From Variovorax sp. YR216 (lineage in GTDB: Bacteria; Pseudomonadota; Gammaproteobacteria; Burkholderiales; Burkholderiaceae_C): DNA of 64,000 bases. The translations under genes and the position numbers were made by a program. This document shows, in pieces, positions 1-64,000 of this stretch; within the stretch, counting starts at the first letter, position 1; each line of letters opens with the position of its first letter. The stretch is taken from the NCBI RefSeq assembly GCF_900107745.1, contig NZ_FNRO01000002.1:744001-808000 (forward strand), written 5' to 3'. The notes beneath the pieces are model-generated. The model was not told the origin of the DNA. It ran no database searches and was given only the letters and a program-made list of their open reading frames with translations.

Positions 1-294
1 GCGGAAGAAGGCCATCGAGTACGCGGCCGGCGCGGCGATCGCGAGGCCGACGATCGTGGAGCCGATGCTCGTGATCAGCGAGTTCTTCGCGAACAGCAGA
101 TAGTCGCTGCGGCGCTGTACCTCGGTGAAGTTGTCGAGTGTGGGCTCGAAGAAGAAGAGCGGCGGCACGTGGATCGCCTGCAGCTCGGTCTTGAACGAGG
201 TCAGCACCAGCCAGCCGAGCGGGAAGAACAGCAGCAGGGTGACGATCCACGCGCCGACGGTGCGCAGGATCAGGGGGAGGCGGCTTTCGTCCAT
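1..294 (-). CDS. smoG: Polyol (sorbitol/mannitol-type) ABC transporter permease, second subunit; partial at left edge
   Basis: Only the first 98 codons are in the window; the gene runs off base 1. The N-terminus has one strong membrane segment (about residues 10-32), then the periplasmic stretch TSFKTELQAI typical of MalG-type permeases, and a second membrane segment begins near residue 75. The ATG at 294 lies 13 bases after the stop of the upstream permease gene, so the two are probably co-translated. It should pair with the 308-1165 permease to form the inner-membrane channel. The assignment to the SmoG/MtlG polyol branch rests on the neighbouring binding protein. The ATPase and polyol dehydrogenase expected in such operons would lie beyond the left edge. 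Confidence 0.85.
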   Translation of the reverse strand, partial: MDESRLPLILRTVGAWIVTLLLFFPLGWLVLTSFKTELQAIHVPPLFFFEPTLDNFTEVQRRSDYLLFAKNSLITSIGSTIVGLAIAAPAAYSMAFFR

Positions 295-307
295 GGCGTC
301 CGTCCCT

Positions 308-1165
308 TCAATCGAGGTTCTTGCCGATGATGCGGATCAGGAAGGCCGCCACGATGTTGGCCAGCACCACCGCGAACAGCGCGCCTGCGGAGGCCACGCC
401 CACGTCGAAGTTCATCAGCGACTGCTTGAAGATCATGTACGTGAGGTTCGTGCTCTCGTTGCCGGGGCCGCCGGCGGTGGTGATCGCGATCTCGGCGAAC
501 ACGGAGAGCAGGAAGATCATCTCGATCATGATCACCACCGCCATCGGCCGCGCGAGGTGCGGCAGCGTGAGATAGCCGAAGCGCTGGACGGCGGTCGCAC
601 CATCCATGCGCGCGGCTTCCATCTGCTCGCGGTCGAGCGACTGCAGCGAGGTGATGAAGATCAGGCAGGCGAAGGGCAGCCACTGCCACGCGACCATGAT
701 GATCACGGAGAAGAGCGGCAGGTCGGTGAGCCAGTCCACCGGCTCCGCGCCGAACGTGCGCCACACGTCGGCGAGGACCCCGTAGATCGGGTTCATCATC
801 ATGTGCTTCCACAGCAGCGCGTTCACCGTGGGCATGACGAAGAACGGCGAGATCAGCAGCACCCGCACGATGCCGCGCCCCGGGAAGGGCTCGTTGACCA
901 GCAGCGCGAGCGCGACGCCGAGCACCACCGTGATGACGATCACGCTGCCGATCAGCACCAGCGTGTTCCACACCGCGGGCCAGAAGTCCGGGTCGGTGAC
1001 GAAGTAGTGGAAGTTCTCGATCCCGTTGAACGTGCGCTCGCCGGGCTGCATCAGGTTGTAGTTGACGAACGAAAAGTAGATCGACATCAACAGCGGCGCG
1101 AGCATCCACAGCACGAGGACCGCGACGGCTGGCGCCATCAACGCGCGAGGCAGCAGGCGGTTCAT
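308..1165 (-). CDS. smoF: Polyol (sorbitol/mannitol-type) ABC transporter permease, first subunit
   Basis: 285-residue MalF-type permease, a usual length for this family. It has six predicted membrane segments, the first at about residues 9-30. The cytoplasmic EAA loop that contacts the ATPase is visible as EAARMDGATAVQRFGYLTLP in the second half. Translation could be read further upstream, but the ATG at 1165 gives the standard short MNRLLPRALMAP N-terminus, and the upstream extension is encoded by a dispersed repeat (1196-1280). The gene lies between the binding-protein gene and the second permease, the smoE-smoF-smoG order of known polyol importers. Substrate identity is inferred from the binding protein. 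Confidence 0.88.
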   Translation of the reverse strand: MNRLLPRALMAPAVAVLVLWMLAPLLMSIYFSFVNYNLMQPGERTFNGIENFHYFVTDPDFWPAVWNTLVLIGSVIVITVVLGVALALLVNEPFPGRGIVRVLLISPFFVMPTVNALLWKHMMMNPIYGVLADVWRTFGAEPVDWLTDLPLFSVIIMVAWQWLPFACLIFITSLQSLDREQMEAARMDGATAVQRFGYLTLPHLARPMAVVIMIEMIFLLSVFAEIAITTAGGPGNESTNLTYMIFKQSLMNFDVGVASAGALFAVVLANIVAAFLIRIIGKNLD

Positions 1166-1195
1166 GGACGAGTCCCTTGGCTCGGTCGGGAGCTG

Positions 1196-1280
1196 CCGCG
1201 GAACCGGCTTCGCCGGTCCGCTGGCTGCGCCCCCAGCAGGGGGGTGGAGGAGCGACATGAAATGCGCGGAGCCTGGGGGG
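1196..1280 (-). repeat. Dispersed stop-anchored intergenic repeat, copy A
   Basis: On the minus strand this element starts directly after the TAA stop of the binding-protein gene (1281-1283). It runs through a C-run/G-run hairpin (ACCCCCCTGCTGGGGG) and ends in a GC-rich palindromic core (plus strand 1196-1216, beginning CCGCGGAACCGGCTTCGCCG). It is homologous over nearly its full length to 50511-50594 and shares the core with 39290-39374. It sits inside the polyol transporter operon, between binding protein and permease, where it could form a structure that limits read-through or protects the upstream mRNA. Confidence 0.85.
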
Positions 1281-2588
1281 TTACTTGTAGTACCCGGCCT
1301 TCTTCATCTCGCGCTCTGCGGTGGTCTGAGAGGTCTTCAGCGCCTGGTCGACCGTGACCTTGCCCGAGAGCGCCGCGCTCATCTGCTGGCCGACCGCAAC
1401 GCCGATGGCCTGGAACTCCGGAATCGCCGCGTATTGCACGCCGACGTACGGCGACTTGGGCAGCGTGCTGTCGTTCGGGTTGGCGGTGTCGATGGCCTTC
1501 TTCTCGGCTTCGGCGAAACGCGCGGCCTTGATGAACTCCGGCGTGGCGTAGGTCGACTTGCGCGTGCCGGTCGGCACCGAGCCCCAGCCCTCTTCCTTCG
1601 CAACCAGCTTGATGTAGTCCTTCGATGTCGCCCACTTGATGAAGGTCTGTGCCGCATCGACTTTCTGCGAGCCGGCCGGAATCGCGAGCGCCCAGGCCCA
1701 GAGCCAGTTCGCGCCCTTCGGCGTCACGGCGGTCGGCGCCTGCGCGAACGCGACCTTGTCGGCCACCTTCGACTGCTTCGGGTCGCTCACGAAAGAGGCC
1801 GCGATGGTCGCATCCACCCACATGCCGCACTTGCCCTCGTTGAAGAGCGCGAGGTTCTCGTTGAAGCTGTTGGCCGATGCGCCGGGCGGGCCGTAGGCCT
1901 TCATCAGGTCCACGTAGAAGCTGATCGCGTCATGCCAGGGCTTGCTGTCGATCTGCGGCTTCCAGCTCATGTCGAACCACTGGCCGCCGTTGGTGTTGAC
2001 CATGGTGGTCAGCAGCGCCATGTTGTCGCCCCAGCCCGGCTTGCCGCGCAGGCAGATGCCGTAGACACCATTCTTCGGGTCGTGGATCTTGCCGGCGAGC
2101 TCTTTCACCTGAGTCCAGGTGGGCTGCTCGGGCATCTGGAAGCCGACCTTGTCCGCGAGGTCCTTGCGGTACATGAGCATCGAGCTTTCGCCATAGAACG
2201 GCGCGGCATAGAGCTTGCCGTCGGCGGAGAGGCCGTTGCGCATCGCCGGCAGCAGGTCGTCGACGTCATAGGCGGCGTCGGTGGCGATCGGAACCAGCCA
2301 TCCCTTCTTGGCCCAGATCGGCGTTTCGTACATGCCGATGGTCATCACGTCGAACTGACCGCCCTTGGTGGCGATATCGGTCGTCACGCGCTGGCGCAAC
2401 GTGCCTTCCTCCAGCGTGACCCATTTGAGCTTGATGTCGGGATTGGCCTGCTCGAAGAACTTGGTGAGCTTCTGCATCTCGATCATGTGGCCGTTGTTCA
2501 CGGTCGCGATGACCAGTTCGGTGGCGGCATGCGCCAAGCCCGTGCCCGCAATCGCGAGCGCCAGGCCCGCCTTCAGAAAACGCTTCAT
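1281..2588 (-). CDS. smoE: Polyol (sorbitol/mannitol-type) ABC transporter, periplasmic substrate-binding protein
   Basis: 435 residues with a clean Sec signal peptide (MKRFLKAGLALAIAGTGLAHA, cut before ATELV). The start is fixed by this signal and by GGAGAC a few bases upstream. The mature N-terminus (ELVIATVNNGHMIEMQKL) and the block RQRVTTDIATKGGQFDVMTI closely match what I recall of SmoE/MtlE sorbitol-mannitol binding proteins, rather than generic maltose-type ones. It captures the polyol in the periplasm and delivers it to the SmoF/SmoG channel. First gene of a minus-strand operon; the 172-base region before it (2589-2760) presumably holds the promoter, but I see no clear operator. Confidence 0.87.
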   Translation of the reverse strand: MKRFLKAGLALAIAGTGLAHAATELVIATVNNGHMIEMQKLTKFFEQANPDIKLKWVTLEEGTLRQRVTTDIATKGGQFDVMTIGMYETPIWAKKGWLVPIATDAAYDVDDLLPAMRNGLSADGKLYAAPFYGESSMLMYRKDLADKVGFQMPEQPTWTQVKELAGKIHDPKNGVYGICLRGKPGWGDNMALLTTMVNTNGGQWFDMSWKPQIDSKPWHDAISFYVDLMKAYGPPGASANSFNENLALFNEGKCGMWVDATIAASFVSDPKQSKVADKVAFAQAPTAVTPKGANWLWAWALAIPAGSQKVDAAQTFIKWATSKDYIKLVAKEEGWGSVPTGTRKSTYATPEFIKAARFAEAEKKAIDTANPNDSTLPKSPYVGVQYAAIPEFQAIGVAVGQQMSAALSGKVTVDQALKTSQTTAEREMKKAGYYK

Positions 2589-2760
2589 GTTTGTCTCCTT
2601 GGGTTCGCGACGACGGCGGGTCGCCGTGACCGGATTCTGGAGACTGCGAATTGCGGGCTTGGTACTCGGATTGCCTCTATCGATACTCAGATGCACCGAT
2701 TGATTGGTGACTTCCCTAGCACGAGCAAGCAGGGATGTACCAAAGACTCGATCGTCGGCG

Positions 2761-3966
2761 TCAGGCGGCTTGCAGGGAAGGCGAGCGGTCGCCCAGGCGG
2801 CTGCTCCATGCGGCCAGGGCCAGCGCGCAGAGCGTGATGGCGGCGCCTGCCCACGGCAGATCCGCCAGCGGCGTGCCGGCCGCGAGCATGCCGCTGCCGA
2901 TCCAGGCGCCGGTCGCATTGCCGAAGTTGAAGGCGCCCTGGTTCAAGGTGGAGGCGAGATTGGGCGCGGCGCTCGCATGCTGGACGATGAGCGTCTGCAG
3001 GAGCGGTACGAGCGCGAAGGACAGCGTGGTCCACAGCAGCATCATCACGACCGTCGTTGCGCGCATCGGCAGCACGAAGTGCATCAGCGCGAGCACCAGC
3101 GCGTTGAGTCCCAGCACCAGCAGCAAGGAAGGCACGAGTCGGCGGTCGCCGAGCCGTCCGCCGACGGTGCTGCCGATAGTGAGTCCGACGCCGAGCAGAA
3201 GCAGGATCGGTGCAACCGCCGCCGTCGAGAAGCCGCTCACCTGCGTGAGCAGCGGCGCGATGTAGGTGAAGACGACGAAGAGGCTCGCCGAGGCCAGTGC
3301 GCTGGTCGCGAGCGCCAGCAGCACGCGGCCGTCCGCCAGCACGGCGAATTCGCTCAGGATGTTGCCCTTCTGCATCTCGATGTGCCGCGGCAGCAGTGCA
3401 ACCAGCGAGACGACCGCCGCCAGTGCGATCAGCACGATGGCCGCGAAGGTCATGCGCCAACCGTAGTGCTCGCCGATGATGCGTCCGAGCGGCACGCCCA
3501 GCACGTTGGCGAGCGTGAGGCCGGTGAACATCAGCGCGATGGCCTGCGCGCGCTTGTTGGGCGCGACCAGCCCGGCGGCGACGACCGAGCCGATGCCGAA
3601 GAAAGTGCCGTGGGCGAGGGCGGTGACCACGCGCGCGGCCATCAGCAGCCCATAGTTCGGCGCCAGCGCGCACAGCAGATTGCCCAGCACGAACAGCGAG
3701 GCCAGCGCAATCAGCGTGGCCTTGCGGGGCAACCTGGCGGTTGCCACCGCGAAGATCGGCGCGCCGACGACCACGCCCATGGCGTAGCCGGTGACCAGCA
3801 AGCCCGCCTGCGAAAGCGTGACGCCGAGGTCGAGCGCCATGTCGGGCAAGAGCCCCATCACGACGAATTCGCTGGTGCCGATCGCGAAGGCCGCGGCGGC
3901 GAGCGCCAGCAGGGCGATGGGCGTGCGGGAAGAAGGGGTGGGCGGCGTCTCGGCGGGGGCGGTCAT
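2761..3966 (-). CDS. MFS transporter, AraJ/YdhP-like drug or sugar efflux family
   Basis: 401 residues, the usual length of 12-segment MFS proteins. Opening motif GTSEFVVMGLLPDMALDLGV and then SQAGLLVTGYAMGVVVGAPI are characteristic of the AraJ/YdhP/PbuE efflux group; the loop 2-3 motif appears as RLPRKATL. Probable proton-driven exporter in the inner membrane; the substrate cannot be told. It follows the MFS gene at 3996-5219 by 29 bases on the same strand, and a 12-bp perfect palindrome lies in that gap, so the pair may be co-regulated. No regulator gene is adjacent. Confidence 0.82.
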   Translation of the reverse strand: MTAPAETPPTPSSRTPIALLALAAAAFAIGTSEFVVMGLLPDMALDLGVTLSQAGLLVTGYAMGVVVGAPIFAVATARLPRKATLIALASLFVLGNLLCALAPNYGLLMAARVVTALAHGTFFGIGSVVAAGLVAPNKRAQAIALMFTGLTLANVLGVPLGRIIGEHYGWRMTFAAIVLIALAAVVSLVALLPRHIEMQKGNILSEFAVLADGRVLLALATSALASASLFVVFTYIAPLLTQVSGFSTAAVAPILLLLGVGLTIGSTVGGRLGDRRLVPSLLLVLGLNALVLALMHFVLPMRATTVVMMLLWTTLSFALVPLLQTLIVQHASAAPNLASTLNQGAFNFGNATGAWIGSGMLAAGTPLADLPWAGAAITLCALALAAWSSRLGDRSPSLQAA

Positions 3967-3981
3967 TCGGTCGGGCTAACT

Positions 3982-3993
3982 AGGGTTAACCCT
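3982..3993. promoter_or_regulatory. 12-bp palindrome AGGGTTAACCCT upstream of MFS gene
   Basis: Perfect inverted repeat AGGGTTAACCCT, 15 bases before the ATG of the 2761-3966 MFS gene and directly after the stop of the preceding MFS gene. The same ten-base core GGGTTAACCC recurs at 5244-5253, before the other MFS gene. The repeated core at equivalent positions suggests a shared operator; the binding protein is unknown. Confidence 0.45.
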
Positions 3994-3995
3994 GA

Positions 3996-5219
3996 TTATC
4001 CCGGGAGCCGCTCCGATGTGGCTGGCAAAAGGGCATTCCGGCGGAACTCCGTTGCATAAAACAACAGCGCGACCACCGCGAAGCCGCCTCCCAGCAGGCT
4101 CAGCCCGTTCCAGCCATGGAAGGCATAGACGGCCGCTGCCAGCCCGGAGGCCACCGCCGCGCACAGAAAGATGAAAGTGAGAAAGAGCCCGTTGAGCCGC
4201 CCTCGCAGCTCGGGTGCGAGCACGTAGAGGCTGCGCAGGCTGAGCACATTGCAGAGCTGCACGGCACCATCGAGCAGGACGCCGGCCGCGACCAATGCGG
4301 TCAGCGACCTGAAATGCACGCCGACGGCGCCCAGCGCGAAGGACAGCAGCGCGGCGGTCATGGCCCAGCCGGTCGCCGGCCGCGTCAGGCCCCGATCCGC
4401 CAGGCGGCCGGCCCATGGCGCGGCAAGCGCGCCGGCCGCACCCGCCAGCGCGAAGAGCGCGATGCCGGCTTGTCCCATGCCGAACTCGTGCGCGAGCGCC
4501 AGCGGCACCGCGGTCCAGAACGCCTGGAAGCCCGCGAACATCATCCCCTGGTAGAAGGCCCGGCGCCGGAGCAGCGGCGTGCGCCAGACGATGCCCGGCA
4601 GCGATGCCATCGTGCGTGCATAGCCGAACGACGCGTGCGGCCGGCGCTGCGGCAGCGCCCGCCAGAGCACGAGGGCGAGAAGGGCAATCAGCACCGCGGA
4701 GATCGCGAACACCGCGCGCCACCCGAGCGCCGAAGCCACGACGCTGGAGAAAGGCCGCGCGAGCATGATGCCGGCCAGCAGCCCCGCCATGATGTTGCCG
4801 ACCACCTTGCCCCGCGTCGCTTCGGGCACCAGATGCGAGGCCAGCGGAACCAGCACTTGCGCAGCCACCGCGCAGGTCCCGACCAGGAAGGACGCGGCGA
4901 GAAAGGTTGCCGCGGAATTCGACAGCGCGATCCCCACCAGCCCCAGCACCGCGCCGGTCATCGCGAAGATGATCAGCCGGCGGTTCTCCACCACGTCGGC
5001 GAGCGGCACCAGCAGCAGCAGGCCGGTGCCGTAGCCCAGCTGTGTCAGGGTCATGATCAGCCCCGCAAGGCCCGCATGGAGTTGCAGCGTCGCGGCGATC
5101 GGCCCGATCAGCGGTTGCGCGAAGTAGATGTTGGCGACGCAGAGGCCGCATGCCACGGCGAACAGAAGCGTGAGGCCGGTGGAGAGTCCGGCGGGGGCGG
5201 GTGCGTGGGTGTGCGGCAA
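3996..5219 (-). CDS. MFS transporter
   Basis: 407-residue MFS protein with about 12 hydrophobic segments. Opening block FAVACGLCVANIYFAQPLIG is typical of the YnfM-like / arabinose-efflux group of small exporters, and a loop 2-3 motif LADVVENRRLI follows. Probable inner-membrane exporter with unknown substrate. It is upstream of and tandem with another MFS gene (29-base gap), and both genes have a GGGTTAACCC palindrome just 5' of the start codon. Divergent from the DUF2235 gene at 5399. Confidence 0.8.
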   Translation of the reverse strand: MPHTHAPAPAGLSTGLTLLFAVACGLCVANIYFAQPLIGPIAATLQLHAGLAGLIMTLTQLGYGTGLLLLVPLADVVENRRLIIFAMTGAVLGLVGIALSNSAATFLAASFLVGTCAVAAQVLVPLASHLVPEATRGKVVGNIMAGLLAGIMLARPFSSVVASALGWRAVFAISAVLIALLALVLWRALPQRRPHASFGYARTMASLPGIVWRTPLLRRRAFYQGMMFAGFQAFWTAVPLALAHEFGMGQAGIALFALAGAAGALAAPWAGRLADRGLTRPATGWAMTAALLSFALGAVGVHFRSLTALVAAGVLLDGAVQLCNVLSLRSLYVLAPELRGRLNGLFLTFIFLCAAVASGLAAAVYAFHGWNGLSLLGGGFAVVALLFYATEFRRNALLPATSERLPG

Positions 5220-5243
5220 GACGGGCTCTTTCGGTTCTTTTAG

Positions 5244-5253
5244 GGGTTAACCC
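5244..5253. promoter_or_regulatory. 10-bp palindrome GGGTTAACCC upstream of MFS gene
   Basis: Perfect palindrome GGGTTAACCC, 24 bases before the ATG of the 3996-5219 MFS gene, in the divergent region shared with the DUF2235 gene. It repeats the core of the element at 3982-3993. Putative operator only. Confidence 0.42.
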
Positions 5254-5398
5254 GAGGGCCCGGCACCTTAGCACTTCTGTCGCCTGCGTGCAGGGCGCCG
5301 GCCGGCATACAGCGAATGGCGCATGGCTCGCCGCGGGCGACGCGGCCACACTGCGTGTGCGCCGGCGGCGGCGCATTCAGGACGAAAGGGGGCGCCTC

Positions 5399-6547
5399 GT
5401 GTCGAAGAACATCATCTTCTGCGCCGACGGCACATGGAATGGACTGGGACAGGGCGATGGCCAGGAGGTGCAGGCCGATGCCACCAACGTGCTGCGCCTG
5501 TTCGCCGCGCTCGACGGTGACGTCACCGCCGATTCGCTGCGCAAGCAGGACGAGCAGGAGAAGGTCGCCGCCGGTCCGGACGCCAAGGTCACGCAGATCG
5601 CCAAGTACCTGCACGGCGTCGGCGATTCGCAGAACGTCATCCGCAAGATCCTCGGCGGTGTCTTCGGCGAGGGCTTCATCGAGCGCATCGTGCGCGGCTA
5701 TACGTTCATCTCGCGCAACTACGCGCCGGACGACCGCATCTACCTGGTCGGCTTCAGCCGCGGTGCCTATACGGTGCGGGCACTGGCCGGGATGATCGCC
5801 AAGATGGGCTTGCTGCCGCAGGACGCGATGCGCGGCGACGACGGCGCCTACGACCCCGAGAAGGCCTACAGGCTCGGCATCTTCGTGTGGGCGCGCTATC
5901 GCAGGCTGATGGGCAAGCAGAGCACGCTGCTCGGCTACCTGGAAGAATTCAAGTCCGAGACGATCGACCTGAACCGGCTGATGCAGAACGTCGGCATCGA
6001 GGCCGTCGCCGTCTGGGACACCGTCGGCGCGCTCGGCGTACCGACCTACGACCTGGCCGATGCCTCGAAGGTGGACATCTTCGAATTCGCGGACCGGGCG
6101 TTGTCGGTCAAGGTGAAATCGGGCTTCCATGCGCTCGCGATCGACGAGCAGCGCAGCGACTTCGAGCCGACCTTGTGGGACGACCGTGACGGCATCCAGC
6201 AGCGATGGTTCGCCGGCGCGCATGCCGACGTCGGTGGCGGCTACCCGACCTGGGACCTGGCGACCCTGTCGTTCGACTGGATGGTCGCGCGCCTGCAGGG
6301 CAGCGGCGTCGCGATGTCGCCGCAATACAAGGCGACCGACCCCTTCACCTTCGGTCCGATCCATACCCCGTATCGCGACCCGCCCTTCGACGTCCGGCCG
6401 CATGCGCCGCGCGTGCTCCCGGCGAATGCGCTGTTCCATCCGAGCGTGCAGGCGTATCTCGCGCAGTTCGCGGCCTACCAGCCGCCATCGAATCTCGCGC
6501 CGTTGCTCAATGGCCGGCAACTCGATCCGAGATTTGTCAAGGCGTAG
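5399..6547 (+). CDS. DUF2235 domain alpha/beta hydrolase (Tle1-like phospholipase fold)
   Basis: 382 residues from a GTG start at 5399, chosen because the family begins close to the strand NIIFCADGTWNG and a purine-rich GAAAGGGGG lies just upstream. The nucleophile elbow is LVGFSRGAYTVRALAG with Ser at residue 120, the GxSxG signature of DUF2235. The later motif WFAGAHADVGGGYPTWDLA supplies the conserved His/Asp region of the family. DUF2235 includes type VI secretion lipase effectors (Tle1), but no VgrG, PAAR or immunity gene is adjacent, so a cytoplasmic or envelope hydrolase role is just as possible. A small membrane protein gene follows at 6613. Confidence 0.8.
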   Translation: MSKNIIFCADGTWNGLGQGDGQEVQADATNVLRLFAALDGDVTADSLRKQDEQEKVAAGPDAKVTQIAKYLHGVGDSQNVIRKILGGVFGEGFIERIVRGYTFISRNYAPDDRIYLVGFSRGAYTVRALAGMIAKMGLLPQDAMRGDDGAYDPEKAYRLGIFVWARYRRLMGKQSTLLGYLEEFKSETIDLNRLMQNVGIEAVAVWDTVGALGVPTYDLADASKVDIFEFADRALSVKVKSGFHALAIDEQRSDFEPTLWDDRDGIQQRWFAGAHADVGGGYPTWDLATLSFDWMVARLQGSGVAMSPQYKATDPFTFGPIHTPYRDPPFDVRPHAPRVLPANALFHPSVQAYLAQFAAYQPPSNLAPLLNGRQLDPRFVKA

Positions 6548-6612
6548 GGAGTCGACGCCTCCATGCGTTGACTGAGGTACTTTCCGGCAACTCCATCCTG
6601 AAGGGCATCTCA

Positions 6613-6777
6613 ATGGCCAAGTACAAGTTCGTGAACACGTTGAGCTTCGGCGACATCTTCGTGCAGGCACTGATCTGGGCCATCCTGATCGTGATCACCT
6701 TCGGGCTCGCCACGCCTTTCTTCGCCTACTACTTTTTGAAGCTGATCATCAACAACACCGAACTTCACGAGGTCTGA
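6613..6777 (+). CDS. Small membrane protein, 54 residues (DUF6693-like)
   Basis: MAKYKFVNTLSFGDIFVQAL begins the protein, followed by a single strong hydrophobic stretch (about residues 19-46) and a conserved-looking tail LIINNTELHEV. It resembles the small DUF6693-type membrane proteins from memory. It starts 65 bases after the DUF2235 stop on the same strand, so the two may be co-transcribed. No function can be assigned. The start is the only ATG that gives a compact membrane protein. Confidence 0.65.
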   Translation: MAKYKFVNTLSFGDIFVQALIWAILIVITFGLATPFFAYYFLKLIINNTELHEV

Positions 6778-6803
6778 ACGCCTCGGGCGCAGAATCCACG
6801 ACC

Positions 6804-7172
6804 ATGAAGAAACTGATCACAGCGGCCGTGCTGGCCCTCGCCGGCCTGACGGGCTCCGGGACGGCGATGGCCCAGTGGCACAACAGCCCGCAGTTCGATC
6901 GCGACCTGCATTTCTGCAGCCGGAGCCACAACTTCGAGCGCTGCATGTGGGATCGCGGCTGGCAGCGTGGCCAGGGAAGGCGCTGGGTGCGTCGCGGGCC
7001 GGGCCAGAACTGGCACCAGCCTCCACCGCCGAACTGGCACCAGCCGCCGCCTCCACGCCGCAACCAGCCGAGGCTGAGCGACATGCAGCGGCGCGCGCTG
7101 GAGAACTGCAACTTCCTGCCGCCGGCCGATCAACCGAGGTGCCGCGCCACCGTCTGGTCGACGGTGCACTGA
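6804..7172 (+). CDS. Secreted Pro/Arg-rich hypothetical protein
   Basis: 122 residues with a Sec signal peptide ending AMA before QWHNSPQFDRD. The mature part is rich in Trp, Arg, Pro and His and contains a tandem imperfect repeat (NWHQPPPP twice, residues about 69-84). Four Cys residues (two around the CSRSHNFERC segment, two near the C-terminus in ENCNFLPPADQPRC) could form two disulfides in the periplasm. I do not recognise a family. It starts 26 bases after the small membrane protein gene. Confidence 0.65.
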   Translation: MKKLITAAVLALAGLTGSGTAMAQWHNSPQFDRDLHFCSRSHNFERCMWDRGWQRGQGRRWVRRGPGQNWHQPPPPNWHQPPPPRRNQPRLSDMQRRALENCNFLPPADQPRCRATVWSTVH

Positions 7173-7242
7173 AGGCCGATGCCGGCGAGGGCCGGCTCCG
7201 GGCTGGGACAATGCGGGGAACAAAGCGTTTTCGAGTTTCCCG

Positions 7243-8247
7243 ATGATCGACAAGGATCAACCCAATCAACCGCTCGCCGCGATGCGTGTGAGCGTGGCGC
7301 CGATGATGGACTGGACGGACCGCCACTGCCGCTACTTCCATCGCCTCCTCACGCGCCGCGCGCTGCTCTACACCGAGATGGTGACGACGGGCGCGCTGAT
7401 CCATGGCGACGTTCCGCGCCATCTGCGCTTCAACACCGAAGAGCATCCGGTCGCCCTGCAGCTCGGCGGCAGCGAGCCCGCGGATCTCGCGCAGTGCGCG
7501 AAGCTGGGGCAGGAATGGGGCTACGACGAGATCAACATCAACTGCGGCTGCCCGAGTGAACGGGTCCAGCGTGGCGCCTTCGGTGCCTGCCTGATGAACG
7601 AGCCGGACCTCGTCGCCGACTGCGTGAAGGCGATGGTCGATGCGGTGGATGTGCCGGTCACGGTCAAGCACCGCATCGGCATCGACAAGGTCGAGAGCTA
7701 CGAATTCGTGCGCGACTTCATTGGCAAGGTGAGCGAGGCGGGGTGCGACACCTTCATCGTCCACGCGCGCAATGCGTGGCTCAAGGGCCTGTCGCCGAAG
7801 CAGAACCGTGAAGTGCCGCCGCTTCGCTACGAGATCGTGCATCGGCTGAAGCACGAGTTTCCGGCGCTGCGGATTTCGATCAACGGCGGGCTGAACGACA
7901 ACGCCGAAATGTACGCGCACCTGCGCCTTCTCGATGGCGTGATGATCGGGCGCGAGGCCTATCACAACCCCTGGTGGCTCGCGCAGTGGGATGCAGCCTT
8001 CTTCGGCGAGGCGCCTTCCACGCTCACGCGCGAAGAAATCGAAGAGCAGATGTGCGACTACATGGTCCGCGAAGCCTCCGAGCACGGGACCCCGTGGTCG
8101 AACATCGCGCGCCACATGCTCGGGCTTCGCAATGGCCTTCCCGGTGCACGCCGCTGGCGACAGGTGTGGAGCGATCATCGGCTCAAGTCGCACGCGCCGC
8201 ACGAAGTCATGGCGATCGCGCGCGAGCCAGCCGCGCAGGCGGCCTGA
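7243..8247 (+). CDS. dusA: tRNA-dihydrouridine(20/20a) synthase DusA
   Basis: 334-residue FMN enzyme that reduces uridines in the D-loop of tRNA with NADPH. The N-terminal block VSVAPMMDWTDRHCRYFHRL, the barrel motif LQLGGSEPADLAQCAKLG and ININCGCPSERVQRGAFGAC (catalytic Cys in GCPS...GACL) identify the DusA subgroup rather than DusB or DusC. VTVKHRIGID and ISINGGL are the phosphate/tRNA-contact strands. A short GC hairpin (7181-7196, GCCGGC-GAGG-GCCGGC) lies just upstream, with no T-run. Ends 15 bases from the convergent dioxygenase gene. Confidence 0.93.
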   Translation: MIDKDQPNQPLAAMRVSVAPMMDWTDRHCRYFHRLLTRRALLYTEMVTTGALIHGDVPRHLRFNTEEHPVALQLGGSEPADLAQCAKLGQEWGYDEININCGCPSERVQRGAFGACLMNEPDLVADCVKAMVDAVDVPVTVKHRIGIDKVESYEFVRDFIGKVSEAGCDTFIVHARNAWLKGLSPKQNREVPPLRYEIVHRLKHEFPALRISINGGLNDNAEMYAHLRLLDGVMIGREAYHNPWWLAQWDAAFFGEAPSTLTREEIEEQMCDYMVREASEHGTPWSNIARHMLGLRNGLPGARRWRQVWSDHRLKSHAPHEVMAIAREPAAQAA

Positions 8248-8262
8248 GGCGCGCGGTTCCGA

Positions 8263-9141
8263 TCAGGCCGCCATGAGGTGTGCCTCGGGCACGTCTTCGA
8301 TCGTGGTGCGGCGAAGTTCGCGCCGCTCGCTGATGTCGTAGCGCCGTCCGCGGTGGAGCGTGCTGCGGTTGTCCCACATCACGAGGTCGTGCACCTGCCA
8401 TTCGTGGCGGTAGACATGTTCGCGCTGCGTGGCGTGTTCCAGCAGGTCCTGCAGGTACATGCGGCCTTCCGCGATCGGCCAGCCGATGATCTCCCGCGCA
8501 TGCACGCCGACGAAGAGCAGCTTGCGCCCTGAGCCCGGATGCGTCTGCACCAGCGGCCACACCGCGGGCGGGATGGTCTTCTTCTGATCGTCGGTATAGG
8601 CATCGTCGCCCAGCAGGATGCGCGTGTGCAGCGCGAAATGTTCTGCGCTGAGGCCTTCGACCTCGGCCCGGGTGCGCTCGGGCAGGGTGTCGTACGCCGC
8701 GCGCAGGTCGGCGAATTCCGTGGTGCCGCCCCAACTCGGAAGAACGAGCGCATGCAGCATCGAATAGGCGGCGCGTGGGTTCTGGAACGAACTGTCGCTG
8801 TGCCAGAGCTGATTGGCGAAGTTCGAGAGGTTCTTGGGCGAATCGCGTCGCGCGACATTGCCTTGCGCGTCGACATTGGAGATGTCGATCAGGCGCTCGT
8901 CGTCGAGTCGTTCCTGCCGCTTGAACACCTTCTTGAGGCCGAGATCCAGCGGGCCGAAGGACTTGGCGAAGTCGATCTGCTGCTGGCCGGTGAGCGCCTG
9001 GCCGCGCCAGACGAGCACGGCGTATTCGTTCATGGCTGCGTTGATCTGCCGCACCTCCGTGTCGGAAAGTGGGCGCGTGATGTCGATGCCGCTGGCCTCG
9101 GCGACGAAGACTGGATGGAGGGGTTTGAGCAGGAGGGACAT
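8263..9141 (-). CDS. tfdA: TfdA-like Fe(II)/2-oxoglutarate-dependent dioxygenase
   Basis: 292 residues. The iron triad is visible as His114-x-Asp116 (ANQLWHSDSSFQ) and His263 (STLHRGRRYD), with the 2-oxoglutarate-binding Arg274 (SERRELRRTT). Sequence blocks such as FANQLWHSDSSFQ, GSGRKLLFVG, EHATQREHVYRH and VMWDNRSTLHRGRRYDIS are very close to the plasmid-borne 2,4-D dioxygenase TfdA as I remember it, much closer than to TauD. It would cleave an ether or related bond of a carboxylated aromatic or aliphatic substrate; the actual substrate is not known. The start at 9141 is preceded by a GGAG-like site. It lies 31 bases after a Bug-family binding protein, both divergent from an IclR regulator. 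Confidence 0.83.
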   Translation of the reverse strand: MSLLLKPLHPVFVAEASGIDITRPLSDTEVRQINAAMNEYAVLVWRGQALTGQQQIDFAKSFGPLDLGLKKVFKRQERLDDERLIDISNVDAQGNVARRDSPKNLSNFANQLWHSDSSFQNPRAAYSMLHALVLPSWGGTTEFADLRAAYDTLPERTRAEVEGLSAEHFALHTRILLGDDAYTDDQKKTIPPAVWPLVQTHPGSGRKLLFVGVHAREIIGWPIAEGRMYLQDLLEHATQREHVYRHEWQVHDLVMWDNRSTLHRGRRYDISERRELRRTTIEDVPEAHLMAA

Positions 9142-9172
9142 GGTTTGCGGAGGATTGGATCGTTGAGAGCGC

Positions 9173-10162
9173 TCACTCGGACTGGATGCCGGCTTCATTG
9201 ATGACGCGCGCCCAACGGGTCATTTCGGATTGCACGAAGGCGTCGAACTGCTGGGGCGTGGAAGCGACGACCTCCATGCCCTGTTCCTCGATGCGCTTTC
9301 GCATCTCGGGGTTGCGCAACACTTTTTCGGTGTCCTGCTGGATCTTCTGGACGATGGTGCGCGGCGTTCCGTGGGGCGCGACGAAGCCCAGCAGTGCGTT
9401 GACGTTGAAGCCGGGGATCGTCTCCGCGACCGTCGGATAGTTGAACCCTTCGACGCGCTTCGGGCCCATCGTCGCGATCATCTTCATGCGCCCGGCCTTC
9501 ACGAACGGGAGGACGGACAGGAACGGGTCGACCACGATGTCGATGCGCCCGCCCATGAGTTCCGTGTGCGCGGGAGCGCTTCCCTTGAAGGGCGAGTGGA
9601 GCATGTCGAAGCCCGCTTCGCGCTTGAGCAATTCGGCGCCGAGGTGGGTCGTGCTCCCGGCCCCCGGGGTGCCGTAGGTCAGCTTGCCGGGGTTCTTTTT
9701 GGCGTAGGCGATGAGCTCCGCCAGCGTGTTGAAGGGCGCATCCGGGCGGGCGACGATGGCCAGTTGCAGGTTTGCGATCTGCGTGATGCCCTGGAGGTCC
9801 TTGACGGTGTCGTAGGGCAGCGTCTTGCGCAGGGACGGATTCACGGCAAAGGAGGAGTTCACCATCCCGATGGTCAGGCCGTCCGGCGGTGCCTTGGCGA
9901 CGAAGTCGACGCCGATCGCGGTGCCTGCGCCGGGCTTGTAGTCGACGAGCACCGGCTGGCCCCACATCTCCTGCAATTTCTGGGCGATCAGTCGGCCGAC
10001 GGTGTCGGTCGGTCCGCCAGGCGCGAAGGGAATGATGATCTTCACGGGCCCCTTCGGAAAATCCTGGGCGGCGGCGTTGAATCCGATGCCCAGGCCTGCG
10101 GCCATCAGGGTGCCCGTCAGGAGGAACCCGCGACGGGATGTGGGAGTTGCTTGTCTCGTCAT
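9173..10162 (-). CDS. Bug-family (TctC-type) tripartite tricarboxylate transporter solute-binding protein
   Basis: 329 residues. The N-terminus holds a twin-arginine motif (TSRRGFLLTG) followed by a hydrophobic stretch, suggesting Tat export. The mature start FPKGPVKIIIPFAPGGPTDT and the later blocks LTYGTPGAGSTTHLGAELL and VDPFLSVLPFVKAGRMK are classic Bug-family ligand-binding segments. These periplasmic proteins bind small carboxylates. No TctA/TctB membrane genes are adjacent, as is common for Bug orphans in Burkholderiales. Together with the downstream dioxygenase it forms a likely two-gene operon under the divergent IclR protein. Confidence 0.88.
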   Translation of the reverse strand: MTRQATPTSRRGFLLTGTLMAAGLGIGFNAAAQDFPKGPVKIIIPFAPGGPTDTVGRLIAQKLQEMWGQPVLVDYKPGAGTAIGVDFVAKAPPDGLTIGMVNSSFAVNPSLRKTLPYDTVKDLQGITQIANLQLAIVARPDAPFNTLAELIAYAKKNPGKLTYGTPGAGSTTHLGAELLKREAGFDMLHSPFKGSAPAHTELMGGRIDIVVDPFLSVLPFVKAGRMKMIATMGPKRVEGFNYPTVAETIPGFNVNALLGFVAPHGTPRTIVQKIQQDTEKVLRNPEMRKRIEEQGMEVVASTPQQFDAFVQSEMTRWARVINEAGIQSE

Positions 10163-10173
10163 GATGATTTTAT

Positions 10174-10253
10174 GGAACAGTGTTTTGAAATAATAGCGAA
10201 CACTTGACCTGCGTCAACGACTTTTTGAGAAAATATGAAACATCGTTTTGAAA
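10174..10253. promoter_or_regulatory. Paired 17-bp direct repeats, candidate IclR operators
   Basis: Two copies of a 17-mer lie in the divergent region: GGAACAGTGTTTTGAAA at 10174-10190 and GAAACATCGTTTTGAAA at 10237-10253 (14 of 17 identical). Each contains a short inverted repeat (AACA-G-TGTT; AAAC-N3-GTTT). One copy lies next to the Bug gene start and the other touches the IclR gene start, the arrangement expected for a regulator controlling both directions. The true iclR start may be an ATG slightly inside (10267 or 10273). Confidence 0.5.
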
Positions 10254-10254
10254 G

Positions 10255-11070
10255 ATGGGTGTGCCAATGCCAATGACCGATCCTGTGGGCGGTTCCGCGA
10301 AGGACGAAGTGACCGCATTGGCGCGGGGGCTGGCCCTGCTCAAGGTCGTCGGCGACGCGGCCGGTCCGCTCAGCAACCGTGACCTGGCCGATGCAACGGG
10401 CATCCCCAAGGCCACTGTTTCGCGGCTCGCCGCAACGCTGGTGGCCAATGGCTATCTGAGGCAGTCGGCCGATACCGAGCGCTTCACTCTCGGCCCGGCG
10501 CTGCTCGACATGAGCACCCGGTACCTGCGGCACTTCGATCTGCGTTCACTGGCGCGGCCGCACCTCACCGCCTTGGCCGAGTTCGCGGGTGCCAGCGTTC
10601 ACGTGGGGGTGCGCGATGAACTCGACATGCTCATCATCGATTCGATCCGGCCGCGCACGGCACTCATCACCTCGCGCATCGAAGTCGGTTCGCGCATGAC
10701 GATCGCGACTTCGGCAGCGGGGCGCGCGTATCTCGCGGCGCTGCCTCCAGCAGAGCGAGACGACCTGCTCGGCCAGATCAGGCTTGCGAGCGGCGAAAAC
10801 TGGGCCGAACTGGAGCCGCGGATCATGGCCGGCATCGAAGAGCACGCGCGGCTGGGGTACTGCGCTTCGTTCGGGGAATGGCACCCGCACATTCATGCGC
10901 TGGGCTTCGCGCTTCGCGGGCCGCGCGGCGAACGCTACGCGGTGAGCTGCGGGGGGCCGGCCTATCTGCTGCCCAGGGAGGCGATGGTCGGACGCATCGC
11001 GCCGCGCCTGCTCGAAACCGTGCAGCAGATCAACGCCGAGATGGGGATCGCCGCCCCCGAGGCCGGCTGA
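10255..11070 (+). CDS. IclR-family transcriptional regulator
   Basis: 271 residues. An N-terminal winged helix-turn-helix (about residues 17-80: ALARGLALLKVV, LSNRDLADATGIPKATVSRL, RFTLGPALLDMS) is followed by a GAF-like ligand-binding domain with the family block SRMTIATSAAGRAYLAALPP. It is divergent from the Bug/TfdA-like operon and is its likely local regulator. Several in-frame ATG codons occur at the start (10255, 10267, 10273), and I see no decisive ribosome binding site. It ends 6 bases from the convergent GntR gene. Confidence 0.9.
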   Translation: MGVPMPMTDPVGGSAKDEVTALARGLALLKVVGDAAGPLSNRDLADATGIPKATVSRLAATLVANGYLRQSADTERFTLGPALLDMSTRYLRHFDLRSLARPHLTALAEFAGASVHVGVRDELDMLIIDSIRPRTALITSRIEVGSRMTIATSAAGRAYLAALPPAERDDLLGQIRLASGENWAELEPRIMAGIEEHARLGYCASFGEWHPHIHALGFALRGPRGERYAVSCGGPAYLLPREAMVGRIAPRLLETVQQINAEMGIAAPEAG

Positions 11071-11076
11071 TCGCGG

Positions 11077-11724
11077 TCAGCCCGCGGCTTCGAGGCCGTT
11101 GCGGAAGTGCTGCTGCATGCGGGCCATCGCGCTCGCCGAATCGCGTTCCTTGATGGCGGCCATGACCGCGCGGTGCTCCTTCAGCGACTCGCTGATGCGC
11201 CCCGACTTGAGCAGGGAGTTGTGGCGATTGAGCTTCATCACCTTGCGCAGGTCGGCCACCACCTGGTCGCGCCAGCGGTTGTTGGCGATCGCGAGCAGGC
11301 GCATGTGGAAGCGCTCGTTGATCGCGAAGAAGTTCTCGCGGTCCACATGGCCCGGCCGTGCCGCGGTTTCGAGCTCGGCATGGAGCGCCTCGAGTTCGTT
11401 CAGTTCGGCCTCGGTGGCGCGCTCGGCGACCACGCCGGCGGCGTCGCTCTCCAGCAGGCTCAGCAGGTGATAGACGTCGGCCAGGTCCTTGTCCGAGACC
11501 TCGGTGACATAGGCGCCGCGGCGGACCTTCATCGTTACCAGGCCTTCGGCCGCCAGGACCTTCAGTGCCTCGCGCAAGGGCGTGCGGCTGATGCCGTATT
11601 CCTCGGCCAGCTTGAGTTCGTCGATCCAGCTTCCCGGTTCGAGCTCTCGTTTGAAGATGCGCTGGCGAAGGAGCTCGGCGACTTCTTCGTAGAGCGCACG
11701 AGGGGTGAGGGTGGCGGCTGACAT
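11077..11724 (-). CDS. GntR-family transcriptional regulator, FadR/FCD type
   Basis: 215 residues. Winged HTH at about residues 8-75 (LYEEVAELLRQRIFKRELEPG, LAEEYGISRTPLREALKVLA), then an all-helical FCD effector domain with metal/ligand-type residues (FFAINERFHMRLLAIANN, LKEHRAVMAAI). The gene is divergent from scpA, the first gene of the methylmalonyl-CoA cluster, and a 17-bp inverted repeat lies 12 bases before its start codon. Most likely it represses or senses acyl-CoA or organic-acid status for that cluster; this is inferred from position. Confidence 0.9.
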   Translation of the reverse strand: MSAATLTPRALYEEVAELLRQRIFKRELEPGSWIDELKLAEEYGISRTPLREALKVLAAEGLVTMKVRRGAYVTEVSDKDLADVYHLLSLLESDAAGVVAERATEAELNELEALHAELETAARPGHVDRENFFAINERFHMRLLAIANNRWRDQVVADLRKVMKLNRHNSLLKSGRISESLKEHRAVMAAIKERDSASAMARMQQHFRNGLEAAG

Positions 11725-11736
11725 GGTTAGGACTGT

Positions 11737-11753
11737 AACCCAAATTTTGGGTT
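11737..11753. promoter_or_regulatory. 17-bp inverted repeat, candidate GntR operator for the scpA cluster
   Basis: AACCCAAATTTTGGGTT is a perfect inverted repeat with one central base. It lies between the divergent GntR gene (start 11724) and scpA (start 11854). It directly abuts a possible scpA -35 (TTGAAT, 11753-11758), with TAGACT at 11777-11782 as a -10 at 18-base spacing. Such placement would let the GntR protein control its own gene and the methylmalonyl-CoA operon. Confidence 0.55.
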
Positions 11754-11853
11754 TGAATTAATAATTACGGATCGGTTAGACTCGGGTTATTCCGAGCAGC
11801 GCCACTGTGCGCGACCTCCCCCAGACCCGACCGACCACCAGAAAAACGGCGCC

Positions 11854-14013
<2,160 letters not shown>

Positions 14014-14014
14014 C

Positions 14015-15070
14015 ATGTCGCTTCGAACACCGGTCACGGCCGAAGCGCTGGTGACGTCGGAAGGGCCTGCGCAGCGGCGCGCGATCGCCAAGACGATCAC
14101 GTTGCTCGAAAGCACCCGTGCCGACCACCGCGCTCAGGCCGACGAACTGCTCACCGCCTTGCTGCCGCACACGGGCCAGTCGTTCAGGCTCGGCATCTCG
14201 GGCGTGCCGGGCGTCGGCAAGTCGACCTTCATCGAGGCCCTCGGGCTGTACCTGATCGGGCGCGGGCATCGTGTGGCGGTGCTGACGATCGATCCTTCGT
14301 CGACGGTCTCCGGCGGCTCCATCCTCGGCGACAAGACGCGCATGGAAAAGCTCTCGGTCGACGAGCGCGCCTACATCCGGCCCAGCCCTTCGTCGGGCAC
14401 GCTCGGCGGCGTGGCCGAGAAGACGCGCGAGGCGATGCTGGTGTGCGAGGCCGCCGGCTACGACATCGTGATCGTCGAGACGGTCGGCGTCGGCCAGAGC
14501 GAAACCGCGGTCTCGGGCATGACGGATATGTTCGTGCTGCTGCAACTGCCGAATGCCGGCGACGATCTCCAGGCGATCAAGAAGGGCGTGATGGAGCTCG
14601 CCGATCTGGTCGTCATCAACAAGGCCGATCTCGACAAGGATGCCGCGACGCGCGCGCAGGCGCAGATCACTTCGGCGCTGCGGCTCTTCGGCCATCACGG
14701 CAATCCGGCGCATGCGCAGGTGGTCCATGGGTCGCATGGCGGGCATGGCACCACCACGCCGGAAGCCCAGTGGCAGCCCAAGGTCATCCAACTCAGCGCG
14801 CTGGTCGGTACCGGTGTCGATGCCTTCTGGGACGCCGTCCTCGAATTCAAGTCCCTGCAGACCGCCAACGGCCGACTCGCGGCGCGGCGCGAGAAGCAGT
14901 CGCTCGCCTGGATGTGGGAGCGCATCGACGCCGGCCTCAAGCAGGCGTTCCGCCAGCATCCGGCCGTGCGCGAGCTGCTGCCGCAAGCCATCGCGCAGGT
15001 CGCGGCGGGCACGCTTCCCGCGTCGACCGCCGCGCGCAATCTTCTGGCGTCGCAGGCTGGACAGGCGTAG
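14015..15070 (+). CDS. meaB: Methylmalonyl-CoA mutase-associated GTPase MeaB (ArgK family)
   Basis: 351 residues starting one base after the scpA stop. The P-loop GVPGVGKS is at residues 63-70. Further G3E-family motifs are present: switch region [30 protein letters not shown], and the guanine-specificity NKAD. MeaB gates cofactor loading and protects the mutase from inactivation. The C-terminal arm [20 protein letters not shown] is the dimerisation segment of the family. Tight coupling to scpA fits this chaperone role. Confidence 0.94.
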
Positions 15071-15137
15071 CCTGCCGCCCATGCCCAATGCCAAGAACCC
15101 GATACCCGACAAGATCAACTCCGACCCCCATCAAGCC

Positions 15138-16670
<1,533 letters not shown>

Positions 16671-16690
16671 GCGTGCGAGAGAGAAAGAAC

Positions 16691-18738
<2,048 letters not shown>

Positions 18739-18739
<1 letters not shown>

Positions 18740-19215
18740 TGGATCGGCCGTTCAAGGTGCTGGGCGTCCAGCAGATTGCGATCGGCGGGCCAGACAAGCT
18801 GCGCTTGCGCAAGCTATGGGTCGAGATGCTGGGGCTCGAAGTCACCGGCACGTTCAAGAGTGAACGCGAGAATGTCGATGAGGACATCTGCGCGATGGGC
18901 AAAGGCCCCTTCAAGGTCGAGGTCGACCTGATGCAGCCGCTGGATCCCGAGAAGAAGCCCGCTGTTCACACGACGCCGCTGAATCACGTGGGCTTGTGGA
19001 TCGACGATCTGCCTCGTGCGGTCGAATGGCTCACGGCGCAAGGCGTTCGCTTTGCGCCGGGAGGCATCCGCAAGGGAGCGGCAGGCTTCGACATCTGCTT
19101 CCTCCATCCCAAGAGCAACGAGGAATTTCCCGTTGCCGGCGAGGGTGTCCTGGTCGAACTGGTTCAGGCGCCACCGGAAGTGGTCAAGGCTTTCGCGGCG
19201 CTGGCCGCGGCGTGA
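18739..19215 (+). CDS. VOC-family protein, probable methylmalonyl-CoA epimerase
   Basis: 158 residues, made of two beta-alpha-beta-beta-beta VOC modules. The ATG overlaps the pccA stop. Position in the propionyl-CoA cluster points to epimerisation of (S)- to (R)-methylmalonyl-CoA, the one missing step between PccAB and ScpA. Metal-site residues that I can place by eye are His83 ([10 protein letters not shown]) and Glu140 (VLVELVQAP). The first ligand, normally His in LDHVAIAV, is Gln12 here (GVQQIAIGG). The protein is also longer than typical epimerases, so another VOC activity is possible. Confidence 0.7.
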
Positions 19216-19228
19216 GGATGCGCGCAGG

Positions 19229-19864
19229 TCAGGCGCCCGGGCGGCGCCAGACCGCCAACGTGGCTGCCAGCAGCCACATCCCGCCCGCACAACCGCGATT
19301 GAGCATGCGCAGGCTGCGCTGCGACAGCCACCGCACCGCCTGCGTGCCGGCCGTCGCGTAGCCGAGCATGACGCAGGTGTCGATGCCGACGAAGACGGCG
19401 CCGAGGATCAGGTACTGCATGCCCTGTGGCCGCCCCGTATCGACGAATTGCGGCAGGAAGGCCGCGAAGAAAAGCAGCGATTTCGGGTTGGACAGCGCCA
19501 CGGCCAGGCTGCGCAGCAGGGCCAGCCGACCGCGCAGCGGTTGAGCCGCGGCTGCGGTCAGTTCGGAGGCAACATCCGGCGGCTGGGCGCGCCAGAGCTT
19601 GACGCCAAGCCACACCAGATAGGCGACGCCGAAGATTCGGATCGCGTTGAAGAGGTATTCGGAAGCGGCGAGCAAGGAGCCCAGGCCGAGCGCCACCGTG
19701 CCGATGACGATCGAACTGCCAAGCGAAGCGCCTGCGATGCCCCAGGCGGCAGCCCGCATGCCACCTGCGATCCCGTTCGACATCGCCAGCAGCATGGTCG
19801 GACCCGGCGTGACGGCGAGTGCGAACGAGGCAACGATGAAGAGGAGCAGGGCGTCGAGGCTCAT
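19229..19864 (-). CDS. LysE/RhtB-family amino-acid exporter
   Basis: 211 residues with about six hydrophobic segments. It starts with the family block LLLFIVASFALAVTPGPTMLL and has NPKSLLFFAAFLPQFV in the middle, both diagnostic of LysE/RhtB transporters. It would export an amino acid or homoserine-lactone-like solute across the inner membrane. The ATG overlaps the stop of the rnfB-like gene (ATGA), so it is the third gene of a phaZ-rnfB-lysE transcription unit. The substrate is not predictable. Confidence 0.87.
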   Translation of the reverse strand: MSLDALLLFIVASFALAVTPGPTMLLAMSNGIAGGMRAAAWGIAGASLGSSIVIGTVALGLGSLLAASEYLFNAIRIFGVAYLVWLGVKLWRAQPPDVASELTAAAAQPLRGRLALLRSLAVALSNPKSLLFFAAFLPQFVDTGRPQGMQYLILGAVFVGIDTCVMLGYATAGTQAVRWLSQRSLRMLNRGCAGGMWLLAATLAVWRRPGA

Positions 19865-20475
19865 GGCTTGCTGGTTTCGGTCTGCGACTTGCCGGCACGT
19901 GCGCGAGCCAGCACCGCTTCGATGATCGCGCGTTTGCGGTCTACCGGGGCGGCCGGTGCCCTTTCGGTGGCGGGTTCCGGCTTTTCGCGTCGACGCTGGC
20001 GAGCCTCGTAGCGCTGGCGTGCATGGTCGGCCTGCCGCTGCGACCACGCGTGCCAGCCGGTCTGTCCGGGTGTCGCTGTTTCGAGAGAGATGCAGTCGAC
20101 GGGGCAGACCGGAATGCAGAGCTCGCAACCCGTACAGTGCGGCTCGATCACCGTGTGCATGCGCTTGTTGATGCCGACGATCGCATCGGTCGGGCACGCG
20201 TCCAGGCAGAGCGTGCATCCGATGCACCAGGCTTCGTCGATGACGGCCAGCATGCGCGGCCCTTCGATGCCGAAGTGTGGGTTGACCGGGCCAGCAGGCC
20301 GGCCGGTCAATTGCGACAGGCGAATGACGCCTTCCGCGCCGCCGGGGGGGCATTGATCGATGCCGGCGTCGCCGGCTTCAATGGCCTTCGCATATCCCGC
20401 GCAGTCCGGGTAGCCGCAACGCGTGCATTGCGTTTGCGGCAGCGCCTCGAGGACGCGCGCGGCCAGCGGGATCAC
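19861..20475 (-). CDS. rnfB: RnfB-like ferredoxin, orphan (no other Rnf genes nearby)
   Basis: 204 residues from a GTG at 20475, four bases after the phaZ stop. An N-terminal 4Fe-4S domain (QTQCTRCGYPDCAGYAKAIE ... CPPGG) is followed by two [4Fe-4S] ferredoxin motifs, CIGCTLCLDACP and CTGCELCIPVCP, as in RnfB/RsxB. Unlike membrane-bound RnfB there is no long N-terminal membrane anchor. The C-terminus is a charged Arg/Ala-rich tail. Orphan RnfB proteins of this type are common in Burkholderiales; the electron donor and acceptor are not known. Adjacent genes give no redox partner. Confidence 0.83.
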   Translation of the reverse strand: MIPLAARVLEALPQTQCTRCGYPDCAGYAKAIEAGDAGIDQCPPGGAEGVIRLSQLTGRPAGPVNPHFGIEGPRMLAVIDEAWCIGCTLCLDACPTDAIVGINKRMHTVIEPHCTGCELCIPVCPVDCISLETATPGQTGWHAWSQRQADHARQRYEARQRRREKPEPATERAPAAPVDRKRAIIEAVLARARAGKSQTETSKP

Positions 20476-20479
20476 GGCA

Positions 20480-21883
20480 TCAAGGCGACTTGCGCGCGGA
20501 TGTGCGGGCCCGGGGCGCGCTGGTCTTGCGTGCGGCGGCCGAGGTTGCGCGCTTCTTCGCTCTCGACGGGGCCGGAACCGCGTCCTCCTGGGCCAGCACC
20601 GCCTGCGGCGCGCGCGTTTGGGGCTGATCGTGCTCGAGGATGAAGGCCTTGACCTCCGGATAGACCTTCTCGCGCCAGCGCCGTCCGCTGAAGATGCCGT
20701 AATGGCCGGCGCCCTTGATTTCAAGATGGCGCTGTTCGTCGGAAACGATGCCGGTGCACAGCTCATGGGCGGCACGCGTCTGGCCGGCCCCCGAGATGTC
20801 GTCGAGCTCGCCTTCGATGGTGAGCAGTCCGGTGGAGCGGATGTCCTGCGGACGAACCAGTTCCTGCGCGCCTTCCGGACTCTTCACATCCCAGGTGCCG
20901 TTGACCAGATCGAACTCCTGGAACACGGTGCGGATGGTTTCCAGGTAGTAGTCCGCATCCATGTCGAGCACCGCGTTGTACTCGTCGTAGAAGGTTCGAT
21001 GCGCTTCGGCGCTCGCATCGTCGCCCTTGATCAGGTTCTTGAAATAGTCGTAGTGGCTGCTGGCGTGGCGGTCCGGGTTCATTGCCACGAAGCCGGTGTG
21101 CTGCAGGAAGCCCGGGTACACGCGTCGGCCCACGCCCGGAAAGCCGTCAGGCACGCGGTAGATCACGTTGTTCTCGAACCATTCGAAGCTCTTGTTCATC
21201 GCCAGGTTGTTGACCGCGGTCGGCGATTTGCGGGCGTCGATGGGGCCGCCCATCATGGTCATCGAGAGCGGGGTCTTCTCGCCGCGGCTCGCCATCAGCG
21301 ACACCGCCGCCAGAACCGGCACAGTGGGCTGGCACACGCTGATGACGTGGCAGTTGCCGTACTCGCCCTGCAGGTAGCGGATGAATTCCTGGACGTAGTT
21401 GACGTAGTCGTCGAGATGAAATTCGCCCTTGGAAAGCGGCACCAGCCGGGCATTGACCCAGTCGGTGATGTACACCTTGTGGTCCTGCAGCATGGTGCGG
21501 ACCGTGTCGCGCAGCAGCGTCGCATAGTGACCCGACAGCGGGGCGACGATCAGGACGACCGGCTGACTCTTCAGTGTCTGAAGTATTTTGGGTTCATCGG
21601 TGAAACGCTTGAAGCGACGGAGCTGGCAGAACGGCTTGTCGACTTCGATGCTTTCGTGGATGACGACGTCGCGCCCGCCGACGTTGACGGTCTTGATGCC
21701 GAATTCCGGCTTTTCATAGTCCTTCCCGAGACGGTAGAGAAGGTCGTAGCCGGCGGCCATGCGCTGCGCGATGGGCGTCTGGCCGAACACGGCGCCCTGG
21801 CCATAGAGTTTGGAAGCTGCCTGTGCGAAGTCCGCAAAGGGCTCCATCAGGGAGCGTTGCGCTTCATAAAGTTGGTAGAGCAT
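20480..21883 (-). CDS. phaZ: Intracellular polyhydroxyalkanoate (PHB) depolymerase
   Basis: 467 residues from the ATG at 21883, where the family-typical MLYQLYEAQR begins. It has no signal peptide, as expected for a granule-associated enzyme. The alpha/beta-hydrolase nucleophile is Cys184 in ISVCQPTVPVLAA (Cys183 in the Ralstonia PhaZa1 type); the probable Asp is in GELDDISG (361/362) and the His is in GAGHYGIFSG (394). A basic Ala/Lys/Arg-rich C-terminal tail (about residues 430-467) may bind DNA or the granule surface. It mobilises stored PHB. A PhaR-type box overlaps its probable -10 element. Confidence 0.93.
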   Translation of the reverse strand: MLYQLYEAQRSLMEPFADFAQAASKLYGQGAVFGQTPIAQRMAAGYDLLYRLGKDYEKPEFGIKTVNVGGRDVVIHESIEVDKPFCQLRRFKRFTDEPKILQTLKSQPVVLIVAPLSGHYATLLRDTVRTMLQDHKVYITDWVNARLVPLSKGEFHLDDYVNYVQEFIRYLQGEYGNCHVISVCQPTVPVLAAVSLMASRGEKTPLSMTMMGGPIDARKSPTAVNNLAMNKSFEWFENNVIYRVPDGFPGVGRRVYPGFLQHTGFVAMNPDRHASSHYDYFKNLIKGDDASAEAHRTFYDEYNAVLDMDADYYLETIRTVFQEFDLVNGTWDVKSPEGAQELVRPQDIRSTGLLTIEGELDDISGAGQTRAAHELCTGIVSDEQRHLEIKGAGHYGIFSGRRWREKVYPEVKAFILEHDQPQTRAPQAVLAQEDAVPAPSRAKKRATSAAARKTSAPRARTSARKSP

Positions 21884-21900
21884 CGGAGGGCCCAATTAGT

Positions 21901-21915
21901 TATTGCGATGCAATA
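21901..21915. promoter_or_regulatory. PhaR-type box overlapping the phaZ -10
   Basis: TATTGCGATGCAATA is a perfect inverted repeat around GAT and contains the TGC-N3-GCA pattern reported for PhaR, the PHA-responsive repressor. It starts 17 bases before the phaZ ATG. On the minus strand it overlaps TATATT (21912-21917), a likely -10 hexamer. Repressor binding here would block phaZ transcription until PHB titrates PhaR. No phaR gene is in the window. Confidence 0.55.
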
Positions 21916-22118
21916 TATCAGCAGCTCTGCGCTCGAAATAGAGTGTGCGCCCCACTTGGAAGCCACACATGTGACATTGAGCCGATGCGAGCGTTTGCAA
22001 CGCGGGTGCGAATGCTCCAGATGCTGTCAGCCGCGGCCCTCGGACGGCGTGGTTCGCCGCCTGGGGCCGGGAACTGGATGAAGCGGCACCGCTGGTCGTC
22101 CCGCGGCGCCGCTCGAGT

Positions 22119-23315
22119 TCAGAGCACTTTGGCGATGCTCTGGCAAACGTAGTCGATGTTCTTGCTGTTGAGCGCCGCGACGCACATCCGGCCGGTATCG
22201 GTGCCGTAGACGCCGAATTCCTCGCGCAGGCGAACCATCTGGTCCTTGGTCAGGCCGGAATAGCTGAACATGCCGATCTGCGCGGTGATGAAGCTCATGT
22301 CCTGCTTCACGCCGGCAGCCTTGAGGCCGTCGACCAGCTTCTGGCGCATGGCCTTGATGCGCACGCGCATCTCGGCGAGCTCTTCTTCCCACACGGCGCG
22401 GCGTGCCGGATCGTTGAGCACCGCGGCCACCACGGCGCCACCATGGATTGGCGGGTTGCTGTAGTTGGTACGGATCGCGATCTTGAGCTGCGACAGCACC
22501 CGCGCGGCCTCGTCCTTGTCCTTGCACAGCACCGACAGGGCGCCGACGCGTTCGCCGTAGAGGCTGAAGCTCTTGGAGAAAGAGGTCGAGACGAAGAAGG
22601 TCAGCCCCGCATCGACGAACTTGCCGATCACCGCGCCGTCTTCGGCGATGCCGTTGCCGAAGCCCTGGTAGGCCATGTCGAGGAAAGCGGTGAGATTGCG
22701 CGCCTTGACGGCGGCGATGACCTGGTCCCACTGCGCGGGGGTGATGTCGTAGCCGGTCGGGTTGTGGCAGCAGGCGTGCAGCACGACGATGGTGCCGGCG
22801 GCGGCGGTCTGCAGCGCGGTCAGCATGCCGTCGAAGTTGATGCCGCGCTTGGCGGCGTCGTAGTACGGATAGGTTTCGACGGTGAAGCCGGCGTTGGTGA
22901 AGAGGGCGCGGTGGTTTTCCCAGCTCGGATCGCTGATCAGCACCTTGGCCGACGGGGAAAGCTTCTTGAGGAAGTCCGCGCCGACCTTGAGGCCGCCCGT
23001 GCCGCCGATGGCTTGAATCGTGGCGACGCGGCCCGACTTCACGGGTTCGCTGTCGGCGCCGAAGACGAGGCCCTTGACGGCGTTGTCGTAGGCGACGATG
23101 CCGTCGATCGGCAGATAGCCGCGCGCGCTGGGCGCCTTCATCATGTCTTCTTCGGCCGCCTGGACGCACTTCAGCAGCGGCAGCTTGCCGTTGTCGTCGT
23201 AATACACGCCAACGCCGAGGTTGACTTTTTGCGGGTTGCTGTCGGCAGCGTATTGCTCGTTGAGGCCCAGGATCGGGTCACGGGGCGCCATCTCGACGGC
23301 GGTGAACATAGACAT
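22119..23315 (-). CDS. tyrB: Aromatic-amino-acid (aspartate/tyrosine) aminotransferase
   Basis: 398 residues, class I fold type I aminotransferase. Typical AspC/TyrB blocks are present: PRDPILGLNEQYAADSNPQK, the substrate region PSWENHRALFTNAGF, HNPTGYDITPAQW and the PLP lysine Lys248 in SFSKSFSLYGERVG. It transfers amino groups between 2-oxoglutarate and tyrosine, phenylalanine or aspartate; TyrB versus AspC specificity cannot be separated by eye. A second ATG two codons in is equally plausible. Divergent from uvrB (109-base gap). Confidence 0.9.
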   Translation of the reverse strand: MSMFTAVEMAPRDPILGLNEQYAADSNPQKVNLGVGVYYDDNGKLPLLKCVQAAEEDMMKAPSARGYLPIDGIVAYDNAVKGLVFGADSEPVKSGRVATIQAIGGTGGLKVGADFLKKLSPSAKVLISDPSWENHRALFTNAGFTVETYPYYDAAKRGINFDGMLTALQTAAAGTIVVLHACCHNPTGYDITPAQWDQVIAAVKARNLTAFLDMAYQGFGNGIAEDGAVIGKFVDAGLTFFVSTSFSKSFSLYGERVGALSVLCKDKDEAARVLSQLKIAIRTNYSNPPIHGGAVVAAVLNDPARRAVWEEELAEMRVRIKAMRQKLVDGLKAAGVKQDMSFITAQIGMFSYSGLTKDQMVRLREEFGVYGTDTGRMCVAALNSKNIDYVCQSIAKVL

Positions 23316-23424
23316 GGAGAAATCCTTTGGGGGTGGTCGGTTCGCGTGAATCCGGGGCAGCGTTTAAGCTTTCCGGTTCGCTTGAATTTTACCGGCCGCG
23401 CCCGCACCTTTCCGAGTCCACCCC

Positions 23425-25548
<2,124 letters not shown>

Positions 25549-25601
25549 GACCGTCTGGGACTGCAATCGGGTTTACCCGAGCGCGCGGCAGGGGCTTCTG
25601 G

Positions 25602-25627
25602 TATACTTGAGCGAAATACTCAACAAA
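25602..25627 (+). promoter_or_regulatory. iscR promoter with IscR type 1 site
   Basis: An extended -10 (TGG then TATACT, 25602-25607) is embedded in a 25-base sequence (25603-25627) beginning ATACTTGAGCG and continuing AAATACTCAAC. This matches the IscR type 1 consensus ATASYYGACTR...YAGTCRRSTAT at most positions by my count. Binding of [2Fe-2S] IscR over the -10 would repress the operon when cluster supply is sufficient. The half-sites TTGAG/CTCAA are the clearest part. Confidence 0.65.
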
Positions 25628-25641
25628 CAAGAAACTTCGCG

Positions 25642-25746
25642 ATGAAGGGCCGACTCCCATTGACTGGTTCGCCAGTCGAGCAAGGGTCGGGCAGGGCGGA
25701 GACGACGTCACCCAGGCCCTTGGCCGCGGTGTCATTTCAACGGTAA
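25642..25746 (+). other. Structured isc leader with a 34-codon open frame
   Basis: The 137-base region between the IscR site and iscR holds an open frame (ATG 25642, TAA 25744-25746; MKGRLPLTGSPVEQ...) that ends 18 bases before the iscR start. It overlaps a two-tier hairpin: outer arms CCGAC/GTCGG (25650-25654 with 25686-25690) and an inner perfect stem GACTGG-TTCG-CCAGTC (25662-25677). The frame has no convincing ribosome binding site and may not be translated; the RNA structure is the firmer observation. Confidence 0.35.
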
Positions 25747-25764
25747 GCACTCAAGGAGCTTGCG

Positions 25765-26301
25765 ATGCGTCTCACTACCAAAGGCCGCTTTGCGGTGACG
25801 GCCATGATCGATCTGGCGCTGCGCCAGAACACCGGTCCGGTCACGCTGGCCGCAATCAGCCAGCGGCAGCAGATTTCGTTGTCCTATCTGGAGCAACTGT
25901 TCGGCAAGCTGCGCCGCCATGAGCTGGTCGAATCGACCCGCGGTCCCGGAGGCGGCTATTCGCTGGGCCGCAAGGCTTCGGATATCACCGTGGCCGACAT
26001 CATTGTTTCCGTCGATGAGCCCATCGATGCCACCCAATGCGGCGGCAAGGAAAACTGCCTCGGCGAAGCCGGGCGCTGCATGACGCACGAGCTCTGGGCA
26101 TCGCTGAACCAGCGCATGGTCGAGTTCCTCGATTCGGTCACGCTGCAGAAGTTGGTGGACGACCAGATCGCCAAGGGCGTGCAGATCGAGAACAAGCCCG
26201 CCGTCAAGCGCGCGATCTCGAGCCAGCCGGTCGTCAAGCCGATCCGGGTCAATGCGCCCAATTCGGTGTTCGCGCTGGGCAACGCCTTCGCGAAATCCTG
26301 A
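25765..26301 (+). CDS. iscR: Fe-S cluster-sensing transcriptional regulator IscR
   Basis: 178 residues, Rrf2 family. Winged HTH at the N-terminus ([39 protein letters not shown]). Cluster ligands Cys92, Cys98 and Cys105 with His108 ([20 protein letters not shown]) match the [2Fe-2S] IscR pattern. A long C-terminal extension (after about residue 140) is rich in Val/Lys/Pro. AAGGAG is 6 bases before the start. First gene of iscRSUA-hscBA-fdx; it represses its own promoter through the site at 25603-25627. Confidence 0.96.
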
Positions 26302-26372
26302 ACTCGAAGGCGCCTCCGGGCGCCGATTCGCCGCACACAAAGAACCAAACCCCACGACAGCCCGAGCCAGCC

Positions 26373-27593
26373 ATGGACGTCACTCCTCACTTCCCGATCT
26401 ACCTTGACTACGGCGCGACGACGCCGGTCGACCCGCGCGTTGTCGACGCGATGATTCCGTGGTTGCGCGAGCACTTCGGCAATCCGGCGTCGCGCAGCCA
26501 CGCGTGGGGCTGGGAAGCTGAAGAGGCCGTCGAAAAGGCGCGCGGCTACGTGGCGGAACTGATCGGTGCCGATCCGCGCGAGATCGTGTGGACGTCGGGC
26601 GCCACCGAGTCGAACAACCTTGCGCTGAAGGGTGCCGCCCATTTCTACAAGGGCAAGGGCAAGCACCTGATCACGGTGAAGACCGAGCACAAGGCCGTGC
26701 TCGACACCATGCGCGAACTCGAGCGGCAGGGCTTCGAAGTCAGCTACCTGGACGTGCAGGAAAACGGCCTGCTCGACATCGAGGCCTTCAAGGCGGCGAT
26801 CCGGCCCGACACGATCCTCGCGAGCGTGATGTTCGTGAACAACGAGATCGGTGTGGTTCAGGACATGGTGGCGCTCGGCAACATCTGCCGCGAGAAGGGC
26901 GTGATCTTCCACGTCGACGCGGCGCAGGCCACGGGCAAGGTCGAGATCGACGTCAAGACGCTGCCGATCGACCTCATGAGCCTGGCCTCGCACAAGACGT
27001 ATGGCCCGAAGGGCATCGGCGCCCTGTACGTTCGTCGCAAGCCGCGCGTGCGGCTCGAAGCGCAGATGCACGGTGGTGGACATGAGCGCGGCATGCGCTC
27101 CGGCACGCTGCCCACGCACCAGATCGTGGGCATGGGCGAAGCCTTCCGCCTCGCCAAGCTCGAAATGAAGGAAGACATCGCCAAGGCGCGGGCGCTCCAG
27201 CAGCGTCTTCTGGACGGCCTGAAGGACGTCGAGCAAGTCTTCATCAACGGCGACCTCGAGCACCGCGTGCCGCACAACCTGAACATGAGCTTCAACTACG
27301 TCGAAGGCGAGTCGCTGATCATGGGCATCAAGGGGCTGGCGGTGTCCAGCGGCTCCGCCTGCACTTCGGCGAGTCTCGAACCCAGCTACGTGTTGCGCGC
27401 GCTGGGCCGGAGCGACGAACTGGCTCACAGCAGCCTGCGCATGACGATGGGCCGCTTCACGACCGAGGAAGAGATCGACTATGCAATCTCGACGATCAAG
27501 CACAACGTTGCCAAGCTTCGCGAATTGAGCCCGCTCTGGGAGATGTTCCAGGACGGCATCGACATCAGCACGATCCAGTGGTCGGCTCACTAG
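26373..27593 (+). CDS. iscS: Cysteine desulfurase IscS
   Basis: 406 residues. PLP lysine Lys208 ([15 protein letters not shown]) and the mobile-loop catalytic Cys330 ([16 protein letters not shown]) match IscS exactly (Lys206/Cys328 in E. coli). It removes sulfur from cysteine and passes it to IscU. The C-terminus ends [18 protein letters not shown], the usual partner-binding tail. The start gives the conserved [17 protein letters not shown] opening. Second gene of the operon, 71 bases after iscR. Confidence 0.97.
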
Positions 27594-27611
27594 AAATCCA
27601 AGAGGTACCCC

Positions 27612-28025
27612 ATGGCTTATTCATCCAAGGTCATTGACCACTACGAAAATCCCCGCAACGTCGGCTCTTTCGAAAAGGGCGATTCGACGGTGGGCACCGG
27701 CATGGTCGGCGCACCGGCTTGCGGCGACGTCATGAAGCTGCAGATCAAGGTCAACCCGGAGACGGGCGTGATCGAGGATGCGCGCTTCAAGACCTATGGC
27801 TGCGGTTCGGCGATCGCCTCGTCCTCGCTCGTGACCGAATGGGTCAAGGGCAAGACGCTCGACGAAGCCGCTGCACTGAAGAACGCGCAGATCGCCGAGG
27901 AACTGGCGTTGCCGCCGGTCAAGATCCACTGCTCGATCCTCGCGGAAGACGCGATCAAGGCGGCAGTCAACGACTACAAGGCCAAGCACGGCGCCGCCAC
28001 GAAGGCGGCGGAGGCTGCTCACTGA
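27612..28025 (+). CDS. iscU: Fe-S cluster scaffold IscU
   Basis: 137 residues. Cluster ligand cysteines 37 (GAPACGDV), 64 (TYGCGSA) and 107 (KIHCSIL) are all present, as is the LPPVK motif (100-104) recognised by HscA. It assembles a nascent cluster with sulfur from IscS and hands it to carriers with HscBA help. An AGAGG site precedes the ATG. The stop is one base from the iscA start. Confidence 0.97.
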
Positions 28026-28026
28026 C

Positions 28027-28350
28027 ATGGCTGTGACCCTGACCGAATCCGCCGCGCGCCACGTCACCCGCTACCTCGGCAAGCGAGGCAAGGGCGTGGG
28101 CGTGCGGCTGGGCGTCAAGACCACCGGGTGCTCGGGGCTGGCCTACAAACTCGAGTACGTGGACGAGCTTTCGCCCGAAGACGTGGTGTTCGAAGACCAC
28201 GGCGTGAAGGTGCTGGTCGACCCCAAAAGTCTTGCCTACCTCGACGGAACGCAGCTGGACTTCGTTCGGGAAGGCCTCAACGAGGGCTTCAAGTTCAACA
28301 ACCCGAACGAACGCGACCGCTGTGGTTGCGGCGAGAGCTTCCGCATCTGA
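28027..28350 (+). CDS. iscA: A-type Fe-S carrier IscA
   Basis: 107 residues. The three conserved cysteines are Cys35 (TTGCSGLAY), Cys99 and Cys101 (DRCGCGESF). It carries iron or a [4Fe-4S] cluster to apo-enzymes. The gene starts one base after iscU and is followed by a terminator-like hairpin before hscB. Confidence 0.96.
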
Positions 28351-28371
28351 TTTCACCCGGCCTCGAGCCCG

Positions 28372-28404
28372 AGCCGCCACCATGTCATGTGCTGGCGGCT
28401 TTTT
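28372..28404 (+). terminator. Terminator-like hairpin inside the isc operon (between iscA and hscB)
   Basis: The arms AGCCGCCA (28372-28379) and TGGCGGCT (28393-28400) form a perfect 8-bp stem around a 13-base loop, directly followed by a run of T (28400-28404). It lies 22 bases after the iscA stop and 7 bases before the hscB ATG. It may partially terminate transcription or mark an mRNA processing point, giving more IscRSUA than HscBA/Fdx. Confidence 0.6.
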
Positions 28405-28410
28405 AGCGCC

Positions 28411-28929
28411 ATGAACCTGACCGACACCGATTTCGACCTGTTCGCCGTCCCGGCGACCTTCGCGCAGGACCGCGCCGCGCTGGATGCCCGTTGGAAGGAG
28501 CTTCAGCGCGAGGCGCACCCGGATCGCTTTGCCGCGCAGGGCACGGCGGCGCAGCGGGTCGCCATGCAGTGGTCTGTGCGCATCAACGAGGCCTACCAGC
28601 GGCTCAAGGACCCGGTCAGGCGCGCGACCTACCTTTGCGAGCTGAATGGCGCGCCGATCAATGCCGAGAACAACACGGCGATGCCGCCCGAGTTCCTGAT
28701 GCACCAGATCGAATGGCGCGAGGAACTCGAAGAGGCGGAAGACGATGCCGCGATCGAAAAGCTCCGCGAGGAAGTCGAGGCCGGCCGCGCCCGTGCGCTG
28801 TCGTCGCTCGACTGGCTCATCGACGAAAAGGGCGACTACCCAGGCGCGGCGAAACAGATCAGAGCCCTCATGTTCATTGAGCGCTTTGCCCACGACATCG
28901 AAATGAAGTCGGACCAGTTGGGACAATAG
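28411..28929 (+). CDS. hscB: Co-chaperone HscB
   Basis: 172 residues. N-terminal J-domain with the HPD motif (REAHPDRFAAQG) and a C-terminal helical IscU-binding domain (MPPEFLMHQIEWREELEEAE). It delivers IscU to HscA and stimulates its ATPase. The ATG at 28411 gives the family opening; no Shine-Dalgarno is visible because the terminator-like hairpin occupies that region. Its stop is followed by repeat copy B. Confidence 0.94.
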   Translation: MNLTDTDFDLFAVPATFAQDRAALDARWKELQREAHPDRFAAQGTAAQRVAMQWSVRINEAYQRLKDPVRRATYLCELNGAPINAENNTAMPPEFLMHQIEWREELEEAEDDAAIEKLREEVEAGRARALSSLDWLIDEKGDYPGAAKQIRALMFIERFAHDIEMKSDQLGQ

Positions 28930-28935
28930 AGTGAT

Positions 28936-29021
28936 GAACCACCCCCACGCTCATTACTTCGTGTATTCGCTGCCCCCCGGGGGGGCGCAGGCCTCCCTTG
29001 CGGCGGCCCGGCGGGAGGCCT
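28936..29021 (+). repeat. Dispersed stop-anchored intergenic repeat, copy B
   Basis: Starts six bases after the hscB stop with GAACCACCCCCACGCTCATT, close to the start of copy C on the opposite strand (GAACCACCCCGTTGCTTGCT). It contains ACTTCGTGTA, as does copy D in slightly different form, then a CCCCCC/GGGGGGG hairpin. Its 3' part differs (GGCCTCC...GGAGGCC inverted repeat instead of the CCGGCGG core). It separates hscB from hscA by 93 bases inside the operon and supplies the region immediately before the hscA start. Confidence 0.75.
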
Positions 29022-29022
29022 G

Positions 29023-30879
29023 ATGGCATTGCTTCAGATTTCAGAACCTGGCCAGGCGCCCGATCCGCACCAGCGTCGCATCGCCGTCGGCATCGACCTC
29101 GGCACCACGCATTCGCTGGTCGCCGCGGTCCGCAATGGGGTGGCCGAGTGCCTGCCCGATGGGGAGGGGCGCGTGATCCTGCCGTCGGCTGTTCGCTACC
29201 TCGACAAGGACCGCCGCCAGATCGGCTTCGACGCCCTCGCAGCGCGCGCCCAGGATCCCGCGAATGTGATCACCTCGGTCAAGCGGCTGATGGGGCGCGG
29301 CGTCCAGGACATCGGCAATCGCGATGCGATGGCCTACCACCTCACGGACGAAGCCGGCATGGTTCGCGTCCTGACTGCCGCGGGCGTGAAGTCGCCGATC
29401 GAAGTCAGCGCCGAGATCCTCGCGACGCTGCGTTACCGTGCCGAAGACACCTTCAACGATGACCTGTACGGTGCGGTGATCACCGTCCCCGCGTACTTCG
29501 ACGAAGGCCAGCGCCAGGCGACCAAGGACGCCGCGCAGCTTGCCGGACTCCATGTGCTGCGGCTGATCAGCGAGCCCACGGCGGCGGCGATCGCCTACGG
29601 GCTCGACAACGCGAGCGAAGGCGTCTATGCGGTCTATGACCTCGGCGGTGGCACGTTCGACATTTCGATCCTGCGGTTGACGCAAGGCGTTTTCGAGGTG
29701 ATCGCGACCGGCGGCGATTCGGCCCTCGGCGGCGATGACTACGACGATGCGCTGGCCGAGTTCGTCCTCGCTCAGACGGGCCTCAAGGCGATCAGCGATG
29801 CAGACAAGGCCGCGCTGCTGGTGGCCGCCAGGGCGACCAAGGAAGCGCTTTCCTCGGCCGACTCGGCGGTTTTTTCCGCACGTCTCGAGGCGGGCAACAT
29901 CCACTTCGAAGTGCGGCGCGAGCAGTTCGAGCTCGCGACGGAAAAGCTCACTGCGCGCACGATCGCATCGGTCCGCAAGGCGCTGCGCGATGCGCGGCTC
30001 CAGCCGGCTGAACTCAAGGGCATCGTGCTCGTCGGCGGCGCGACGCGCATGCCGCAGATCCGCAACGCGGTCGGCAAATTCTTCGGCCGCGATCCGCTCA
30101 CCAACCTGAACCCCGATGAGGTCGTGGCCCTCGGCGCTTCGATCCAGGCCAATCAGCTGGCTGGCAATGGCGGCGCCGATGACCTGTTGCTGCTCGACGT
30201 GATTCCGCTCTCGCTCGGAATCGAGACCATGGGCGGTCTGGTCGAACGCATCGTTCCGCGCAACCAGACCATCCCGACGGCGATGGCGCAGGACTTCACG
30301 ACCTATGTCGACGGCCAGACGGCTTTGGCGCTTCACGTCGTGCAGGGTGAGCGCGATCTCGTCGCCGACTGCCGCAGCCTTGCCCGTTTCGAATTGCGCG
30401 GCATTCCGCCGATGGCGGCCGGCGCGGCGCGGATCCGCGTGACTTTCACCGTCGACGCCGATGGATTGCTGAGTGTCAGCGCGAAGGAGCAGGGCAGCGG
30501 TGTGGAGGCGAGCGTCACGGTCAAGCCTTCCTACGGGCTTTCCGACGACCAGATTGCCACCATGCTCCAGGAAAGCTTCTCCACTGCGCAGCAGGACATG
30601 CAGGCCCGGGCGCTCGTGGAAGCCCGTGTGGACGCCGACCGCATGCTGCTGGCGACGCAGAGCGCTTTGGATGCCGACGGTGCTCTCCTTTCCTCGGACG
30701 AGCGCGAAGGCATCGACACGCTGATGGATGCGCTGCGCCGCGCGCAGTCGTCGGGCGACGCCGGCGTGATCGAGGCCGCCACCAAGGCGCTCGCCGACGG
30801 CACCGAGTCCTTTGCTGCCCGGCGCATGAATGCCGGCATCACGCGCGCGCTGGCGGGCCGCCAGATCGAGTCCCTCTAA
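29023..30879 (+). CDS. hscA: Fe-S assembly chaperone HscA (Hsp70 family)
   Basis: 618 residues. ATPase domain motifs: [12 protein letters not shown] (phosphate 1), [14 protein letters not shown] (phosphate 2) and [15 protein letters not shown] (adenosine). The peptide-binding domain begins near [20 protein letters not shown]. It binds the LPPVK segment of IscU and promotes cluster release. The length and insert-free shape fit HscA rather than DnaK. Preceded by repeat copy B, so expression may differ from iscRSUA. Confidence 0.95.
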
Positions 30880-30889
30880 AGAACACTCC

Positions 30890-31228
30890 ATGCCCACGAT
30901 CAAGATCCTTCCCCACGCCGAGTACTGTCCCGAGGGCGCCGAAATCACCGCGCCAGCCGGCACCTCGATCTGCGAGGCGCTGCTCGAGAACGACATCCAC
31001 ATCGAGCACGCCTGCGAAATGAGCTGCGCCTGCACCACCTGCCACGTGATCGTGCGCAAGGGCTTCGAGTCGCTGAACGAGGCGGAGGAAGAGGAAGAGG
31101 ACCTGCTCGACCGCGCCTGGGGCCTGGAGCCGCAATCGCGCCTGAGCTGCCAGGCGATCCTTGCACAATCGGACCTCACGGTGGAAATTCCGAAGTACTC
31201 CATCAATCACGCCAAAGAAAATCATTGA
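30890..31228 (+). CDS. fdx: [2Fe-2S] ferredoxin of the isc operon
   Basis: 112 residues. Cluster ligands Cys42, Cys48, Cys51 and Cys87 in HACEMSCACTTCHVIV and RLSCQAI; an extra Cys46 is the usual non-ligand cysteine of this family. It supplies electrons for cluster assembly. Starts 10 bases after hscA; its stop overlaps the dnaQ start. No iscX follows. Confidence 0.95.
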   Translation: MPTIKILPHAEYCPEGAEITAPAGTSICEALLENDIHIEHACEMSCACTTCHVIVRKGFESLNEAEEEEEDLLDRAWGLEPQSRLSCQAILAQSDLTVEIPKYSINHAKENH

Positions 31229-31947
31229 TGACCCGGCAGATCGTCCTCGACACCGAAACCACTGGCCTCTCCGCCGAGAACGGCGACCGCATCATCGAAC
31301 TGGGATGTGTCGAGCTGTTCAACCGCAAGCTCACCGGCAACGACCTGCACATCTATTTCAACCCCGAGCGCGAAAGCCATGAGGACGCGCTCAAGGTGCA
31401 CGGCCTGACTACCGACTTCCTGCGCGACAAGCCCAAGTTCGGCACGCTGGCCAACGACATCGTGGAGTACCTTCGCGGTGCCGAGCTGATCATTCACAAC
31501 GCGGCGTTCGACGTCGGCTTCCTGAACAAGGAGTTCGAGCTTGCGGGGCTGCCGCCGCTGCGCAACTTCGTCCCGGAGGTGACCGATACGCTGGCGATGG
31601 CGAAATCGGTCTACCCGGGCAAGCGCAACTCGCTGGACGCGCTGTGCGATCGCTTCGGCGTGGACCGCTCGAACCGGACCTTCCACGGCGCAAAGCTGGA
31701 TGCGCAACTGCTCGCGGATGTCTACATCAACCTGACGCGCGGACAGGATGCACTGCTGATCGACGTGGCAGCCGACGAGCCCAAGCAGGGCGCCGTGGTG
31801 ATCGTCGACCTGCGCACTTTCGAGTTGCCGGTGCTGGTTGCCGCGGAGCATGAACTGGCCGCGCACGAGGAAGTTCTGGCGCAGCTCGATAAAAGTAGCA
31901 ACGGTCGAACTCTATTTCGCAAAATCGGCGAAATGACTGTGGCATAA
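31228..31947 (+). CDS. dnaQ: DNA polymerase III epsilon subunit (3'-5' proofreading exonuclease)
   Basis: 239 residues. ExoI motif QIVLDTETTGLSAENGDRII with the catalytic Asp-Glu pair, ExoII HNAAFDVGFLNKEF, and ExoIII region RTFHGAKLDAQLLADVYINL. The C-terminal tail binds the alpha subunit. The ATG overlaps the fdx TGA, so dnaQ is expressed at least partly with the isc operon. A CATAAT-type -10 (31943-31948) at its 3' end may serve the following tRNA. Confidence 0.94.
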   Translation: MTRQIVLDTETTGLSAENGDRIIELGCVELFNRKLTGNDLHIYFNPERESHEDALKVHGLTTDFLRDKPKFGTLANDIVEYLRGAELIIHNAAFDVGFLNKEFELAGLPPLRNFVPEVTDTLAMAKSVYPGKRNSLDALCDRFGVDRSNRTFHGAKLDAQLLADVYINLTRGQDALLIDVAADEPKQGAVVIVDLRTFELPVLVAAEHELAAHEEVLAQLDKSSNGRTLFRKIGEMTVA

Positions 31948-32010
31948 TCGCAGGCTTCGCACCAAACGGTACGAAATTCAAGACAGCGCAGGCATCCACG
32001 CCGGCGCTTC

Positions 32011-32085
32011 GGGCGGTTAGCTCAGGGGTAGAGCACAGCATTCACACTGCTGGGGTCCGGGGTTCGAAACCCTGACCGCCCACCA
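32011..32085 (+). tRNA. tRNA-Val, anticodon CAC
   Basis: Cloverleaf: acceptor GGGCGGT/ACCGCCC, D-arm GCTC-AGGGGTA-GAGC, anticodon stem CAGCA/TGCTG with loop TTCACAC (anticodon CAC, reading GTG), variable GGGTC, T-arm with loop TTCGAAA, and an encoded ACCA 3' end. It is a single tRNA gene downstream of dnaQ. Confidence 0.96.
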
Positions 32086-32122
32086 ATTTTCCCCTTTCGG
32101 TTTTTGATCCTTCCGGCGCGCA

Positions 32123-32168
32123 GCTCCGCGTTTGCGGAGCAATTGGCGTTTGCCCGCCCGCGGGCGGG
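32123..32168 (+). terminator. Hairpins downstream of tRNA-Val
   Basis: A perfect 7-bp stem GCTCCGC-GTTT-GCGGAGC (32123-32140) is followed by a second perfect 16-bp palindrome CCCGCCCGCGGGCGGG (32153-32168). Neither has a strong T-run, although TTTT runs lie just before at 32087-32105. They probably end the tRNA transcript or form the leader of the small gene at 32236. Confidence 0.4.
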
Positions 32169-32235
32169 TGCTTGGCCTGTTGCATGGCGCCTTTACCTCC
32201 CGTAGAACGACGGTTGTGGTTGAAGGAGAACCGCC

Positions 32236-32382
32236 ATGGCGACCAGTCCCGATCTTCCGCCTCCCATCTCGCCCGACCCGCCGGACGTTCCTGAGCTGCC
32301 CGTCGAGCCTGACCAAGGACCGGCGACGCCGCCCGGCGATCTTGCGTTTCCGAAGACTGCTTCGGCAGGCGCGCCGGCGTGA
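32236..32382 (+). CDS. Small proline-rich hypothetical protein, 48 residues
   Basis: MATSPDLPPPISPDPPDVPE... is one quarter to one third proline, acidic, and lacks Cys, Trp and any membrane segment. AAGGAG lies 8 bases before the ATG, which is the best evidence that it is translated. It is likely disordered. I do not recognise a family; similar short Pro-rich acidic proteins occur in Burkholderiales genomes from memory. A gap of 30 bases separates it from the oxidoreductase gene. Confidence 0.5.
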   Translation: MATSPDLPPPISPDPPDVPELPVEPDQGPATPPGDLAFPKTASAGAPA

Positions 32383-32412
32383 CCTGCGGCCGCCCGCCGC
32401 TATGCTCGCGCC

Positions 32413-33510
32413 ATGGATGAATTCGATTGCGCCGTCATCGGCGCCGGCGTGGTCGGTCTGGCCGTGGCGCGGGCCCTGGCATTGCAGGGGCGCGATGTCA
32501 TCGTGCTGGAGGCCGAGGGGGCCATCGGCACCGGCACGAGCTCTCGCAACAGCGAGGTGATTCACGCGGGCATCTACTACCCGAAGGGCTCGTTGAAGGC
32601 CCGGCTGTGCGTGGAGGGCAAGAAGCTGCTCTACGCCTATGCCCACGACCGCGGCGTGCCGCACCGCCGCTGCGGCAAGCTCATCGTGGCGACCTCCGAT
32701 CCTCAGGTCGAACAGCTCTCCGGAATCATGGCCAAGGCTGCGGCCAACGGTGTGGACGACATGGTCCTCCTCTCCGGTGAAGAGGCGCGTTCGCTCGAGC
32801 CGCAACTGGCGTGCACCGCAGCGCTTCTTTCACCCAGCACAGGCATCGTCGACAGCCATGCGCTCATGTTGAGCCTGCAGGCCGATCTGGAGCATGCCGG
32901 AGGCGTCGTCGCTCTCAAGTCGGCTGTCACAAGCGCCGCGTGCACGAAGGATGGGATCGTGCTGGAGTCCGAGGACGGCACCCGCCTGCGCTGCAAGAGC
33001 GTGGTGAATGCGGCGGGACTCGCGGCCCCGCTGTTGGCGCGCCGCTTCGAAGGGCTTTCTCTGGAATCGGTGCCGCAGGCCTTCTATGCGAAGGGAAATT
33101 ACTTCACCTTGTCAGGCCGGGCGCCTTTCAGCCGGTTGATCTATCCCGTGCCGGAGACGGCGGGTCTCGGGGTGCATCTCACGCTCGACCTCGGCGGCCA
33201 GGCCAAGTTCGGACCGGACGTCCAATGGGTGGATCGTCCGGACGACCTTGTGGTCGATCCCGCACGGGGCCTGGGCTTCTACGCAGAGGTTCGCAAATAC
33301 TGGCCCGGCTTGCCCGATGGGGCGCTCCAGCCTGGCTATGCGGGCATGCGTCCCAAGATCTCCGGGTCGGCCGAGGCGGCGGCCGACTTCATGATTTCCG
33401 GGCCAGTCGACCACGGCGTGCCCGGGCTGGTCAACCTGTTCGGGATCGAATCGCCGGGCCTGACAAGTAGTCTGGCCATTGGCCGTCAAGTGGCCGAACT
33501 GCTGTCGTAG
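32413..33510 (+). CDS. FAD-dependent oxidoreductase, L-2-hydroxyglutarate oxidase-like (DAO family)
   Basis: 365 residues. FAD dinucleotide motif [20 protein letters not shown] at the N-terminus, then [20 protein letters not shown], the substrate-pocket block shared by LhgO/L2HGDH proteins, and a C-terminal [15 protein letters not shown] that closes the FAD site. Likely oxidises a 2-hydroxy acid and passes electrons to quinone or oxygen; the exact substrate is inferred from family resemblance. No obvious pathway partner is adjacent. Confidence 0.85.
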
Positions 33511-33600
33511 ACGCGCGCAGGCATGTACCATGCGGCGGTGCGTCGTTTGTCGGCGTGAGTTGCCGGCGCGGTGCCGGCGCCTTGAGGAGGACCTTTTTCA

Positions 33601-33909
33601 ATGACTGCAACCACTAACCTCGAAGCGGCGGCCAACGCCGTGGCCGAAGACATCGCGAGCGACGTGCGTGGCGTCCTCGCCAGCAAGGATCTCGATTCGG
33701 TTCCCCACATCAAGGCGCTTCGCCAGCGCATCGACAGCAAGCTGGCGATCGCGCGCGAGTTGGCCGCAGAGAAGAGCCGCATTGCCGCCAAGAAGGCGCG
33801 CGAGGCCGCTACCAGTGCCAATGCCTACGCTCATGACGAGCCGTGGCAGATCGCCGGCGCTGCGCTGGCGGTGGGCGTGCTGGTGGGCCTGCTGCTTGGC
33901 CGCCGCTAA
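33601..33909 (+). CDS. YqjD/ElaB-family membrane-anchored protein (DUF883)
   Basis: 102 residues: a long charged amphipathic helix (about residues 1-75) then HDEPWQIAGAALAVGVLVGLLLGRR, the C-terminal membrane anchor typical of DUF883. In E. coli YqjD binds ribosomes at the inner membrane in stationary phase; that role is known for the family, not shown here. A GAGGAGG ribosome binding site precedes the ATG. Followed by a YqjE-like gene. Confidence 0.87.
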   Translation: MTATTNLEAAANAVAEDIASDVRGVLASKDLDSVPHIKALRQRIDSKLAIARELAAEKSRIAAKKAREAATSANAYAHDEPWQIAGAALAVGVLVGLLLGRR

Positions 33910-33981
33910 GTTCGTCGGCCTTCGCGCCTCGGGGAAGTGGGGCCGCAGCGGTGTCTGCTGCGAGCCTTGCGAGGCCGGCGC

Positions 33982-34668
33982 ATGAGGCTGTCATCGCTTT
34001 TCGGGATCAAGTCCCAGCTCCGGCGGCTGCGCATCCTGATCGGCGAGGGCGCCTTGGCCGCCGAAGACCGGGCCGAGCTGCTTCGCTACGCCTGGGAGGA
34101 CGAGAAGAAGCGTTTGCGGTGGATGCTCGGGCTGGTCATTGCGGTGGTCGGGCTCACCACGATCGCGATCGCACTGCTGTCCGTGGCCATCGTCGTCCAC
34201 TTCTGGGACACGCCGCATCGCTCCGTCGCGGCGTGGCTGGTCGCAGCGGTCTGGGTGGCGCTTTGGCTGGCCTCGGTGGTCGCACTTCTGTCGATGACAG
34301 GCAAATCGTCGGCGGCTTTCGAACCGGTCCTGCGCGAATTTGAGCGCGATCGCGAATGGCTGCGTCAAAGCCTCGGAAAGGGAAAGCCGGGCGCCGCCCC
34401 GCGCGAACCCCGGCCCCTCAGCCGCGAGGAATTGCTGGTGCGCATCGAAAAGCAACGCGTGCGCATTGCGACGCTCGAAGCTGCTTCGTCGCACAAGGGC
34501 GAGGCGCCCGTCCCGAACGAGACGCCGAGCGCCGCCGCGATGCGCATTGCGCGCGAGCACCCGGTCGCGACTGGCGTGGCTGCTGCGGCGGTGGTTGCGG
34601 TCCTGGGGCCGCGCCGCATCGTGCGCTGGGCCAGCGTGATCGTGCCGGTCCTCTGGCGGATGCGCTGA
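33982..34668 (+). CDS. YqjE-like phage-holin-family membrane protein
   Basis: 228 residues. Two adjacent membrane segments (about residues 48-72 and 85-108: LGLVIAVVGLTTIAIALLSV and LVAAVWVALWLASVVALLSM) match the YqjE/holin superfamily III type, and the tail adds an Arg/Ala-rich region and a further hydrophobic segment near the end. It follows the YqjD-like gene by 72 bases, the usual yqjD-yqjE pair. Function is unknown; general envelope or stress role inferred. Convergent with pyrD (10-base gap). Confidence 0.78.
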   Translation: MRLSSLFGIKSQLRRLRILIGEGALAAEDRAELLRYAWEDEKKRLRWMLGLVIAVVGLTTIAIALLSVAIVVHFWDTPHRSVAAWLVAAVWVALWLASVVALLSMTGKSSAAFEPVLREFERDREWLRQSLGKGKPGAAPREPRPLSREELLVRIEKQRVRIATLEAASSHKGEAPVPNETPSAAAMRIAREHPVATGVAAAAVVAVLGPRRIVRWASVIVPVLWRMR

Positions 34669-34678
34669 CGCCAGCCGC

Positions 34679-35746
34679 TCAGGCGTCGCCGCGGCGCAGC
34701 GCCTGGGCTACTTGCCGGACCAGCCCCGGCCCCCGATAGATCAGACCGGTGTAGATCTGCACCACGTCCGCACCGGCATCGATCTTCGACTTGGCATCGG
34801 CCGCGCTCAGCACGCCGCCGACGCCGATGATCGGGAACTTGCTTCCCAGGGCGGCCCGCAGTTGGGCGATGACGCGGTTGCTTGCTTCCCTGACCGGTGC
34901 GCCCGACAGGCCGCCAGCCTCCTCGGCGTGCTGCAGGCCGGCCACCGCTTCACGCGACAGCGTCGTGTTGGTGGCGATGACGCCGTCCATCCCATGACGC
35001 AGCAGCGTGGCCGCGATGACCTTGACCTGGGCCTCGTCGAGATCGGGCGCGATCTTCACGAACAGGGGCACTCGTTTGCTTTGCCGCGCGGCGAGCGCCT
35101 CGCGCTTGTCGGCCACGGCGCCAAGGAGCGCATCCAGGGCTTCATCGCTCTGGAGCGAGCGCAGGTTTGCGGTATTGGGGCTCGAAATGTTGATCGTCAC
35201 GTAGTCGGCATGCGGATACACGCCGTCGAGGCCGATCAGGTAGTCGTCCACGGCGCGCTCGATCGGCGTGGCGGCGTTCTTGCCGATGTTGAGGCCGAGG
35301 AGCATCGGCAGCTTCGATGTGTCGCGACGGAAGCGGGCGCGTTGCACGTTCGCGATGAAGGCTTCGAGGCCCTCGTTGTTGAACCCCAGGCGGTTGATGA
35401 GTGCATCGCGCTGCGGCAGCCTGAACATGCGCGGCTTGGGGTTGCCTGGCTGCGCCTTGGGCGTGACCGTGCCGACTTCGACAAAGCCGAAGCCCATCGC
35501 GGCAAAGGCGTCGATGCAGCGGGCGTTCTTGTCGAGGCCGGCCGCGAGTCCGACCCGGTTCGGAAAGGTCAGTCCCGCGAGTGTGATCCGGTCTTCCACG
35601 CGCGGGGCGGCGTAGACGCAGGCGAGCGGCGTGTTCTGCGTGCGCGCAAGCGCATCCAGGGTGAGTTCGTGGGCATGCTCGGGATCGATACCGAACAGGA
35701 AAGGACGGGCAAGTCCATAAAGCGACGAGGGCAACAGCAGGGGCAT
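34679..35746 (-). CDS. pyrD: Dihydroorotate dehydrogenase (quinone), class 2
   Basis: 355 residues. The N-terminal membrane-associated helices ([28 protein letters not shown]) mark class 2 enzymes. FMN and orotate blocks: [34 protein letters not shown] (catalytic Ser), [20 protein letters not shown] and [13 protein letters not shown]. Oxidises dihydroorotate in pyrimidine synthesis with quinone as acceptor. Divergent from rpiA, with a 40-base gap that must contain both promoters. Confidence 0.95.
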
Positions 35747-35786
35747 CGGATAATTCTCGACTTCAATCAGCCAAGGATTTTCCCCG

Positions 35787-36488
35787 ATGACTTCCCCCGC
35801 CCCGGCTCCGGCCCTGACCCAGGACGAACTCAAGGCGCAGGTCGGCCTTGCCGCGCTGGATTACGTTGTCAAGGGCGAGATCGTCGGGGTCGGCACCGGC
35901 TCGACGGTGAACAAGTTCATCGACGCGCTCGCGGCCCTCAAGACGCAGATCCGGGGGGCGGTCTCCAGCTCGGTGGCATCGACCGAGCGTCTTCAGGCAC
36001 TGGGCATCCCGGTCTTCGACAGCAACGAGGTCGAAGAACTGGCGGTCTACATCGACGGCGCCGACGAGATCGACGGCCGCGGCTACATGATCAAGGGCGG
36101 CGGCGCGGCGCTGACGCGCGAGAAGATCGTGGCGGCGCAGTCGCGCCGGTTCGTCTGCATCGCCGACTCGTCCAAGCTGGTCAATACGCTCGGGGCGTTC
36201 CCGCTCCCGGTGGAGGTGATCCCCATGGCGACCCAGCGCGTGATCCGCCAGTTCGCGCGCCTCGGCGGACAGGCACAGGTGCGGCTCAAGGAGGGGGCGC
36301 CGCTGGTGACCGACAACGGGCAGCACATCGTCGACGTGACCGGACTGCGTATCACCGATCCGCTCGGTTTCGAGACGGAGGTGAACCAATGGCCCGGGGT
36401 GATCACGGTGGGGGTCTTCGCTCGCCAACGCGCCAGCGTGTGCCTGTTGGGCACATCGTCCGGCGTGCGGACGATGCGGTTCGGCTGA
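35787..36488 (+). CDS. rpiA: Ribose-5-phosphate isomerase A
   Basis: 233 residues. Signature segments: [16 protein letters not shown] (phosphate loop), [27 protein letters not shown] (catalytic Asp/Lys region) and a short antiparallel C-terminal dimer arm. Interconverts ribose-5-phosphate and ribulose-5-phosphate. The N-terminus is slightly extended (SPAPAPAL). A GAGGCC/GGCCTC hairpin with a G-rich loop (36487-36504) overlaps the stop codon and lies between this gene and the convergent neighbour. Confidence 0.95.
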
Positions 36489-36511
36489 GGCCGGGGGGGG
36501 CCTCGGGGCCC

Positions 36512-37138
36512 TTAGAACTTGATGCCGGCGGGATTGCTCGGCGACGGTTCGTTGGACGATGCGGCAGGTGCCGGAATCGCGGCAGGCGCCGGCGCCACAG
36601 CGGGGGTGGGTTGTGCAGTGGGCGCCAGCGCCACCAGGGGCTGGGCCGGCGGATTCTGGTAGCCCGCGGGTAGCTGCGTGCTTTTCGGATAGCCCGCTGC
36701 GTCGAGATACTGCGACCACTCGCCGTCCGAGAAGCCCTTGAGCTGCTGGGAGCCGATGGTGAGCAACGGCAAACCGTTCTGTCCGCTCAGGCGCTGCAGG
36801 GCGGCGATGTCCTCGTTGCTCTTGACCGTGCGTTCGCTGAAAGGCACGCCGCGCGTGATCAGCAGCGAACGCGCGGCCGCGCAGGGGCCGCACTCGTCCC
36901 CGGTGTAGAGCGTGACTGGATAGCGCTGGGCCACCTGCCGCAACTCGTAGGGCAGGCCTGCGGCTGAACTGACGGTGTTGCCCGCGCGCGGCGTGGCGGG
37001 CTGCGAAGACGCCGTCGGGGGCTGGTCGGAGAAGGTGACGCGCCCGTCCTTGTCGACCTGGCGGTAGACCGCCTGGGCGAAGGACGAGGTGGCGACCAGC
37101 AGCAAGGCAAGGCTGGCGATGGCGGAGCGGTGTTTCAT
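36512..37138 (-). CDS. Secreted DUF4124 plus glutaredoxin-like protein
   Basis: 208 residues. Signal peptide to about residue 21 (SSFAQA), then a DUF4124 segment (VYRQVDKDGRVTFSDQPP), a glutaredoxin-like domain with the redox pair Cys83/Cys86 (YTGDECGPCAAARSLL) and the cis-Pro region (NGLPLLTIG), and a Pro/Ala-rich disordered tail. The likely site of action is the periplasm; it may handle thiols of envelope proteins. Partner proteins are not evident. Convergent with rpiA. Confidence 0.8.
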   Translation of the reverse strand: MKHRSAIASLALLLVATSSFAQAVYRQVDKDGRVTFSDQPPTASSQPATPRAGNTVSSAAGLPYELRQVAQRYPVTLYTGDECGPCAAARSLLITRGVPFSERTVKSNEDIAALQRLSGQNGLPLLTIGSQQLKGFSDGEWSQYLDAAGYPKSTQLPAGYQNPPAQPLVALAPTAQPTPAVAPAPAAIPAPAASSNEPSPSNPAGIKF

Positions 37139-37195
37139 CGAGGTCTCCCGGAATCGGATGACGCCGAGTATCTCAGGCTGCGCCCAACGCCTGCC

Positions 37196-39247
37196 TCAGG
37201 CCGGCTGCGGTTCCGCCATCCCCTGGTGGCGCAGCAGCGCGTCGATCCGTGGTTCGCGGCCGCGGAAGGCCTTGAACGATTCCATCGCGGTGCGGCTGCC
37301 GCCCGCTTCGAGAATGGCCTGCCGGTATTTGCGGCCCGTCTCGATGCTCGGCTCACCGTTGGCGCCGGCGGTCTCCTCGAAGGCCGCGTAGGCGTCGGCG
37401 CTCAGCACCTCGGCCCATTTGTAGCTGTAGTAGCCGGCCGCATAGCCGCCAGAGAAGATGTGGCTGAACGTATGGGGCGTGCGGCTGAACGCCGGCGACG
37501 GCATGACCGCCACTTCCTGGCGCACCTTGCCGAGCAGCGCCATCACGTCGCCCGTCGTGGCGGTCGTGGCGTCGTAAGCGGTATGGAGCAGCATGTCGAA
37601 CAGCGAGAACTCGATCTGCCGCAGCGTCTGCAGACCGCTCTGGAAGTTCTTGGCCGCCGTCATCTTGTCGAACAGCGCGCGCGGCAGGGGCTCGCCGGTG
37701 TCGACATGCGAGGTCATGTGGGCAAGCACGTCCCACTCCCAGCAGAAGTTCTCCATGAACTGGCTTGGCAGCTCGACCGCATCCCACTCCACGCCGCTGA
37801 TGCCGGAGACATCGCGCTCGTTGATCTGCGTGAGCATGTGGTGCAGGCCGTGCCCGAATTCGTGGAAGAGCGTGGTCACGTCGTCATGCGTGAGCAGTGG
37901 CGGCTTGCCGTCGACGCCTTCGGCGAAATTGCACACCAGCTGTGCGACCGGCGTCTGCAGCGCGCCATTGTCGGGGCGCAGCCACCGTGCGCGGACGTCG
38001 TCCATCCAGGCGCCGCCACGCTTGGCCGCTCGCGCGGACGGGTCGAGGTAGAACTGACCGACCTTCTGTCCGTTGCGTTCGATTCGATAGAACTCGACGC
38101 TCGGATGCCAGACCGGCGCCTGGTCGCGGCGGATCGACACCTCGAACAATGACTCGACGATCTTGAACAGCCCCGCCATGACCTTCGGCGCGGTGAAATA
38201 CTGCTTGACCTCCTGATCGCTGAAGGCATAGCGCGCTTCCTTGAGCTTCTCGCCGATGTAGCTCCAGTCCCAGGGCTGCGGATCGGTGATTCCGAGCTGG
38301 TCGGCCGCGAAGACACGCAGGTCAGCCAGATCGCGTTCGCCGTACGGCTTGGCCTTGGCCGCCAGATCGCGCAGGAACTTGATGACCTGGTCGGCGGATT
38401 CAGCCATCTTCGGGACGATCGAAAGCTCACCGAAATTCGGGTAGCCGAGGAGCTTGGCTTCTTCCTGGCGCAATTCGAGGATCTCGCGGATCAGCTCGGT
38501 GTTGTCGAAGGCCGGATCGCCCAGTTCGCTCGCGCGGGTGACGTAGGCGCGATAGAGTTGTTCGCGCAGCGCGCTGCTCTTGGCGAACTGCATCACCGGC
38601 AGGTAGGACGGCATCTTCAAGGTGAGCTTGTAGCCTTGCTTGCCTTCAGCCTCGGCGGCCGTACGTGCGGCGCTGATCACATCTTCCGGCAGCCCTTCGA
38701 GTTCCCCGGGCGACGCGTAGTAGGCGAAGGCATCGGTGGCGTCGAGCGCGTGTTCGCTGAACTTCTGGCTGAGCTCGGCCTGCCGTTCCTGGATCTCTGC
38801 GAAGCGAACCTTGGCGGCGCCCTGCAATTCGGCACCGCCCAGAACGAAATTGCGGATCGCGTTGTGGTGCGCCTGGCGCTGCTCTGCATTGAGCGTGGCG
38901 GGATCGATCGCCTTGTACTTGGCGTAGAGGCGCTCGTCGGAGCCGAGGCGCGTCCAGAAGGCGGTCACGCGTGGCATCGCCTCGTTGTAGGCGGCGCGCA
39001 GCTGCGGCGTGTCGGCAACCGCATTGAGATGGCCCACCGCGCCCCATGCGCGGCTGAAGCGCTCGGACGCCACGTCGAGCACCCGGGAGATCGCCAGCCA
39101 GTCCGCCGGGAACTCCGGTGCGGTCACGGCCTGCAGCGCGGCTTCGGCCTCCGCCAGCAGGGCATCGACCGCCGGCGAGACGTGCGCCGGCCGGATCCGG
39201 TCGAACAGCGGCAGATCGGCGAAGTCGAGAAGCGGGTTATCAGTCAT
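37196..39247 (-). CDS. prlC: Oligopeptidase A (M3 family zinc metallopeptidase)
   Basis: 683 residues, the full length of PrlC/OpdA. The zinc motif HEFGH (His462, Glu463, His466) is in TTLFHEFGHGLHHML, with the third ligand region further on (SGVEWDAVELPSQFMENFCWE). Degrades short peptides in the cytoplasm, including signal peptide fragments. A repeat copy (39290-39374) lies between it and folD upstream, and its ATG at 39247 gives the family N-terminus NPLLDFADLPLFDRIRPAHV. Confidence 0.93.
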   Translation of the reverse strand: MTDNPLLDFADLPLFDRIRPAHVSPAVDALLAEAEAALQAVTAPEFPADWLAISRVLDVASERFSRAWGAVGHLNAVADTPQLRAAYNEAMPRVTAFWTRLGSDERLYAKYKAIDPATLNAEQRQAHHNAIRNFVLGGAELQGAAKVRFAEIQERQAELSQKFSEHALDATDAFAYYASPGELEGLPEDVISAARTAAEAEGKQGYKLTLKMPSYLPVMQFAKSSALREQLYRAYVTRASELGDPAFDNTELIREILELRQEEAKLLGYPNFGELSIVPKMAESADQVIKFLRDLAAKAKPYGERDLADLRVFAADQLGITDPQPWDWSYIGEKLKEARYAFSDQEVKQYFTAPKVMAGLFKIVESLFEVSIRRDQAPVWHPSVEFYRIERNGQKVGQFYLDPSARAAKRGGAWMDDVRARWLRPDNGALQTPVAQLVCNFAEGVDGKPPLLTHDDVTTLFHEFGHGLHHMLTQINERDVSGISGVEWDAVELPSQFMENFCWEWDVLAHMTSHVDTGEPLPRALFDKMTAAKNFQSGLQTLRQIEFSLFDMLLHTAYDATTATTGDVMALLGKVRQEVAVMPSPAFSRTPHTFSHIFSGGYAAGYYSYKWAEVLSADAYAAFEETAGANGEPSIETGRKYRQAILEAGGSRTAMESFKAFRGREPRIDALLRHQGMAEPQPA

Positions 39248-39289
39248 GTCAATTCCTGGTCGAGCGAAGCGAAGGCCATTCGGGAGTCA

Positions 39290-39374
39290 CCGCGGAACCG
39301 GCTTTGCCGGGCCGCCGGTGGCGCCCCTGGAGGGGGAGGCGGCTACACGCAGTGAGCAAGCAACGGGGTGGTTC
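39290..39374 (-). repeat. Dispersed stop-anchored intergenic repeat, copy C
   Basis: On the minus strand the element begins directly after the folD TAA stop (39375-39377) with GAACCACCCC, passes through a CCTCCCCC/GGGG hairpin and ends in the GC-rich core whose plus-strand form CGCGGAACCGGCTTTGCCGG occupies 39291-39310. The core differs from copy A at one base. It sits between folD and prlC, which are co-directional. Confidence 0.82.
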
Positions 39375-40226
39375 TTATCTTGCGGCGCGTTCGGCGGCTT
39401 CAAGTGTGTTGGCGAGCAGCATGGCGCGCGTCATCGGCCCGACGCCGCCGGGCACGGGGGTGATCCAGCTCGCGACTTCCTTGACGCCGTCGAAATCGAC
39501 ATCGCCCGCGAGCTTGCCATCTTCCTTGCGGTTCATGCCGACGTCGATGATGACCGCACCGGGCTTGACCATGTCCGCCGTCAGGATGTTGCGCTTGCCC
39601 ACGGCGGCAACCACCACGTCGGCCTGCCGCGTGAGGGCGCCGAGATCCTTGGTGGCGCTGTGGCAGATGGTGACCGTGGCGTTCTTGGCCAGCAGCATCA
39701 TCGCCATGGGCTTGCCCACGATGTTGCTGCGCCCGATGACCACCGCATGCTTGCCGCGCAGGTCGTAGCCGATCGATTCGAGCATCTTCATGCAGCCGTG
39801 CGGCGTGCAAGGCCAGAAGCCAGGCTGGCCGACCATGAGTGCCCCGGCGCTCGCGACGTGGAAGCCGTCCACGTCCTTGGCGGGAGAGATCGCCTCGATG
39901 ACGCGGTGGCTGTCCATGTGTGGCGGCAGCGGCAACTGGACCAGGATGCCGTGCACCGTGGGGTCTTCGTTGAGGGCGTGGATGCGGTCCAGCAGTTCGG
40001 CTTCGGTCATGCTCGCCGGATAGCGCTCGAGGTTGGCGGAGAGGCCGGTCTCGCTGCTGTCGTTGACCTTGTGCTTGACGTAGACCTGGCTGGCCGGATC
40101 GTTCCCCACCAGCACGATCGCGAGCGTGGGCTCGACGCCGCTCGCCTTGAGCGCCGCGATGCGGCCAGCGACATCGGCACGGATTTTTCGGGACAGCGCG
40201 TTGCCGTCAATCAGTTGGGCTGTCAT
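39375..40226 (-). CDS. folD: Bifunctional methylenetetrahydrofolate dehydrogenase / cyclohydrolase FolD
   Basis: 283 residues. Substrate-site segment with catalytic Lys [31 protein letters not shown], the NADP motif [16 protein letters not shown] and the conserved [15 protein letters not shown] near the end. Interconverts one-carbon folates. The ATG at 40226 is chosen because [16 protein letters not shown] is the family start; six upstream codons are open but unlikely. A terminator-like hairpin lies just 20 bases upstream. Confidence 0.95.
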
Positions 40227-40246
40227 CGTTTTCCAGTCTTCCAAGT

Positions 40247-40270
40247 AAAAACGCCCGCTTGCGCAGGCGT
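40247..40270 (-). terminator. Intrinsic terminator after the response regulator gene
   Basis: Read on the minus strand, ACGCC-x-GC-loop-GC-x-GGCGT (40270 down to 40251) is followed by TTTTT (40251-40247). It is 29 bases after the response-regulator stop and 20 bases before the folD start, so folD needs a promoter overlapping this hairpin or depends on read-through. Confidence 0.62.
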
Positions 40271-40299
40271 GGGATGCGAGAGGGTAGCCAGCCGGGCTG

Positions 40300-40929
40300 C
40301 TAGGCCTTGGCGGGTGCCGCCTGGCCGAGTGCGATCTTCAGCAGATCGGCCACGGTGTTGGCGTTGAGCTTTTCCATGATGTTGGCGCGGTGCGCCTCGA
40401 CCGTCTTGATGCTGATGCCCAGGTCGTCGGCAATCTGCTTGTTGAGTCGGCCCGCGACGATGCGTTCCAGGACCTGCGCCTCGCGGCCGGTGAGCTTCGA
40501 CAGCAGGGCGTCCCGGCTGGCGGATTGCTGATGCTGGGCGAAGGCGCCGCGGGCGTGTTCGAGCATCCGTTCGACCAGCGCGACCAGCGCCTCGTCGTTG
40601 AAGGGCTTCTGGATGAAATCCATCGCGCCCTTCTTCATGCTGTCGACCGCCATCGGCACGTCGCCGTGGCCGGTGATGACCACGATGGGCAGGGGAGAGC
40701 GGCGTTCGATCAGCCGGTCCTGCAGTTCGATGCCGGACATGCCGCCCATGCGGATGTCGACGATCAGGCAGGCGACTTCGCGCGGGTCGTAGCGGGAGAG
40801 GAACGACTCGGCCGAGTCGAAGCAGCGGACGCGATAGTCCTTGCCTTCGAGCAGCCATTGCAACGAATCACGAACCGCTTCGTCGTCATCAACGACATAC
40901 ACAGTGCCCTTCTTGGGAATCAAACTCAT
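40300..40929 (-). CDS. Two-component response regulator, FixJ/TodT type
   Basis: 209 residues. Receiver domain with acidic pocket Asp14-Asp16, phospho-acceptor Asp58 ([10 protein letters not shown]), Thr in VVITGH and Lys in FIQKPF; then a LuxR-type HTH ([36 protein letters not shown]). Transcription activator controlled by phosphorylation. Its ATG overlaps the stop of the histidine-kinase gene, so the pair is translationally coupled. The target genes are unknown; aceE starts just upstream of the kinase in the other direction. Confidence 0.92.
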
Positions 40930-43469
40930 GCAGGTACCTTCGCCTCGTTGCTTGCTACGGAATCGATAGCGTCTAACACCGGTATCCAGAAGGAAAAACG
41001 GCATCCGACCACATCCGGACCATTGTAGATGTTCTCCGCTTGCATTCGACCCCGGTGGGACTCGACGATCGTGCGGCAGAGGTTCAGCCCGATGCCCATG
41101 CCTTCGGGCTTGGTGGAGAAGAAGGCTTCGTACAGCCGATCCATGACTTCGGGCGACAGGCCCATGCCGGTGTCCTGGACCGAGAACTCGACCGCGTTGT
41201 GGCCGTCGATGATCTTCGGCAGCACCCGCAACTCCACGCTGCGGCGCGCCAGCGGGCGGTTGGCGAGGTCGATGGATTCGGCGGCGTTCTTCAGCAGGTT
41301 GACCATCACCTGCTCGATCAGGATCGGGTCGACGCGCAGCACCGGCAGGCGCGCGGCGACGTAGTGGTTCAGGCGCACGTTGCGGCGGCGCAACTCGATG
41401 CCCGCCAGTTCGACCGCTTCGCTGACCATCAGCGCTACTTCGGCCGGCGTACGGTTGGGCTCGCTGCGCTTCACGAAGGACCGGATGCGCTGGATGATCT
41501 GGCCGGCGCGCTGGGCCTGCTTCGAGGTCTTGTCGAGTGCCGCGAGCAGGGCGTCGGAATCGATCTGGTTCCCCTTGATCCGCGACATCATGCCGTTGCA
41601 GTAGTTGGAGATGGCGGTCAGCGGCTGATTGAGTTCGTGCGCCACGCTGGAGGCCATTTCGCCCATCGTGATCAAGCGGCTCGCGGCATGTGCGCGGTCG
41701 GCCTGCGCCGCTGCCAGATCCTCTGCATCGCGGCGCGGCGTGATGTCGGTCGCGATCACGAGTTGCGCGAGGCGGCCGTCGACCCAGGTCAGGTAGCGCG
41801 AACGCACCTCCAGCCACTTGCCGAGCTCGGGCACGAAGATCTCGTTGTTCGCCGGCTGGGCCGCGGTGAGCTGGTCGATCGGCAGCCCGGCGAAGGGGTC
41901 CACGTCGTCGAGTTCCTCGTCGCGGGCATGCGAAGCCGGGACGCCGGCCTGCGCCACCATGTTCAGGTGGCCGACGGTGTTGGAGCCGAACCAGAGGCGG
42001 TAGAGCTTGTTCGCGAACACCAGCTCTTCGCTGCCGAGCGGCGCGACCGAAACCGAGGCGTCCAGCGCTTCCAGCACCGTGGTGAAGCGCTCGTAGGAGG
42101 CCGACAACTGCTCGCGGATGCGCGTCGGCTCGGTGATGTCGGTCATCGAGGTCATCCAGCCGGTCTGGTGTCCGCGTGCATCGATCAGCGGCGAGACGTA
42201 CAGGCGCGCGTTGAAGACGCTGCCGTTCTTGCGCTTCACACGCACCTGGAAACCGCCGGGCAGGGCGCGGCCGTGCAGCTCTTCTTCGAGGCGCTCGTTC
42301 ATCACCTCACGGTCGGACTCCAGCCAGTAGGGGAAGGGCGGCGTCTGGCCGACCAACTCGTTCTCGCTCCAGCCAGTCATCGCGCAAAAGGCGGCGTTCA
42401 CGTAGGTGATGCGGCCTTCGAGGTCGAGCACGCGCATGCCGGTGAGCATCGAGTTCTCCATCGCGCGGCGGAAATTGGTCTCGGCCACCAGCGCCTGCTG
42501 CGCCTGCAGACGGCGCCGCGTGTGGCGCCAGGTGCCGATCAGCATCCAACTGGTGAGCACACTGAGCGCGCCGACAAGCCAGAAGAGCCCGTTGCCGACC
42601 ACACCCTGCGAGGTGCGATAGGCCTGCGCGCGCAACACCAGCCCATTGCCGACCGGCGAGACCGGCACTTCATATTCGTTGGTACGCACGGCCCACGGCA
42701 GCAGGCGGTTGGCCGGGCCCTTCGGGCTGGCGACGGTGTTCCCGGCGATCAGGCCGCCCTTCGCGTCGAGCAGCGACACCGCATAGCGCGCCGAGACCTC
42801 TGCCGGCATGCCATAACGCAGAAGGCCGTCAACTGAAAATTCGCCGAGCAGCGTGCCTGCGAACAGCCCCTGGTCGAACATCGGAATGTGAAGCTGCAGC
42901 ATCGGCGCGGGATCGCCGCCCGCGAGCGCTTGCGAATACACCAGTTGCCCGAGTTCGCGCGCCAGGGCGTAGCTGCTTTCCGTGTCGCCGGGCCGCAGCA
43001 CCTCGTTGATCGCCCGCTGCTGGGCGGGATGCACGCTTGGCGCCGCATAGCTGGCCTTGACGCGGCGACGGTCGTCGATCCATGTCACGGCCTGGAGTTC
43101 GGGAAACTGGCTGACCAGCGATTCGGCGCGGCTCGTGAATTCGGCGACGTCGATCTCGCGATTGGATGCGTCGCGCGCCAGCCGCGAGAGCTGCTCCTGC
43201 CGCTCGAGCAGGCGCATGCGCACGCGCTGCTGCGCGTATTCGACATCGCGCTTGACGGATTCCTGGACCCGTTCCATTTCCTCCGCACGCAGATACCAGA
43301 AGGCCGACACGATGGCCGCGAGAAACAGCAGCACGGCGGCGAGCGGCGCAAGCATCGCCACCGCATCCTGAAGCATGGGCGTCTGCCGGCGCCACCAACG
43401 GCGCCACCATGAAAGCGGCGATGCGTGGACCGCGCTGCGCGCGACCGCGATCGGGGAGGAAAAGGGCAT
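40926..43469 (-). CDS. Membrane PAS-domain sensor histidine kinase (FixL-like)
   Basis: 847 residues. Membrane segment near residues 37-60, a periplasmic sensor region to about 290, a second membrane segment (LFWLVGALSVLTSWMLIG), two PAS domains (MENSMLTGMRVLDLEGRITY and VLEALDASVSVAPLG regions), a HisKA domain with phospho-accepting His611 (MASSVAHELNQPLTAI), and an ATPase domain (N-box LLKNAAESID, G1 DTGMGLSP, G2 GMGIGLNL). The ELNQPL variant is typical of FixL/DctB-type kinases. No heme-type PAS residue can be claimed. Divergent from aceE, with a 226-base AT-rich intergenic region. Confidence 0.9.
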   Translation of the reverse strand: MPFSSPIAVARSAVHASPLSWWRRWWRRQTPMLQDAVAMLAPLAAVLLFLAAIVSAFWYLRAEEMERVQESVKRDVEYAQQRVRMRLLERQEQLSRLARDASNREIDVAEFTSRAESLVSQFPELQAVTWIDDRRRVKASYAAPSVHPAQQRAINEVLRPGDTESSYALARELGQLVYSQALAGGDPAPMLQLHIPMFDQGLFAGTLLGEFSVDGLLRYGMPAEVSARYAVSLLDAKGGLIAGNTVASPKGPANRLLPWAVRTNEYEVPVSPVGNGLVLRAQAYRTSQGVVGNGLFWLVGALSVLTSWMLIGTWRHTRRRLQAQQALVAETNFRRAMENSMLTGMRVLDLEGRITYVNAAFCAMTGWSENELVGQTPPFPYWLESDREVMNERLEEELHGRALPGGFQVRVKRKNGSVFNARLYVSPLIDARGHQTGWMTSMTDITEPTRIREQLSASYERFTTVLEALDASVSVAPLGSEELVFANKLYRLWFGSNTVGHLNMVAQAGVPASHARDEELDDVDPFAGLPIDQLTAAQPANNEIFVPELGKWLEVRSRYLTWVDGRLAQLVIATDITPRRDAEDLAAAQADRAHAASRLITMGEMASSVAHELNQPLTAISNYCNGMMSRIKGNQIDSDALLAALDKTSKQAQRAGQIIQRIRSFVKRSEPNRTPAEVALMVSEAVELAGIELRRRNVRLNHYVAARLPVLRVDPILIEQVMVNLLKNAAESIDLANRPLARRSVELRVLPKIIDGHNAVEFSVQDTGMGLSPEVMDRLYEAFFSTKPEGMGIGLNLCRTIVESHRGRMQAENIYNGPDVVGCRFSFWIPVLDAIDSVASNEAKVPA

Positions 43470-43480
43470 CAGTCGAGTTT

Positions 43481-43492
43481 AGGTGATCACCT
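43481..43492. promoter_or_regulatory. 12-bp palindrome AGGTGATCACCT before the kinase gene
   Basis: Perfect palindrome AGGTGATCACCT, 11 bases before the histidine-kinase ATG, in the kinase/aceE divergent region. Position fits an operator for autoregulation or for aceE control, but no matching known consensus comes to mind. The rest of the region (43520-43640) is unusually AT-rich and contains TTTCATTGGTGAATTTCA-like inverted halves that may hold the aceE promoter. Confidence 0.38.
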
Positions 43493-43695
43493 TTCGGGCG
43501 GGGTGTCAACCGGTCCATTCAATGACGCAGGCAGAAGGGGAAACTCATGAAAAACACGCTGAAGTTTCATTGGTGAATTTCATAATAAGAAATCAGCACG
43601 CACTATTTGAAATCGCAGAATTTCTGTGAGAAACTCCCGCTGCACGCCAATCCGGCACTAAATTACTGCCACAACCCCTCAAAAAGGAGACAAGC

Positions 43696-46410
43696 ATGTC
43701 GGCGAATCCTCAGAACCTCTTCGGTTCGGCCGCGAACGATCAAGACGCGCAGGAAACGCGCGAATGGATGGATGCCCTATCGGCAGTCATCGAAAGCGAG
43801 GGGCCGGAACGGGCTCACTTCCTGCTCGAGCAACTGCTCGAACATGCCCGTCAGAACAGCATCGACAAGCCGTTCTCGGCCAACACGGCCTACGTGAACA
43901 CGATCGAGGCCGACCAGGAAGAGCGTTCTCCAGGCAACAACGAAATCGAGGAGCGCCTTCGTTCCTACATGCGCTGGAACGCGATGGCGATGGTCGTCAA
44001 GGCCAACCGCCACCATCCGCCCGAGGGCGGCGACCTCGGCGGCCACATCGGGTCCTTTGCGTCGCTGGCGACCATGTTCGGCGCCGGCTTCAACCACTTC
44101 TGGCACGCCGAGAGCGAGAACCATGGCGGCGACTGCCTCTACATCCAGGGCCACGTCTCGCCCGGCATCTACGCCCGCGCCTACCTCGAAGGCCGCCTGA
44201 CCGAAGAGCAACTGCTCAACTTCCGCCAGGAAGTCGACGGCAAGGGCCTCTCGAGCTACCCGCATCCGAAGCTGATGCCCGAGTTCTGGCAGTTCCCCAC
44301 CGTCTCGATGGGCCTGGGACCGCTGATGGCGATCTACCAGGCGCGCTTCCTGAAGTACCTGCACGCACGCGGCATCGCCAACACCGAGAACCGCAAGGTC
44401 TGGGTGTTCTGCGGCGACGGCGAGATGGACGAAGTCGAATCGCTCGGTGCCATCGGCCTGGCGGCGCGCGAGAACCTCGACAACCTGGTCTTCGTCATCA
44501 ACTGCAACCTGCAGCGCCTGGACGGCCCGGTGCGCGGCAACGGCAAGATCATCCAGGAACTCGAAGGCGAATTCCGCGGCTCGGGCTGGAACGTCATCAA
44601 GCTGCTGTGGGGCAGCAACTGGGACCCGCTGCTGGCGCGCGACAAGGAGGGGGCGCTGCGCAAGATCATGATGGAAACGAACGACGGCGATTACCAGTCG
44701 TTCAAGGCCAACGACGGTGCCTACGTGCGCAAGCATTTCTTCGGCCGCGATCCGCGCACGCTCGAGATGGTCTCGAAGTTGAGCGACGACGACATCTGGG
44801 CGCTGCGCCGCGGCGGCCACGATCCGCAGAAGGTCTACGCGGCCTTCCACGCGGCGGTGAACCACAAGGGCCAGCCGACGGTGCTGCTGATCAAGACCGT
44901 CAAGGGCTTCGGCATGGGCAAGATCGGCGAAGGCAAGAACACCGTCCACCAGACCAAGAAGCTTGGCGACGAGGACATCAAGGCCTTCCGCGACCGCTTC
45001 AACATCCCGATCCCGGACAGCCAGATCGAAGACCTGCCGTTCTACAAGCCGGCCGACGACACCCCGGAAATGAAGTACCTGCACGAGCGCCGCAAGGCCC
45101 TCGGCGGTTACCTGCCGCATCGCCGCACCAAGGCGGACGAGAGCTTCACCGTGCCGTCGCTCGAAACCTTCAAGGCCGTGCTGGAGCCGACCGTCGAAGG
45201 CCGCGAGATCTCGACAACGCAGGCTTACGTCCGTTTCCTCACGCAACTGCTGCGCGACCAGGCGCTCGGCCCGCGCGTGGTGCCGATCCTCGTCGACGAG
45301 GCGCGCACGTTCGGCATGGAAGGCCTGTTCCGCCAGGTGGGCATCTACAACCCCGCGGGGCAGCAGTACACCCCGGTCGACAAGGACCAGGTCATGTACT
45401 ACAAGGAAGACAAGGCCGGCCAGATCCTGCAGGAAGGCATCAATGAAGCCGGCGGCATGTCGAGCTGGATCGCGGCGGCAACGTCGTACAGCACGAACAA
45501 CCGGATCATGGTGCCGTTCTACGTGTACTACTCGATGTTCGGCTTCCAGCGCATCGGCGACCTGGCCTGGGCGGCGGGCGACATGCAGGCGCGCGGCTTC
45601 CTGCTCGGCGGCACTTCGGGCCGAACCACGCTGAACGGCGAAGGCCTGCAGCACGAGGACGGCCACAGCCACATCCTGGCCAACACGATCCCGAACTGCG
45701 TCAGCTACGACCCGACCTTCGCGCACGAAGTCGGCGTGATCCTGCATCACGGTCTGAAGCGCATGGTCGAGAAGCAGGACAACGTCTACTACTACATCAC
45801 GCTGCTCAACGAGAACTACGCGATGCCTGGCCTCCAGCCCGGCACCGAAGAGCAGATCATCAAGGGCATGTACCTGTGCAAGCAGGCTCCGGCGCTCAAG
45901 GCCAAGTCGCCCAGCGTGCAGTTGCTCGGCAGCGGCACGATCTTGCGCGAGAGCATCTTCGCGCAGGAACTGCTCGAGAAGGACTGGGGCGTGAGCGCAG
46001 CGGTCTGGAGCTGCCCGAGCTTCAACGAGCTGACCCGTGACGGCCAGGAAGCCGACCGCTGGAACCTGCTGCATCCGACCGACGAGCCGCGCGTGCCTTT
46101 CGTCGCACAGCAACTCGCCGCGAGCACGGGCCCCGTGGTCGCATCGACCGACTACATGAAGGCCTACGCCGAGCAGATCCGCCCGTTCGTCCCGAAGGGC
46201 CGCAACTACAAGGTGCTCGGCACCGACGGCTTCGGCCGCAGCGACTTCCGCGCCAAGCTGCGCGAGCACTTCGAGATCAACCGCCACTTCATCGTGGTGG
46301 CGGCGCTCAAGGCGCTGGCCGAGGACGGCACCATCCCCGCACAGAAGGTGGCCGACGCAATCAAGAAGTACGGCATCAACGTCGACAAGATCAACCCGCT
46401 CTACGCATAA
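43696..46410 (+). CDS. aceE: Pyruvate dehydrogenase E1 component, homodimeric type
   Basis: 904 residues, the long single-chain E1 of proteobacteria. The thiamine diphosphate/Mg motif begins at GDGEMDEVESLG and ends near NCNLQ. It opens with an acidic, disordered E2-binding N-terminus (DAQETREWMDALSAVIESEG). Decarboxylates pyruvate and acetylates the lipoyl groups of AceF. AAGGAG lies 7 bases before the ATG. First gene of aceE-aceF-(proteasome-like)-lpdA. Confidence 0.97.
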   Translation: MSANPQNLFGSAANDQDAQETREWMDALSAVIESEGPERAHFLLEQLLEHARQNSIDKPFSANTAYVNTIEADQEERSPGNNEIEERLRSYMRWNAMAMVVKANRHHPPEGGDLGGHIGSFASLATMFGAGFNHFWHAESENHGGDCLYIQGHVSPGIYARAYLEGRLTEEQLLNFRQEVDGKGLSSYPHPKLMPEFWQFPTVSMGLGPLMAIYQARFLKYLHARGIANTENRKVWVFCGDGEMDEVESLGAIGLAARENLDNLVFVINCNLQRLDGPVRGNGKIIQELEGEFRGSGWNVIKLLWGSNWDPLLARDKEGALRKIMMETNDGDYQSFKANDGAYVRKHFFGRDPRTLEMVSKLSDDDIWALRRGGHDPQKVYAAFHAAVNHKGQPTVLLIKTVKGFGMGKIGEGKNTVHQTKKLGDEDIKAFRDRFNIPIPDSQIEDLPFYKPADDTPEMKYLHERRKALGGYLPHRRTKADESFTVPSLETFKAVLEPTVEGREISTTQAYVRFLTQLLRDQALGPRVVPILVDEARTFGMEGLFRQVGIYNPAGQQYTPVDKDQVMYYKEDKAGQILQEGINEAGGMSSWIAAATSYSTNNRIMVPFYVYYSMFGFQRIGDLAWAAGDMQARGFLLGGTSGRTTLNGEGLQHEDGHSHILANTIPNCVSYDPTFAHEVGVILHHGLKRMVEKQDNVYYYITLLNENYAMPGLQPGTEEQIIKGMYLCKQAPALKAKSPSVQLLGSGTILRESIFAQELLEKDWGVSAAVWSCPSFNELTRDGQEADRWNLLHPTDEPRVPFVAQQLAASTGPVVASTDYMKAYAEQIRPFVPKGRNYKVLGTDGFGRSDFRAKLREHFEINRHFIVVAALKALAEDGTIPAQKVADAIKKYGINVDKINPLYA

Positions 46411-46456
46411 AACGACCAACCAACAATCAACTGCGCCCTAGGGCGGGAGACACGAT

Positions 46457-48106
46457 ATGGCTACAGTGGAAGTCAAGGTGCCGGACATCGGCGATTTCGA
46501 TGAAGTCGCTGTCATCGAAGTGCTGGTGAAGGTCGGCGATACGGTCAAGGCCGAGCAGTCGCTGATCACGGTGGAGTCGGACAAGGCCTCGATGGAGATT
46601 CCGTCGAGCCAGGCCGGCGTGGTGAAGGAACTCAAGGTCCAGGTCGGCAGCAAGGTGAGCGAAGGCTCCGTGGTGCTGCTGCTCGAGGCCGAAGGCGCGG
46701 CCGCCGCCGCACCGGCCGCGGCGGCGCCTGCCACTGCAGCGCCCGCGCCTGCTCCGGCAGCCGCTGCACCCGCGCCGGCCGCAGCCGCAGGTCCGATCGA
46801 CGTGAAGGTGCCTGACATCGGCGACTTCAAGGACGTCGCGGTGATCGAGGTGCTGGTCAAGCCCGGCGACGCCATCAAGGAAGAGCAGTCGCTCATCACC
46901 GTCGAGTCGGACAAGGCGTCGATGGAGATCCCGTCGTCGGCTTCCGGCGTGCTCAAGGAACTGAAGGTCAAGGTCGGCGACAAGGTCAACATCGGTGACC
47001 TGATCGCGGTGATCGAGGGTTCCGGCGGCGGCGCGGCTGCTCCGGCTCCCGCGCCCGCCCAGGCTGCCGCTGCACCTGCGGCTGCGACCGCATCGGCGCC
47101 CGCACCGGCCGCGGCGCCCTCAGCGTCCGCAGTTGCACCGGCGCCGCATGACCCGACCGTCGCACCCAGCGGCAAGCTGCCGCATGCATCGCCTTCGGTG
47201 CGCAAGTTCGCGCGCGAACTCGGCGTGCCGCTCGACGAAGTGAAGGGCAGCGGACCCAAGGGCCGCATCACGCAGGAAGACGTCCAGAACTTCACCCGTG
47301 CCGTGATGAGCGGCGCGGTCAGCACCAAGGCCGCGGGCGCTAAGGCACCGGCCGGCGGCGGAGACGGTGCCGCGCTGGGCCTCATCCCGTGGCCGAAGGT
47401 GGACTTCACGAAGTTCGGCACCGTCGAGCGCAAGGATCTCTCGCGCATCAAGAAGCTCAGCGGCGCGAACCTGCACCGCAATTGGGTGATGATCCCGCAC
47501 GTCACGAACAACGACGAAGCGGACATCACCGAACTCGAAGCCTTCCGCGTCTCCACCAACAAGGAAAACGAGAAGTCGGGCGTCAAGGTGACGATGCTGG
47601 CCTTCGTGATCAAGGCGGTGGTCTCGGCGCTCAAGAAGTTCCCCGAGTTCAACACCAGCCTCGACGGCGACCAGCTCGTCTACAAGCAGTACTACCACAT
47701 CGGCTTCGCGGCGGACACGCCCAACGGCCTGGTGGTGCCGGTGCTCAAGGACGCCGACAAGAAGGGCATCATCCAGATCAGCCAGGAGATGGGCGAACTC
47801 GCCAAGAAGGCGCGCGACGGCAAGCTCGGCTCGGCCGACATGCAGGGCGGCTGCATGTCGATCAGCTCGCTCGGCGGCATCGGCGGCACGCACTTCACGC
47901 CGATCATCAACGCGCCCGAAGTGGCGATCCTGGGTCTCTCCAAGGGCCAGATGAAACCGGTCTGGGACGGCAAGCAGTTCGTGCCACGCCTGACCTTGCC
48001 ACTGTCGCTGTCGTACGACCACCGCGTCATCGACGGCGCCGCGGCTGCCCGGTTCAATGCGTACCTGGGGCAGGTCCTCGCCGACTACCGCCGAATCATC
48101 CTATGA
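46457..48106 (+). CDS. aceF: Pyruvate dehydrogenase E2 (dihydrolipoamide acetyltransferase), two lipoyl domains
   Basis: 549 residues: lipoyl domain 1 (Lys43 in [10 protein letters not shown]), Ala/Pro linker, lipoyl domain 2 (Lys153), a second long Ala/Pro linker, E1/E3-binding domain (HASPSVRKFARELGVPLDEV) and catalytic domain with His522 in SYDHRVIDGA. Transfers acetyl to CoA. The near-identical DNA of the two lipoyl domains and the one in lpdA is the main internal repeat of the operon. Its stop overlaps the next start (ATGA). Confidence 0.96.
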   Translation: MATVEVKVPDIGDFDEVAVIEVLVKVGDTVKAEQSLITVESDKASMEIPSSQAGVVKELKVQVGSKVSEGSVVLLLEAEGAAAAAPAAAAPATAAPAPAPAAAAPAPAAAAGPIDVKVPDIGDFKDVAVIEVLVKPGDAIKEEQSLITVESDKASMEIPSSASGVLKELKVKVGDKVNIGDLIAVIEGSGGGAAAPAPAPAQAAAAPAAATASAPAPAAAPSASAVAPAPHDPTVAPSGKLPHASPSVRKFARELGVPLDEVKGSGPKGRITQEDVQNFTRAVMSGAVSTKAAGAKAPAGGGDGAALGLIPWPKVDFTKFGTVERKDLSRIKKLSGANLHRNWVMIPHVTNNDEADITELEAFRVSTNKENEKSGVKVTMLAFVIKAVVSALKKFPEFNTSLDGDQLVYKQYYHIGFAADTPNGLVVPVLKDADKKGIIQISQEMGELAKKARDGKLGSADMQGGCMSISSLGGIGGTHFTPIINAPEVAILGLSKGQMKPVWDGKQFVPRLTLPLSLSYDHRVIDGAAAARFNAYLGQVLADYRRIIL

Positions 48107-48693
48107 CCACGGTCGTGGCCGTCCGCAAAGGCGGTCAGGTCGTGATGGCTGCCGATTCGCTGGTGACGTTCGGCGACACGCGTCTGTCGTTCAACGCCGA
48201 GGCGAACCGGAAGCTCTTCATGGTCAACGACGCAGCCGGGCAGACCATCTTCGCGATGGCCGGCGCGGCGGCGCACTACCTGGTGCTGCAGCACGCGCTT
48301 GCGGGGCAGCCGGTGGATTCGCTGCGCTTCGGCAGCAAGGACGAGATCTTCCACACCTTCACGCGGCTGCATCCGGTGCTGAAGGACTCGTTCTATCTGC
48401 AGACCAAGGAAGACGAGCACGAGCCCTACGAGTCGAGCCAGTTCACCATGCTGATGGCCAATTCGAGCGGGATCTACGGCGTCTACAGCTACCGCGAAGT
48501 CTTCGAGTTCAAGCAGTTCTGGAGCATCGGCTCCGGCCGCAGCTTTGCACTCGGCGCGATGCATGCCGCGTACGACAAGGCGCGCTCGGCGCGCGATGTG
48601 GCCGAAGCCGGCGTGGCCGCGGCCTGTGAATTCGATCGAAACTCGGCCGGACCGGTCGACGTTCTCTCACTCAAACTGAAGGTGTCCAAATGA
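48103..48693 (+). CDS. Proteasome-like Ntn hydrolase (HslV / betaproteobacterial proteasome homologue type)
   Basis: 196 residues. The protein opens [26 protein letters not shown], closely parallel to HslV (TTIVSVRRNGHVVIAGD). After Met removal Thr1 would be the nucleophile, Asp17 is conserved, and a Lys in NRKLFMV is a candidate for the usual Lys33. It is probably a self-compartmentalising threonine protease or a homologue of the betaproteobacterial proteasome homologue (BPH) known from the literature. There is no hslU or other unfoldase gene nearby. ATGA overlaps couple it on both sides to aceF and lpdA, so it is made with the PDH complex. The substrate is unknown. Confidence 0.75.
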
Positions 48694-50510
48694 GCGAAGT
48701 ACAAGTCAAAGTGCCGGACATCGGCGATTTCTCGGAAGTCGCTGTGATCGAGGTGCTCGTCAAGGCGGGCGACACGGTCAAGGTCGAGCAGTCCCTCATC
48801 ACGGTGGAATCGGACAAGGCGTCGATGGAGATTCCGTCGTCGCATGCGGGCGTGGTCAAGGCGGTGGCCGTGAAGGTCGGCGACAAGGTGAGCGAAGGCT
48901 CGGTGGTGCTGACGCTCGATGCAGTGGAGGGCGCCGCCGCTGCGCCCGCGCCTGCGGCGGCCCCAGCAGCACCCGCCGCTGCACCGGCAGCGAAGGCGCC
49001 GGCCGCACCGGTTGCGGCGCCGGTCGCGTCGACCTATGCCGGCGGTGTCGATGTCGAATGCGACGTCCTCGTGCTCGGCGCCGGCCCCGGCGGCTACTCG
49101 GCTGCTTTCCGTGCGGCCGATCTCGGGCTCAAGGTCGTGCTGGTCGAACGTTATGCGACGCTTGGGGGCGTCTGCCTCAACGTCGGCTGCATTCCGTCGA
49201 AGGCGCTGCTGCACGTCGCCGCGGTCATGGACGAGGTCAAGCACTTCGCCGATCTCGGCGTGAGCTACGGCGATCCCAAGATCGACCGCGCCAAGCTGCT
49301 GGCCCACAAGAACAAGGTGGTCGGCAAGCTCACCGGCGGCCTGACCGCCATGGCCAAGATGCGCAAGGTCACCACCGTGCGCGGCATCGGCGAATTCGTC
49401 GATCCGTACCACCTCAAGGTGCAGGAAACCACCGGCGACGGCAAGGACCTGGGCGCCAAGTCGCAGGTGGTGAAGTTCCGCAACTGCATCATCGCGGCCG
49501 GCTCGCAGGCGGTGCAGCTGCCGTTCATGCCGAAGGACGATCCGCGCATCGTCGACTCCACCGGCGCACTTCAGCTCGGCATCGAACCCAAGCGCATGCT
49601 GATTCTCGGCGGCGGCATCATCGGCCTCGAAATGGGCTCGGTCTACTCGACCCTGGGTGCGCGCCTGGACGTGGTCGAAATGCTGGACGGCCTCATGCAG
49701 GGCGCGGACCGCGACCTCGTCAAGGTCTGGCAGAAGATGAATACGCCGCGCTTCGACAACATCATGCTCAAGACGAAGACCGTCGGCGCCGAGGCAACCA
49801 AGGAAGGCATCCGCGTGACCTTCGAGGGCGAGCAGGCGCCGAAGGAGCCGCAGGTGTACGACCTCGTCCTGCAGGCGGTCGGCCGCAGCCCCAACGGCAA
49901 GAAGATCGGCGCCGAGAAGGCCGGTGTCGCGGTGAGCGACCGCGGCTTCATCCCGGTCGACGTGCAGATGCGCACCAACGTGCCGCACATCTTCGCGATC
50001 GGCGACATCATCGGCCAGCCGATGCTCGCCCACAAGGCGGTGCACGAGGCGCATGTCGCCGCCGAAGTCATCGCCGGCGAGCAGAAGGGCGACCACGAAC
50101 TCGCGAGCGCGGCCTTCAACGCACGCGTGATCCCGAGCGTGGCCTACACCGATCCGGAAGTGGCCTGGGTCGGCCTCACCGAAGACCAGGCCAAGGCGAC
50201 GGGCGTGAAGGTCGAGAAGGGCCTGTTCCCGTGGACTGCTTCCGGGCGTGCCATCGCCAACGGGCGCGACGAAGGCTTCACGAAGCTGCTGTTCGACGCC
50301 GAGACGCACCGCATCGTCGGCGGCGGCATCGTCGGCACCCATGCGGGTGACATGATCGGCGAGATCGCGCTGGCCATCGAAATGGGCGCGGATGCGGTCG
50401 ACATCGGCAAGACGATCCATCCGCACCCGACGCTCGGCGAGAGCATTGGCATGGCGGCGGAAGTCGCCCATGGAAGCTGCACGGACCTGCCGCCGAGCAA
50501 GAAGCGCTGA
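48690..50510 (+). CDS. lpdA: Dihydrolipoamide dehydrogenase (E3) with N-terminal lipoyl domain
   Basis: 606 residues. The N-terminal lipoyl domain (Lys43 in [10 protein letters not shown]), an Ala/Pro linker, then the flavin disulfide oxidoreductase core: FAD motif [16 protein letters not shown], redox-active Cys162/Cys167 in [18 protein letters not shown] motif [12 protein letters not shown], and the dimer-interface HPHPTLGES with the catalytic His. Re-oxidises lipoyl groups of AceF. Lipoyl-bearing E3 is known in Neisseria and Ralstonia. Followed directly by repeat copy D and a strong terminator. Confidence 0.96.
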
Positions 50511-50594
50511 CCCCCAGCCTCGCCCACTTCGTGTGGCTCGGACACCCCCTCTCCGGGGGGCAACCCCAGCGGACCGGCGGAGCCGGTTCCGCGG
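50511..50594 (+). repeat. Dispersed stop-anchored intergenic repeat, copy D
   Basis: Begins at the base after the lpdA TGA with CCCCCAGCCTCGCCCACTTC, contains the CCCCCTCTCCGGGGGG hairpin and ends with GGACCGGCGGAGCCGGTTCC. It aligns end to end with copy A on the opposite strand (same order of blocks, near-identical terminal core). It is followed by an intrinsic terminator. Confidence 0.87.
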
Positions 50595-50606
50595 GGTTTC
50601 TGGAAC

Positions 50607-50634
50607 AAAAAAACCCGCCAGCGGCGGGTTTTTT
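50607..50634. terminator. Bidirectional intrinsic terminator between lpdA and the NlpC gene
   Basis: AAACCCGCC (50611-50619), loop AGC, GGCGGGTTT (50623-50631), flanked by an A-run (50607-50613) and a T-run (50629-50634). A 9-bp stem with both tails serves convergent transcripts of the PDH operon and the NlpC/P60 gene. Confidence 0.88.
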
Positions 50635-50661
50635 CATGGGAGCGGCTGGTGGCTGTGCGGG

Positions 50662-51228
50662 TCAGTCGCCCGAGGTCTTGGCGTTGTCGTCCTGTGCGAT
50701 CACGCGCCGTGCGCCGCTGAAGCGCCGCTGCCAGTAGCTGCCGCTCATGTCTTCCACGCGAACCTGCGCACCGGGCTTGGGCGAGTGGATGAACTTGCCT
50801 TCGCCGACATAGATGCCGACATGGCTGAAAGCGCGGCGCATCGTGTTGAAGAAGACGAGGTCGCCGGGCTTGAGTTCGCTGCGGTCGATCTTCTGGGTGG
50901 CTGCGGCCTGTTCTTCGGCGCGGCGGGGAAGCAGGTGGCCGACGGTCTGGTTGTACATCGCGCGGACGAAACCGCTGCAATCGAAGCCAGTCTCAACCGT
51001 GTTGCCGCCTCGGCGGTAGGGAACGCCCAGGAAACCCATGGTGGTGACCACGAGGTCGGAAGTGCGGTCGACGACGGTCTGGCGCACTTGCTGGAACTGC
51101 CCCTTCAGGGTCTTGTCGACGACCTGTGCTTCGGCGGCGGTGTCATCGCCGAAGTCCGGACGCTGCAGCGGCGCGGCATGAACCGAGATCGCGAGCAGCA
51201 GGCCGGCGGTGAGTAGGATGAAACGCAT
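50662..51228 (-). CDS. NlpC/P60-family cell-wall endopeptidase, secreted
   Basis: 188 residues with a signal peptide ending VHA (about residue 18). The catalytic Cys84 is in TGFDCSGFVRAMYNQ, His136 in AFSHVGIYVGEG and the third polar residue His148 in KFIHSPK. Cleaves peptidoglycan stem peptides. A helical N-terminal part precedes the domain. An 18-bp perfect palindrome lies 18 bases before the start. Convergent with lpdA. Confidence 0.88.
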   Translation of the reverse strand: MRFILLTAGLLLAISVHAAPLQRPDFGDDTAAEAQVVDKTLKGQFQQVRQTVVDRTSDLVVTTMGFLGVPYRRGGNTVETGFDCSGFVRAMYNQTVGHLLPRRAEEQAAATQKIDRSELKPGDLVFFNTMRRAFSHVGIYVGEGKFIHSPKPGAQVRVEDMSGSYWQRRFSGARRVIAQDDNAKTSGD

Positions 51229-51246
51229 GGCGCGTAAGGATATGGA

Positions 51247-51264
51247 TGACACCCCGGGGTGTCA
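51247..51264. promoter_or_regulatory. 18-bp perfect palindrome before the NlpC gene
   Basis: TGACACCCCGGGGTGTCA is a perfect inverted repeat with no spacer, 18 bases upstream of the NlpC/P60 start and in the divergent region shared with the sugar dehydrogenase gene. It has no T-run and reads as a dimeric operator. Confidence 0.5.
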
Positions 51265-51453
51265 ATTTGAAGCGAAGTCGCGATTCTGCACGTAACTTCT
51301 TGCTGCTGATGGGTTTTTTTGATCCTCTCATATCAAAAAATGTAAATGTTTCAGTTATCCGCCATAAGCGTCGACCGGCATGTAATGCAAAAGGCTTTGA
51401 AATTGGATGGAATGACCAAACGATTGAAAATCCCGCTCCTTCGAAAGATGCGC

Positions 51454-52581
51454 ATGAACTCCCTGTTGATGAACCGCCAAGCAGTGGCACGATGGACTCT
51501 TTGGTTTGCAGCGATGGCGGCCGGCGCCGCCGTCGCGGCGCCCCGGCCGGAAGTGATTGCGTCCGGGTTGGAGAACCCCTGGGGCGTGACTTTCCTGCCC
51601 GGCGGTCGTTTCCTGGTCACCGAGCGACCTGGCCGGCTGCGCGTGGTCGCAGCCGACGGCAAGGTCGGTGCGCCGGTCAAGGGACTTCCGCCGATCGCGG
51701 CCGGCGGGCAGGGCGGTTTGCTGGATGTGCTCGCCGATTCCGGCTTCGAGAAGAACCGGACGATCTACTTCTGCTTCTCCGAGCCTGATGCGGGCAACAG
51801 CGCGGCCAACAGCACCGCGCTCGCGCGGGCGGCGCTCTCGGCAGACGGCAGCCAGCTCGACGATCTCAAGATCATCTTCCGCCAGCAGCCGAAAGTCGTG
51901 AGCCGCAACCACTTCGGCTGCCGCATCGTCGAGATGCCGGATGGCACGCTGTTCCTCACGCTGGGCGAGCGCTTCAGCCGCAAGGAAGACGCGCAGAAGC
52001 TCGACAACCATCTCGGCAAGATCGTCCGCGTGACCAAGGACGGTGCGGTGCCGAGGGACAACCCCTTCGTCGGCCAACCCGGCGCGCTGCCGGAGATCTG
52101 GAGTTATGGCCATCGCAACAGCCAGGGCGCGACCCTCGGGCCGGACGGCAGGCTGTGGATGCACGAACACGGCCCGCAGGGCGGCGACGAAATCAACATC
52201 CCGCTTCCGGGCCGAAACTATGGATGGCCGGTCATCACCTACGGCGAGAACTACGGCGGCGGCAAGATCGGCGAGGGAATCACCCACAAGGAAGGCATGG
52301 AGCAGCCGCTTCACTACTGGGTGCCGTCGATTGCGCCTTCGGGCATGGCATTCCTCACGAGCGACCGCTACGGCGCTGCGTGGAAGGGCAATCTTTTCAT
52401 CGGCTCGCTCAAGTTCGGGTATCTCGATCGCATCGAGCTCCAGGACGGCAAGGTGGCTGCCGAGCACAAGCTGCTCGAAGAAGCCCGTGCGCGCATCCGC
52501 GACGTCAAGCAGGGGCCGGACGGCCTGCTCTACATCCTGACGGACGAGTCCAACGGCAAGCTGATGCGGTTGCTGCCCTAG
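51454..52581 (+). CDS. Soluble PQQ-dependent aldose sugar dehydrogenase-type protein (YliI/Asd family)
   Basis: 375 residues from the ATG at 51454, which has a GAAAG site at proper distance; several in-frame ATG codons exist nearby (51412-51469). Signal peptide around RWTLWFAAMAAGAAVAA. Six-bladed propeller motifs typical of the family: GLENPWGVTFLPGGRFLVTE, GEQ-type HFGCRIVEMPDG, SYGHRNSQGATLGPDGRLW, HEHGPQGGDEIN, GRNYGWP and PSIAPSGMAFL. Periplasmic oxidation of aldoses with PQQ is the family function. The nearby region gives no pathway. Confidence 0.88.
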   Translation: MNSLLMNRQAVARWTLWFAAMAAGAAVAAPRPEVIASGLENPWGVTFLPGGRFLVTERPGRLRVVAADGKVGAPVKGLPPIAAGGQGGLLDVLADSGFEKNRTIYFCFSEPDAGNSAANSTALARAALSADGSQLDDLKIIFRQQPKVVSRNHFGCRIVEMPDGTLFLTLGERFSRKEDAQKLDNHLGKIVRVTKDGAVPRDNPFVGQPGALPEIWSYGHRNSQGATLGPDGRLWMHEHGPQGGDEINIPLPGRNYGWPVITYGENYGGGKIGEGITHKEGMEQPLHYWVPSIAPSGMAFLTSDRYGAAWKGNLFIGSLKFGYLDRIELQDGKVAAEHKLLEEARARIRDVKQGPDGLLYILTDESNGKLMRLLP

Positions 52582-53372
52582 CCAGAGGGCGAAGAGCAGC
52601 GCGGCAGCGCCAGCACCGGCAGCACCTCGTGCCAGAGCCGCCGCCATTCGGGCCAGTCGTGCCCGCCATCGGTGCGGAACACATGGCCGGGCGGCAGCAC
52701 GGCGGCCAGCAACTCGTGGCTGAATGCGAACCGGTCGTCGCGCCCGAAACCCAGATAGAGCTGCGGCAGTTCCGGCGCATCGGGCTGCGTGCCGTAGCGC
52801 TGGAGCCATGCCCACATGCGCTGTTCGCCGTTGTCGCCGGGCAGGGCGTGGGTCGGCGCATGCCAGCGCGCCAGGCCGCCCGCGTTCGCGATGTCGAGGC
52901 TGGTGGTGCGCTCGCCGAGGTAGGGGGACAGCGCGACGAGGCCGTCCAGTTGGCCTGGATTCATGGTCGCGTAGGCCAGCGCACCGAGGCCGCCGACCGA
53001 AATGCCGGCGATCCAGATCGAGGTGTAGCCCTGCCGCCGTGCGGGCGCGATCACGTCTTCGCCCAGGCGCTTGAGGATCGCCATTCCGCTGGTGTAGTAG
53101 CCCAGCGGGGCGTCGGCGCGCAGCACATCGACCGCCAACCCGCGTTCTTCGACTGCGGCGATGAAGCCTTCGCGCAGGAACTCGTCGGGCTCGGAATAGG
53201 CGCCGGGCAGCAGCACGAGCAGCGTGCGTGCATCCGCCGCGCATGGGCTCCTGTGGAGGAACGTGTCCATCGGCGTCTTCGGAGGCCGCACCGATGCGCA
53301 GCCCGCGATCAGCACAGCAGCGCTCACCGCGGTCAGCAACGCGATCAAGAGGCGCTGGCCGGGCCTGTGAAT
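52578..53372 (-). CDS. Alpha/beta-hydrolase lipoprotein
   Basis: About 264 residues. Lipobox LIAGC after a hydrophobic stretch, so probably a lipoprotein; hydrolase elbow IAGISVGGLGALAYA (Ser) and a C-terminal GGHDWPEW His. The start is unusual: no ATG gives a proper signal. An ATT at 53372, preceded by GGAG at about 8 bases and starting right after the previous gene's stop, would give the positively charged N-region HRPGQR; a TTG at 53348 is the alternative but lacks it. Stop codons of this gene and the convergent sugar dehydrogenase overlap (CTAG). Substrate unknown. Confidence 0.68.
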   Translation of the reverse strand: MHRPGQRLLIALLTAVSAAVLIAGCASVRPPKTPMDTFLHRSPCAADARTLLVLLPGAYSEPDEFLREGFIAAVEERGLAVDVLRADAPLGYYTSGMAILKRLGEDVIAPARRQGYTSIWIAGISVGGLGALAYATMNPGQLDGLVALSPYLGERTTSLDIANAGGLARWHAPTHALPGDNGEQRMWAWLQRYGTQPDAPELPQLYLGFGRDDRFAFSHELLAAVLPPGHVFRTDGGHDWPEWRRLWHEVLPVLALPRCSSPSG

Positions 53373-53373
53373 C

Positions 53374-55026
53374 TCAGCGGCTCCGGCCTGCGTCGCCGTG
53401 CGGCAACGGCAGATCGACCATGACCGGCTGTCCCGGCGTGGTGCAACCGGTGTCGCAGCACTTGCCCGGCTGGCGGTTGCGCGTGATCGGCCGCTTCGGA
53501 TCATGCGGCGCGGCGGCTGGCGAGCCGTCGCCGGAGATCCCCCGCTCCAGGATGCGCTCGACCAGTTCCACCTTCGAGCCGACCGGGTAGTTGCGATAGA
53601 TCTCCTGCTTCATCGCCGCCGGCGAGCCGCCGCCATGCAGGCTGATCGTGCTGTACCACCCGCCCTGGTAGCCGGCGGTCAGGTCCTCGATGAATCGCGC
53701 CGTCTCGATGCGCTGTTCGTACGGCACGTCCGGGTTCGCGCGCAGCACGTCCGCCAGCCGCGCGGCTGTTGCCGGGTTGTGATCCTCGTCGGGGCCCGGC
53801 AGCGCGACGATCAGTCCGCCGCTCACATAGTGCGCGATGCGGTGCATGTCGTAGATCCTGGTCGCGAGCAGCAGCTTGCCGATGTTGCTGAAGACCGGCT
53901 CCGGCATGAACACATCGCAATGTTCGTCGGCCTTGGCGTACACGCTCGCGGCCACGCCGCAGGCAAAGAAGCTTTCGGTGATGGTGATGAGCTCCACCAT
54001 CTGTTCGCGCAGATGCGTCTCGCGTCCGGGGTCGAAGCCGTTCGCCTCGCACATCAGCGCGCCCGCGCCGATCAGCAGATCGCCGAAGCCTGCGCGCGCG
54101 CCGATACAGCTGTGCCGGTGGTGCGTCGCGTAGCTGTAGGTGAGATGGCTGCTGTGCTCCCACTCGCCTGCGTAGAAGACGCGGTCCCACGGCACGAACA
54201 CGCGGTCGAAGATGCACACGGCGGTGCTTTGCCCGTACTTCCGGCTGAAGAGCGCCTCGCCATGCTCGAGCTTCTCGCCCGGCCGGCCCGCCGGGCGCGC
54301 GACGATCGTGAGGCCCGGCGCGTCGAGCGGCACCGCACAGCAGACCGCGAAGTCGGCGTCTTCCTGTCCCATGTTGCGGCACGGCATCACCAGCAGTTCG
54401 TGCACATAGGGCGCCCCGGTCACGATCGCCTTGGTGCCCGAGATGACGATGCCGCGCACGCCATTGTTCAGCGCATTGCGCTCCACGATGTGCACGTAGC
54501 TGTCGGCGTTTGCCTGTTCGTGCGGCCGCTTGCTGCGGTCGCCCTTGGCATCGGTCATCGCGACGCCGAGCGTCAGATCCTGGTCCTGGACGCGGTGCAG
54601 GTATTCGGTGAACCGCGCGGTGTGCTCGCGCGTGCCGTGCGCGTCGTCGATTCGGGCCGAGACCTGCGCGATCGCATTGAGCGCATCGTGCGTCAGGTAG
54701 CGCTGGGCGCATCCGGTTTCCTGGCATACGAGGCGCACCGCTTCCAGCTTGTTGAGCAGATCGCCCGAGCTGGTGTTGATGTGCGAGAAGCGGTTGACCT
54801 GCTTGCCGCTGGTGCGCTGCACCGCGGTCATGATCGGCGCGTACTGCGCTTTCAGGGCGTGGTCGTAGGTCAGCGCGATGGCGTTGATGCCGGGTTGGAA
54901 GGCGCGCTCGTCGGCCACGCTGTCGACCTTGCGGCCATCGACATACACGGTCGGGCGATAGCGGCGGAGCGATTCGCGGAAGTCCTGGCCGGACATCAGC
55001 GCGGCGGTGCTGAGCGGGGCGTTCAT
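53374..55026 (-). CDS. HpaB-family flavoprotein (4-hydroxyphenylacetate 3-hydroxylase / 4-hydroxybutyryl-CoA dehydratase superfamily)
   Basis: 550 residues. The opening SGQDFRESLRRYRPTVYVDGRKV and the block GARAGFGDLLIGAGALMCE are typical of the superfamily, closest in my view to the AbfD branch. Of the four cluster ligands I recall for AbfD (Cys99, Cys103, His292, Cys299), Cys106 and His303 are present but the other two positions read Tyr110 and Ala310, so a [4Fe-4S] dehydratase is unlikely. It ends in an odd Cys-rich tail (KCCDTGC). Likely FAD-dependent, substrate unknown. AAGGAAGAG precedes the ATG. Confidence 0.78.
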   Translation of the reverse strand: MNAPLSTAALMSGQDFRESLRRYRPTVYVDGRKVDSVADERAFQPGINAIALTYDHALKAQYAPIMTAVQRTSGKQVNRFSHINTSSGDLLNKLEAVRLVCQETGCAQRYLTHDALNAIAQVSARIDDAHGTREHTARFTEYLHRVQDQDLTLGVAMTDAKGDRSKRPHEQANADSYVHIVERNALNNGVRGIVISGTKAIVTGAPYVHELLVMPCRNMGQEDADFAVCCAVPLDAPGLTIVARPAGRPGEKLEHGEALFSRKYGQSTAVCIFDRVFVPWDRVFYAGEWEHSSHLTYSYATHHRHSCIGARAGFGDLLIGAGALMCEANGFDPGRETHLREQMVELITITESFFACGVAASVYAKADEHCDVFMPEPVFSNIGKLLLATRIYDMHRIAHYVSGGLIVALPGPDEDHNPATAARLADVLRANPDVPYEQRIETARFIEDLTAGYQGGWYSTISLHGGGSPAAMKQEIYRNYPVGSKVELVERILERGISGDGSPAAAPHDPKRPITRNRQPGKCCDTGCTTPGQPVMVDLPLPHGDAGRSR

Positions 55027-55143
55027 CGTCTCTTCCTTGGTGCTTGCGCAAGGGCTCGTCGGCCCGGGCGCTTGTTCGATAATTTGACCATCGAATCGCC
55101 CATGGCGCGCACCGCCGCCATCACCTCCGAAAGAAGACACCCC

Positions 55144-55746
55144 ATGCTGCTCGACGCATCGCAATCCCAACTGGTCCTCGTCGACTATCAGGCGCGCCTG
55201 ATGCCCGCGATCTTCGAGGCCGACGCCGTCGCGAAGAACGCGGTGCGGCTCGGCAAGCTGGCGCAACTCGTGGGCGTGCCGGTCTTCGGCACGGAGCAGA
55301 ACCCGTCCAAGCTCGGCGAGAACCTTCCCGACATCCGCGCGCTGTGCCAGCGCACGCTCGCCAAGATGCATTTCAGCGGCGCGGAAGAAGGCCTCGGCGA
55401 ATGGCTTCGCGCGCCGGCCAAGGCACCGCAAGGCAATGCGCGCAGCCTGCCCAAGCATCTTCAGAAGCCGCAGCCCGCTGCCGAAGAGCGCAACACGATC
55501 GTGATCGCAGGATGCGAAGCGCATGTGTGCCTGCTGCAGACCGCGCTCGATCTGCTGGAAGACGAATTCGAAGTGTGGGTCGTGACCGACGCCTGCAGCT
55601 CGCGCACCGAGCGCAACCGCGATGCGGCCTTCGACCGGCTGGCTGGCGCGGGCGCCGAACTCGTGACGACCGAGATGGTCGGCTTCGAATGGGTGCGCAC
55701 CGCGGAGCATCCGCGCTTCAAGGACTTGCAGGCGCTGATCCGCTGA
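55144..55746 (+). CDS. Isochorismatase-family cysteine hydrolase
   Basis: 200 residues. The family Asp is in QLVLVDYQARLMPAI, the Lys region in AKMHFSG, and the nucleophilic Cys in VIAGCEAHVCLLQTALDL. Probably a nicotinamidase-like or YcaC-type amidohydrolase. The ATG at 55144 is chosen because LLDASQSQLVLVDY is the conserved start; an ATG at 55100 is possible. Divergent from the HpaB-family gene with 117 bases between. Confidence 0.88.
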   Translation: MLLDASQSQLVLVDYQARLMPAIFEADAVAKNAVRLGKLAQLVGVPVFGTEQNPSKLGENLPDIRALCQRTLAKMHFSGAEEGLGEWLRAPAKAPQGNARSLPKHLQKPQPAAEERNTIVIAGCEAHVCLLQTALDLLEDEFEVWVVTDACSSRTERNRDAAFDRLAGAGAELVTTEMVGFEWVRTAEHPRFKDLQALIR

Positions 55747-55758
55747 TCGCGCGGGCGG

Positions 55759-56592
55759 CTACTTCTGGAGCCGCCGATACGCGCTGAAATGCCGGATCGC
55801 CTCGCGCCGGTGGCCGAGGTGGTCGTAGAGGCGCCCGACATTGAAGTGCGCATCGCCGATGGCCGGGTCCAGCTTCAGGCAGCGCTCATAGGACTGGATC
55901 GCCTCGTCGAGCCTCCCCAGGTCCTCCAGCGCCACTGCGCGGTTGAAGTGCAGGAGCGGCACGTCCGGAAGGCGGTGCAGCGCGTCGTCGTAGAGCTGGG
56001 CCGCTTCGGCCTGCCGGTCGGATTCGCAGAGGATGGCGCCGAGGTTCAGGTAGGCGTCCGCGTGATCGGGCGCAATCGCGAGCACCTCGCGGTAGGTCGC
56101 TTCCGCCGCCTTCGCGTCGTTCGATTCGAGCGCTTCCGCACGTGCGAAAAGCGCCTCGGCGGACACTGCCTGCGGCGGTGCATCGCGCCGACGGTCCACG
56201 AAGGCGACCGAGCCGCGCGTCGCTGCCACGTCGAAATCCATCAGCAACTGGCCGGTTTCCGCTTCCCAGCGACTTTCGCGGTCGTGCACCGCGATGGAGT
56301 TGCCCACCGCGGTGATGCGCAGCCCGGTCAGCGGCAACTCTTCCGGCAGCGTCGCCTTCAGGCGCTGCAGCGCGCGGAGGATCTTGCGCGTGGGGATGTC
56401 GGCCTGCTGCAGATCGTGGGCCGTGCGCAGCAGCACCACGTCGCGGAACGAAAAGCGGTAGGCATTGCGCGGCCCGCGCTTGGGGCTCACGAAGCCGTTG
56501 GCGATCAACCCGGCGATGGCGCTCCGCGAGAGGCCCAGCATCTCCTGGATGCTGCGCAGGGTGTGCGGCGTTTCGGGATGGTCGAGCGTCAC
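55759..56592 (-). CDS. MerR-type HTH plus TPR-repeat protein coupled to Ku
   Basis: 277 residues from a GTG whose TGA overlap (GTGA) couples it to the Ku stop. N-terminal MerR-like HTH (TLRSIQEMLGLSRSAIAGLI, RNAYRFSFRDVVLLRTAHDL), a middle region, and at least three C-terminal TPR units (AEATYREVLAIAPDHADAYL, AAQLYDDALHRLPDVPLLHF, AIQSYERCLKLDPAIGDAHF). The fusion suggests a DNA-binding protein with a protein-interaction tail. The role is unknown; a link to Ku-dependent end joining is inferred only from coupling. Confidence 0.78.
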   Translation of the reverse strand: MTLDHPETPHTLRSIQEMLGLSRSAIAGLIANGFVSPKRGPRNAYRFSFRDVVLLRTAHDLQQADIPTRKILRALQRLKATLPEELPLTGLRITAVGNSIAVHDRESRWEAETGQLLMDFDVAATRGSVAFVDRRRDAPPQAVSAEALFARAEALESNDAKAAEATYREVLAIAPDHADAYLNLGAILCESDRQAEAAQLYDDALHRLPDVPLLHFNRAVALEDLGRLDEAIQSYERCLKLDPAIGDAHFNVGRLYDHLGHRREAIRHFSAYRRLQK

Positions 56593-57509
56593 TTCCTGGA
56601 TCGCGCCCTGGCAGGGGCCGGCGCCTCGACAGCGGCCTTGGTGGCGCGCTTGGCGCCCTTGCGCTCGTTCGCGACCATCGGTGTGACGACTTCTTCGGCC
56701 GGCGCGCGGGCGGGCCGCTTGCCGGCGCCGGACTTCGCCAGGCTGGCTTTCAGCATTTCGGTGAGGTCGATGATCTGGCCCCCGCTCGCGGCCTCTTCGT
56801 GGTGCTCGACCGCGACCACCTGCTCGCCAGCAATCTTCGCGTCGATGGCCGCGAGGATGCGCTTTTTCTCCTCGTCGACGAACTGGGTCGGGTCGTAGCT
56901 GTCCTGCGAGATCTGGTCGATGAGTTGCAGCGCGAGCTTCACTTCGGCATCGGAGGGCGAGACCTGTTCGATCTGGAGCTCCTTCATCGAGCGCACTTCG
57001 TCCGCATACAGGAGCTGCTGGAGCACGAGTCCGTCCTCGTGCGCACGCACCTGCACCACGTATTGCTTGCCTTTCCAGGTCCACTTGGCGAGCGCGCACT
57101 GGCCGCTCTTGTGCATGGCCGCGAGCAGCAGGGTGTAGGGCTTCGCGCCGCGCTTGTCGGGGGCGATGTAGTAGGCCTTGTCGTAGTAGATGGGGTCTAC
57201 CGCGCGCTCCGGAATGAACGCAACGATCTCGATGGTGTGGGTCGCGCTGTCCTCGACGGCCTTGAGCTCGTCGGGCGTGAAGATCACATAGCGGTCCTTC
57301 TCGAACTCGTAGCCCTTCACCATCTCGGAGCGCGGCACGACGATCGAGGGGTCCTTCTCCGAAACGTACTGCTGCTTGACGCGCGAACCGTCCTTGGCGA
57401 GCAGGTTGAAGCGGACCGTCGCGCTGCTTTCCGTGGCGGAATAGAGCTTGACCGGAATGGAGACCAGCCCAAAGCTGAGCGATAACGAAGCGAGTGAACG
57501 AGCTGCCAT
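56589..57509 (-). CDS. ku: Bacterial Ku protein (non-homologous end joining)
   Basis: 306 residues. The homodimeric Ku core starts MAARSLASLSLSFGLVSIPV, with the beta-barrel blocks GYEFEKDRYVIFTPDELKAV and DPIYYDKAYYIAPDKRGAKP. The C-terminus (after about residue 255) is a Lys/Arg/Ala-rich DNA-binding tail. Encircles broken DNA ends and recruits LigD; ligD is not in the window. A strong GGAGGTC site precedes the ATG. Lies 92 bases downstream of the ccm operon on the same strand. Confidence 0.93.
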   Translation of the reverse strand: MAARSLASLSLSFGLVSIPVKLYSATESSATVRFNLLAKDGSRVKQQYVSEKDPSIVVPRSEMVKGYEFEKDRYVIFTPDELKAVEDSATHTIEIVAFIPERAVDPIYYDKAYYIAPDKRGAKPYTLLLAAMHKSGQCALAKWTWKGKQYVVQVRAHEDGLVLQQLLYADEVRSMKELQIEQVSPSDAEVKLALQLIDQISQDSYDPTQFVDEEKKRILAAIDAKIAGEQVVAVEHHEEAASGGQIIDLTEMLKASLAKSGAGKRPARAPAEEVVTPMVANERKGAKRATKAAVEAPAPARARSRK

Positions 57510-57601
57510 GCAGACCTCCGGAGATGGCGTGGAGCGACTCCCGACGCAAGAATGCCACGTTCCGCGCCAGCCGCAAAGGCGCGTGGCGAATCGTCCACAA
57601 C

Positions 57602-58852
57602 CTAGCGGGATGGGCTTGGGAGTGGTGTCGGACGGGTTCCTAGGGCGCCGTCGATGACGATCGCCAGATCGCGCGCACCGGGCTTCACCGGCCCCGAACT
57701 GCCGATCAGGTCGCCTTCCGTGGGCTGCGCCTGGCCGCTTCGTGAGATGCGAGCCTCCACAATGACCTGGCCTGCGCCCGAGAGGCGATGGTCCGCGCGC
57801 ATGGCGAGGCTGTCGTCGAGCACGAAGCCGAGCGGCAGGTCGCCGGCGCGGGCTTTCATCACGGCCAGCGGGATGCGCGGGCCCTCGGCGGCGCGTGCGT
57901 AGATGAAGACGGTCTCGTTCGCGGCGGGTGTTCTCGGGAGATTGCCGGCGAGCGTCACCCGGCCGGTGATCGCCTCCGCGCCCACCTGTTGCGGTGCCGC
58001 CTTGGCGGGCGCGGCCGGTGCGCTGATTTGCGCGATGGTCGAGGCCACGCGCGCCGCGGTCTGCGAATCCGGCGGCAGCAGCCGATGCAGGTGTTGCCAT
58101 TGCCGCAGGGCTTCCTGGGTGTCGCCCCGCTCCATGGCTGCGCTGGCGGACAGCGCAAGCGCCTTGGGCTGGTTGGGGTCCAGTGCGAGCGCGCGCTGGA
58201 TCTGGGCGAACGCGAGCCCGTTGAGCACGCCTCCATCCACGCTCGCAAGCACGTCCGCATAGTCGGCGCGCAGTGCCGCCTCGTCCGGCGCAAGCGCCAC
58301 GGCCTTGCCATAGGCCATGGCCGCATCGCCGGGACGCTCCAGCGCGGCGTAGGACCGCGCGAGCATGACCCATCCTTCGAGATCATCGGGTTCGCCGCGC
58401 AGGCGCTGGGCGAGCTGGTTGACCATGCCTTCGATCTGCGCGGCGCTGGGTGCGCCGGCAGCGTCATGCCCATGGCCCGGATCGGACGCCTGCCAGAGTG
58501 CGATCGGATTGCCGAGGTGCAGGTACAGCACGATCGCCGCGCTGGGCAGCAGCGCGAGCAGCGCTGCGGCAAGGAGTGGAGAAGGGCGACTGGATGCGGA
58601 CGCCGCCACATCGAGCGAGCCCGCGTCGTCGAGCAGCCGGCGGCCCACTTCGTCACGCGCCTCGCGGCGATGTTCCGGCGCAAGCATGCCTGCGCGGACG
58701 TCGGCTTCGAGGTCGTCCAGCTGGCCGCGATAGAGATCGGCGGCGTCGGATTGCCGGGCTTGCATCGGCCGGCCTGCGCGCAAAAGCGGCGGGAGCAGGC
58801 CTGCCATCGTGGCCGCGATCAACGCCGCCGCGATAAGCCAGAAGAGCGTCAT
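57602..58852 (-). CDS. ccmI: Cytochrome c maturation protein CcmI (TPR)
   Basis: 416 residues. Two membrane segments (FWLIAAALIAATMAGLLPPL and LLAAALLALLPSAAIVLYL) flank a cytoplasmic loop. TPR units follow (LEGWVMLARSYAALERPGDA and later), and the C-terminal beta domain (ITGRVTLAGNL...) is typical of long CcmI proteins. It holds apocytochrome c for heme attachment by CcmFH. Last gene of the ccm operon; ATG overlaps the ccmH stop. Confidence 0.9.
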   Translation of the reverse strand: MTLFWLIAAALIAATMAGLLPPLLRAGRPMQARQSDAADLYRGQLDDLEADVRAGMLAPEHRREARDEVGRRLLDDAGSLDVAASASSRPSPLLAAALLALLPSAAIVLYLHLGNPIALWQASDPGHGHDAAGAPSAAQIEGMVNQLAQRLRGEPDDLEGWVMLARSYAALERPGDAAMAYGKAVALAPDEAALRADYADVLASVDGGVLNGLAFAQIQRALALDPNQPKALALSASAAMERGDTQEALRQWQHLHRLLPPDSQTAARVASTIAQISAPAAPAKAAPQQVGAEAITGRVTLAGNLPRTPAANETVFIYARAAEGPRIPLAVMKARAGDLPLGFVLDDSLAMRADHRLSGAGQVIVEARISRSGQAQPTEGDLIGSSGPVKPGARDLAIVIDGALGTRPTPLPSPSR

Positions 58853-59307
58853 TGCGGTGGCTCCGGAGGTCGATCGAGCATCGCATCGAGCCGCTGCCGG
58901 TCGGCATCGCCCAGCGCGGCAGGCGACGGGGCACCGCGCCGCCGGTTGCGCACGATCGCGGCGACCACGAACGCCAGCAACAGCAGCGGTCCGAACCAGA
59001 GCAACCAGGTCGCCGGCTTGAGCGGCGGCTTGTAGAGCACGAAATCGCCGTAGCGCTGCACCAGGAAGTCCTTGACCGCATCGTCGCTCGCCCCTGCGCG
59101 CATCTGTTCGCGTATCTGCCTGCGAAGGTCCACGGCGAGTTCGGCCTGCGAGTCGGCGAGCGTCTGGTTCTGGCAGACCACGCAGCGCAGCTGGTGCGAC
59201 AACGCGTGCACGCGCGCGTCGAGCTGCTCCTCGTCAGCAGGTGCGCAGAACGCGCCTGCGCAAGCGAAGGCCACCAGGGCGGACGCGATGCATCTACGCA
59301 TGGCCAT
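58849..59307 (-). CDS. ccmH: Cytochrome c maturation protein CcmH
   Basis: 152 residues. Signal peptide, then the thiol motif LRCVVCQNQ (Cys42, Cys45) that reduces or holds apocytochrome cysteines, and one membrane segment (WLLWFGPLLLLAFVVAAIV). The ATG at 59307 is 5 bases after AAGGA inside the upstream dsbE frame; an ATG two codons later is also possible. The length fits the short CcmH, with the TPR part in CcmI. Confidence 0.92.
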   Translation of the reverse strand: MAMRRCIASALVAFACAGAFCAPADEEQLDARVHALSHQLRCVVCQNQTLADSQAELAVDLRRQIREQMRAGASDDAVKDFLVQRYGDFVLYKPPLKPATWLLWFGPLLLLAFVVAAIVRNRRRGAPSPAALGDADRQRLDAMLDRPPEPPQ

Positions 59308-59836
59308 CCTTCTCGTGCTCGAGATCGCGCAAGAGGGGCGTGATCGTCTGCTCCAGCACCTCGGGCGTCATCGGACCCGCATGGCGGAAGCGGACCCTTC
59401 CGGCGCGGTCGATCACGAAGGTCTCGGGCACGCCATAGACGCCGAAGTCGATGCCCGTGCGTCCGTCGATATCGGACATCGTCGCGGCATAGGGATTGCC
59501 CAGACGCTGGAGCCAAGCGCGCGCAGCCGCCGGCTGGTCCTTGTAGTTGAGCCCGTAGACCGGCACTCGGGTGCGCGCCGCAAAATCGACCAGCAAGGGA
59601 TGTTCCGCCTGGCAAGGCGTGCACCACGAGGCCCAGACGTTGAGCACCCACACCTTGCCTTGCATGTCGCTGCTGCGCAGGCTGCGCCCGTCGCTCTCGA
59701 GCAGCGGCAGCTCGAAGGCTGGCGCGGGCTTGCCGACCAGCGGCGACGGGAGCGCGCGCGGGTCGCGGCTCAGCCCGGCCGCGAGCGCGACGGCCAGCGC
59801 GAGGAACACGCCGAGCGGCAGCAGGAAACGGGTCAT
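59294..59836 (-). CDS. ccmG: Thiol:disulfide interchange protein CcmG (DsbE)
   Basis: 180 residues. N-terminal anchor (PLGVFLALAVALAAGL), then a thioredoxin domain with Cys72-Thr-Pro-Cys75 (WASWCTPCQAEHP) and cis-Pro YGVPETF. Reduces apocytochrome disulfides in the periplasm. Start overlaps the ccmF stop, and its end overlaps the ccmH start. Confidence 0.94.
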   Translation of the reverse strand: MTRFLLPLGVFLALAVALAAGLSRDPRALPSPLVGKPAPAFELPLLESDGRSLRSSDMQGKVWVLNVWASWCTPCQAEHPLLVDFAARTRVPVYGLNYKDQPAAARAWLQRLGNPYAATMSDIDGRTGIDFGVYGVPETFVIDRAGRVRFRHAGPMTPEVLEQTITPLLRDLEHEKDGHA

Positions 59837-61824
59837 ACCTGCGCCTCGCCGTGCACGAGGACTGCCGGCGCGGCGCCGCCGGCAACGCTCGCGCGTCTTG
59901 CCAGCCGGTAGCGCCGGTCACTTGCGGCAAGCAGGCCGCCGAGGGCCATCAGCAGGCAGCCGGCCCAGATCCAGCCGACGAACGGCTTCACATAAAGCCG
60001 CACCGCCCATCCGTGCTCGCCGAGCGATTCGCCGATGGCGACGTAGAGATCGCGCGTCCACCCGACGTCGATCGCGGCTTCGGTCGTCGGCATCTGCTGG
60101 CTGCGGTAGACGCGCCGTTCCGGCGAAAGCGTTGCAACGGGGTGGCCGTTGCGTGTCACGGTCAGCGCGCCGACCAGCGCTTCGTAGTTGGGTCCGACGG
60201 CCGGCGATACGCCATCGAAGCGGAAGGCATAGCCTGCCACTTCCACCGTGTCGCCGATCTTCATCGGCAACTCGCGCGTGCTCTCCTGGCTGCTGACCAG
60301 CGTGACCCCCGCGATGAACACGCCCACACCGGCATGGGCCAGCAGCATGCCGACATAGCCGGCTGGCAACTGGCGAAGTGCGGCGAGCCGTCGGCCGCCT
60401 TGATGGTGCAGGCGGTCGCCGAGACTGGCGATCGCGCTGGCGACGGCCCAGCAGGCGAGCGTCAAACCCAGTCCGGTCAGCGCTGAGGCATTGCGCAGCA
60501 CCGCCAGAAGGCCGAGCGCGACCGCAAGACTCGCGACGGCGGACCAGCGCAGCCGCTGGGTCACATCCGCAAGCTCGCTCCTGCGCCAGCGCATCAGCGG
60601 TGCGGCCCCCATCAGCAGCACCGCGGGCGCCATCAGCGGCACGAAGACCTGTTCGAAATACGCCGGCCCGACGGAAATCTTGCCGAGGCCCAGCACGTCG
60701 ACCAGCAATGGATACAGCGTGCCGAGCAGTACTGTCGCGGCGGCCACCGCGAGCAACACGTTGTTGGCCAGCAGCAGCGCTTCGCGCGACACCACCGCAA
60801 ACTCGGTGCGCCTTGCGAGCGCGGGCGCGCGCATCGCAAAAAGCAGCAGCGCGCCGCCGGTCACCAGCCCGAGCAATGCCAGGATGAAGGTGCCGCGCAG
60901 CGGATCGACAGCGAAGGCATGCACCGACGTCAGCACCCCTGAACGGACGAGGAAGGTGCCGAGCAGGCTCAGCGAGAAGGTGAAGATCGCGAGCAGCACC
61001 GTCCAGGCCCGGAACGCGCCGCGCTTCTCGGTGACGGCCAGCGAGTGGATCAATGCGGTGCCGGCGAGCCAGGGCATGAAGGAGGCGTTCTCGACCGGGT
61101 CCCAGAACCACCAGCCGCCCCAGCCCAGTTCGTAATAGGCCCAGGCGCTGCCGAGCATGATGCCCGTTGTGAGAAAAGCCCATGCCGCAAGCGTCCACGG
61201 CCGCGCCCAGCGCGCCCATGCGGCATCGAAGTGGCCGGAGATCAGGGCCGCGACCGCGAACGCGAAGCTCACTGAAAAGCCCACATAGCCCATGTAGAGC
61301 ATCGGCGGATGCAGCACCATGCCCGGGTCTTGCAGCAGCGGATTGAGATCGCGTCCTTCCATCGCGGGCGGCAGCAGGCGCAGGAAGGGGTTCGACGCGA
61401 ACAGCAGGAAAAGCAGGAAGCCGACGCTGATGGCCCCCATCACGCCGAGCACGCGCGCCACCATCACAGGCGGCAATCGCCGGCTGAAGAGCGACACCGC
61501 CACCGACCAGAGCGAGAGCATCAGCGTCCACAGGAGCATCGAGCCTTCATGCGAACCCCAGACGGCGGTGACGCGGTAGGCCAGCGGCAGTGCACTGTTG
61601 GAGTTGGCCGCCACGTAGCGCACGCTGAAGTCGTTGTCCGCGAAGGCCCAGGTGAGCGAGATGAATGCCGCCAGCACCAGCGTGCCCTGCAGGCGCGCGG
61701 CGGGGCGGGCCACGGCCATCCAGCCGCTTCTGCCGGTCGCCGCGCCGGCGAGCGGCAACACGGCTTGCACCGCGGCCACGAGCAGCGCGACGATGAGGCA
61801 GAAGTGGCCCAACTCGGCGTTCAT
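59833..61824 (-). CDS. ccmF: Heme lyase subunit CcmF
   Basis: 663 residues with about 15 membrane segments. The tryptophan-rich periplasmic motif [20 protein letters not shown] that contacts heme is present. Works with CcmH/CcmI to attach heme covalently to CxxCH sites of cytochromes c. The stop overlaps the ccmG start and its own ATG overlaps the ccmE stop. Confidence 0.95.
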
Positions 61825-62300
61825 GGCTTCTTCGGATCCGGCGTGGTGTCGCTCGCGTCGACCATCTGGCGTCGCACCTGATCGGCCTTCTTCAGCGCAT
61901 CGGCGGCTTCGGGCGGCATGTAGTTCTCGTCGTGCTTTGCGAGCACCTCCCTGGCGACGAAGACGCCGTCGCCGCCGAGCCTGCCGTTGGCGACCACGCC
62001 CTTGCCTTCGCGGAAGAGGTCCGGCAGAAGCCCGTGATAGACCACCGGCACGGTGTGCGCGGTATCTGTCACGACGAACCGCACCGTCAGGCCGTCGCCC
62101 TCGCGCCTGAGCGATCCCTTCTCGACCAGGCCCCCGAGCCGGAAGGTGCGCGCGGCCGGTGCTTCATGGGCTGCCACCTGTGAAGGACTGAAGAAGAAGA
62201 CGAGGTTCGACCGGAAGGCATTGAGCACCAGCGCCACCGCCACGCCCGCGCACGCGAGCGCCGCGATCAGCATGAAGAGACGGCGTTGCCGTACGGTCAT
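61821..62300 (-). CDS. ccmE: Heme chaperone CcmE
   Basis: 159 residues: one N-terminal membrane anchor ([19 protein letters not shown]) and an OB-fold domain. The covalent heme-binding motif is His123 in HDENYMPPE with Tyr127. Receives heme from CcmC and passes it to CcmF. ATG overlaps the ccmD stop. Confidence 0.95.
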
Positions 62301-62437
62301 GGGCGGTCGACCCTTGCTGCCTTGAAGCGCAGTCGCAATGCGACGAGCTCGACCGCGATCAGCACCGCCGTGATGCCGAAGGCCGCACCCACATAGCTCG
62401 TGTGGCCGCCCGATAGAAGTTGTGAGAACCAGTCCAT
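62297..62437 (-). CDS. ccmD: Heme exporter protein CcmD
   Basis: 46 residues. It starts [20 protein letters not shown], has a single membrane helix ([14 protein letters not shown]) and a basic tail ([12 protein letters not shown]), the classic CcmD shape. It releases holo-CcmE from the CcmABC complex. Its TGA overlaps the ccmE ATG. Easily missed because of its size. Confidence 0.9.
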
Positions 62438-62452
62438 GCGTTCCCCCCTGGA

Positions 62453-63214
62453 TCAACCGCCAACCACGCCGCGCTCTCGCAGGATGCATCGCACCCGCAC
62501 CAGCGCGACCGCGATCGAATACATCCAGCAGGCCAGCGTCATCAGCAGCATGCCGGCAAGCATCGTCATCGCCATTGACGGCGCGGCAGTGAGGCTGACC
62601 GACGCGCCCTGGTGCAGCGTGTTCCACCAGCGCACCGAAAAGTAGATGACCGGCACGTTCAGCGACCCCACGAGCGCGAGCACCGCGCAGGCGCGTTCGG
62701 CGCGGCGCGGTTCGTCGATCGCGGCTTCGAGCGCCATGTAGCCGAGGTAGAGGAAGAGCAGGAGCAGCTCCGAAGTGAGCCGCGCGTCCCATACCCACCA
62801 GGTGCCCCACGTGGGCTGCCCCCACAGCGCGCCGGTCAACAGGGCGATCGCGGTGAACATCGCACCGGTGGGCGCGAGCGCGGAGGCCATCGTCGACGAG
62901 AGCCGGGTGTGGAAGACCAGGGCCAGCGCCGAATACATCGCCATCACGAGATAGATGAACATCGACATCCACGCCGCGGGCACGTGGATGAAGATGATGC
63001 GGTACACCTCGCCCTGCTGCGCGTCGGTCGGTGCGACGAGGAAGCCCACGTAAAGGCCCGCGAGCGCGAACACGAGTGCAGCCGCGAAGAACCACGGCGC
63101 GAGCCGCCGCGCGATCGGATCGAAACGCCGCGGTGAGGCAAAGGCGAACCATCGCCAGCGAGGAGCGCCTGCCGCTTCGGGCGCATGGGGCGATGCATTC
63201 AGCAGATGGCTCAT
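62453..63214 (-). CDS. ccmC: Heme exporter/handling protein CcmC
   Basis: 253 residues from the ATG at 63214; a GTG at 63226, overlapping the ccmB stop, is an alternative. Six membrane segments and the [19 protein letters not shown] tryptophan-rich motif of the family. Transfers heme to CcmE. Lies 15 bases before ccmD. Confidence 0.93.
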
Positions 63215-63222
63215 CGATGTGT

Positions 63223-63891
63223 TCACTCCATCGCGATGCGCAGTCCGGCCGCGGTGGCGATCGGACAAAGGAAAAGGGACAGTGCGAGGCACGCGCCCAG
63301 CAGCGAGAGCTGCGGCGCTACATCGAGCCCCGCGTCGGCCGCCGCGCCCGCACCCGCACCGAAGATCAGCACCGGCACGCAAAGCGGCAGCACGAGAATG
63401 CACAGCAGCACCGCGCCGCCGCGAAGACCCAGCGTGAGCGCCGCGCCGACACCGCCGATCAGGCTCAGCACCGGCGTGCCGATCAGCAGCGAGACCGCCA
63501 GCAGCAGGGCCGAAGACACCGGCAGTCCGTACTGCTGCGCGAGCAGCGGCGTGAGCATCATCAGCGGCAGCCCGCTGGTGACCCAGTGCGCACAGATCTT
63601 CGCAAGCACCAGCAGCGCCAGCGGATGCGGGGAGAGCAGGAGCTGGTCGAGGCTGCCGTCCGCGTACTCCTGCGAGAAGAGGCGCGACAGCGAGAGCATC
63701 GAGGCGAGCAGCGCCGCGACCCACAGGATGCCCGGCGCGAGCGCGCGCAACTGCTGCGGATCGGGCCCGATCGCCAGCGGGAACAGGCTGCTCGCGATCA
63801 CGAAGAACAGCAGGCACGACAGGATGCTGCCGCGCCGTCGCCATGCGAGCGAAACGTCGTGCAGCACGATGGCGGCGAAGAGCCTGGTCAT
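63223..63891 (-). CDS. ccmB: Heme exporter membrane subunit CcmB
   Basis: 222 residues with six membrane segments. The family block [21 protein letters not shown] in the first cytoplasmic loop is clear. Forms the CcmAB ABC complex that powers release of holo-CcmE. Starts three bases after the ccmA stop. Confidence 0.94.
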
Positions 63892-63894
63892 GCG

Positions 63895-64000
63895 CTATCC
63901 GCCCAGGTGCAGCGCGCGGCCATCGACCGACAGCGGCTGGTGCGTGGCGACGACCGCGATGCCGCCCGCGCGCAGGTGCGCATCGAGCTGCGCATGGAAG
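63895..64000 (-). CDS. ccmA: Heme exporter ATPase CcmA, C-terminal end only
   Basis: Only the last 34 or so codons are in the window, ending at the TAG (63895-63897). The segment AQLDAHLRAGGIAVVATHQP contains the H-loop His of ABC ATPases (ATHQPL), as in CcmA. The rest of the gene lies beyond the right edge. First gene of ccmABCDEFGHI. Confidence 0.85.
   Translation of the reverse strand, partial: FHAQLDAHLRAGGIAVVATHQPLSVDGRALHLGG

Follow-up and report, generated by a model that had tools for sequence, protein, structure and literature searches.

The three genes at positions 8263-11070 of the window (the whole stretch of 64,000 nucleotides that was analysed) form a unit on the chromosome of Variovorax sp. 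YR216 (genome 7.37-Mb). They encode a TauD/TfdA-family Fe(II)/2-oxoglutarate dioxygenase, a Bug/TctC protein, and a divergently transcribed IclR regulator. We give a probability of about one half to the reading that this is a repressor-controlled, substrate-induced two-gene operon for the uptake and oxidation of an aryloxyacetate-like or related aromatic acid. The architecture itself is well supported, gene order, conservation, clade, catalytic residues, and operator pattern being features of the sequences themselves. The features of the unit are the following:

8263..9141, minus strand: TfdA-like Fe(II)/2-oxoglutarate dioxygenase, 292 aa (Pfam TauD, comparison of ortholog starts, trees, catalytic residues)
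9173..10162, minus strand: Bug/TctC periplasmic binding protein, 329 aa (Pfam TctC)
10171..10190, minus strand: candidate operator O1, TTTCAAAACACTGTTCCATA, whose first base is the final one of the -10 hexamer
10190..10217, minus strand: sigma-70-like promoter of bug, TTGACG-16 bp-TATTAT (pattern match)
10234..10253, minus strand: candidate operator O2, TTTCAAAACGATGTTTCATA, 63 bp away from O1, immediately ahead of the earliest possible start of iclR
10255..11070, plus strand: IclR-family regulator, at most 271 aa (Pfam HTH_IclR and IclR_C; start uncertain, ATG also at 10267)

Reading frames and Pfam matches agree with an earlier reading of the letters (the sequence-only reading), which had placed a dioxygenase, a Bug protein, and an iclR gene here. 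The dioxygenase belongs to the TauD/TfdA superfamily (PF02668, E 1.8e-60, 205.5 bits against a cut-off of 27), the binding protein to the Bug/TctC family (PF03401, E 3.1e-77, 260.2 bits, cut-off 27), and the regulator to the IclR family with both domains above the cut-off (PF09339, E 8.5e-17, 61.1 bits; PF01614, E 4.8e-20, 72.3 bits). The bug gene is the upstream partner on the same strand, with 31 bp between its stop codon and the dioxygenase start. Between bug and iclR lie 92 bp with a G+C content of 34%, against 65-68% in the genes and 0.66 in the window. The left flank is dusA (equivalog model match), and the right flank is a GntR/FCD regulator gene followed by a methylmalonyl-CoA mutase gene (the names methylmalonyl-CoA mutase and MeaB were read from the sequences, other than by profile scan); the chromosomal location described before is confirmed. 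The same reading had stated that chlorophenol hydroxylase and ring-cleavage genes are missing, which within the window holds for TfdB relatives and intradiol enzymes. A genome-wide profile search for intradiol dioxygenases (PF00775) gave eight matches, seven of them over the cut-off, and a genome-wide search for relatives of plasmid TfdB gave 14 matches with at best 35% identity; none of either group lies inside the window.

The dioxygenase start at 9141 corresponds to Met20 of the longest ORF (8263-9198) and is preferred because an MSLxLKP-like beginning is common to the orthologs while the preceding 19 residues are not. With this start, the earlier assignment of the triad His114, Asp116, and His263 and of Arg274 is correct in residues and numbering. 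In an alignment of 32 sequences H114, D116, H263, T141, R274, R278, H201, and H214 are invariant. Based on the roles of these residues in TfdA and TauD we take H114/D116/H263 to be the metal triad and T141 and R274 to be the 2-oxoglutarate-binding residues, and the enzyme thus has the metal triad and the Thr/Arg pair by which TfdA is recognised. It shares these residues and Arg278 with plasmid TfdA (pJP4, pEST4011, pX32-5), to which it is 57.3-59.6% identical (pJP4 TfdA 59.1%, the two others 59.6% and 57.3%). Identity to AAD-2 (5bke, an aryloxyalkanoate dioxygenase by title) is 45.2%, to SdpA 37.5%, to RdpA 35.8%, and to E. coli TauD 36.8%. The blocks near-identical to TfdA that had been noted do exist, the longest identical stretch to pJP4 TfdA being 14 residues (NFANQLWHSDSSFQ), but near-identity does not extend to the whole protein. 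The predicted model (mean pLDDT 91.4) has its best fold match in 5bke with a TM of 0.92. Several differences from TfdA are fixed or almost fixed in the clade described below, namely A82E and N172H (48/48), A213V (47/48), and S216R (42/48), and K95 is retained in only 8/48. To judge from the alignment, these differences may mean that the clade acts on another substrate.

In the first tree (152 rows, with L008-L028, L084, L089, L096, L125, and L167, 26 loci in total, omitted as repeats or fragments, and L085 as short) the dioxygenase falls into a clade of 48 rows with an SH-aLRT of 100. This clade is part of a superclade of 68 rows (99) that includes plasmid TfdA, and SdpA, RdpA, and TauD are outside, as are the genome's seven other members of the TauD family. 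The second tree took 64 rows of the first, leaving out the longest branches (5j92, L030, L098) and including five of those seven proteins, and its bootstraps support the clade (23 rows, 100/100), the superclade (37 rows, 100/97), TfdA (100/100), and the grouping of TfdA with a Burkholderia cenocepacia relative (96/89). AAD-2 is found in the other major branch (17 rows, 97/94), which we infer to be that of TfdA-alpha, the trees containing sequences under other labels only. The dioxygenase is therefore found beside plasmid TfdA in a shared superclade and not within the plasmid TfdA clade. Three clade members (L076-L078) call for caution, as they bear MAG labels such as Alphaproteobacteria. The sequence-only reading had named phylogeny as its check and placement with TauD as the outcome against it; that outcome is absent because two trees put the enzyme with TfdA, apart from TauD, SdpA, and RdpA. 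The trees give no support to its suggestion that the enzyme might be ancestral: the clade is separate, and support for the branching near the base of the superclade is weak (80/69 and lower).

The linkage to Bug and IclR, noted before at the one locus, is conserved. Among the 49 named orthologous loci (a set that excludes the ortholog fragment L096) Bug is directly upstream of the dioxygenase on the same strand in 46, in divergent hosts, and a divergent IclR is present in addition in 29. No Bug match was found on the stretches of L076-L078 and none between dioxygenase and IclR in G024 (L023), but an absent neighbour is no proof of absence because some loci end near the genes. Outside the clade, a Bug adjoins the dioxygenase in L124, L143, L144, and L147, and none was found beside the TfdA of pJP4, pX32-5, and pEST4011 or in the B. 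cenocepacia locus. The genome encodes at least 150 Bugs (150 scored of 176 candidates), and upstream of another of its dioxygenase genes, L006, a Bug likewise lies at a distance of 35 bp. A single adjacency of this kind means little, and it is the repetition across hosts that counts. The best matches of the Bug among solved structures are 2dvz, 2qpq, 2f5x, and 8hka (E 6e-62 to 5e-55), and it shares the TctC family with Bug27 (2qpq), BugD (2f5x), the terephthalate binding protein (8hka), and TphC. The Bug signal contains a twin-arginine-like SRRGF (by eye). In contrast to TctC systems there is no adjoining tctAB; contig 28, on which the unit lies, has no TctA match, the four TctA of the genome being on contigs 20, 20, 12, and 5, so that a tripartite tctA/tctB arrangement was not found. 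With no adjoining transporter gene and at least 150 Bugs against four TctA, the proposal that the Bug supplies the substrate is a conjecture. According to the accessible part of PMC8102459, a TctC protein of V. paradoxus is required for the uptake of thiodipropionic acid, a dicarboxylic acid, and therefore a Bug can serve uptake in Variovorax.

The regulator has its best NCBIfam match in TIGR02431 (PcaR/PcaU/PobR) and shares both IclR domains with these proteins, but at 116.5 bits it is below the cut-off of 284.75 and so PcaR/PobR-like only, and it has its own candidate operator and gene partner. The near-palindrome TTTCRRAACNNNGTTYCAWW is present in two copies in the bug-iclR gap and is common to bug upstream regions. 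Its core pattern has 53 matches in 49 loci (711,100 bp, one strand), 45 of which are within bug upstream regions. In every one of the 30 regions where iclR diverges, the window included, the best candidate site reaches 17-20 of 20. Of the 16 usable regions in which no iclR is visible, 14 reach 13-15, and the others are L049 with 18 and L071, which lies close to a contig edge, with 19. These scores are partly circular because the consensus was built from the same regions, the contrast between regions with and without iclR being less so. L079, whose stretch begins inside bug, was excluded from these counts. Thus, the near-palindrome tracks the presence of iclR. A second site of at least 16 is present in 19 of the 30 regions at a spacing of 40-43, 53, or 63 bp, which is near four, five, or six helical turns, and absent from the other 11; in L071 there is a second site as well, a weak one at 30 bp. 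The phase test gave vector lengths of 0.87 at 10.5 bp, 0.80 at 10, and 0.90 at 11 for loci that are related, so that a period of 10.5 bp does not stand out. A TTGACG-16-TATTAT-type promoter was matched in seven of nine regions tried (the window and six of eight relatives), the exceptions being L045 and L048. The exact search pattern TTNNRRAACNNNGTTYCAWW occurs twice in the 7.37-Mb genome, both times in the bug-iclR gap (reversed control 0), and four further genome sites appear with one mismatch. To go by these matches, IclR would fit a local repressor with a single target, and additional weaker targets might exist.

From this architecture we infer repression, effector, transport, reaction, and substrate as follows. 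IclR would repress transcription from the divergent bug promoter, and probably that of iclR too, via the two operators, one of which would overlap the -10/start region of the bug promoter. An aromatic acid might release IclR. In the periplasm, the Bug would capture this acid or one related to it, with uptake via an unlinked TctAB or another carrier, and the cytoplasmic dioxygenase would oxidise it with Fe(II), O2, and 2-oxoglutarate. The likeliest reaction would be a hydroxylation of the carbon next to the ether oxygen of an aryloxyacetate-like acid yielding a phenol and glyoxylate, because the clade is bracketed by TfdA and AAD-2/TfdA-alpha. A weak 2,4-D dioxygenase activity of TfdA-alpha is reported in the accessible part of PMC8446748, and this bracketing makes some aryloxyacetate activity of the enzyme no more than plausible.

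It could also be, and we regard this as a possible though tentative alternative, that the unit hydroxylates a natural aromatic or aliphatic carboxylate without any ether cleavage, and that the 2,4-D ether cleavage by TfdA is a later specialisation. The clade-fixed differences from TfdA would agree with this, as would the varied contexts within the superclade. The B. cenocepacia relative, which is nearest to TfdA, is surrounded by genes for a LysR, an IlvD/EDD dehydratase, an MFS transporter, aconitase X, and an FAD oxidoreductase, and because it sits among IlvD/EDD and aconitase X genes the substrates within the superclade may differ; CoA-thioester enzymes are found near L064. However, TfdA and, weakly, TfdA-alpha act on 2,4-D and bracket the clade in the tree (for TfdA-alpha as far as the source is accessible), and His201, His214, and Arg278 are retained throughout. 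It is rather unlikely that the Bug serves as a sensor in the periplasm, or is a neighbour without a link to the dioxygenase, and does not deliver the substrate of that enzyme: the many Bugs against four TctA and the loci in which no Bug was matched (L076-L078, L023) would agree with this, but the position directly upstream in 46/49 loci of divergent hosts speaks against it.

Two further explanations concern the origin of the dioxygenase. A misplaced taurine/sulfonate dioxygenase is highly improbable, even though the Pfam family name spans both TauD and TfdA and the NCBIfam matches are to TauD-like models only. With the TauD equivalog model the protein reaches 155 bits where 313 are required, it is much closer to TfdA than to E. 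coli TauD, and both trees agree; identity, model cut-off, and the trees thus rule this explanation out. Still less credible is the idea that a 2,4-D plasmid cluster once entered the chromosome and that the unit is what remains of it. According to the accessible part of PMC6449761, a comparison of aromatic regulation in Betaproteobacteria in which no mention of Variovorax was found there, pJP4 also carries an IclR gene near tfdA, which is distantly related to PobR/PcaR and modulates tfd genes. But this pJP4 IclR matches that of the unit with only 29% over 154 aa, the dioxygenases form their own 48-row clade, and the genes have a G+C content of 0.65-0.68 in a window of 0.66. In contrast to the unit, plasmid TfdA is plasmid-borne together with degradation genes and has no adjoining Bug. 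Variovorax KK3 encodes both types, L043 being an ortholog and L091 a TfdA of the plasmid type. Clade, composition, and the presence of both types in KK3 rule out such a remnant.

For the reading as an uptake and oxidation operon, neighbouring genes give few substrate clues. When the ORFs of 49 orthologous loci and 34 others were clustered, no transporter or pathway gene recurred with the unit, the recurrent partners of the orthologs being Bug, IclR, and partly dusA, gntR, the mutase and mutase-adjacent genes; these neighbour lists are incomplete, as the first ORF caller performed badly where G+C was high and a window-trained codon-based caller failed on several low-GC loci. A Pfam scan of 30 chosen neighbours showed mixed contexts. 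Next to a Limnohabitans ortholog (L063) stand a Rieske oxygenase of the VanA type and another Bug, and in L064 a CoA-transferase, acyl-CoA dehydrogenases, and an enoyl-CoA hydratase are found ahead of the Bug. As substrate clues, such single contexts are suggestive only.

To our knowledge, the natural role of TfdA-type enzymes is an open question, and no paper addressing it was found in the literature search, as far as the texts were accessible. The kinds of parts in the unit are all known, while no published description of a clade with Bug, regulator, and operators was found, including the accessible parts of PMC8446748, PMC10531765, PMC6449761, and PMC6462179. With a chromosomal clade that has its own binding protein and a regulator with seemingly a single target, there is a direct way to ask for the substrate: Bug ligand, IclR effector, and enzyme activity should converge on one compound. 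One might speculate, although we consider it doubtful, that chromosomal Bug-linked dioxygenases of the superclade are the natural stock of plasmid TfdA and that the Comamonadaceae operon still cleaves a plant-derived aryloxyacetate-like acid sensed by IclR. If so, effector and ligand of the unit would reveal the role of TfdA before herbicides.

Within the genus the unit is patchy. A full-length ortholog (at least 80% identity) is present in 18 of 101 genomes, the own genome included, and a partial one in two more (G046, G076). GntR is found in 94 of the 101, and the best 30 GntR-matching loci among these 94 genomes were taken as a survey of the dusA-gntR site. IclR and Bug adjoin GntR in seven of these 30 loci, and in 15 dusA and GntR have no intervening gene. 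Two have an IclR without Bug and dioxygenase (L206, L210), one has both dioxygenase and IclR in decayed form (L203), and five are different or cut. The unit thus comes and goes at one spot, where both empty sites and remnants are found. The orphan IclR of L210 retains an operator-like site (19 of 20), that of L206 has none, and the empty sites of L183 and L184 are in the loci whose GntR is closest to that of the window among other genomes.

At the dusA-gntR site, remnants of the unit are found in other Variovorax genomes, of which two (L206 and L210) have kept the IclR gene alone and a third (L203) carries the dioxygenase and IclR genes in decayed form. The orphan IclR gene of L210 is still adjoined by a predicted operator. 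Other dioxygenase loci, one with its adjoining Bug gene, are as follows:

Variovorax paradoxus VAI-C megaplasmid, 4097-8003: relative of the window dioxygenase (L124)
Sphingobium herbicidovorans plasmid pMSHV, 6073-10722: SdpA-like dioxygenase locus (L122)
Burkholderia cenocepacia NZ_CP091014.1, 1915-10074: TfdA-like dioxygenase gene row (L123)
Own genome (G000), contig 18, 27574-28386: second TauD-family dioxygenase of this genome (L006)
Own genome (G000), contig 18, 28421-29239: Bug gene adjoining L006, 35 bp upstream of the dioxygenase

The megaplasmid dioxygenase is 56.5% identical to that of the window, and its genes are ordered IclR, Bug, dioxygenase, and Bug on a single strand. Near the SdpA-like dioxygenase, genes for a TctC-type binding protein and a maleylacetate reductase are present. 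Among the relatives, the Burkholderia cenocepacia dioxygenase comes closest to plasmid TfdA (65% identity). Its gene lies in a tight row with those for a LysR regulator, an IlvD/EDD dehydratase, an MFS transporter, the two parts of aconitase X, and an FAD oxidoreductase, and this row suggests a quite different substrate.

In the own genome, L006 is remote from TfdA in the tree and likewise has an upstream Bug gene. Bug/TctC binding proteins number 150 or more in this genome (150 of 176 candidates were scored), but there are only four TctA membrane subunits.
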